A stretch of DNA of 37,323 nucleotides from positions 1-37,323 of the forward strand of contig JAUNFY010000021.1 of assembly GCA_030524805.1 (NCBI GenBank). Reading direction: 5' to 3'. This stretch comes from Bacteroidales bacterium (lineage in GTDB: Bacteria; Bacteroidota; Bacteroidia; Bacteroidales; Muribaculaceae). Every line of letters begins with the position of its first letter. Position 1 is the first letter of the stretch. Below, piece after piece: positions 1-37,323 of this stretch. The notes under the pieces are model-generated. The model was not told where the DNA came from, did no database searches, and worked only from the letters and a program-made list of their open reading frames with translations. The translations under genes and the position numbers were made by a program.

Positions 1-44
1 TGCACAATGCACGATCTTAATGCACAATGCTTAATGCTTGATCA
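1..44. repeat. Short AATGC-type direct repeats before the endonuclease gene
   Basis: The left edge carries repeated short strings (TGCACAATGC twice, then TTAATGC and AATGCTTGATC) directly before the first start codon. Low-complexity runs of this kind occur between Bacteroidales genes. No promoter can be assigned because the upstream sequence is cut off. Confidence 0.4.
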
Positions 45-1124
45 ATGATGCTCAACCATAAGAAACTTGGGCTGGCACTGGCGGCTTACATGGGGTTTGC
101 CGCCGGCTTGCAGGCGGATTACAAGGAGGGGTATTACGACGCGATGGACGGAATGATGAAGGAGCGGCTGAAGGAGGCGGCAAAGAGATGCGTGGCCGAC
201 CACACCCGCCTCAACTATACCGACCTGCCCAACTATTGGGTACTCACCGACACGTATCCCGAACGCGACGGCGGAGAACTCCGCTTTTGGGACATGTACA
301 GCAGCGAGAGCTATCTGATCCACCCCGACGAAACGGGCAGACAGGCCTTCTCTCGCAACAAGATGCAACGCGAGCATGCGGTGCCGAAGTCGTGGTGGAA
401 GGTGGGCGACGACGTGGAATACACTCCCGCCTACAGCGACCTCTGGAACCTCTACCCTTCTGACGGCCCCGCCAACCAGGCGAAGAACAATTATCCGCTC
501 GGTCCCGTCGCGACGGCGAGCTTCGACAACGGAGTGACCAAGGTGGGAAGCCCGCAAGCGGGCTTCGGCGGCGGATGCAAGAGCGTGTTCGAGCCGGCCG
601 ACGACTACAAGGGCGACTTCGCACGGGCTTATTTCTACATGGCCACGGTCTACGACGACCTTGCATGGAAATACACCTACATGTTCAAGACCGAGGAGTG
701 GCCCACGCTGCAGCCCTGGGCAATGGACATGCTGCTCGACTGGGCCCGCCGCGACCCAGTGAGCGACAAGGAGATAGCCCGCAACGATGCCGTGGAGAAC
801 TGCCAGGGCAACCGCAACCCCTTCATCGACTTCCCGAGCCTGGCTGAATACGTATGGGGCGACCTCACCGATGAGGTCTTCCTCATCGGCGACCAGCAGG
901 GTGGCGTTGACGCCATCGGGGTCGGCGACGCTCCGGCGTGGCGCATAGGCGACGGAGGCCTCCACATCCTGAGCGATTGCGACACTCCGCTCACCCTGAC
1001 CGACCTCGCGGGGCGCACGCTGATGCGCGTGGCGGCGCCACGGAGCGGCGACTTCCTCCCACTTCCCTGCCGGGGAATACTGATAATCCGCTGCGGAACG
1101 ACAACGCAGAAGATAGCCAACTGA
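45..1124 (+). CDS. Secreted endonuclease I family nuclease (EndA/NucM-like)
   Basis: This 359-residue protein looks like an extracellular or periplasmic non-specific DNase/RNase of the endonuclease I family (beta-beta-alpha-metal fold). Residues 1-24 form a signal peptide. The family motif REHAVPKSWW is at 109-118, with H111 the likely general base. It is followed by the usual DLWNLYPSD...NQAKNNYPLG region, where the Asn residues help bind metal. The nuclease domain ends near residue 285. The last ~60 residues (LTLTDLAGRTLMRV, then CRGILIIRC) resemble a type A type IX secretion sorting tail, which would imply export across the outer membrane; that is inference. Either of the two ATGs at 45 and 48 could start translation. 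It converges on the fimbrillin-like gene. Confidence 0.88.
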   Translation: MMLNHKKLGLALAAYMGFAAGLQADYKEGYYDAMDGMMKERLKEAAKRCVADHTRLNYTDLPNYWVLTDTYPERDGGELRFWDMYSSESYLIHPDETGRQAFSRNKMQREHAVPKSWWKVGDDVEYTPAYSDLWNLYPSDGPANQAKNNYPLGPVATASFDNGVTKVGSPQAGFGGGCKSVFEPADDYKGDFARAYFYMATVYDDLAWKYTYMFKTEEWPTLQPWAMDMLLDWARRDPVSDKEIARNDAVENCQGNRNPFIDFPSLAEYVWGDLTDEVFLIGDQQGGVDAIGVGDAPAWRIGDGGLHILSDCDTPLTLTDLAGRTLMRVAAPRSGDFLPLPCRGILIIRCGTTTQKIAN

Positions 1125-1194
1125 GCGATATGGCCGGATAAACCATAGCCACATGAGTTATGGCCGGTTCTGGATATGGCCTAACAAACGGAAT

Positions 1195-1224
1195 GGCCGC
1201 GACTGCCGATGGGCAGCCGCGGCC
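1195..1224. terminator. Shared terminator hairpin between convergent genes
   Basis: GGCCGCG (1195-1201) pairs with CGCGGCC (1218-1224), and the inner arms CTGCC and GGCAG also pair, leaving one A-C mismatch. It lies between the nuclease (+) and the fimbrillin-like gene (-). No strong T run follows on either side, so its terminator role is inferred from position and strength. Confidence 0.6.
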
Positions 1225-1248
1225 TGATTCTTATTGCAGATTGAAAGG

Positions 1249-2355
1249 TCAACGGAAATCGGATACGTTCACTGAGAAATTCACCGAGGAGGTTTTCCAG
1301 CAGATATTGTAGGTGTAGCAGCGGTTTTCCTGCCAGTCGGCCGAGAGCGGGATGTTTATGGTCTGCGGTGCTTCTGGAGCCTCCTTTCCGGCGAGGGTTT
1401 TCCTCACTGTCACCTTCAGGTAGCCGCCGGCGGCATTGCCGATGCGGGGCTCAACGCTCTGGGGCAGGAGCAGCATCGGGGCGCGGAGGCCTGCCTTGGC
1501 TGCGTCGGCCGAGGGGACGCTGATGTTGCACACCTCGCCGCGTCCTGTGGGGCCAGCCGAGCCGAGGTGCATGTCGAGGTCGGAAAGGATATACGCGTTG
1601 TCGGCAGCCCTGGAATCGAGAGTCCAGCCCGAACCCTCCTGTCCGCCCAGCACCACCGTGATGCCCCCTTCGGTGGATGCGTCGGGGAAACGGTAGGAGC
1701 CGCGGCCGCACACTCCGCCCAGTTCGATGTCGAGAATCTCGATGTCGTCGATCATCGGATTGCAGTTCTGGGCAGTGAAGCAAATCTGCGAGAGGGCATG
1801 GCGGAAGGCGAGCGACACCTTGCCGCCACGGCTGCCGCTGACATTCTTTGCCACGGCATACATGAGGTCGCGCTGCGCCTCCACGTCGGCCTCTACCGAA
1901 AAGTCGCGGATGGCGGGCACGTAGCCCGAGAGGTCGAAGTCGTCGCGGTCGGAAGCGCGGGCTGTGAGGTCGGCGCCGGTGCCGTCGGTGTATGCGTAGA
2001 ATGTGAGGCCGCGCCAGTCGGAGGGGCGGTCGCCGGGCCAGTAGCGGAGGCGGTCGGAAGCCCAGGTGTGGCCGTTGTCGGTGCTTGTCACTATGTCGGC
2101 GCGTCCGCCGTAGAAGTTCGACTCGCCTTCAAAGGCAGTGATGCGGAACTGAGCGTGGCCTGCGGCAGCCGCGGCGTCGGCGGCGGCACGCGTGCCGAGT
2201 CCTGACTTCACTTCAAAACCGATTTCCCTGGAGTCGGCAGCACCTGCTGCGGCTGCGGGTTCAAGATTTCTGAAGTCTTCATCGAGCGAGCACGACGAAG
2301 CAAAAGCGAGGGCGAGGAGAGCGAGGGGGGCGAGTGAGATTTTTTTCAGTTCCAT
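1249..2355 (-). CDS. Fimbrillin-family lipoprotein (Mfa-like)
   Basis: From the ATG at 2355 the product has 368 residues. The frame is open to 2421, but the ATG at 2355 places a classic lipoprotein signal at the N terminus: charged MELKK, a hydrophobic stretch, and the lipobox ASSC with lipidated C22. The rest fits the Bacteroidales fimbrillin-like family: an early TRA(A)-type segment after the lipobox, a middle stretch with YWPGDRPSDW and LTFYAYT, and a C-terminal YTYNICWK strand region with repeated V-N-F/V motifs. Such proteins are surface lipoproteins that assemble into, or decorate, fimbriae through donor-strand exchange. It stands alone with its own promoter, with no FimB/C/D-type partner next to it, so it may be an accessory or tip protein. 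Ala and Gly content is high. Confidence 0.8.
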   Translation of the reverse strand: MELKKISLAPLALLALAFASSCSLDEDFRNLEPAAAAGAADSREIGFEVKSGLGTRAAADAAAAAGHAQFRITAFEGESNFYGGRADIVTSTDNGHTWASDRLRYWPGDRPSDWRGLTFYAYTDGTGADLTARASDRDDFDLSGYVPAIRDFSVEADVEAQRDLMYAVAKNVSGSRGGKVSLAFRHALSQICFTAQNCNPMIDDIEILDIELGGVCGRGSYRFPDASTEGGITVVLGGQEGSGWTLDSRAADNAYILSDLDMHLGSAGPTGRGEVCNISVPSADAAKAGLRAPMLLLPQSVEPRIGNAAGGYLKVTVRKTLAGKEAPEAPQTINIPLSADWQENRCYTYNICWKTSSVNFSVNVSDFR

Positions 2356-2452
2356 AGTGAAGTCGTTTTGTGACGCCGGGCTTTGTTCGGGGCCTGTCTT
2401 CAAGACCGGCCGGGCGGCCACCCGGATTGGGTTATCCTTTCGTTTTCGGCAG

Positions 2453-2484
2453 CAAAATTACTACAGCTCCGGGCATGATGCAAA
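2453..2484 (-). promoter_or_regulatory. Promoter of the fimbrillin-like gene
   Basis: Read on the minus strand, TTTG (2481-2484) is followed after 20 bp by TAATTTTG (2453-2460), a perfect TAnnTTTG box. Spacing matches the Bacteroidetes primary sigma consensus. Transcription would start near 2446 and leave a leader of about 90 nt. Confidence 0.7.
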
Positions 2485-2746
2485 TTGTTTCAATCGATTT
2501 AACCGATTCTTAACCGACTTGTAGCATAAGGCAATAATTTTGCAACAATCCGCCCCCACCGAGCCCGATTCCCGGCCTCAAGCCCCCTTTCCGCCCCCTT
2601 GTCGGCCCCTTCCCGCCCTGCGGCCGCCATCCACTGCCCGACCTGCGCTGAAAAGGGCTCCGGAGGGGGTGAAATATGCAGTTTTCATTCGTTTATTCAA
2701 GCATTTGCGGTTTTTTCCCGATTTTCATTATTTTTTTAAGTTTTCT

Positions 2747-2778
2747 TTTGGTAATAAAGAAAATAGTCACTAACTTTG
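2747..2778 (+). promoter_or_regulatory. Promoter of korAB
   Basis: TTTG (2747-2750), a 20-bp spacer, then TAACTTTG (2771-2778) match the Bacteroidetes TTTG/TAnnTTTG promoter. The start site would lie near 2785, about 50-85 nt before korA depending on which korA ATG is used. Confidence 0.75.
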
Positions 2779-2838
2779 CAATCCAACACAAGCCAACACG
2801 AACAAAACTTCGCAATATGAAAGTGGAGTCACCGGAAT

Positions 2839-4722
2839 ATGGCGGAGCTAATCAAAAAAAATAAAGAGTGTATGCAGCCTAACACAAACATCATCACGAA
2901 AGAAAGCGTGGTGATAAGATTCTCGGGAGATTCCGGCGACGGCATGCAGCTTGCCGGCAACATCTTCTCAAATGTGAGCGCAGGAGAGGGAAACAGCATC
3001 TCGACTTTCCCCGACTATCCTGCCGAGATCCGCGCCCCGCAGGGCTCGCTGAGCGGCGTGAGCGGTTTTCAGGTACATATCGGACGCGGCGTGCACACGC
3101 CGGGCGACTCGGCCGACGTGCTCGTGGCCATGAACCCGGCCGCGCTGAAGACCAACCTCCGCTATCTGAAGAAAGGAGGCATCATCATCTGCGACGGCGA
3201 TTCTTTCCGTCCGGCCGACCTGAAGAAAGCGGAGTATGCCACCGACGACCCCGTGGCTGAACTCGGCATCGACCCGGAGCACATCATGCTCGTGCCTATG
3301 ACCACACTGCTCAAGGCCACCCTGGCCGACAGCGGCATGGACCAGAAAAGCATCCTCAAATGCAAGAACATGCTCGCGCTCGGCATCATCTGCTGGCTAT
3401 TCGACCGCGACGTGGAGAGCGTTTTGCGCAAGCTGCAGGCTAAGTTTGCCAAGAAACCGGCTGTATACGAAGCCAACGCCAAAGTGATACGCGCCGGATG
3501 GGACTACGGCCACAACACCCACGCCAGCATGCCCACCTACCGCATCGAGACCGAACCGGCCCGCCCGGGTGTCTACACCGACGTGAACGGCAACACGGCC
3601 ACCGCATGGGGCCTCATAATGGCCTCGGAGAAGAGCGGACTCCCCCTCTTCCTCGGAAGCTACCCCATCACTCCGGCCACCGACATACTTCATGAACTCG
3701 CCAAGCGCAAAGACCTCGGCGTAAAGGCCTGCCAGATGGAAGACGAGATTGCGGGCGTATGCTCCGCCATCGGCGCTTCCTATGCCGGCAACCTCGCCGT
3801 GACCTCCACCTCAGGCCCCGGCCTGGCGCTTAAGAGCGAGGGCATCGGCCTGGCCGTGATGGCCGAGCTGCCCCTGGTGGTGATCGACGTGCAGCGCGGC
3901 GGCCCCTCAACCGGCCTGCCCACCAAGACCGAACAGACCGACCTGATGCAGGCCCTCTACGGACGCAACGGCGAGTCGCCCCTCTGCGTGGTGGCCGCCA
4001 CAAGCCCCACCGACTGCTTCACCATGGCTTTCGAGGCGGCACGCATAGCGCTTGAGCACACCACTCCCGTGATATTGCTTACCGACGCTTTCATCGCCAA
4101 CGGCTCGAGCGCATGGCGCGTGCCCGAGGAGGAAGACTATCCGGCCATCAAGCCGCATTTCGTCACTCCGGAAATGGTGAAGGAAGGCTGGTCGGCATAC
4201 ATGCGCGACGAGGAATCGCTGTCGCGCTTCTGGGCCATACCCGGCATGGAAGGCGCCATGCACCGCGTGGGTGGCCTCGAGAAAGACTGCCGCACGGGCG
4301 TGATCTCGACCGACGGCGCCAACCATGAGAAGATGGTAGGGCTGCGCCGCCAGAAAGTGGCCAACATCGCCAACTACATCCCTGAGTTGAAAGTGGAGGG
4401 CGACACTGCGTCCGACACCATCCTCGTGGGCTGGGGAGGCACCTACGGCCACCTGCAGACCGCTTGCGAGGAGCTCGCCAAAGAAGGCACCCCCGTGGCT
4501 CTCGCCCAGTTCAAATACATCAACCCGCTCCCGGCCAACGCCCTCGCGGAGCTGCGCAAATATAAGAATGTGATCGTGGCCGAGCTCAACACCGGCATGT
4601 TTGCCGACTATCTGCAGCAGAAGCTGCCCGGCACCGAGATCAAGCGCATCAACAAGATCGAAGGCCAGCCCTTCCTGGTGTCGGAGATAGTGGAGGGAGT
4701 GAAACGTCACATCAACAGTTAA
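2839..4722 (+). CDS. korA: 2-oxoacid:acceptor (ferredoxin) oxidoreductase, alpha subunit with fused gamma domain
   Basis: This 627-residue subunit belongs to the pyruvate/2-oxoglutarate:ferredoxin oxidoreductase superfamily. The N-terminal third (from VVIRFSGDSGDGMQLAG, about residues 27-43) is the gamma domain. The centre (GSYPITPATDILHEL, CQMEDEIAGVCSAIGASYAG, TSTSGPGLALKSEG) is the pyrimidine-binding domain that contacts thiamine diphosphate. The C-terminal part (VGWGGTYGHLQTA, AQFKYINPLP) is the transketolase-like domain II. With KorB it makes or consumes 2-oxoglutarate (or a similar 2-oxoacid) using ferredoxin, CoA and thiamine diphosphate. Starts at 2839 and 2872 are both possible; the second begins just before the conserved region. 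The specific substrate cannot be fixed from sequence, but 2-oxoglutarate is typical for this gamma-alpha fusion. Confidence 0.9.
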   Translation: MAELIKKNKECMQPNTNIITKESVVIRFSGDSGDGMQLAGNIFSNVSAGEGNSISTFPDYPAEIRAPQGSLSGVSGFQVHIGRGVHTPGDSADVLVAMNPAALKTNLRYLKKGGIIICDGDSFRPADLKKAEYATDDPVAELGIDPEHIMLVPMTTLLKATLADSGMDQKSILKCKNMLALGIICWLFDRDVESVLRKLQAKFAKKPAVYEANAKVIRAGWDYGHNTHASMPTYRIETEPARPGVYTDVNGNTATAWGLIMASEKSGLPLFLGSYPITPATDILHELAKRKDLGVKACQMEDEIAGVCSAIGASYAGNLAVTSTSGPGLALKSEGIGLAVMAELPLVVIDVQRGGPSTGLPTKTEQTDLMQALYGRNGESPLCVVAATSPTDCFTMAFEAARIALEHTTPVILLTDAFIANGSSAWRVPEEEDYPAIKPHFVTPEMVKEGWSAYMRDEESLSRFWAIPGMEGAMHRVGGLEKDCRTGVISTDGANHEKMVGLRRQKVANIANYIPELKVEGDTASDTILVGWGGTYGHLQTACEELAKEGTPVALAQFKYINPLPANALAELRKYKNVIVAELNTGMFADYLQQKLPGTEIKRINKIEGQPFLVSEIVEGVKRHINS

Positions 4723-4736
4723 ATCCGGAACGAACA

Positions 4737-5759
4737 ATGGAAAACAATAATTGCCTCTTCGCCCCCGGCGACTATAAGAACGGAGCCAACGTGCGCTGGT
4801 GTCCCGGATGCGGCGACCACGCCATCCTCAATACTCTCCACAAGGCCATGTCGCGCCTCGGCGTAGCGCCGAAAGACATAGTGGTGGTGAGCGGCATCGG
4901 CTGCTCCTCGCGCCTTCCTTATTATATGAACACCTACGGCATGCACACCATCCATGGCCGCGCGGCGGCCGTGGCCACTGGCGTCAAGACCTCCCGCCCG
5001 GAGCTCACCGTATGGCAGATTTCGGGCGACGGCGACGGCCTCGCCATAGGCGGCAACCACTTCATCCACGCCGTGCGACGCAACGTCGACATCAACATGC
5101 TTCTGCTCAATAATAAGATCTACGGCCTCACCAAAGGACAGTACAGCCCGACATCGGCCCGCGGCACGATTTCGAAGTCGAGTCCCTACGGCACCACCGA
5201 AGACCCCTTCATCCCCGCTGAGCTCTGCTTCGGCGCCCGCGGCACTTTCTTCGCCCGCAGCTTCGACATGGGCCTCGACATCAGCGTCGAGGTGATGGAA
5301 GCGGCCGCACGCCACAAGGGTGCGTCGGTAGTGGAGATACTGCAGAACTGCGTCATCTTCAACAACGGCATCCACGCCGGTATAGTAGATAAAGAGGTGC
5401 GCGACGACCACACCATCCATCTGCGCCACGGCGAGAAGATGCTCTTCGGAAAGAATCTCGACAAGGGCCTCGTGCAAGACGGCTTCAACGTGAAGGCCGT
5501 GACGCTCGGCGAAGACGGATACACTATCGACGACGTGCTCGTGCACGACGCGCACTGCGAGAACAATTTCCTCCACCAGCAGCTGGCCATGATGAACGGC
5601 ACCACCCTGCCGCTCGCCCTCGGAGTGATCCGCGACTATTCGGCGCCCACCTACGAGGCGGAGGTAGCCCGCCAGGTAGAGGAAGTGAAGGCCAGGAAGG
5701 GCTTCACGTCGCTGCGCGACATGGTGCTCCGCACGGCCGAGACCTGGACAGTGGAGTAA
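4737..5759 (+). CDS. korB: 2-oxoacid:ferredoxin oxidoreductase, beta subunit
   Basis: This 340-residue subunit provides the thiamine diphosphate and [4Fe-4S] site of the KorAB enzyme. The CPGCGD motif (C22, C25) and GIGCSSR (C56) give three cluster cysteines; a fourth is probably the Cys in EILQNCVIFN near residue 205. The thiamine diphosphate signature GDGDGLAIGGNH starts at 97 and ends with NN at 125-126. Length and motif order match the family. The gene starts 14 bp after korA, so the two are surely co-transcribed. A probable terminator follows at 5791. Confidence 0.92.
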   Translation: MENNNCLFAPGDYKNGANVRWCPGCGDHAILNTLHKAMSRLGVAPKDIVVVSGIGCSSRLPYYMNTYGMHTIHGRAAAVATGVKTSRPELTVWQISGDGDGLAIGGNHFIHAVRRNVDINMLLLNNKIYGLTKGQYSPTSARGTISKSSPYGTTEDPFIPAELCFGARGTFFARSFDMGLDISVEVMEAAARHKGASVVEILQNCVIFNNGIHAGIVDKEVRDDHTIHLRHGEKMLFGKNLDKGLVQDGFNVKAVTLGEDGYTIDDVLVHDAHCENNFLHQQLAMMNGTTLPLALGVIRDYSAPTYEAEVARQVEEVKARKGFTSLRDMVLRTAETWTVE

Positions 5760-5790
5760 GGCCCCCGCGCCTTGCGCCGCCCGGAGGGCG

Positions 5791-5816
5791 AAATCGGCCT
5801 GAAAATCCGATTTTTT
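5791..5816 (+). terminator. korAB terminator
   Basis: AAATCGG (5791-5797) pairs with CCGATTT (5807-5813) around a 9-nt loop and is followed by a short T run. An alternative CGGCC/GGCCG pairing (5795-5799 with 5817-5821) overlaps it. Confidence 0.6.
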
Positions 5817-5901
5817 GGCCGAAAAAGGACTGAAAACTGCACACTCCATAAAAAAATGTGCAATTTTAGTCAAAAAATTTCGGTATGTGAATTTTTTTGA
5901 T

Positions 5902-5909
5902 TAGTTTTG
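5902..5909 (+). promoter_or_regulatory. acpP promoter, -7 box
   Basis: TAGTTTTG fits TAnnTTTG and lies 52 bp before the acpP start in an AT-rich stretch. The upstream box is only partly matched (TTTC at 5878-5881, about 20 bp away). Confidence 0.65.
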
Positions 5910-5961
5910 CAGTCGCGAATAAAAACAAACAACATATTATCAACTCAAAATTATCAAGATT

Positions 5962-6195
5962 ATGTCTGATATCGAAAACAGAGTAAAGGCAATCATCGTC
6001 GAAAAGCTCACAGTAGACGAAAACGAAGTAACACGCGAAGCCGGCTTCAGCACTGACCTCGGCGCTGACTCGCTCGACACCGTAGAGCTCATCATGGAGT
6101 TCGAGAAGCAGTTTGGCATCACAATACCCGACGAGGACGCCGAGAAGATCTCGACAGTAGGTGACGCGATCGATTACATCGAAGCACACGTCTAA
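5962..6195 (+). CDS. acpP: Acyl carrier protein
   Basis: This 77-residue acidic helical protein carries growing acyl chains in fatty-acid synthesis. The phosphopantetheine site is S37 in [12 protein letters not shown], a canonical DSL motif, followed by the conserved [18 protein letters not shown] helix. Length is standard. It is the first gene of an acpP-fabF unit. A long hairpin (6218-6267) lies between it and fabF and could raise acpP output relative to fabF. Confidence 0.97.
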
Positions 6196-6217
6196 AACTC
6201 ACAATCCGCATATTATA

Positions 6218-6267
6218 CTCAAGATCAACGGTTTCCTGCCCATCGGGACAGGAAACCAAATCTTGAG
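6218..6267 (+). other. Extended RNA hairpin in the acpP-fabF gap
   Basis: CTCAAGAT (6218-6225) pairs with ATCTTGAG (6260-6267). Inside it, GGTTTCCTG (6230-6238) pairs with CAGGAAACC (6249-6257) and CCC (6239-6241) with GGG (6245-6247). No T run follows, so it looks like a processing, stabilising or attenuating structure rather than a simple terminator. Confidence 0.7.
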
Positions 6268-6277
6268 ATAATCAATC

Positions 6278-7549
6278 ATGAGAAATATGGAATTAAAAAG
6301 AGTTGTAATCACGGGCCTCGGAGCCCTCACTCCCATCGGCAACGACGTTGCCACCGCTTGGGAAAACGCCAAGAAAGGCGTCAGCGGCGCTGGCCCCATC
6401 ACTCATTTTGACGCATCCCTCTTCAAGACCAAGTTTGCCTGCGAAGTGAAGGATTTCGATCCGGCAGCCCATTTCGACCGCAAGAAAGCACGCCAGCTTG
6501 ACCTCTACGCAATGTATGCCCTCACGGCAGCCGACGAGGCTATCGCCGACTCCGGACTGGAGAACGAAGGGATCGACAAAAACCGCGTGGGCGTGGTGTT
6601 CGCAGCCGGCATCGGCGGCCTCCACACTTTCGAGGAGGAAGCGGGTTATTACGCTATGAACAAAGAAAACGGTCCGAAATACAATCCTTTCTTTATTCCC
6701 AAAATGATTGCGGACATCGCCGCAGGCCAGATCTCGATCGACCACGGCTTCAGAGGTCCTAACTTCGCTACCGTTTCGGCTTGCGCTTCTTCCAACAACG
6801 CCCTCATCGATGCCTTCAACTACATCCGTCTGGGCATGGCCGACGCCATCGTGGCCGGCGGCGCGGAAGCAGCCATCTATCCCGCAGGCGTAGGCGGCTT
6901 CAACTCCATGAAAGCCCTCTCCACCCGCAACGACGAGCCCGCAAAGGCTTCCCGCCCCATGAGCGGCAGCCGCGACGGTTTCGTCATCGGCGAAGGTGCG
7001 GCGGCTCTCGTGCTTGAAGAGCTCGAACACGCCAAGGCCCGCGGTGCGAAAATCTATGCGGAAGTGGCCGGCGGCGGCCTCAGCGCCGATGCTTACCACA
7101 TCACCGCCACACACCCCGAAGGGCTCGGTGCCACACTCGTGATGGAAAACGCCCTTAAAGACGCCGGCATGAAACCGGAAGACATCGACTACATCAACCT
7201 CCACGGCACTTCCACTCCGGTGGGCGACCTCAGCGAGGCCAAGGCAATCAAGAAAGTCTTCGGCGACCATGCCTACAAGCTCAACCTCAGCTCCACCAAG
7301 TCAATGACCGGCCACCTTCTCGGAGCAGCCGGCGCGCTCGAAGCGATCATGACCGTGAAAGCTGTGCAGGAGAACATCGTGCCGCCCACAATCAACCACG
7401 AGGAAGGCGACAACGACCCCGAAATCGACTACAACATGAACTGGACCTTCAACAAGGCTCAGGAGCGTGAGATCAACGCCGCCCTCTCCAACACCTTCGG
7501 CTTCGGCGGCCACAACGCAGCGCTCATCATCAAGAAATACAAAGGCTGA
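6278..7549 (+). CDS. fabF: Beta-ketoacyl-ACP synthase II
   Basis: This 423-residue thiolase-fold enzyme condenses malonyl-ACP with acyl-ACP in chain elongation. The Cys-His-His triad is visible: C169 in ATVSACASSNNAL, H309 in NLHGTSTPVGD and H346 in KSMTGHLLGAAGA, with a Lys at 341. The C-terminal NTFGFGGHNAALI is typical. The ATG at 6278 and one at 6287 (MELKRVVITG) are both possible. It follows acpP by 82 bp. In many Bacteroidetes rnc (RNase III) comes next; here a strong terminator follows and no rnc is present. Confidence 0.96.
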   Translation: MRNMELKRVVITGLGALTPIGNDVATAWENAKKGVSGAGPITHFDASLFKTKFACEVKDFDPAAHFDRKKARQLDLYAMYALTAADEAIADSGLENEGIDKNRVGVVFAAGIGGLHTFEEEAGYYAMNKENGPKYNPFFIPKMIADIAAGQISIDHGFRGPNFATVSACASSNNALIDAFNYIRLGMADAIVAGGAEAAIYPAGVGGFNSMKALSTRNDEPAKASRPMSGSRDGFVIGEGAAALVLEELEHAKARGAKIYAEVAGGGLSADAYHITATHPEGLGATLVMENALKDAGMKPEDIDYINLHGTSTPVGDLSEAKAIKKVFGDHAYKLNLSSTKSMTGHLLGAAGALEAIMTVKAVQENIVPPTINHEEGDNDPEIDYNMNWTFNKAQEREINAALSNTFGFGGHNAALIIKKYKG

Positions 7550-7578
7550 GAAGGCCCACGCCTCATCGCCAGATAAAG

Positions 7579-7612
7579 AATCCGGAAACGTCCCCGTTTC
7601 CGGATTTTTTTA
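7579..7612 (+). terminator. acpP-fabF terminator
   Basis: TCCGGAAACG (7581-7590) pairs perfectly with CGTTTCCGGA (7595-7604), extended by AA/TT, with a 4-nt loop and a T run. This is a textbook intrinsic terminator. Confidence 0.92.
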
Positions 7613-7755
7613 TTCCCCCTCCCGGAAGAAAGGTTTAATCGTCGGGCTCGAGAGTCGGCGGGGCGGACTGAACATTTTGTCGCGGATGCTCGTTTAAACA
7701 CTGATATCACGCGATTGAATCTCTTTTTTACAATAATTTAATACTGAAAAATACT

Positions 7756-8145
7756 ATGAACACAGAAGATTTGAAAGCAAAGGCTGCCTGCGAGGCGCAG
7801 GTAGGAGTGGACGCGGCGAAAGCGGCCGCGGCAGACTATAAGGAAGCGGCATCGCAGCAGGCCGCGCAGCTGAAGCAACAAGCCGCCGATAAAGCCTCTC
7901 AGCTGAAAGAGCAGGCTGCCGATAAAGCCTCTCAGCTGAAAGAGCAGGCGGCTGAGAAAGCCGCCGCTGCCAAAGAGCAGGCTGCTGAAAAGGCAGCGGC
8001 CCTGAAAGAGAAGGCCGGCGAATATGCCGACCAGGCGAAAGACAAAGCATCGGGCTTCTTCGACAAGGTGAAGGAAAAGACGGCCGACCTGCTCCATGCC
8101 GGCGCCGACAAAGTGTCGGACCTCGCCGACAAAATCGATAAATGA
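7756..8145 (+). CDS. Small cytoplasmic LEA-like 11-mer repeat protein
   Basis: This 129-residue protein is very rich in Ala, Lys, Gln and Glu and has no signal peptide or membrane segment. From about residue 40 to 95 it shows five or more consecutive 11-residue units of the type EQAADKASQLK, EQAAEKAAAAK, EKAGEYADQAK. That period is typical of amphipathic or coiled helices in group 3 LEA proteins and apolipoprotein-like repeats. The last part (FFDKVKEKTADLLHAGADKVSDL) is also amphipathic. At the DNA level two 33-bp units (7885-7917 and 7918-7950) differ by one base, showing recent repeat expansion. The function is not recognised; desiccation/stress protection or membrane surface binding is only an analogy. 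It is monocistronic, with a hairpin after it. Confidence 0.75.
   Translation: MNTEDLKAKAACEAQVGVDAAKAAAADYKEAASQQAAQLKQQAADKASQLKEQAADKASQLKEQAAEKAAAAKEQAAEKAAALKEKAGEYADQAKDKASGFFDKVKEKTADLLHAGADKVSDLADKIDK
7885..7950 (+). repeat. Two 33-bp tandem repeats inside the LEA-like gene
   Basis: Units 7885-7917 and 7918-7950 are identical except for the last base. Each encodes one 11-residue helix unit (ADKASQLKEQA). Confidence 0.9.
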
Positions 8146-8166
8146 CGCACCCCCTCCTCAAGCCAC

Positions 8167-8200
8167 AGATAGCCCCGCGACTCCTGCCGCGGGGCTATCT
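8167..8200. terminator. Hairpin between convergent LEA-like gene and RAYT-1
   Basis: AGATAGCCCCGCG (8167-8179) pairs perfectly with CGCGGGGCTATCT (8188-8200) around an 8-nt loop. It sits between two convergent genes. T runs are poor on both strands, but stem strength and position suggest a bidirectional terminator. Confidence 0.7.
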
Positions 8201-8238
8201 TCCATCATGGCAGGGATTCTTTACAGCAAGGATATCTC

Positions 8239-8655
8239 CTAATTCTGCAAAGCCATTGCTTCTGCTATATTGTTCATGTCAAGACACTGCCGCCGGGAAG
8301 GATGATCCGAATTATCCGGTTCGTCATATCCGGCAGGCGTCAATATGAGCAATCTGCCGTCGCAGCATAGTTCAAAATCATGGTGTGCCGGTTTTTCTTT
8401 TTCCGCATACGCCTTGTGCCTAAGCAAAATAATCTTGCCACCGGCCGCCTCGACCTCCTGTCTCACCATCTTCTCCCGGGGAGAGATAAAAGCCGACACC
8501 ACCACCCCTCCGTTGCATGCAAAATAGAGAGCGTCACGGAGTTTTTCTGCAAATTGCTCATCAGTATCGGCACGATGCACTATTAAGCGGGTACTTGAAC
8601 GGATTTCTGAGATGGAAAAGATTGCCGTATGCCATAAATTCCCTTCCGCATGCAA
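8239..8655 (-). pseudogene. C-terminal DprA/SMF-like part of RAYT-1, out of frame
   Basis: This open frame continues the homology of the second RAYT (15677-16648) after a one-base shift near 8581-8586. The homologous part starts at LIVHRAD (about 8584) and runs to the stop at 8239: about 115 residues containing NGGVVVSAFISPREK, AGGKIILLRHKAYAEKEKP and CCDGRLLILTP. The first ~24 codons of the frame (8655-8585) are only the shadow of the other frame. The open frame is intact and clearly diverged from its paralogue at many codons without stops. The shift is therefore recent, programmed, or a sequencing error. The region resembles the Rossmann-like DprA/SMF fold; its function is unknown. Confidence 0.65.
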
Positions 8656-9181
8656 TCACGCCTCTCCGCCGCCGAAAAAAAGCCGGACGGAATTTTCTGA
8701 CTGCCAGGCGATATGGATTCTGACGGATGTATTGAAATATTGTGTTGAGGTCATGTTCGGGCAGCACAATCCTGTCGTGATAATTACTGCGGAATACTAC
8801 AAGATCGGGATTTTGATTTTTTTGTCTCCACTCATCGACGACGGCCGCCTTTAGAATTCCGATATAATATCCGAGATGGCGTGCAAGCCTTTGCCTCACG
8901 TGAATGAGCATGTGGATGTGGTCGGGCATAATCGCATACTGATAGACTTTTATCTCTTTTTGCTGAAACAGCCGGATCTGCCGCCATATCACCTGCCCGA
9001 GCGGCAAATTGCGCAAGGTCACTCCTTCTTTCGACAGGTCTTTGACCACCAATTCGGAGAAAGGGACACACCCATCTGCTTTTGCGATAGTGATATGATA
9101 CTTCCATGGAGCCTGATAGTCGTGGCCCTGTTTGCGGGGGCCGACGGAAGGCCCTGAAGCTCGCTTGCCTGCTTCTTTCAT
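8561..9181 (-). CDS. REP-associated tyrosine transposase, copy 1 (RAYT-1)
   Basis: This 206-residue Y1-type HUH nuclease belongs to the IS200/IS605-related RAYT family, which acts on REP palindromes. The HUH pair is H88/H90 in MPDHIHMLIHV. The catalytic tyrosine is most likely Y151 in QYIRQNPYRLAVRK. The N-terminal KQGHDYQAPWKYHIT is shared with the paralogue at 15677-16648. The full RAYT domain is present. Homology runs to FKYPL and the frame then ends in an unrelated NSASCRY tail because of one extra base, which cuts off the C-terminal extension. A REP-like inverted-repeat element lies immediately upstream (9212-9422). It is divergent from frdCAB. Confidence 0.85.
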   Translation of the reverse strand: MKEAGKRASGPSVGPRKQGHDYQAPWKYHITIAKADGCVPFSELVVKDLSKEGVTLRNLPLGQVIWRQIRLFQQKEIKVYQYAIMPDHIHMLIHVRQRLARHLGYYIGILKAAVVDEWRQKNQNPDLVVFRSNYHDRIVLPEHDLNTIFQYIRQNPYRLAVRKFRPAFFRRRRGVIACGREFMAYGNLFHLRNPFKYPLNSASCRY

Positions 9182-9211
9182 TTGCCTGCTTTTTTAATTG
9201 AGAATAATGGC

Positions 9212-9422
9212 GAGCCGGAGGCTCATATACTTCCTCAAAAAGGCCGGCGCGCAAGGGCTGACAATAGCCGCGCGCAAGCTGCCGGGACCGAGCGCAGGGG
9301 CTGCCTGAAGCCGGGGAGATAGCCGAGATTGCCGCGCGCAAGGGGCGCCGAGGGGAGGCGCGATGGCGCGGAAGGGGCGGGGCGCGCAGCCTTTTTGAGG
9401 AAGTTGCAGAGCCCGTGGCTCT
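9212..9422. repeat. REPIN-like element: two inverted REP-type palindromes
   Basis: The left arm has the hairpin GAGCC-GGA-GGCTC (9212-9224) followed by ATATAC and CTTCCTCAAAAAGGC (9230-9244). The right arm, inverted, has GCCTTTTTGAGGAAG (9389-9403), then TTGC and the hairpin AGAGCC-CGT-GGCTCT (9408-9422). A hairpin plus a conserved flank, in two opposed copies beside a RAYT gene, is the architecture of a REPIN. GCGCGCAAG occurs three times in the spacer (from 9246, 9270 and 9333). Confidence 0.7.
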
Positions 9423-9549
9423 GTTATTATAACGAGGATTTGCCTGCCATATTTCCCCGCAAGCGGCCGGACAGCCCCCTCCGGAAAGCCGCGAAGGAAC
9501 TTCCGGCCGAAACCGCAAGCGATTATTTTCACAATTTTTACGATTTTAC

Positions 9550-9580
9550 TTTGAAATATCCTTAAAATGTTCTAATTTTG
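9550..9580 (+). promoter_or_regulatory. frdCAB promoter
   Basis: TTTG (9550-9553), a 19-bp spacer and TAATTTTG (9573-9580) match the Bacteroidetes consensus exactly. The leader would be about 80 nt. Confidence 0.85.
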
Positions 9581-9665
9581 CATAATATATGCCCGATTGG
9601 CAACTATGGCAACGGAAACAAACAATATCAATAAATAAACAAATAACTAAATTACAACTAACGTT

Positions 9666-10640
9666 ATGTGGTTAACATGCTCATCAGTAGGACGTAAGTT
9701 CATCATGGCCCTCACGGGTGCATGCCTCGTCCTCTTTTTAACATTCCACTGCGTGATGAATGCCATTTGCATCGTATGGCCCGAGGCTTACAATCAGATC
9801 TGCCTCTTCCTCGGCGCAAACTGGTATGCTCTCATCGCGTCGGTGGGGCTGGCAGTGCTGTTTATCCTGCACATCTGCTACGCCCTGTGGCTAACCCTCC
9901 AGAACCGCAAGGCCCGCGGCTCGGTGCGCTATGCAATCGAGCACCGTCCCGCCAGCGTGGAATGGAGTTCGAAAAACATGCTTGTGCTCGGCTTCGTGGT
10001 GCTCGCATTCCTCGTGGTGCACCTCATCCAGTTCTGGGCCAAGATGCAGCTCGCCGAAATCACCGGCCATGAGGGCATGATCCCCGCTGCCGCCGGCACC
10101 CTCTTCATCCAGGAGGCTTTCGCCCAGTGGTGGACTATCGTGATTTACCTCGTCGCTTTCATCGCCCTCTGGTTTCACCTCCAGCATGGTTTCTGGTCGA
10201 TGTTCCAGTCCGTTGGTTGGGACAACACCACCTGGATTCCCCGCCTGAAGGCTATCGGCAACTGGTGGGTATCGATCGTGATCGCACTCTTCGTGGTGCA
10301 GGCAGTGGCATTCGGCATCAAGGCTCATGAAGGCTACTACAAGACCAACCCCGAGCTCCGCGCCCAGTATAAGTCGATGCTCGCTCCCCAGTTTGAGGAA
10401 AACTTCGGTCCCGACGCCGGCCAGGCCGTAGCGATGGGCCCCTACGAGCAGATCACAGCCCAGCTCCGCCAGATGGCAGCCAACTTCGACTCCGAACAGG
10501 CACGCATCTACAACGCCAACAATCCGAAATTCGAAGGCCAGCTCGAAACCCTCAAGGCTTCAGTGGCTCTCTTCGACTATCTTGAGGAAGGCGACGACAA
10601 GAACGCATCAGACGATCAAATGATGAATCAACCTCAATAA
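9666..10640 (+). CDS. frdC: Fumarate reductase / succinate dehydrogenase cytochrome b subunit
   Basis: This membrane subunit anchors the FrdAB catalytic pair and passes electrons from menaquinol to fumarate through two haems b. Residues 1-215 are the typical b558-family domain with five membrane helices (starting [19 protein letters not shown]). Haem-ligand-type histidines occur in the helices (FHC, LHICYA, VHLIQF, FHLQHGF). After the last helix ([17 protein letters not shown]) there is a ~110-residue hydrophilic tail, making the protein 324 residues against about 220-240 usual for the family. It is the first gene of frdCAB, 11 bp before frdA. In a gut anaerobe the fumarate-reducing direction is expected; the direction is inferred. 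Confidence 0.92.
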
Positions 10641-10651
10641 TTTCAGGCGAT

Positions 10652-12670
<2,019 letters not shown>

Positions 12671-12697
12671 CCCCCAAGCTTAAACTGAAATCAGACA

Positions 12698-13456
12698 ATG
12701 GAAGAAAATGTAATGAAAGTCAACCTCCGCGTTTGGCGTCAGGCTAATGCTAAGGCCCAGGGCGGTTTCGTGACTTACGAGAATGTCGAGACTACTCCCG
12801 ACACCTCTTTCCTTGAGACACTCGACATCCTTAACGAGTCGCTCATCGAAGAAGGCCAGGAGCCTATCGTGTTCGACCACGACTGCCGCGAAGGCATCTG
12901 CGGCATGTGCTCGCTCTATATCAACGGTCATCCCCACGGCCCCGCTACCGGCGCCACCACCTGCCAGCTCTACATGCGCCGCTTCAAAGACGGCGAGACC
13001 ATCACCGTGGAGCCCTGGCGCTCGGCTGCATTCCCCGTGATCAAGGACCTCATGGTAGACCGCAACGCCTTCGACAAGATACAGCAGGCCGGCGGCTACG
13101 TCAGCTTCAACTGCGGCGGCGCACAGGATGCCAACGACCTCCCCATCTCGAAGGTGAATGCCGACGAGGCAATGGACTCGGCAAGCTGCATCGGCTGCGG
13201 CGCATGCGTGGCTGCCTGCAAGAATGGCTCCGCCATGCTCTTCGTCAGCGCCAAGATCAGCCAGCTCGCGCTGCTGCCCCAGGGTGCTGTGGAGAAAGAC
13301 CGTCGCGTGCGTGCCATGGTAGCGAAGATGGACGAACTCGGCTTCGGCAACTGCACCAACACCGGTGCCTGCTCCGCTGAATGCCCGAAAAACATCAAGC
13401 TCTACAACATCGGCCGCATGAACCGCCACTTCATCGCCGCCAAGTGCAAGGAATAA
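12698..13456 (+). CDS. frdB: Fumarate reductase / succinate dehydrogenase iron-sulfur subunit
   Basis: This 252-residue subunit relays electrons between cytochrome b and FAD. The [2Fe-2S] motif is CREGICGMC (C63, C68, C71) with C89. The ferredoxin-like half has [11 protein letters not shown] (C164, C167, C170, C174) and [15 protein letters not shown] (C219, C225, C229), which bind the [4Fe-4S] and [3Fe-4S] clusters. An alternative start lies at 12713. It ends the frdCAB operon. Its last 14 codons, stop and terminator are repeated almost exactly about 2 kb downstream (15485-15595). Confidence 0.97.
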
Positions 13457-13518
13457 TCCCCCTGCACAACGCATACATCCGAAAGGCCCCCGGCATCAGC
13501 CGGAGGCCTTTCTCACTT
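13408..13518. repeat. 111-bp direct repeat, copy 1 (frdB 3' end plus terminator)
   Basis: This copy spans the last codons of frdB, its stop and its terminator. It matches 15485-15595 at 109 of 111 positions by eye; the differences are at 13463 (T/C) and 13515 (A/G). Confidence 0.95.
13482..13511 (+). terminator. frdCAB terminator
   Basis: AAAGGCCCCCGGC pairs with GCCGGAGGCCTTT around ATCA with a single C/A mismatch, closing in a T run. The hairpin lies 25 bp after the frdB stop. It is A/T-ended on both sides, so it could work in both directions. Confidence 0.88.
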
Positions 13519-13590
13519 ACCACTATTCCACATATATTTTATTTTAACTTTTATTAACAATTAAGCACTATGAAAATCATTGAATTTTAC

Positions 13591-13598
13591 TAATTTTG
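13591..13598 (+). promoter_or_regulatory. Promoter -7 box of the secreted repeat protein
   Basis: TAATTTTG fits TAnnTTTG, 48 bp before the ATG at 13647, in an AT-rich stretch. No clear TTTG is found at the normal distance upstream. Confidence 0.55.
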
Positions 13599-13646
13599 CA
13601 GATACTATATTCCATTGCAGTTACTCACCATCTAACTATAATAATT

Positions 13647-15476
13647 ATGCGAAAATCTTTACTACTTGTAAGCGCGGCCTCAATCCTTGCGCTGAATGCG
13701 GCCTCCCTGAATCTGGAGCCTACACAGATTGATGAGTGCCTTGTGATGAGAACATCTCCCGACGGATTCATGGGGCTGAGCGACGACGAACTCGGCACCG
13801 TAATTATCGTGGACTACAAGACTGGCGAGATGCATTATCTCGAACCGGAGATAGAGGAATTTCCCGACGGAACGCTCCGATTCACAAAAGTATATTCAAG
13901 AGGTATGGGCAACTGCCTCAGCAACACCGGAATCGCACTGGTAAGCACTACCGACGGGCGCACTGACGGCTCCTACTGGGACAACGGGGAGATCAAGACC
14001 GTAAGCCGCCCCGGAGGCCCGACCGACCTTCTCATGCTCAACGGCGTCAACGCCGACGGAACACGGATCTGCGGCTCGGCCGGTGCAGGAATGAGTATGA
14101 CCGACGATATTTCCTGCATGGCATATCCGGTGGTATGGACACGCGGCGCAGACGGGGAATTCACCGAATTCACCATGCTTCCGGTGCCTGAATATGACTT
14201 CACCGGACGCATGCCCCAGATGATAACGGCCATCAGCATCAGCGACGACGGCAAGACCATCGGAGGCCAGGTATGGGACTATTTCGGCATGGTAGCCGAG
14301 CCTATAGTCTACACCCAGGATGAAAACGGAGAATGGTCCTACCGCATGGTAGAACCCATATTCTACGGCCACGCATGGCCCGAGAATCCGGGAGAACCGC
14401 CCACAGAGCCGGAACCCACCGAGTTCATGTCGGAAGCCGGACTCAAGGCATACAACGACGCCCTCGACGCCTACAACAACGGAACCGCATCCCTGCCGCA
14501 GCCGGATCCGCAGCAGTTCCTTTCGATCGAAGGATATATGGCATACGTTAAAGCGCTTGACCAGTGGGATCCAGCTGAAACACCCTTTCCGCCGTCCGCA
14601 ACCGAGTTCATGACCGAAGAGGAGCTCCAGGCATACAATGAAGCAGTGGAGTACTACTGGGAACACTACAACGACTACCCCGTGGCGGAAAACTACATGA
14701 CAAAAGAGGAATACGACAAATATGCAGCAGCCGTCAACGCCTACAACGAGGCTTTCAAGCAGTATTTCCTGAAGTTTGAGGAATTCCAGATAGAATACAA
14801 CAACTTCATCGCCGAACTTCCGCAGTTTGATAAAAACAATGTGTTCGTATCGGGCAACGGCAGATATTACGCCACGACTTCGGTGCTTCACAACTCAGAG
14901 GCCACACCCTACCGCTACGACCTCGAGAAAACCGGCGAGCCAGACCGCTACGACGAAGACATCTACCTCACATACGTAAACAGCGAAGGCATAATGATGG
15001 GTGGAGCCCCGCTCTTCGCGTTTTCCAGAACTGCCAAGATCCTTGATGCCGAATCCAACAGCTTCATATCGGTATCAGACTATATTAAGGGCAAGAGCAT
15101 CGAACTTCACACATGGGTAATGGACAATACCCCCTCCATCGGAACGCCGTCGGGAGCACAAGACCTCAGCATAATATGGGGATGGACCAACGACGACGCG
15201 TATGTCACCAACATCCTCCCCGTAGCGGAATACGGCAACGGAATATCCCGACCGGCTGCGGGAGAGGCATTCGGCATGAAAGCAGAGGATGACGGCACGC
15301 TTAATTTCACGGGCATGCCGGCGACTGTGATGATAAGCGACATCAACGGAGCGATTGTATTCAACGCTGAGAATCCCGGCCTCACGGTATCACCGCGCCT
15401 CTCCGCCGGCCTCTATATAGTGAAAGCGACAGGCGAAAACGGCTCCGTAATCATCCGTAAGATCCTCGTGAGATAA
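13647..15476 (+). CDS. Secreted HAF-like beta-repeat protein with type IX sorting tail
   Basis: From the ATG at 13647 the product has 609 residues; the frame is open from 13596, but this start gives a clean signal peptide (MRKSLLLVSAASILALNAAS). The first ~230 residues contain repeats like VNADGTRICG and SISDDGKTIGGQVWD with W/Y-rich strands, reminiscent of HAF-type extracellular repeats. A central acidic, Tyr-rich helical block follows, with four related ~30-residue units (EFMSEAGLKAYNDALDAYN; QFLSIEGYMAYVKALDQW; EFMTEEELQAYNEAVEYYW; NYMTKEEYDKYAAAVNAYN). Another beta segment (NNVFVSGNGRYYAT) comes next. The tail, with DINGAIVFNAENPG and SAGLYIVKATGENG, is a type A sorting domain. Function is not recognised; it is surface or extracellular. 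It lies between two copies of the frdB 3' end, so it appears to have been inserted there. Confidence 0.82.
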   Translation: MRKSLLLVSAASILALNAASLNLEPTQIDECLVMRTSPDGFMGLSDDELGTVIIVDYKTGEMHYLEPEIEEFPDGTLRFTKVYSRGMGNCLSNTGIALVSTTDGRTDGSYWDNGEIKTVSRPGGPTDLLMLNGVNADGTRICGSAGAGMSMTDDISCMAYPVVWTRGADGEFTEFTMLPVPEYDFTGRMPQMITAISISDDGKTIGGQVWDYFGMVAEPIVYTQDENGEWSYRMVEPIFYGHAWPENPGEPPTEPEPTEFMSEAGLKAYNDALDAYNNGTASLPQPDPQQFLSIEGYMAYVKALDQWDPAETPFPPSATEFMTEEELQAYNEAVEYYWEHYNDYPVAENYMTKEEYDKYAAAVNAYNEAFKQYFLKFEEFQIEYNNFIAELPQFDKNNVFVSGNGRYYATTSVLHNSEATPYRYDLEKTGEPDRYDEDIYLTYVNSEGIMMGGAPLFAFSRTAKILDAESNSFISVSDYIKGKSIELHTWVMDNTPSIGTPSGAQDLSIIWGWTNDDAYVTNILPVAEYGNGISRPAAGEAFGMKAEDDGTLNFTGMPATVMISDINGAIVFNAENPGLTVSPRLSAGLYIVKATGENGSVIIRKILVR

Positions 15477-15484
15477 CACTGCGG

Positions 15485-15595
15485 CATCGGCCGCATGAAC
15501 CGCCACTTCATCGCCGCCAAGTGCAAGGAATAATCCCCCCGCACAACGCATACATCCGAAAGGCCCCCGGCATCAGCCGGAGGCCTTTCTCGCTT
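15485..15595. repeat. 111-bp direct repeat, copy 2
   Basis: This stray copy of the frdB 3' end starts 8 bp after the stop of the secreted repeat gene. It still encodes the in-frame tail [14 protein letters not shown] plus stop, though no frdB body precedes it. The copies are 2077 bp apart. Confidence 0.95.
15559..15588. terminator. Duplicated frdB-type terminator after the secreted repeat gene
   Basis: The hairpin is identical to 13482-13511. It now serves the secreted repeat gene (+) and faces the end of RAYT-2 (-), so it may act in both directions. Confidence 0.8.
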
Positions 15596-15676
15596 TTGAA
15601 CGGGCGGCCATCTTCGGGGGCCATCTTGGCTACCGCGGCTTTTGCGGGCGGCGGGTGGAGCGGCAGTAGCGGCTTG

Positions 15677-16648
15677 TCAGAGCTTTGCTCCTGCTATCGA
15701 CGAGGCGAGCGAATTCATAGCGAGACATTGCGTTCTGGAGGGATGATCTGATTTTGGGATGGACTGATATTCCATGGGCAATATCATCAGCAGGCGCCCT
15801 TCGCAGCAAAGATCGAAATCATGCTTCGCCGGTTTTTCCTTTTCGGCCAACGGCCGACCATGAATAAGGATGATGCGGCCACCGGCTTGCTCTATAGCCT
15901 TCCTTATCTCTTTTTCTCTCCGGGAGATGAAGGCCGACACTATTACGCCACCATTGAGAGCATGATACAGGCATTCTTCCAGTTTGCCCCTGAAAGACCG
16001 CTCATCATCGGCGCGATGCACGATGAGCGGATATTTGAATGGGTTGCGGAGATGGAAAAGATTGCCGTAGGCCTGAACCTCGCGCCCGCCGGCAAGGATG
16101 TTCCTGTGCTTGCGGAAGAAAGCCGGCCGAGCCCTCCTGACAGCGAGCCGATAGGGATTTTGCCGGATATAGCTGCATATCACGTCCAGGCTCATGAAAG
16201 AATATATAATTCTATCATTGTAGCCTTCCTCAAAAACTGACAATGCCGGATTCTGATTTAATTCACGCCAGATATTTGAGATGCCTGTCATAAGACCGCC
16301 AATGGCATTTCCAATAGGCCTGTCCAGTCTTTCCTTTACTTGAATAAGCATGTGGCAATGATCCGGCATAACAATATATTCGATAACCCGGATCGACCTG
16401 TGATGGCTGCTGAAATTTCTGATTTCATTCTCTATAATCGCGCCAAGAGGAGATAACTCCACCCTGACTCCATCCGGAATCAATTCCAATACTTTCAAAG
16501 ATGAAAAATAAGGAGCGGAAGCAGCTTTGGTGATAGTGATGTGATATTTCCACGGAGCCTTGTAGTCATGGCCGCGCTTTCGGCGCTTATGGTGCCTGCG
16601 GAAATTTTGCTGATCCGGATATATTTGCTTTCTACTATCACTATTCAT
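15677..16648 (-). CDS. RAYT-2: Y1 HUH transposase fused to a DprA/SMF-like domain
   Basis: This intact 323-residue protein has two parts. Residues 1-205 are a REP-associated tyrosine transposase: HUH pair H97/H99 in MPDHCHMLIQV, likely nucleophile Y160 in SYIRQNPYRLAVRR. Residues 209-323 are an extension not found in ordinary RAYTs: NGGVIVSAFISRREKEI, then AGGRIILIHGRPLAEKEKP, EGRLLMILP and SRTQCLAMNSLA. This order resembles the DprA/SMF fold (SG-A...AGG-T-AVL-G, LLSE-P, RNR-IAGLS), which binds single-stranded DNA in DprA. The fold assignment is inference from pattern. The enzyme would nick and join REP palindromes in trans. Palindromes GGGCGGAAGCCC lie just upstream. It is paralogous to RAYT-1. 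Confidence 0.85.
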   Translation of the reverse strand: MNSDSRKQIYPDQQNFRRHHKRRKRGHDYKAPWKYHITITKAASAPYFSSLKVLELIPDGVRVELSPLGAIIENEIRNFSSHHRSIRVIEYIVMPDHCHMLIQVKERLDRPIGNAIGGLMTGISNIWRELNQNPALSVFEEGYNDRIIYSFMSLDVICSYIRQNPYRLAVRRARPAFFRKHRNILAGGREVQAYGNLFHLRNPFKYPLIVHRADDERSFRGKLEECLYHALNGGVIVSAFISRREKEIRKAIEQAGGRIILIHGRPLAEKEKPAKHDFDLCCEGRLLMILPMEYQSIPKSDHPSRTQCLAMNSLASSIAGAKL

Positions 16649-16706
16649 GCTTCTTTTCTTATTTTTGGCCCTCTTGCAGATTTCTGGCCTTCTGGCGGAT
16701 TTTTGC

Positions 16707-16833
16707 GGGCTTCCGCCCTCACACCCCCTCCACTGACTGCGACGGCCCAGGCTTCCGCCCGCAGCGGGAGCTGTGTGCGGGCGGAAGCCCGAAAAGCCGG
16801 GGGGCGGAAAGGCGCAGGCGAGGGCGGAAGCCC
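16707..16833. repeat. REP-like palindrome cluster between mfd and RAYT-2
   Basis: GGGCTTCCGCCC (16707-16718), GGCTTCCGCCCGC (16750-16762), and the reverse complement GGGCGGAAGCCC at 16779-16790 and 16822-16833 form a set of inverted and direct copies. The last two are followed by GAAAA, and the first is preceded by TTTTTGC, the mirror image. Opposed copies can fold into hairpins. Position beside a RAYT gene suggests REP/REPIN units; it may also terminate mfd transcripts. Confidence 0.7.
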
Positions 16834-16867
16834 GAAAAAAGCCCGGAGGGAGGGGCGGAGGGCTGCG

Positions 16868-19800
16868 TCAGAGCGGGGGAAGGGTCTGGATGGAGTGGAG
16901 GATGGAGAGGGCTTCCGTGACGGTCGGAACCGACTCGACCAGGAAGGAGCGCTTGCCGTTGACCTCGCGCAGGCGGGTGCGCGTCGGTTCGAGCTGAAGC
17001 CAGGCCAGCATGCGGCCAAATGCAGAAGACTCGTAATATGCCTTATTTTCGTCGCCAACGAAGTAGATGTACATCCGACCACCCTTGAGCGTGAGACGCT
17101 CTATACCGAGACGTTTGGCGGCAATACGGAGGGGTACAACCTTCACCAGCTCCTCCGTGGTGGCCGGTATCTCGCCGAAACGGTCTTTCAGGGCCGCGCG
17201 GAACTCCTCGATCTGCTCGGGGCTCTCCATGTTGTCGAGTTGCTGATAGAGGCTGATGCGCTCGCTCTCCTGAGGCACGTAGGATGGGGGCAGACGCAGC
17301 TCAAGATCGCTCTCGATGGTGCAGTCGGCCACAAATTCCTCCACCTTGCCGGCGTTGACGTCGGCAAAAGTGTCGGCAAATTCCTCGGTCTTGAGCTCAA
17401 GCACCGATTCCTTCAGTATCTTCTGGTAGGTCTCATATCCGAGGTCGGCGATAAATCCCGATTGCTCGGCGCCGAGCAGATTGCCGGCACCGCGGATGTC
17501 GAGGTCCTGCATCGCGATGTGTATGCCGCTGCCCAGGTCGGAAAAACTCTCTATCGCCTGCAGGCGCCGGCGCGCCACGGGTGTGAGCGGCACCCCTGCC
17601 GGCACCATGAAATAGCAGAACGCCTTGCGGTCGCTGCGCCCTACGCGTCCGCGCAACTGATGCAGCTCTGAGAGGCCGAAATTCTGCGCGTTGTTGACGA
17701 TGATGGTGTTGACATTAGGCATGTCCACGCCATTTTCCACAATGGTGGTGGAGAGCAGTATGTCATAGTCGTGCGCGGCGAAGTCGAGGATAGCCTTCTC
17801 CAGCCGTTCGGGAGGCATCTGCCCGTGGGCCACCACTACCCTCGCGTCGGGCACAAGCCGGCGCAGCATGTTCTCGAGCGCGTTCAGATTCTCGATGCGG
17901 TTGGAGACCACGAAGAGCTGTCCGTTGCGCGAGAGTTCGAAATTCACTGCCTCGCGCACCATGTCGTCGTCGAGCGTAGCCACGGTCGTCACCACCGGAT
18001 GCCGGTTGGCCGGGGGCGTGTTGAGCGAACTGAGGTCGCGCGCCCCCATGAGCGAGAACTGCAGCGTGCGCGGTATCGGCGTGGCGCTCATGGTCAGCGT
18101 GTCGACATTCACCTTCAGCTGCTTCAGCTTCTCCTTCACCGCCACCCCGAATTTCTGCTCCTCGTCTACTATCAGCAGGCCGAGGTCCTTGAACTTCACA
18201 CCTTTGCCGACGAGCTTATGCGTGCCAATGAGAATATCCACCTTGCCGGCCTCGAGGTCTGTGAGAATCTGCTTCACCTCCTTCGGCTTTTTCGCACGCG
18301 ATATGAATTCCACGCGCACCGGGAGGTCTTTGAGGCGCTGGCGGAAGGTGCGGTAATGCTGCATGGCGAGCACCGTGGTGGGCACGAGCACGGCCACCTG
18401 CTTCGAGTCGGTCGCAGCCTTGAAGGCGGCGCGGATGGCGAGTTCCGTCTTGCCAAACCCAACGTCGCCACACACGAGGCGGTCCATCGGGCGGGGGCTC
18501 TCCATGTCGGCCTTTATGGCCTGCGTGGCCTTCAGCTGGTCGGGGGTGTCCTCATAGATGAAACTGGCCTCCAGTTCGTGCTGCAGGTAGGAATCGGGCG
18601 AGAACGCGAAACCCTGCTCCTCGCGGCGTGCGGCATAGAGCTTGATGAGGTCGCGCGCGATGTCTTTCATCTTGCTCTTGGTGCGCTCCTTGACGCGATT
18701 CCAAGCGCCGCTGCCGAGTTTGCTTATCTTCGGCGGCACACCTTCCTTGCCGCGATATTTCGAAAGCTTGTGAAGGGCATGTATCGACACGAGTATCAGG
18801 TCGTCGTTCTGATAAAGCAGCTTTATCATCTCCTGCGGATGGCCGTTGGTGTCGGTCTTGACCAGGCCTGCGAAGCGTCCTATGCCATGATCGATATGCA
18901 CAATGTAGTCGCCAATCTCGATCTGGTTGAGTTCCTTGAGCGAGAGGGCGAGTTTGCCGCTGCGAGCCTTGTCCGACTTGAGATTGTATTTATGAAAGCG
19001 GTCGAATATCTGATGGTCGGTGAAGAAGCATATCCGGGCGTCGTGGTCTACGAAGCCGGCGTGCAGCGTCTTGTCGACGGGGGTGAAACTGATTCGGTCG
19101 CCCCGGTCGGCGAATATGTCTTTCAGGCGCTCGGCCTGATATGGTGAGTCGGAGAGTATGAGCAGGCGGTAGCCGTCGGCGAGAAGCCTTGTGAACGATT
19201 CGGAAATGAGGTCGAAGTTCTTGTGGTAGAGTGCCTGGGGCGATGTGTTGAAAGCCATCGAGGCGTCGGCGCCGGCAGCCTTGGCTGTCTCGCCGAATTC
19301 CACCACGCGCATGCCCTCCAGCCGGGCAGCGAAGTCAGCGGCGTCCACCACCCGCTCCATGGCATGCAGGTCGCCCTCGCCCGCTATCGCGGCCGATTCG
19401 GAATAGGTTTCCGAGGCGGTCTCCTTCACCGTGGTGAGCAGAATCTGCTCCGACGCGGCAAAAATCAGGGTGTCGGCGCCTGCAAACTCGAGCATCGACA
19501 CTCCATGCTCGCTGTCGCCCTCCGACGCCATCTGCGGCACCACCGTGATCTGCTGCAGCCTTTCTTCGGAAAGCTGCGTCTCCACGTTGAATGTGCGTAT
19601 GGAGTCGATCTCGTCGTCGAAAAAGTCGATGCGGTAGGGAAGTTCATTCGAATAGCTGAAAACGTCGAGAATCGAGCCACGGCGCGCATATTGGCCCGGT
19701 TCATACACGTAGTCGACCCTGCGGAAACCGAGGGCGAGAAGTTTCTCCTCCACCTCCCCGATGCCGACGTTGCGGCGCGTCGAGAGCTGCAGGGTGTTTT

Positions 19801-20221
19801 TCCTCAGCTCCTCCTTCATGGGCACCCGCTCGGCCATCGCGGCGGGATAGGTCACCACGGCGGTGATATCGCCCGAGAGCCATCCGTCGAGGGTTTCGGC
19901 GCGAAGTATCTGCTGCGGCGCGTCGACACGCCCGTATTTGATATGACGCTTGTAGCCGGAAGGAAAAAACGCGATCTCGCGGTCGCCGCATACTCGCGAT
20001 ATGTCGTGGTAGAGATATCCGGCGCTGTCGGCGTCGTCGGCCACCACTATCATGCGCCGCCCCGTGGCGGCGAGCCGTCCGAGCAGCACGGCGGCCGCCG
20101 ACCCTTTGAGGCCGGTGAGCGCGGCGCGATGAATCTTCCTGTCGTCTGCAAGCTGCGCGAGCGCCTTCACTTTCGCATCAGTGGCGAAAAGGGCGCCCGC
20201 AGCATCGATGGTAAGGCTCAT
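16868..20221 (-). CDS. mfd: Transcription-repair coupling factor
   Basis: This 1117-residue DNA translocase removes RNA polymerase stalled at lesions and recruits UvrA. The N-terminal third has the UvrB-like modules (GYKRHIKYGRVDAP, then FDDEIDSIRTF near residue 210). The RNA-polymerase-interacting CarD-like domain starts at GDYIVHIDHGIGRF (about 435). Helicase motifs follow: Walker A GDVGFGKTELAIR near 583-593, DEEQ near 684, and TMSATPIPRTL, with the second RecA half (VAHGQMPPERLEK, LRGRVGRSDRKAFCYF). The C terminus is the TRCF domain. Length is normal. Its ATG overlaps the stop of the upstream protease gene by 4 bp (ATGA), so translation is coupled in a nadB-ctp-mfd operon. Confidence 0.97.
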   Translation of the reverse strand: MSLTIDAAGALFATDAKVKALAQLADDRKIHRAALTGLKGSAAAVLLGRLAATGRRMIVVADDADSAGYLYHDISRVCGDREIAFFPSGYKRHIKYGRVDAPQQILRAETLDGWLSGDITAVVTYPAAMAERVPMKEELRKNTLQLSTRRNVGIGEVEEKLLALGFRRVDYVYEPGQYARRGSILDVFSYSNELPYRIDFFDDEIDSIRTFNVETQLSEERLQQITVVPQMASEGDSEHGVSMLEFAGADTLIFAASEQILLTTVKETASETYSESAAIAGEGDLHAMERVVDAADFAARLEGMRVVEFGETAKAAGADASMAFNTSPQALYHKNFDLISESFTRLLADGYRLLILSDSPYQAERLKDIFADRGDRISFTPVDKTLHAGFVDHDARICFFTDHQIFDRFHKYNLKSDKARSGKLALSLKELNQIEIGDYIVHIDHGIGRFAGLVKTDTNGHPQEMIKLLYQNDDLILVSIHALHKLSKYRGKEGVPPKISKLGSGAWNRVKERTKSKMKDIARDLIKLYAARREEQGFAFSPDSYLQHELEASFIYEDTPDQLKATQAIKADMESPRPMDRLVCGDVGFGKTELAIRAAFKAATDSKQVAVLVPTTVLAMQHYRTFRQRLKDLPVRVEFISRAKKPKEVKQILTDLEAGKVDILIGTHKLVGKGVKFKDLGLLIVDEEQKFGVAVKEKLKQLKVNVDTLTMSATPIPRTLQFSLMGARDLSSLNTPPANRHPVVTTVATLDDDMVREAVNFELSRNGQLFVVSNRIENLNALENMLRRLVPDARVVVAHGQMPPERLEKAILDFAAHDYDILLSTTIVENGVDMPNVNTIIVNNAQNFGLSELHQLRGRVGRSDRKAFCYFMVPAGVPLTPVARRRLQAIESFSDLGSGIHIAMQDLDIRGAGNLLGAEQSGFIADLGYETYQKILKESVLELKTEEFADTFADVNAGKVEEFVADCTIESDLELRLPPSYVPQESERISLYQQLDNMESPEQIEEFRAALKDRFGEIPATTEELVKVVPLRIAAKRLGIERLTLKGGRMYIYFVGDENKAYYESSAFGRMLAWLQLEPTRTRLREVNGKRSFLVESVPTVTEALSILHSIQTLPPL

Positions 20222-21864
20222 TTCCCCTCTCCTTTCAGGATTGCCTCATAGAGGGGCGACTCGAGGATTTCTACCGCCCTTTCCACCGCGGGATCGGAGC
20301 GCACCTCCACGGCCACCCGTCCCTTCTCGCCATAATAGCGCGAGGCTATCTCCTCTTCAAGATAAACCTTTATCTCGTCTTTCTTCAACTGCAGGTCGCG
20401 GCTCAGGTCGCTTCCGAGCGACTTCTCGAGCTCCTTGAGCGTGGAGTCGTTGGCCTCCGTCATGTAGCCCTGTTCGTCGGCCTGCTTGCGGAGCTCCTTG
20501 AGCAGCGCGTCAAACGACGTGTCGTATTTCATATCGCCCTGCGCCACATAGTCGGCAAATTCGGCGTAGGCCGCGTCGTCGATGGCGAAGTCGCCGATGG
20601 CGGGAGCCTCAGGATGAGCGGCGCGGTAGCGGGTGGCGTAGTCGAAAAATTTATTCTTCGTGATGAGATTGTAGAGCACGTCGGAATATGATATACCCTT
20701 CACCACCGAGTCGGGCTGCAGGCCACCGCCGTCGCGCACCTCGCGCCCGCGGGCGGTGTGGTATACGTTGGTCAGCGAATCGGGAGTGCGCGCCACGCTG
20801 CCGTCTTCGTTGCGCCGCGAGTAGTCGAGCGCCTGGATGAGGCGGCCGGAGGGGATGTAGTATTTCGACACCGTCACCTTCAGCAGCGCGTCGTTAGGCA
20901 GCGGGAAGGTGGTCTGCACCAGCCCCTTGCCGAAGCTGCGCGTGCCCACGAGCACCGCGCGGTCGAGGTCTTGCAGCGCGCCCGCCGTGATTTCGGAAGC
21001 GGAAGCGGTGCCGCCGTCGATAAGCACGGCCATAGGCATGTCCTTGAAGCGGGGATTGAGAGTGGTCTTATACACTTTCTCGCTCTCCTTTCCCTTTGTG
21101 CGGAGCACCGGGGTGCCCTTCGGCAGGAAATTGCCCAGAATCTCGATGGCGCTCTCCACGAGGCCGCCGCCATTGCCGCGGAGGTCGAGGATAAGGTTGG
21201 AGAAACCGGGATTGGCACTCAGCGTGTCGAGCGCAGCCGAGATCTCGGCCGCCGAGTTGGTGATGTACTGATTGAGGCGCACATAGCCGGTAGAGGGCGA
21301 AACCATGCCGAAATATGGCACGGAATTCTCCGTCACTTTCTCGCGGGTGAGCACGAAAGTCTTCAGCGAGTCGGCCACGTAGGGGCGTATCACCTCCACG
21401 CGCACCTCAGTGCCCGGGATGCCCTTGAGCAGTTTCGACACGTCGGCGTTTTTCTTCCCTTTTGTCATCACCGAATCCACCTTCACGATCCTGTCGCCGG
21501 GCATGAGGCCGGCTTTTGCCGCCGGGCTTCCCTCCATGGGCTGCGAGATGCACACGTAGCCGTCGAGCTCGGTGATGTAGCTTCCTATGCCGGCATATTC
21601 GCCGGTGGTCATCTTCATGAGCGCGTCGCGCTCGTCGGCGGTGTAATACTCCGTGTAGGGGTCTACGGTGTTGAGCATGGCGCGTGAGGCCGCATTGAAG
21701 GCGTCGTCGATGCGTATCGAGTCCACGTAGTTCTGCTCAAGCACCTTCACCATTGAGTTGAAGGTCTTGAGATTTCGCTGCAGCGACATATCGTGGCTCT
21801 TTTTAGCGCCCCCCGCCGCTGCCATGGCGGTGAGGATGGCGAGAGATATTATCAGTCTTTTCAT
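20218..21864 (-). CDS. S41 family C-terminal processing peptidase
   Basis: This 548-residue envelope protease has a signal peptide (MKRLIISLAILTAMAAAGGA). A PDZ domain follows around 100-135 (SQPMEGSPAAKAGLMPGDRIVKV). The S41 core contains the strand region LILDLRGNGGG, the nucleophile Ser in GGTASASEITAG near 283 and the general-base Lys in SFGKGLVQ near 310. The ~150-residue C-terminal helical part is typical of Bacteroidetes S41 enzymes. It trims C-terminal tails of periplasmic proteins; the target is unknown. It follows nadB by 33 bp and overlaps mfd by 4 bp. Confidence 0.93.
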   Translation of the reverse strand: MKRLIISLAILTAMAAAGGAKKSHDMSLQRNLKTFNSMVKVLEQNYVDSIRIDDAFNAASRAMLNTVDPYTEYYTADERDALMKMTTGEYAGIGSYITELDGYVCISQPMEGSPAAKAGLMPGDRIVKVDSVMTKGKKNADVSKLLKGIPGTEVRVEVIRPYVADSLKTFVLTREKVTENSVPYFGMVSPSTGYVRLNQYITNSAAEISAALDTLSANPGFSNLILDLRGNGGGLVESAIEILGNFLPKGTPVLRTKGKESEKVYKTTLNPRFKDMPMAVLIDGGTASASEITAGALQDLDRAVLVGTRSFGKGLVQTTFPLPNDALLKVTVSKYYIPSGRLIQALDYSRRNEDGSVARTPDSLTNVYHTARGREVRDGGGLQPDSVVKGISYSDVLYNLITKNKFFDYATRYRAAHPEAPAIGDFAIDDAAYAEFADYVAQGDMKYDTSFDALLKELRKQADEQGYMTEANDSTLKELEKSLGSDLSRDLQLKKDEIKVYLEEEIASRYYGEKGRVAVEVRSDPAVERAVEILESPLYEAILKGEGK

Positions 21865-21897
21865 AATTCATTTTTCTCAACAACGCCGGCGGCTGCC

Positions 21898-23481
21898 TCA
21901 TTGTTCGGTATGCTCGGGGTGCGGATAGTCGATGGTGAAGTGGAGTCCGCGGCTTTCTTTCCGCTCGCGGGCCTGGCGCATTATCAGGTATCCGATGTTG
22001 ATGATGTTGCGCAGCTCGCAGAGCGCGCGGGTGGGCTTGCTGGTGCGGAAGAGGCGCTCGGTCTCCTGATAGAGGATGTCGAGGCGGTTCCAGGCGCGGT
22101 CGAGGCGCAGGTTACTCCTCACGATGCCCACGTAGTAGCCCATGATCTGGTTCACTTCCTTTTCCGACTGGGTGATGAGCACCATCTCCTCGGGGTGCGT
22201 CGTGCCCTCGTCGTTCCATTGAGGCACGTCGTTGCGGAAGTCGATGCCGTCCACTCTCGCGGCGGCATGCTTCGCGGCGGCGTCGGCATACACCACTGCC
22301 TCTATCAGTGAGTTTGAGGCGAGGCGGTTGCCACCGTGCAGGCCGGTGCATGAGCATTCGCCCACGGCATAGAGACGGTCGATGCTGCTGTGGCCGTCGA
22401 GGTCTACCTTGATGCCTCCGCAGAGATAATGGGCGGCCGGGGCCACCGGTATCATGTCTTTCGTTATGTCAATGCCGAGCGAGAGGCATTTCTCGTAGAT
22501 GTTGGGGAAATGCTTCCGGGTCTCCTCGGCATCCTTGTGGGTCACGTCGAGATATACGTGGTCGGTACCGTTGAGCTTCATCTCGGAGTCGATGGCGCGG
22601 GCCACTATGTCGCGCGGGGCGAGCGAGAGCCGCGGGTCGTATTTCTGCATGAATTCCTTGCCGTCGAGATTCTTCAGCACGGCGCCGTAGCCGCGCATGG
22701 CCTCGGTGATGAGGAAGCTGGGGCGGTCGCCGGGGTGATAGAGGGCCGTAGGATGAAACTGGATGAACTCCATGTCCTGCACGGTGCCCTTGGCGCGGTA
22801 AACCATCGCTATACCGTCGCCCGTGGCGATGAGCGGATTGGTGGTGGTGGTGTAGCATGCTCCCACTCCGCCGGTGGCCATCACGGTGATCTTGGCCAGG
22901 AAGGTGTCTACTTTCTCAGTGGCCTCGTCGAGCACGTAGGCGCCGTAGCACGTGATGTCGGGAGTGCGCCGCGTCACTATCTTGCCCAGATGATGCTGGG
23001 TGATTATCTCCACGGCGAAGTGATTCTCATAGATGTCGATATAGGGGTTTTCCCTCACCCTCTCCACGAGCGAGAGCTGTATCTCGGCGCCCGTGTTGTC
23101 GGCGTGGTGGAGGATTCGGAATTCGGAGTGTCCTCCCTCGCGGTGCAGGTCGAAGGTGCCGTCGTCCTTGCGGTCGAAGTCCACGCCCCAGCTCAGGAGC
23201 TGACGGATCTGCTCAGGGGCGTTGCGCACCACTTTCTCCACCGCGGCGGGGTCGGAAAGCCAGTCGCCCGCCACCATCGTGTCGTGCATATGCTTGTCGA
23301 AATCGTCTACTTCAAGATTTGTCACGCTCGCCACTCCACCCTGCGCAAAATATGTGTTGGCTTCATCAAGCGTGGTCTTGCACACTATGGCAACCCGATG
23401 CTGCGGCGATGCCACCTTGAGGGCGAAGCTCATGCCCGCCACTCCGGAACCTATCACGAGATAGTCGTATTTGAATACCAT
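21898..23481 (-). CDS. nadB: L-aspartate oxidase
   Basis: This FAD enzyme oxidises L-aspartate to iminoaspartate, the first step of de novo NAD synthesis; under anoxia fumarate can be the electron acceptor. From the ATG at 23481 it has 527 residues. The frame is open to 23568, but those extra codons cross a GC-rich hairpin and do not look coding, and the FAD motif GSGVAGMSFAL starts at residue 9 with the chosen start. Other conserved parts are YFAQGGVASV, HREGGHSEFRILH, ATGGVGACYTTTTNP, QFHPTALYHPG and GECSCTGLHGGNRLASNSL. No nadA or nadC is adjacent, which is unusual but seen elsewhere. Confidence 0.93.
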   Translation of the reverse strand: MVFKYDYLVIGSGVAGMSFALKVASPQHRVAIVCKTTLDEANTYFAQGGVASVTNLEVDDFDKHMHDTMVAGDWLSDPAAVEKVVRNAPEQIRQLLSWGVDFDRKDDGTFDLHREGGHSEFRILHHADNTGAEIQLSLVERVRENPYIDIYENHFAVEIITQHHLGKIVTRRTPDITCYGAYVLDEATEKVDTFLAKITVMATGGVGACYTTTTNPLIATGDGIAMVYRAKGTVQDMEFIQFHPTALYHPGDRPSFLITEAMRGYGAVLKNLDGKEFMQKYDPRLSLAPRDIVARAIDSEMKLNGTDHVYLDVTHKDAEETRKHFPNIYEKCLSLGIDITKDMIPVAPAAHYLCGGIKVDLDGHSSIDRLYAVGECSCTGLHGGNRLASNSLIEAVVYADAAAKHAAARVDGIDFRNDVPQWNDEGTTHPEEMVLITQSEKEVNQIMGYYVGIVRSNLRLDRAWNRLDILYQETERLFRTSKPTRALCELRNIINIGYLIMRQARERKESRGLHFTIDYPHPEHTEQ

Positions 23482-23526
23482 GATTCGTACTGTTTGAGAT
23501 CGCCCCCACCCGGGAGGGCATTGGTA

Positions 23527-23554
23527 GGGCGTAGGCCTTTCACGGCCTGCGCCC
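23527..23554. other. GC-rich hairpin in the nadB leader
   Basis: GGGCGTAGGCC (23527-23537) pairs with GGCCTGCGCCC (23544-23554) around TTTCAC, with one T-G wobble. It lies 46 bp before nadB and 42 bp after the TPR lipoprotein gene. It could end the upstream transcript, though no good T run follows on the minus strand. Confidence 0.5.
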
Positions 23555-23595
23555 TTATTGTTCAGCACCTGTCGGCTCTGATTGTCCGGAGCGGA

Positions 23596-25278
23596 TTAGA
23601 GCGACGAGAGGTTGTAGCTTGCAAACTCGAGGTCTTTCTGAGCCTTGGCTGCCATCGACGGGTCGAGCTTCACAGCTTCGCGGAGGTTGGTCACCACCAT
23701 GTTTTCATTGTTGGTGCGTGCGCCCACAACTGCTGCGAGGTAGTAAGTGATGGCGTTGGGGTTCTTGATGGCTGCGAGAGTGCTCTTGGCTGCGCTGTAG
23801 TCCTTGTTGAGGATCTGGGCGAGAGCGGCGTTGTTGTTCTTCTCTGAGCCGAAGCTGTTGAGAGCGTTAGCCACCTTGCCTTCTTCAAGATAGAGCACAC
23901 CGAGAGCGGAAGCTGCCTCGGGCACGCCTGCTGCGCCGCCGATGAGGTCTTTAGCCTTGCTCACGTTGTCGTTGGCGAGAGCCACGAGACCCTGGTTGAG
24001 CTCAACCGACTTGTTGCCGGGAGCCAGACGGGCTGCCTGTGCGAGAGCGCTGCTGGCGGCGTCGTATTTGCCGAGGGCGAATTCAGTTGCGCCGAGGTTG
24101 TTCCAGGTGCGGTAGTCGTTGGGATAAAGCTTGGTAGCCGCGCTGTAGATGGCTTCCTTGCGTGCGTTGTCGTTGGTGAGGGTAGCGAGGTAAAGGATTT
24201 CCTCGAGGCTGAGCTTGGAGGGATCTGTAGCGAATTCCTGCTCCATCTCTGCGTCGCTCTTGCCGATCACGTTGACAGTGGCGATCACCTTCGAATAGCG
24301 GAGCTGCGGGAGGATCTGGGCTGCGAGCTCATCAAACACTGCGGAGAGGTTGCGGATCTCGCGTTCGCGCTGTTCGGGGTCCTTATACATCTTGAGCACG
24401 CTCAGAATGAGTTCCTTGTCCTGGATGTTGCTCTTCTCCACGAGCTGCTGGAAGCCTTCCCAGTCTTCGGGAGTGAACGAAGAAGTGAGTTCACCGAATT
24501 CAGTGATCTTGTCTTTGTTGAGCTGCTTCTCCACGTAAGCCACTGTGTTGGTCTCACGCTTCTCGGCAAGCTGGGTGTTGAATTCGAGCGAGCCGTCGGG
24601 CGATGCGTAGGAGTTCACTGTCACGCCGGCGATTTCCTTGTTGGCTGCTTCGTTGGCTGCCTTCAGCTGGTCGTTGAGGTCAACGTAGTCGGCTGCCTTC
24701 ACCTGGTTGGCGCGGATGTTGGCCTGGTTGATGAGGAACTTGATCTCAGCGCTGTATTTCTCCTGGATGATGCGCTCGAAGTTGCTGGGCGATGCAGCGG
24801 GTGCGAGAGTGGCGGGGTCGGTGAGGGTGGAGGTAGCGATCACGCCGTAGCCCACTTTCACGCGGGGAAGAACATAGTCTTTGCCGCCCTGGTTCACCTT
24901 GAAGTCGAGATAGAGGTCGCTGTTGGCCATCTCGGGCTGATATTTCACGTTGAAGGGAATGGTGACATTGCCGCCTTCCTTGTAGGAGATCACCTGACCG
25001 TTGGCGCGGGCGTTCTCACCCTGCACAGTCACCTGAGAGCTCGATGCCTCGCCGCCCTGCCATGCGAGCACGGGGGTTACGGTCACTACTGCGTTCTTGG
25101 GCATGAATTTTGCGGGAACTGTTCCGGTGATGGTGGCCGGCACTGTCTCTCCCACTGTCTCGAGGGGAGTCGGGTTGGTGGTGAAATACTCCGAGGCGAA
25201 CTCGCTCACCTTCTTGGAGCATGATCCCATGGAGAGAACCACGGCTCCAAGGGACAGATAGACTAATGTTTTTTTCAT
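23596..25278 (-). CDS. OmpA-like/TPR outer-membrane lipoprotein
   Basis: The product is about 560 residues and is a lipoprotein: signal MKKTLVYLSLGAVVLSMGSC with the lipobox Cys at residue 20. An ATG two codons upstream (25284) is also possible. Residues ~25-150 form a beta-rich N domain. At about 215-250 lies an OmpA-C-like peptidoglycan-binding signature (VTVNSYASPDGSLEFNTQLA, then EKRETNTVAYVEKQL). A C-terminal solenoid of TPR-like helices follows (YRTWNNLGATEFALGKYDAAS, then NKSVELNQGLVAL). Proteins with this layout are common in Bacteroidales and tether the outer membrane to the wall or act in envelope biogenesis. It is monocistronic with a strong promoter. Confidence 0.8.
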   Translation of the reverse strand: MKKTLVYLSLGAVVLSMGSCSKKVSEFASEYFTTNPTPLETVGETVPATITGTVPAKFMPKNAVVTVTPVLAWQGGEASSSQVTVQGENARANGQVISYKEGGNVTIPFNVKYQPEMANSDLYLDFKVNQGGKDYVLPRVKVGYGVIATSTLTDPATLAPAASPSNFERIIQEKYSAEIKFLINQANIRANQVKAADYVDLNDQLKAANEAANKEIAGVTVNSYASPDGSLEFNTQLAEKRETNTVAYVEKQLNKDKITEFGELTSSFTPEDWEGFQQLVEKSNIQDKELILSVLKMYKDPEQREREIRNLSAVFDELAAQILPQLRYSKVIATVNVIGKSDAEMEQEFATDPSKLSLEEILYLATLTNDNARKEAIYSAATKLYPNDYRTWNNLGATEFALGKYDAASSALAQAARLAPGNKSVELNQGLVALANDNVSKAKDLIGGAAGVPEAASALGVLYLEEGKVANALNSFGSEKNNNAALAQILNKDYSAAKSTLAAIKNPNAITYYLAAVVGARTNNENMVVTNLREAVKLDPSMAAKAQKDLEFASYNLSSL

Positions 25279-25370
25279 GATCATTGAAAAAAGTTAAATA
25301 AATTTTGGATTATCAGTCATTTACTATAATGCCGTCCTGTTTCGGCCGACATATCGGGGTATATTATTGC

Positions 25371-25401
25371 CAAAGTTACGAAATAAACATTTAATTTGCA
25401 A
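25371..25401 (-). promoter_or_regulatory. Promoter of the OmpA-like/TPR lipoprotein
   Basis: On the minus strand TTG (25399-25401), a 20-bp spacer and TAACTTTG (25371-25378) match the consensus. The leader is about 85 nt. Confidence 0.75.
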
Positions 25402-25439
25402 CTTTTTTGCCCTCAAATTTTCAATTCGGCCCCGGGGGC

Positions 25440-26384
25440 TCACGATTCGTAGAAGATGGCCTCTTTCTGGTAGCGCGCCATAAGCGTGTTGTAGGCCCAG
25501 TCGTCACATGCCTTGAGAGTGATGCCGCGCGACTCGTCGAGGATGTAGTCAGGTATCGGGGCGCCGGCATAGATGGAGCACACCACTCCGCCGCCGAGGC
25601 GCGGATTCACCTCCATCAGCAGGAAGCGGTTGCGGTCTATGTCGTGGATAAACTGCAGCGTCACGGGGCCGCGCAACTTGAATTTCTCTATCACGTCGCG
25701 GCTCAGACGGTCGAGGGTGGCGTTGCGGCACGTGATGGTGCGCGTCACTTCGCCGCCCATCACCTCAAGCCTCACGCGGGGCACCACCGTCAGTATCTCC
25801 CCCTTCTGCGACACGTAGCAGTCTACGGTGTATTCGTCGCGGTTGTCGATATATTCCTGCACGAGATAGTCGCTCAGGTTCTCGAGATGCATCAGCTCGT
25901 CGAGCGAATTGAATATCTTTATGCCTCTCGAAGCGCTTCCCTTGCGGGGCTTGGCTATGGCGGGCATCTTGGCGTTGATCACGCTGTAGGTCTTCGGTAT
26001 CGGGATGCCGGCGGCCTCGAAGGCTTTGGCGGCCTCCACTTTGTCGAACATCGTGCGGTTGGTCTCGAAATCGCCCACCGGGATGAACACCTCGGGAAGA
26101 TGCTGCTTCACCTTGGAGGCTATCTCGATGGCGCCGTCCACGAAGGGGAGGATGATGTCGATCTCATATTCCCGGGCCACCCTCACGATGTCGGGCACCA
26201 CGTTGGGGTCGCTCCAGCGCAGACCGACCACTACTTTCGCCACAAGGGCTATCGGTACCTGCTCCATCAGTTCGTAACTGACGATGTTCACTTCTCTTCC
26301 TATCCGCTCGCCGCTGCGCTTGAAAAGTTCGGCCATCGAGACACGCCTCGCGCCCCCGAGCATAAGAATGTTGATTTTTTTCAT
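25440..26384 (-). CDS. ATP-grasp enzyme (carbamoyl-phosphate-synthase-like)
   Basis: This 314-residue protein has a pre-ATP-grasp Rossmann part (INILMLGGARRVSMAELFKR) and an ATP-grasp domain with AIAKPRKGSASRGI, VQEYIDNRDEYTVDCY and the metal-binding end FLLMEVNPRLGGG. Members of this group ligate a carboxylate to an amine or thiol, or make acyl-phosphates, and are frequent in surface sugar clusters. The substrate cannot be told. Its start overlaps the stop of the LegB-like gene by 4 bp, so the two are translationally coupled and probably act on one sugar or glycan precursor. Confidence 0.8.
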   Translation of the reverse strand: MKKINILMLGGARRVSMAELFKRSGERIGREVNIVSYELMEQVPIALVAKVVVGLRWSDPNVVPDIVRVAREYEIDIILPFVDGAIEIASKVKQHLPEVFIPVGDFETNRTMFDKVEAAKAFEAAGIPIPKTYSVINAKMPAIAKPRKGSASRGIKIFNSLDELMHLENLSDYLVQEYIDNRDEYTVDCYVSQKGEILTVVPRVRLEVMGGEVTRTITCRNATLDRLSRDVIEKFKLRGPVTLQFIHDIDRNRFLLMEVNPRLGGGVVCSIYAGAPIPDYILDESRGITLKACDDWAYNTLMARYQKEAIFYES

Positions 26385-27358
26385 ACGTTGTAAATCCCCG
26401 CTTTATATTTCTTTAAATTTTCCTTGTCTGAAAACCACTCTATCGTGGCGCCGAGTCCCTGCTCCAGGCTGAAGCGCGGACGCCAGGGGGTGAGGCTCGT
26501 GATAAGGCTGTTGTCGCCAAGCAGGCGGAACACCTCGCTGCCCGCGGGCCGCAGGCGGCAGGGGTCGACAGCCCATTCCACTTCGGCGCCCATCAGTCGC
26601 GCTATGGTCTGCAGTGTGTCGGCCATGCTTGTCTCCACGCCCGTGGCTATGTTGACCTCACGTCCCACCGCTTCGTCGCATTCGGCAAGGGCTATGAACC
26701 CGGCGGCCGTGTCGGCCACGAAGTTGAAGTCGCGCGTCGGTGTCAGGTCGCCCACCTTGATGCTCCTCACTCCGGAGGCTATCTGGGTGATGATGGAGGG
26801 AATGATGGCGCGGGCCGACTGGCGCGGGCCATAGGTGTTGAACGGACGCACCACCGTCACCGGGGTGTCGAAGGCGTTGTGGAAACTGAGCGCTATGGCG
26901 TCGGCGCCGATCTTGGAGGCAGAATAGGGCGACTGCGGCTGCTTGGGATGCCGCTCGTCGATCGGCACGTAGCGCGCCGTGCCGTACACCTCGGAGGTAG
27001 ACGTCACCAGCAGACGCCCCACCCCTTCGTCGCGCACGGCCTGGCAGATGTTGAGCGTGCCCTTCACGTTGGTGTCCACGTAGGAGTCGGGAGCGACGTA
27101 GCTGTAGGGAATGGCGATGAGGGCGGCAAGGTGAAACACCGTGTCGACGCCCTTCACAATGTGGCGGCAGAAATTGGGGTCGCGAACGTCGCCCGTCACC
27201 ACTTCGAGTTGCGGGCTCTTCACGTCTTCAAGCCAACCCCAGTTGTTGAACGAGTTGTATTGGGCCAAAGCCCTGACCTCACATCCCCGGGCGAGAAGCG
27301 CCTCGGTGAGGTGCGAGCCGATGAAGCCGTCGGCGCCGGTCACCAGAACCTTATTCAT
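26381..27358 (-). CDS. LegB-like NAD-dependent sugar-nucleotide 4,6-dehydratase
   Basis: This 325-residue extended SDR enzyme has GADGFIG (8-14), TSTSEVYG (119-126) and the YSASK pair (Y145/K149). The segment ALAQYNSFNNWGWLE matches the LegB group, which makes the 4-keto-6-deoxy sugar nucleotide on the way to legionaminic-acid-type or bacillosamine-type sugars. The other pathway genes (aminotransferase, acetyltransferase, NeuB-like synthase) are not in the window. The gene overlaps the end of the acyltransferase gene by 8 bp and is coupled to the ATP-grasp gene. Confidence 0.82.
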   Translation of the reverse strand: MNKVLVTGADGFIGSHLTEALLARGCEVRALAQYNSFNNWGWLEDVKSPQLEVVTGDVRDPNFCRHIVKGVDTVFHLAALIAIPYSYVAPDSYVDTNVKGTLNICQAVRDEGVGRLLVTSTSEVYGTARYVPIDERHPKQPQSPYSASKIGADAIALSFHNAFDTPVTVVRPFNTYGPRQSARAIIPSIITQIASGVRSIKVGDLTPTRDFNFVADTAAGFIALAECDEAVGREVNIATGVETSMADTLQTIARLMGAEVEWAVDPCRLRPAGSEVFRLLGDNSLITSLTPWRPRFSLEQGLGATIEWFSDKENLKKYKAGIYNV

Positions 27359-28289
27359 TTGCTATTTCCTCCTTATACGTTTCAATATGGCGTTCCTTCT
27401 TCTCTTCCAGTATCTCGGAGATGGTGAGGAATATTCCGCTCTCCTCCACATTTCCGAAGTCGTCGTTGACAGCCGTGCCAAACATCCTCATCGTCGGCGA
27501 CAGCGACATGTAGGCGTTCACCAGCGGCGGTATGTTGTGTCCTTTCTCCCTTATGATATGGTGAAGGATGCGGTAGTCTTCCTTATAGTCTTTCCCGCTG
27601 AACACCGACTGTATCTCGGCCGACATGGCTTTGGTGGCCACCGGATGCTTGGGCCAGACCAGATGGTCGGGGTCGGGGAAATGCTTGTTGAGGAAACCGA
27701 GTATCAGGTCGAGGTTTTCCCGGCCGAAGGCGGGATACATCGTGACCTTGCCGAAGAGATATTTCAGATGGGGATACACCACGGTGAGCGCTCCCAGTCC
27801 GTCCCATAGATTGTCGAGCGCGTAGAGACCTCTGGAGCCGGCGCGCACGTTCTGATATTGCGCCGACACAAACGACCGGCCCAACTCGAGAGTGTCGGGC
27901 AGATACTCCGTCAGGAATTTCTCGGAAAATTCAAATATGTGGGCCATCGCTATGCGCGGTTCCCCGTCTTTCATCTCCACCTTGTTGCCGGCAAGGAAAC
28001 GGTAGCCGCCGAGTATCTCTTCCTCTACCGGATTCCACACTATAAGCTGCCGGCAGGGTTCGGCCATGGTGTCAAACTCATCGATGTCGCATTCTTTTCC
28101 GGTGCCGCCGCCGGCCAGACGGAAGGCTTCCTCACGAAGGCGACCGATCTCGCGCATGGTGTGCGGTGCGTTGTGGGCATCCACCACATACAAGTGATTC
28201 TCCCCCTTGTTGGTGTGGCGGAGAAATCTGTCGGGTGTCAGTTCCTGTTTTATCAGTTTTCTATCAACTGGTGCAATGATAGGCTGCAT
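27351..28289 (-). CDS. GNAT-fold N-acyltransferase (putative hemolysin, GlsB-like)
   Basis: The conserved protein starts at the ATG at 28289 (MQPIIAPVDRKLIKQEL), giving 312 residues. The open frame goes on to 28409, but those 40 residues look non-conserved. Motifs include APHTMREIGRLREEAFRLAG, GGTGKECDIDEFD, QLIVWNPVEEEILGGYRFL and LELGRSFV, typical of the ornithine/glycine N-acyltransferase (OlsB/GlsB, COG3176-type) family. In Bacteroides GlsB makes N-acyl-glycine lipids with GlsA; no glsA is adjacent here. The gene leads the acyltransferase-LegB-ATP-grasp cluster. Assignment to glycine lipid synthesis is by family resemblance. Confidence 0.78.
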   Translation of the reverse strand: MQPIIAPVDRKLIKQELTPDRFLRHTNKGENHLYVVDAHNAPHTMREIGRLREEAFRLAGGGTGKECDIDEFDTMAEPCRQLIVWNPVEEEILGGYRFLAGNKVEMKDGEPRIAMAHIFEFSEKFLTEYLPDTLELGRSFVSAQYQNVRAGSRGLYALDNLWDGLGALTVVYPHLKYLFGKVTMYPAFGRENLDLILGFLNKHFPDPDHLVWPKHPVATKAMSAEIQSVFSGKDYKEDYRILHHIIREKGHNIPPLVNAYMSLSPTMRMFGTAVNDDFGNVEESGIFLTISEILEEKKERHIETYKEEIANE

Positions 28290-28466
28290 CTTTATAGAAT
28301 TTCTATTTCCGCAGTCAGGACTATAAATCCGGGACGCCTGCGAAACCAATTTGATTTGTATCTCTTCAGGCCCAATCCTTCCATGGAAGCGGCCCGCCTT
28401 ATTTTTCATATCGCCATTTTCAATTTCACATTGATATTTTCAATAAGCCGAAACAACTTCATGTTG

Positions 28467-28474
28467 CAAAGTTA
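28467..28474 (-). promoter_or_regulatory. Promoter -7 box of the acyltransferase-legB-ATP-grasp operon
   Basis: TAACTTTG on the minus strand fits TAnnTTTG. No TTTG is found at the normal distance upstream. With the start at 28289 the leader would be about 170 nt, long for this genome; with 28409 it would be about 50 nt. Confidence 0.55.
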
Positions 28475-28506
28475 GTAATAATTTTCCAAATTCCGCACCT
28501 GTAGTC

Positions 28507-30456
28507 CTATTTTTTGATTTCGGCGTCGGGGGTGGCGCCTCCGAAATGCGCTTTGAGCAGCGCCGCCTTGGCTTGCCCCACCACGGCCGCTATCTCTTCT
28601 TCCGACGCTTCTTTCAGCCGCTTCACGCTCCTGAACCGCTGCATCAGCGCCTTGCGCGACACGGGGCCGATTCCTTTCACCGAATCCAACTCACTGACTG
28701 TCTGCCCTTTCGACCGGCGGTCGCGGTGATGCGTGATGCCGAAGCGGTGGGCTTCGTCGCGCAACGCCTGTATCACCCGCAGGCTCGGACTCGTCTTGTC
28801 GATATAGAGCGGCAGCGAGTCGCCGGGGAAATATATCTCCTCAAGACGCTTCGCGATGCCTACAAGAGCCACCACCCCGCGGATGCCCATCTCGTCGAAG
28901 GCTTCCACGGCGGCGCTGAGCTGACCCTTGCCGCCGTCTACCACCACCATGTCGGGCAGCTGCTCCCCTTCGGCCATCATGCGCGTGTAGCGCCGGTGGA
29001 GCACTTCTTTCATCGAGGCGAAGTCGTCGGCCCCAACCACTGTCTTGATATTGAAATGCCGGTAGTCTTTCTTCGAGGGTTTGCCGTTGCGGAACACCAC
29101 GCAGCTCGCCACAGGATTCGTGCCCTGGATGTTGGAGTTGTCGAAGCATTCTATATGGCGCGGCTGCACGTTGAGCCGGAAATCGCGGCGCATCGTCTCC
29201 ATAAGCTTCTCCACGCCGCGCTCCGGGTCGAGCGCCTCGGCCTGCTTCTCGCGGTCCTTGAGATATTGGGCGGCGTTCTTCGTCGCCACGTCGAGCATCT
29301 TCTTCATGTCGCCGCGCTGCGGCACCACAAACCTCACTTTCTCGAAATCGACGTCGGGCAGAAACGGCACCACTATCTCGGCAAAGGTCCGCTCAAACCG
29401 GCGCCCCACTTCCGCTATCGCCATCGAGAGCAGTTCCTCGCGGCTCTCGCCGGCGCATCGCCGGTATTCGAGATTGATGCTCTGAGTCACGGCGCCGCGG
29501 TGCATGTGCATGAAGTTCACCACGGCTATGTCGCCGAGTTCATTGCCCACAAACGAGAATATGTCGCGGTCGGAGGTGTCGGTGCGGGCGATCACGCTCT
29601 TGGCGTTGTAGTTTCTCACCGCTTCGTATTTCTCCTTCACCTCCTGGGCCTGCTCAAACTTCCATTGGGCGCTCAAATTCTCCATTTCATCGAGAAGATG
29701 ACGCTCGAGTTCGAGCGTGTCGCCGCGCAATATGGTGTTGACGCGCGCCACGTATTCGCCATATTGCTCACGGTTGATAAACCCTCGGCAAGGGCCTCCG
29801 CATTTCTTGATGTGATAGTCGAGGCATAGGGAATATTTGCCGCGCGCTATCCCCTTTTCATCGAGGGAATGGCGGCAGCTGCGCAGCGGGAAGATGTCGC
29901 GGATGAGCTGCAGCACCACCCGCGCCGACTGCTCCTTGGAGTAGGGTCCGTAGTATTTCGCGTCGAGCCCACGCTCGCGCGTCATGAACACTCGGGGGAA
30001 ATCTTCTTTGGTCACCACGATCCAGGGATACGACTTGTCGTCTTTGAGCAGCACGTTGTAGCGCGGCTGGTATTCCTTTATCATGGCGTTTTCGAGATGC
30101 AGCGCGTCTTCTTCCGTATGCACCACTATGAAGCGCATGTCGACGATGCTCCGCACGAGCAGATTGGTGCGCCGTATGTCGTGGATGCGGTTGAAGTATG
30201 ACGACACTCTCCTCTTGAGATTTTTCGCTTTGCCCACGTATATCACGGTGCCGTTGCGGTCGAGATACATGTAGACGCCCGGCGAGTCGGGCAGCGAGAG
30301 TATCTTGCCGCGCAGTTTCTCGCCTGGACGGTTGGCCCGGATGTCGTCGGGGGTGCGGTCAGACTTTATCTCGAGGTTGAAACCGCCGGTTTCATCGATA
30401 TCCCTGCCTGTTGCGGCGAGGGGGTTGCGGGGTGTTTCCGATTTGTTTTCTTCCAT
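28507..30456 (-). CDS. uvrC: Excinuclease ABC subunit C
   Basis: This subunit makes both incisions in nucleotide excision repair. From the ATG at 30456 the product is 649 residues; the frame is open to 30510. The GIY-YIG nuclease is at about 55-140 (SPGVYMYLDRNGTVIYVGKAKNL). A Cys cluster follows (CRHSLDEKGIARGKYSLCLDYHIKKCGGPC). The UVR motif lies near 250 (LSAQWKFEQAQEVKEKYEAV), then the RNase H-like half (HIECFDNSNIQGTNPVASCV, DMVVVDGGKGQLSAAVEAF) and helix-hairpin-helix units at the end. A ~45-residue Lys/Asp/Arg-rich stretch precedes the GIY-YIG domain. The 10-bp tandem array sits directly upstream. Confidence 0.95.
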   Translation of the reverse strand: MEENKSETPRNPLAATGRDIDETGGFNLEIKSDRTPDDIRANRPGEKLRGKILSLPDSPGVYMYLDRNGTVIYVGKAKNLKRRVSSYFNRIHDIRRTNLLVRSIVDMRFIVVHTEEDALHLENAMIKEYQPRYNVLLKDDKSYPWIVVTKEDFPRVFMTRERGLDAKYYGPYSKEQSARVVLQLIRDIFPLRSCRHSLDEKGIARGKYSLCLDYHIKKCGGPCRGFINREQYGEYVARVNTILRGDTLELERHLLDEMENLSAQWKFEQAQEVKEKYEAVRNYNAKSVIARTDTSDRDIFSFVGNELGDIAVVNFMHMHRGAVTQSINLEYRRCAGESREELLSMAIAEVGRRFERTFAEIVVPFLPDVDFEKVRFVVPQRGDMKKMLDVATKNAAQYLKDREKQAEALDPERGVEKLMETMRRDFRLNVQPRHIECFDNSNIQGTNPVASCVVFRNGKPSKKDYRHFNIKTVVGADDFASMKEVLHRRYTRMMAEGEQLPDMVVVDGGKGQLSAAVEAFDEMGIRGVVALVGIAKRLEEIYFPGDSLPLYIDKTSPSLRVIQALRDEAHRFGITHHRDRRSKGQTVSELDSVKGIGPVSRKALMQRFRSVKRLKEASEEEIAAVVGQAKAALLKAHFGGATPDAEIKK

Positions 30457-30510
30457 TGCTTTTTGCGGATAATGCAGGTGAGCGTAGATGCCATTGAGCC
30501 CGCAGGCCAT

Positions 30511-30600
30511 ACATGCCTATACATGAATCCCCATGAATCCCCATGAAAACTCATGAATCCACATGAACGCACATGAGCGCATATAAGCGCACATAATGGC
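30511..30600. repeat. Nine 10-bp tandem repeats flanked by an inverted repeat
   Basis: The segment divides into nine consecutive 10-bp units of consensus ACATGAATCC/ACATGAGCGC, the last two degenerate. GCAGGCCAT (30502-30510) on the left and its reverse complement ATGGCCTGC (30595-30603) on the right flank it. It fills the gap between apt and uvrC, in the likely uvrC leader or promoter region. No TAnnTTTG box was seen here on the minus strand. Confidence 0.9.
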
Positions 30601-30623
30601 CTGCCAAGCATGACGCATGATTG

Positions 30624-30659
30624 AAAAAGTCCGATGAAATCGGGCTCATCGGACTTTTT
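30624..30659 (-). terminator. apt terminator
   Basis: AAAAAGTCCGATGA (30624-30637) pairs perfectly with TCATCGGACTTTTT (30646-30659) around 8 nt. It lies 20 bp after the apt stop and has T runs on both strands. Confidence 0.92.
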
Positions 30660-30679
30660 GCAGCGGCATCAGGCGCGGA

Positions 30680-31204
30680 TCAGTATTTCAGAAGCGATGT
30701 CACTTCCACATCCTTGGGAAGCGCGTCGCGCCCTTCGAGATCGGTGAGCTCCACGATGAAGTTCACGTAGATTTTCTTCGGATTCATCGTCTTCACGAGC
30801 TGGCAGCAGGCATTCATAGTGCCCCCTGTGGCCAGAAGGTCGTCGTGGATCACCACCACGTCGTCGGGGGTGATGGCGTCGCTGTGGAGTTCGATGGTGT
30901 CCACTCCGTATTCCTTGGCGTAGGAAGCCTTGATAGTGAACGACGGCAGTTTGCCCGGCTTACGCGCCGGCACAAACCCTGCCCCGAGGCGGTCGGCAAG
31001 TATCGAACCTCCGATGAAACCGCGCGATTCTATACCTATCACTTTAGTCACGCCTTTGTCTTTGTAGAGGTCTACAAGGGCATCGGCCACTGTGTGGAGC
31101 GCCTCGCCGTTCTTGAACATGGTGGTGAGGTCGCGGAAAATGATTCCCTTCGAGGGGAAGTCGGGCACATCTCTGATGATGCCCCTCAATTCTTCAAGCT
31201 GCAT
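30680..31204 (-). CDS. apt: Adenine phosphoribosyltransferase
   Basis: This 174-residue purine-salvage enzyme forms AMP from adenine and PRPP. The PRPP-binding motif VVIHDDLLATGGT is at 117-129. The N-terminal segment DVPDFPSKGIIFRDLT and the loop ESRGFIGGSILADRLG are conserved in Apt. Length is standard. It lies between mnmG (166 bp upstream, containing parS) and uvrC. No clear promoter is seen in the gap, so read-through from mnmG is possible. Confidence 0.96.
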   Translation of the reverse strand: MQLEELRGIIRDVPDFPSKGIIFRDLTTMFKNGEALHTVADALVDLYKDKGVTKVIGIESRGFIGGSILADRLGAGFVPARKPGKLPSFTIKASYAKEYGVDTIELHSDAITPDDVVVIHDDLLATGGTMNACCQLVKTMNPKKIYVNFIVELTDLEGRDALPKDVEVTSLLKY

Positions 31205-31294
31205 TTTCTTTTTTATTTATTTATTATTATTTGTTGTCTATATTCTTTCGATGAAATCGGGAGTTTTTATCGCCGATTCCGGTATTTGTATCAA

Positions 31295-31310
31295 TGTTTC
31301 ACGTGAAACA
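31295..31310. other. parS centromere-like site (ParB binding)
   Basis: TGTTTCACGTGAAACA is a perfect 16-bp palindrome and fits the widespread chromosomal parS consensus TGTTNCACGTGAAACA. It lies between mnmG and apt; mnmG (gidA) is a common origin-proximal neighbour of parAB and parS. No parA or parB is in the window. Confidence 0.9.
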
Positions 31311-31369
31311 TTTTCGTTTTAATCCGACACGTTTCAATCCTTTATGCGGACGCATCCGGAAAACGCACA

Positions 31370-33301
31370 TCAGTTTCTCAGCATCACGAGAAGCACGTTT
31401 ACGTCGGCCGGAGACACACCGGGAATGCGCGACGCCTGCCCTATCGTAGCCGGACGTATCCGGGCCAGTTTCTGGCGTCCCTCGGTAGAGATGGCGGCTA
31501 TCTCGGAATAGTCGAGCGAGTCGGGTATGCGCACCTTCTCGAGGCGAAGCATCCTCTCGGCCGATTCCTTCTCGCGGTCGATATATCCTTTGTATTTTAT
31601 CAGGATCTCGGCCGATTCCATTATCTCTGCCCGGCGACCGCTCTCCAGTCCTTCGCAACGGCGGCGCAGACTCTCGATGAGCGGCAGCAACGACGCGAAG
31701 TCAAGCTGCGGCCTGCGCAGAAGATCAGCCACGCGCACGCTGCCCGAAAGACGTCCGGTGCCGGCCTGCTCGAGATAGCTTTGCAGTTCGTCGGTGGGCT
31801 TCACGGAATGAGTCTCACACCACTCCACGAGCGCGTCGCGCTGCTCATATTTGCGGAGCATGCTCTCATAGCGGTATTGGTCGGCCAACCCCACTTCATG
31901 CCCGATCGGCGTAAGGCGCAGGTCGGCATCATCCTGCCGGAGAAGGATGCGGTATTCGGCGCGGCTCGTAAACATACGGTATGGCTCGTCGACACCTTTG
32001 GTGACAAGATCGTCGATAAGCACGCCGATGTAGGCTTCGTCGCGGCGGAGCACGAGCGGCACCTGCTGCCGCGTTTTCCTCGCGGCGTTTATTCCCGCCA
32101 TCAATCCCTGGGCTGCCGCTTCCTCATAGCCGGTAGTGCCGTTCACCTGACCGGCGAGGTAAAGGCCGTCGACCACTTTCGACTCCAGCGAATGCTGCAG
32201 CTGCGTAGGGTCGAAATAATCATATTCTATGGCATAGCCCGGACGATAGAAATGCACGTCGCGAAGCGCGGGTATCTGCTGCAACGAGTCGATCTGCACC
32301 TTCCATGGCAGCGAGCTCGAGAAACCGTTGATGTAAAATTCATGAGTGTCCACCCCTTCCGGTTCGAGAAAAAGCTGATGCGAATCCTTGTCGGCAAACG
32401 TCACTATCTTTGTCTCGATCGACGGGCAATAGCGCGGGCCGATGCTCTTGATCTGACCGTTGTAGAGGGGCGAGTCGGCGAGATTGTCGCGGAGCGTCTG
32501 ATGCACCTCGGGGCTTGTATGCACTATATAGCAGTCGCGCGGCGGCAACTGACGCGCCACGTCGGGCAGATAGGAAAACTTATGGAAATCGCGCTCCACG
32601 CTGCCGTCGGCGTTCACGGTGTCGTCGCCGCTTTGCGCTATCGTCAGCGAGTAGTCGATAGTGTTGCCGTCGATGCGAGCCGGCGTGCCCGTTTTCATCC
32701 TGCCCACCCTGATTCCAAGCTGCTCGAGTTGCTCGGAAAGTCCGGCCGAGGCAGCCTCCGAGATACGTCCGCCGGCTATCTGCGTGCGTCCAAAATGCAT
32801 CAGTCCGTTGAGAAACGTACCGGCTGTCAGCACCACCGCCTGCGCCATGAATTGGAATCCGAGAGCCGTTTCCACGCCCTTCACGACGGGCTTCCCATCG
32901 GCATCGGCAGGCTCCTCCATGATCAGTCCTGTGGCCATATCCTGAAAGAGATAGAGGCCTTCTACGGAGTCGAGCGTGCGGCGCCATTCATCGATAAAGC
33001 GGGTGCGGTCTGACTGCACACGCGGCGACCACACGGCCGGACCCTTGCTCCGGTTGAGCATGCGGAACTGTATTGCTGTGCGGTCGGCAATGACTCCCGT
33101 CATTCCGCCCAACGCATCTATCTCGCGCACTATCTGTCCTTTGGCAATACCGCCGATGGCAGGATTGCACGACATCTGCGCCACCTTGTTCATGTCGGCC
33201 GTGATGAGGAGCGTGCTGCAGCCAAGACGCGCCGCAGCCACGGCCGCCTCACATCCGGCATGCCCGGCTCCCACCACTATTACGTCATATTGATAAAGCA
33301 C
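31370..33301 (-). CDS. mnmG: tRNA uridine-5-carboxymethylaminomethyl synthesis enzyme MnmG
   Basis: This 643-residue FAD protein works with MnmE to modify the wobble uridine (cmnm5U34) of certain tRNAs. The FAD motif VGAGHAGCEAAVAAARLG is at the N terminus. Also visible are MSCNPAIGGIAKGQIVREID, the family signature GPRYCPSIETKIVTFADK, LAGQVNGTTGYEEAAAQGL and the C-terminal GIDA-associated helices (EIAAISTEGRQKLARIRP). The start codon is GTG: the complement at 33299-33301 reads GTG, and a TAG stop lies in frame 9 bp upstream, so no ATG start closer to the usual N terminus exists. Confidence 0.95.
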   Translation of the reverse strand: MLYQYDVIVVGAGHAGCEAAVAAARLGCSTLLITADMNKVAQMSCNPAIGGIAKGQIVREIDALGGMTGVIADRTAIQFRMLNRSKGPAVWSPRVQSDRTRFIDEWRRTLDSVEGLYLFQDMATGLIMEEPADADGKPVVKGVETALGFQFMAQAVVLTAGTFLNGLMHFGRTQIAGGRISEAASAGLSEQLEQLGIRVGRMKTGTPARIDGNTIDYSLTIAQSGDDTVNADGSVERDFHKFSYLPDVARQLPPRDCYIVHTSPEVHQTLRDNLADSPLYNGQIKSIGPRYCPSIETKIVTFADKDSHQLFLEPEGVDTHEFYINGFSSSLPWKVQIDSLQQIPALRDVHFYRPGYAIEYDYFDPTQLQHSLESKVVDGLYLAGQVNGTTGYEEAAAQGLMAGINAARKTRQQVPLVLRRDEAYIGVLIDDLVTKGVDEPYRMFTSRAEYRILLRQDDADLRLTPIGHEVGLADQYRYESMLRKYEQRDALVEWCETHSVKPTDELQSYLEQAGTGRLSGSVRVADLLRRPQLDFASLLPLIESLRRRCEGLESGRRAEIMESAEILIKYKGYIDREKESAERMLRLEKVRIPDSLDYSEIAAISTEGRQKLARIRPATIGQASRIPGVSPADVNVLLVMLRN

Positions 33302-33456
33302 CTTATTCTAATTTTGAATGTTGAACTTTCAATAATGTTGAATTATGTGGAATGTGGAATGTGGAATGATATTTAATGTTGAATGTGGAATTTTGAATGT
33401 TGAATTTCTTCCACCATTCAATAACCATTCATCCTCACACCTATAAACCTATAAAC
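33302..33456. repeat. Low-complexity degenerate repeats upstream of mnmG
   Basis: This gap is filled by variations of GTTGAAT and GTGGAAT (for example three consecutive TGGAATG units near 33350-33369), followed by ACCTATAA/ACCTATAAACT repeats (33439-33459). No coding sequence is seen. It holds whatever promoter mnmG uses, but no clear TAnnTTTG box was found. Confidence 0.7.
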
Positions 33457-33903
33457 TCATAACCCTCGCTTTTCGCCAAAAGGCGAAAAGTGAATAAGCA
33501 ACTCCAACGCCGCGTTCTCGTTAGCTTCCATTATCTCGCGTTCGCCGGGACCCTTGTCGTTGATGCCGCAAAGGTGAAGCACTCCGTGGATTATCACCCG
33601 CATCAGTTCCTGACGGTAGGGGACTCCGAATTTCGCGGCGTTGCTGGCCACCGTGTCGAGCGAGATCATGATGTCGCCCCCGATGTGGTTGCCACGGCTA
33701 TAGTCAAACGTGATTATATCGGTATAGTAGTCGTGACCGACAAACTGACGGTTGGCCACTATCATGTCTTCATCGTTCATGAACAGATAATTGAGGTTGC
33801 CTACGGTGCAGGAATGCGTAGCCGCCACTTTCCTGATCCACTCCGACGTCTGCCCGAAATCGACATCGGGCATCTCAACTCCTTGTGCTGAATAATCTAT
33901 CAT
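33457..33903 (-). CDS. ybeY: Endoribonuclease / rRNA maturation factor YbeY
   Basis: This 148-residue metalloprotein acts in 16S rRNA 3' end maturation and ribosome quality control. The family core LNYLFMNDEDMIVANRQF, HDYYTDIITFDY and GGDIMISLDTV is clear. The metal motif is HGVLHLCGIND (H106, H110). The third canonical His is replaced by D116 followed by K, as in many Bacteroidetes members. It lies upstream of mnmG in the same direction. Confidence 0.93.
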   Translation of the reverse strand: MIDYSAQGVEMPDVDFGQTSEWIRKVAATHSCTVGNLNYLFMNDEDMIVANRQFVGHDYYTDIITFDYSRGNHIGGDIMISLDTVASNAAKFGVPYRQELMRVIIHGVLHLCGINDKGPGEREIMEANENAALELLIHFSPFGEKRGL

Positions 33904-34224
33904 CCTTTTTTCTTAAAATTTTTCTTGGTCATCATTCACCGGCCCGGATCTGTTCCGGACCGATTCGTAGCTTTAAACGACAGACTACAAAAATAATAAA
34001 TTCCCGCGACATTTCCTCAAAAATCGGGAGAAAATATCGCGGGACTATTTTTTTAACTTTTCCGAGCCCCGGCCGCTGATTTTTAAAAATTTAAACAACC
34101 TTTTAATTTTCAATCAATTACAATTAAAACCACTCAGAATTAAGGCTTTGAGAATTTATTATTTTTCAAAATCCACCGGTTGCAGGTCAAATTTTTTGAG
34201 CAAAAAAGCGTCGCTGACGCCGTT
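33904..34224. other. AT-rich intergenic region between ldcA-like gene and ybeY
   Basis: This 321-bp gap has a possible minus-strand promoter for ybeY (TATTTTTG at 33988-33995, with TTTG at 34018-34021, spacing 22). It also has a CCCGCGA/TCGCGGG hairpin (34003-34009 with 34037-34043) followed by a plus-strand T run (34047-34053). The rest (34070-34200) is AT-rich without a supported gene. Confidence 0.5.
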
Positions 34225-35172
34225 TCACAACGCAGAGAGGCGCACCGAGTCAGGCGTGACACTCAGCTGCACCTCCGCCCCTTCGATGAGCGGCACGTTG
34301 CAGTCGACATGCCCTACAGGAAAACCGAACGCCACCGGACATGAAATTTTCCAGTCGCGCAGTCTTTCGGCTATCATCCGGTACATGTCGTCGTAGTTGC
34401 GGTCGGAACGATATTCCGTAAACTGTCCCACTATTATACCCCTCGCCTTTGCGAGCACACCCTGCAGATGCAGTCGGTAGAGCATACGCTCCACGGCATA
34501 GATAGGTTCGGAAATGTCTTCGATGAAAAGAATAGCGTCGCGGCGCATGCACTCTCCCATCAGGTCGTAAGGCGTCGCGGCGAGTCCGTTCAAGACCGCC
34601 AGATTTCCTCCGAGCAACGTCCCCTCAGCCTCTCCGGCCACATTGTAGGGGTGAGGCTCCACATCGTAGGCGAAACGCGGCTCAGCGGCCTTCACGAGCG
34701 TTTTCAGCAACGCCCTGTAACCGGCCGCGCCACATTGCGGATTCTCCACCAACTGCTTTGCCATCCCGCCATGTATCGACGCCACGCCGCTCTTGAAAAG
34801 CAACGCATGCAGAGCCGACACATCGGAAAAACCGACAAGCCATTTCGGATGTGCCGCCATGAAGGCAGGGTCGAGATAGTCGAGCAGATGCACGCAACCG
34901 TAGCCGCCGCGCGCGCACAACACCATGTCCACATCGTCGCGCTCCCAGGCATCCCTGAAGTCGGCAACCCGCTGCTCAAGCGTAGCGGCATAGCTGCCAT
35001 CGGCATTCGCATCGAGAGCGGAAGGATACACCAGAAGCTCGCCCCCCGGAAAATCGCCCGTACTCTCACGGTAGAGCCGCACGAGCGACTCCACAATCTC
35101 CGGCTTTATACGGCTGGCCGGTCCGATCAGCGCCACCTTCGATTCTTTTCCAACCGGTTTCGGTATGATCAT
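34225..35172 (-). CDS. LD-carboxypeptidase (peptidase family S66)
   Basis: This 315-residue enzyme would remove the terminal D-Ala from tetrapeptide stems during murein recycling. The nucleophile is S116 in LVGFSDVSALH; the Glu-His pair is E218 (FIEDISEPIYAVERML) and H288 (GFPVGHVD). The N-terminal VALIGPASRI and the CARGGYGCVHLLDYLD stretch are typical. No signal peptide is present, consistent with a cytoplasmic LdcA; a MccF-like role cannot be excluded. It starts 1 bp after the radical SAM stop, so both are co-transcribed. Confidence 0.92.
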   Translation of the reverse strand: MIIPKPVGKESKVALIGPASRIKPEIVESLVRLYRESTGDFPGGELLVYPSALDANADGSYAATLEQRVADFRDAWERDDVDMVLCARGGYGCVHLLDYLDPAFMAAHPKWLVGFSDVSALHALLFKSGVASIHGGMAKQLVENPQCGAAGYRALLKTLVKAAEPRFAYDVEPHPYNVAGEAEGTLLGGNLAVLNGLAATPYDLMGECMRRDAILFIEDISEPIYAVERMLYRLHLQGVLAKARGIIVGQFTEYRSDRNYDDMYRMIAERLRDWKISCPVAFGFPVGHVDCNVPLIEGAEVQLSVTPDSVRLSAL

Positions 35173-35173
35173 G

Positions 35174-35962
35174 TCAGTTCACTTGTACTGGTATTCCTGT
35201 CGCTGATTCTATCCTTTCGCCTATCGTTCTCAGCTCCTCAAGAGGCACCTTCACGAGGTTTTCCTCCGGAGTGGTGCGATCGATGCTGTATAGCATTATC
35301 TCGCGCGGTTTTATGGCCTTGTAGGCCTCGATCAGCGCTTCCACTTCGGCATCCGTAGTGTTGTCGAGGGGCGCACCGTCATGGCTTCCGCGCAGCATCA
35401 TCGTCTGGATGATGCCCGTGCCCTCAAACTGCCGCAGGGCCTCCACCACCCTCCCGACGGTGAATTCCTTCGAGTTCGGTCGATCGATTAGGCGCATGGT
35501 CGCCTCTATGGCAGAGTCGAGTTTAAGGATATTGTTGTCCACCTTCTTCAGGGCATCCGCTACGCGGGGGTCGAAAATACGCGTAGAATTGGTGAGCACC
35601 GACACCTTTGCCTCCGGATAGAATTTGTCGCGCAAGGCGATGGTGTCGTCGATTATTTCCGGGAATTCCGGCGCGAGCGTAGGCTCGCCGTTGCCTGAGA
35701 ATGTTATCACGTCGAGCGGGTCGCCGGCGGCGTGCATTCCGCTCAGTTTGGCCTCGAGCGCGTCGCGCGTCTGCTGCCTGGTCGAGATTCCGGTGGTGCC
35801 GGCTCCCTGTGAGTTGTAGCCCGCCTCGCAATAGAGGCAGTCGAAGGTGCACACCTTGCCGTCGTCGGGCATCAGGTTGATACCCAGCGACACCCCCAGT
35901 CTGCGGCTATGGATAGGGCCGAAGACAGTGGAATGAAATAATACAGTCTGATCTTTTGACAT
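35174..35962 (-). CDS. Radical SAM protein
   Basis: This 262-residue protein has the radical SAM cluster motif CTFDCLYC (C38, C42, C45), the SAM-binding GNGEPTLAPEFPEI segment and a TIM-barrel-like pattern (VSVLTNSTRI, ILKLDSAIEATMRLIDRP). The opening FGPIHSRRLGVSLGINLMP is characteristic of a widespread uncharacterised radical SAM group related to the wybutosine/MoaA-like enzymes. No SPASM-type extra Cys motif is seen. Substrate is unknown. It is the first gene of a two-gene unit with the LD-carboxypeptidase. Confidence 0.85.
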   Translation of the reverse strand: MSKDQTVLFHSTVFGPIHSRRLGVSLGINLMPDDGKVCTFDCLYCEAGYNSQGAGTTGISTRQQTRDALEAKLSGMHAAGDPLDVITFSGNGEPTLAPEFPEIIDDTIALRDKFYPEAKVSVLTNSTRIFDPRVADALKKVDNNILKLDSAIEATMRLIDRPNSKEFTVGRVVEALRQFEGTGIIQTMMLRGSHDGAPLDNTTDAEVEALIEAYKAIKPREIMLYSIDRTTPEENLVKVPLEELRTIGERIESATGIPVQVN

Positions 35963-36092
35963 ATACCTGCGTCCCTGATGAGGACCTATAGTAAGAACAA
36001 CGCTCGCCCCGACTATGTTCCGCCCACCCCCACTTTAATCGCCCCGCCTCCGAAGTGCTGATCACGCTGCCGCCGCGGCATCTTCCCCATTA

Positions 36093-37238
36093 TCAGATAT
36101 CACGCACGTTGATTGCTGTCGGCGCAATCGTATCGCCGTCATAAATCACCGTTGCCTTCGAAGGCACCTGAAGTGTCTCGGCCAGACGTTTCATGTTGGA
36201 GGCATAGTCGCTGTGGAGGGTCTTGCCGGCCTTTATCTCATACAGGTCAATACTGCCATCGGCCGCCGGATTCACCACGTCAACTTCCATCCCGCTGTTC
36301 TGCCTGTAAAAACTATACGCCGGACGTTTACCCGCATTTGCACTCCTTTTCATCAGTTCCGCCACAGCCATATTCTCGAATATGGCGCCCCGCAACACAT
36401 TGTTCGCTATCGCGCCCGGTTCGGTTATCGACAGAAGGTTGCAGAGCAAACCCGTATCGTAGAAGTATATTTTCTTATTTTTTGTCAGACTTTTTGTCTG
36501 GTTGCTGTAGTAGGGCGGCAGTTCAAACACTATATACGAGGTCTGGAGCATCGACAGCCATTCAGCTATCGTCACCGACGACACTCCAACCTCCCGCGAC
36601 AATGCCGAGGCATTGAATTCCGATCCGACCCTGAGCGCGAGCATTCTCACGAATCTGTCAAATTTCACCAGATTGCCCACTCTCAGAAGATCGCGGAGAT
36701 CACGCTCCACGTAGGTGTCGTAATAATTGGTGTAGAACATATCCGCCGGTATCGAATTCGCAATCACGCCTGGATAGAAACCCCTGAACATCAGGCTGTC
36801 GGTCGGCAGCTCCTTCATCTCAGGCGACAGCTCGCTCATCGACAGGGGCAGAAGGGAGAAAACTGCCGTGCGCCCTGCGAGCGACTGACTCACGTTGTGC
36901 AGAAGGGAGAAATTGCTGCTTCCGGTCAGGATAAATTTTCGGCTTCGGTCTTCGTCTACTTTCACCTGTATCTCCGACAGCAGTTCCGGCACGTGCTGCA
37001 CCTCGTCGATGATGCACGTGTCGCCGAGGCCCGTCAGAAAGCCTTCCGGATCTGTCGCCGCTTGAGATCTCGTCGAGATATTTTCAAGATTTACGTATCT
37101 GAAATCGGGAAAAAGATGCCGGCATAATGTGCTTTTTCCTGATTGTCGCGGTCCCGTGATTGTCAACACAGGATAATATTTATATGCTTTCTCAATCGCC
37201 GGAGTGATTGCCCTATTGATAAAATTACTGGTTTCCAT
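36093..37238 (-). CDS. AAA ATPase with DUF4143 domain
   Basis: This 381-residue protein has an AAA_14-type ATPase part with Walker A GPRQSGKST (29-37) and Walker B CIIDEVQ (75-81), then ILTGSSNF. The second half is a DUF4143 region (KIYFYDTGLLCNLL, then GAIFENMAVAEL, then EVDVVN and YEIKAGKTL, a restriction-endonuclease-like E-x-K pattern). Such genes are mobile, multi-copy in Bacteroidales and of unknown role. It stands apart from its neighbours (130 bp to the radical SAM gene). Confidence 0.9.
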   Translation of the reverse strand: METSNFINRAITPAIEKAYKYYPVLTITGPRQSGKSTLCRHLFPDFRYVNLENISTRSQAATDPEGFLTGLGDTCIIDEVQHVPELLSEIQVKVDEDRSRKFILTGSSNFSLLHNVSQSLAGRTAVFSLLPLSMSELSPEMKELPTDSLMFRGFYPGVIANSIPADMFYTNYYDTYVERDLRDLLRVGNLVKFDRFVRMLALRVGSEFNASALSREVGVSSVTIAEWLSMLQTSYIVFELPPYYSNQTKSLTKNKKIYFYDTGLLCNLLSITEPGAIANNVLRGAIFENMAVAELMKRSANAGKRPAYSFYRQNSGMEVDVVNPAADGSIDLYEIKAGKTLHSDYASNMKRLAETLQVPSKATVIYDGDTIAPTAINVRDI

Positions 37239-37323
37239 ATTTTTACGCTATTAATCAATCTATATATGTTATAAAAATACACCGACTCTTAAAGTCCTAC
37301 TTTAAATATCTTAAAGGTGCACT
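37239..37323. other. AT-rich leader of the AAA/DUF4143 gene
   Basis: The right edge is AT-rich, with repeated CTTAAAG/CTTTAAA strings (37288-37317). No TAnnTTTG box is seen on the minus strand before the window ends. Confidence 0.4.

Follow-up and report, generated by a model that had tools for sequence, protein, structure and literature searches.

A RAYT-like HUH/Y1 nuclease fused to a truncated DprA-like domain and associated with REP-like hairpins in Bacteroidales

The window, a 37,323-nucleotide stretch of DNA from a Bacteroidales bacterium, carries an intact gene whose product consists of an HUH/Y1 nuclease followed by a truncated DprA-like domain. Both halves are conserved, the C-terminal half is homologous to DprA, and hairpin repeats lie beside the gene and are dispersed through the genome (Table 1). 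On balance we regard the protein as probably a REP-associated HUH/Y1 endonuclease with a captured front part of DprA acting as a clamp on single-stranded DNA (ssDNA).

Table 1. Positions of the features in the window
Feature	Position	Strand	Remarks
RAYT-DprA fusion gene, intact	15677..16648	-	ORF of 323 aa, ATG start
HUH/Y1 nuclease core	16145..16567	-	approximately residues 28-168 (H97, H99, Y160)
DprA-like domain, truncated	15686..16117	-	approximately residues 178-321
Second fusion copy, broken	8239..9181	-	56-57% identical; frame slip close to where the DprA-like domain starts
Inverted repeat pair	9212-9244 and 9389-9421		upstream of the broken fusion copy
Three REP-like hairpin repeats (GGGCGGAAGCCCG core)	16706..16834	.	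one - and two + copies

The first-pass annotation had described the intact protein as an HUH Y1 nuclease with a C-terminal extension, and all of the parts that it named, H97/H99 and Y160 included, are present in the ORF. The fusion shares with RAYTs the HUH and Y1 catalytic residues on a TnpA fold. The fused protein matches NF047646 (REP_Tyr_transpos) with an E-value of 5e-8 and 32.9 bits, which is under the equivalog cut-off of 80 bits and sets it apart from RAYT/TnpA-REP; the same model is matched at E ≤ 1 by all 35 members of the fused family, with 3.9e-14 as the best value. Against PF01797 it gives E 3e-4 and 21.4 bits, short of the cut-off of 23. A second difference from RAYT/TnpA-REP is the additional C-terminal domain of about 145 residues. 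In the AlphaFold model the mean pLDDT is 80.7 and the pTM 0.56, so that the mutual arrangement of the HUH and DprA-like domains is not fixed by the model.

The host genome contains six diverged copies of the fusion, one of them broken. The other copies are at most 59% identical, and in this absence of near-identical copies the fusion differs from the TnpA of IS200/IS605 elements (IS608, ISDra2). Two further Y1 genes of the host have no room for a DprA-like extension, since their frames are only 176 and 179 codons long.

The model was compared with PDB chains by VIA-align. The HUH half dominates the 50 structural matches listed, among which only DprA-type chains align mainly to the C-terminal part. 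The alignment to DprA covers residues 178–321 and ends at residue 218 of S. pneumoniae DprA (SpDprA); over this range the fusion shares a common fold with DprA/Smf (PF02481, TIGR00732). The earlier proposal that the C-terminal part resembles DprA/SMF, for which structural dissimilarity had been named as the decisive counter-evidence, is thus borne out by the matched DprA structures, and a link by sequence exists as well. The extension had been placed at residues 205–323; its DprA-like character holds, while its start has to be moved to about residue 178, which brings in the conserved GN motif at 195–196. The four DprA-like motifs quoted for it are all there, in the quoted order. The GN, GSR-like R, VS and N motifs of DprA are likewise present in order, with GSR reading HR in the fusion.

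The link by sequence runs through free-standing relatives, bridge proteins that score 22.5–25.7 bits against PF02481 (Pfam gathering threshold 29.6). PF02481 itself is matched by none of the 35 fused domains, single-sequence comparison with DprA gave no match, and for the C-terminal part Pfam, NCBIfam and PADLOC returned only stray weak matches in one or two members. A single-sequence PDB search with the fused protein found nothing, and one with a free-standing protein found three unrelated chains only. The profile search of the PDB reached H. pylori DprA weakly at E 0.04 and S. pneumoniae DprA at 0.3, with the unrelated PdxJ in between at 0.23. PdxJ is not among the 50 structural matches listed despite that E-value, and PdxJ and the other weak Pfam matches each occur in only one or two of the 35 members. 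Chance resemblance to DprA was ruled out by column-shuffled, reversed and HUH-half controls, all of which score below the real profile. Taken together, the C-terminal domain is almost certainly of DprA type.

The best structural match for this domain among the 50 listed is ShosA, labelled a DprA-like antitoxin in the PDB, and the free-standing relatives match PsyrA. Could the domain then derive from the PsyrA/ShosA defence branch (PsyrTA and ShosTA systems), and could the RAYT serve in an anti-phage or a toxin-antitoxin system? We consider this improbable. The best DprA is only about 2 lower in Z than ShosA. PADLOC assigns the fused protein to no defence family (no match at E ≤ 0.1), and among the C-terminal parts it gives a single stray match in 35 members (E 0.034). 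Moreover, in distinction from PsyrA/ShosA, the gene is surrounded by REP repeats, and its six diverged genome copies, one broken, fit the dynamics of a RAYT.

Some observations on the wider DprA-like proteins may be recorded here. At four loci (L059, L060, L061 and L062), free-standing DprA-like (PsyrA-like) proteins of about 156 aa are encoded downstream of a HATPase_c_4 gene, on the same strand and at a distance of 20–420 bases in 4/4 loci examined; HATPase_c_4 is under the Pfam cut-off in L062, and winged-helix matches occur in two of the four. The pair is possibly an unnamed two-gene operon. DprA-like frames of 333–412 aa (L080–L083, L085, L086) are scattered across the order; of these, L086 was scanned and gave a PADLOC PsyrA match with an E-value of 1.6e-78. 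A 675-aa frame (L102:106-2130) appears by eye to contain two tandem DprA-like domains.

The first reading had also raised the prospect of a fusion confined to this one gene, and the order and family scans show it in many genomes. In the family, 76 of 198 genomes match the whole protein at E ≤ 1e-5, part of these matches being partial. Among 393 genomes sampled from the order, a search with the C-terminal profile found matches in at least 23; by our reading of the match table, 17 of these genomes have full-length fusions, one has a fragment and five have free-standing proteins; the full-length fusions spread over at least eight family labels. In a phylum sample of 395 genomes, at least four matched (the host genome itself, two free-standing proteins and the 675-aa frame), and this profile search showed no new fusion outside the order. 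As at most 10 candidates were scored per genome, the order and phylum counts are lower bounds. The named relatives are metagenome-assembled genomes of Muribaculaceae, Porphyromonadaceae and other Bacteroidales, and the order carrying the fusion is therefore taken as Bacteroidales. A scan of viral contigs found no relative.

H97, H99, Y160, G195, E245, P273, G284, L287 and N312 are kept in all 55 aligned full-length fusions, which are the best-scoring loci fetched and not a random sample. From this count were left out the broken window copy (L005/L006), a partial ORF (L008), a gene broken in two (L009), a match that stops at query residue 234 (L019) and a fragment (L058); the duplicates L041, L042, L064 and L070 were removed. 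Judged from the alignment, the invariance of H97, H99, Y160, G195, E245, P273 and N312 is more than chance. In the tree, the C-terminal parts group together in a single clade, separate from the free-standing and the full-length DprA-like proteins, with a support of 99/97, a value for which the program warned of unsettled bootstrap and of long branches meeting. The distances of the two halves correlate with an r of 0.78, the maximum among 999 permutations being 0.17. The simplest reading of these sequence comparisons would be a single old fusion, maintained under constraint.

All three GGGCGGAAGCCCG hairpins beside the gene lie within 190 bp upstream of its start codon. The core has 16 exact copies in the genome, versus 0 for the reversed control, and the foot GTGTGA precedes the hairpin in 11 of them; at the fusion gene it is found at one of the three hairpins, the minus-strand copy. 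The RAYT tag given in PMC3733652 is GTAG, and GTGTGA as the foot in its place is a further difference from RAYT/TnpA-REP. Some Y1 subclasses are listed with atypical structures in PMC6006769. The host genome has 30 occurrences of the wider pattern GTGTGAGGGC-(2-6)-GCCCGAA; in total there are 59, spread over 7 of 198 family genomes, and the reversed control gave 0 in every genome displayed. All seven genomes also match the fused protein (in G118 the matched gene is truncated, in G022 it is broken), and of the 76 family genomes that match the protein, 69 do not have the pattern. Of 49 listed sites, seven are within 200 bp of a fused gene, versus 0.09 expected (Poisson P 1e-11); they come from five of the seven genomes, and in two cases stand on both sides of the gene. 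Some diverged copies have inverted repeats specific to them; at the strict score, inverted-repeat pairs were found upstream of 8/53 loci and downstream of 4/55, versus 1/49 control stretches and 0/53 shuffles. The fusion gene has, as is typical of RAYTs, REPs on its flank that recur throughout the genome, and the association of the fusion with REPs is very probably real. By anatomy, the fusion gene and its flanking hairpins are a REPtron. Two GTGTGA REP subtypes, AGTCAGAGGAAGCA- and TTTTTTGAAGGA-prefixed, were also seen in tandem about 40–55 bp apart, in several loci (L088–L099) and in the host genome.

What, then, does the DprA-like domain do? According to PMC4066776 and PMC4489622, ssDNA binding depends in SpDprA on R115 together with the basic patch formed by K119/K144/K175/K202/K225; the H. 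pylori protein (HpDprA) uses R52, also K137 and R143. R212 of the fusion aligns with SpDprA R115 (HpDprA R52); 45 of the 55 fusions have R or K there, the exceptions being S in seven and H in three. K272, basic in 54/55, adjoins the K175 position, and the K246 column is basic in 53/55. R305, basic in 49/55, has the same distance to the invariant N as K202, a spacing that is no more than suggestive of R305 being the K202 counterpart. Against this stands that only some of the ssDNA positions of DprA named there are kept: the counterparts of K119 and K144 by offset are not basic, M311 stands at the place of H. pylori R143, and K225 is past the end of the domain. Basic columns outnumber acidic ones five to one among the conserved charged columns, and ssDNA binding by the domain is plausible.

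The same alignment bears on RecA. PMC4066776 places the RecA contact of SpDprA at E235/M238/D243/E265 and the dimer residues at 249–275; because the alignment does not go past residue 218, the surfaces so defined are missing from the fused domain, which, in contrast to DprA/Smf, also sits behind a nuclease. RecA loading, which the first-pass annotation had brought up as a function of DprA, is thus unlikely for this domain, and the RecA loader was ruled out as the default reading by where the domain ends on these residues. Since part of the basic ssDNA side is kept and the RecA/dimer part is not, the domain would be an ssDNA-holding module rather than a RecA loader, and with middling confidence we favour a clamp serving the nuclease.

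A different proposal is that the domain does not bind DNA itself and instead docks onto a host protein (DprA, RecA, SSB or a component of replication), through which the nuclease would reach incoming ssDNA or that of the lagging strand. The host indeed has a separate canonical dprA of its own, RAYT relatives bear other extra domains such as the DnaA C-terminal domain (PMC6006769), and E245 and N312 (55/55) and C281 (51/55) are strongly kept and do not figure in the sets of DNA-binding residues given by the two DprA papers. The basic excess among the charged columns and the position of the RecA-contact and dimer residues beyond the aligned range speak against docking, which we hold to be rather unlikely. 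The least probable of these readings is a degenerate tail, inactive itself and kept only to let the nuclease fold or dimerise. In its favour, the DprA fold has lost roughly its final third; but the part that remains is conserved at least as well as the nuclease half, and K246, K272 and R305 are each basic in at least 49 of the 55 fusions.

For the favoured clamp, we propose that a RAYT gained a Rossmann domain of DprA type, or roughly the first two thirds of one, probably once within Bacteroidales. The HUH core would recognise the folded single-stranded REP and cut at the GTGTGA foot, by analogy with known RAYTs at GTAG, while the DprA-like clamp may grip the ssDNA beside the hairpin and hold the REP strands for cutting and joining. 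PMC6006769 distinguishes 12 subclasses of Y1 proteins, with extra domains, and its main text does not mention DprA. A search for literature joining RAYT, Y1 or SLOG transposases with DprA found no account of the fusion in the sources it covered, most subscription papers lying outside it; a RAYT that has captured a DprA module has, as far as we have seen, not been described before. A possible link between DprA and ISDra2 was dropped, as PMC7314969 contains nothing on ISDra2 or transposition.

The fusion accounts for a C-terminal region that is conserved yet goes unrecognised by Pfam, NCBIfam and PADLOC, offers an example of a DprA module without the RecA surface, and makes R212, K272 and R305 candidate positions for point mutation. 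More speculatively, and in our view unlikely, it might constitute an autonomous ssDNA machine, in which one polypeptide cuts hairpin-marked strands and holds them with its DprA module, so that REPs would be spread or repaired without host RecA or DprA; this would explain the persistence of the fusion and its six diverged copies here. The finding bears on the capture of ssDNA by RAYTs and on the reasons for which hosts retain these genes, and it makes a direct connection between REP processing and the proteins that handle ssDNA in transformation and recombination.
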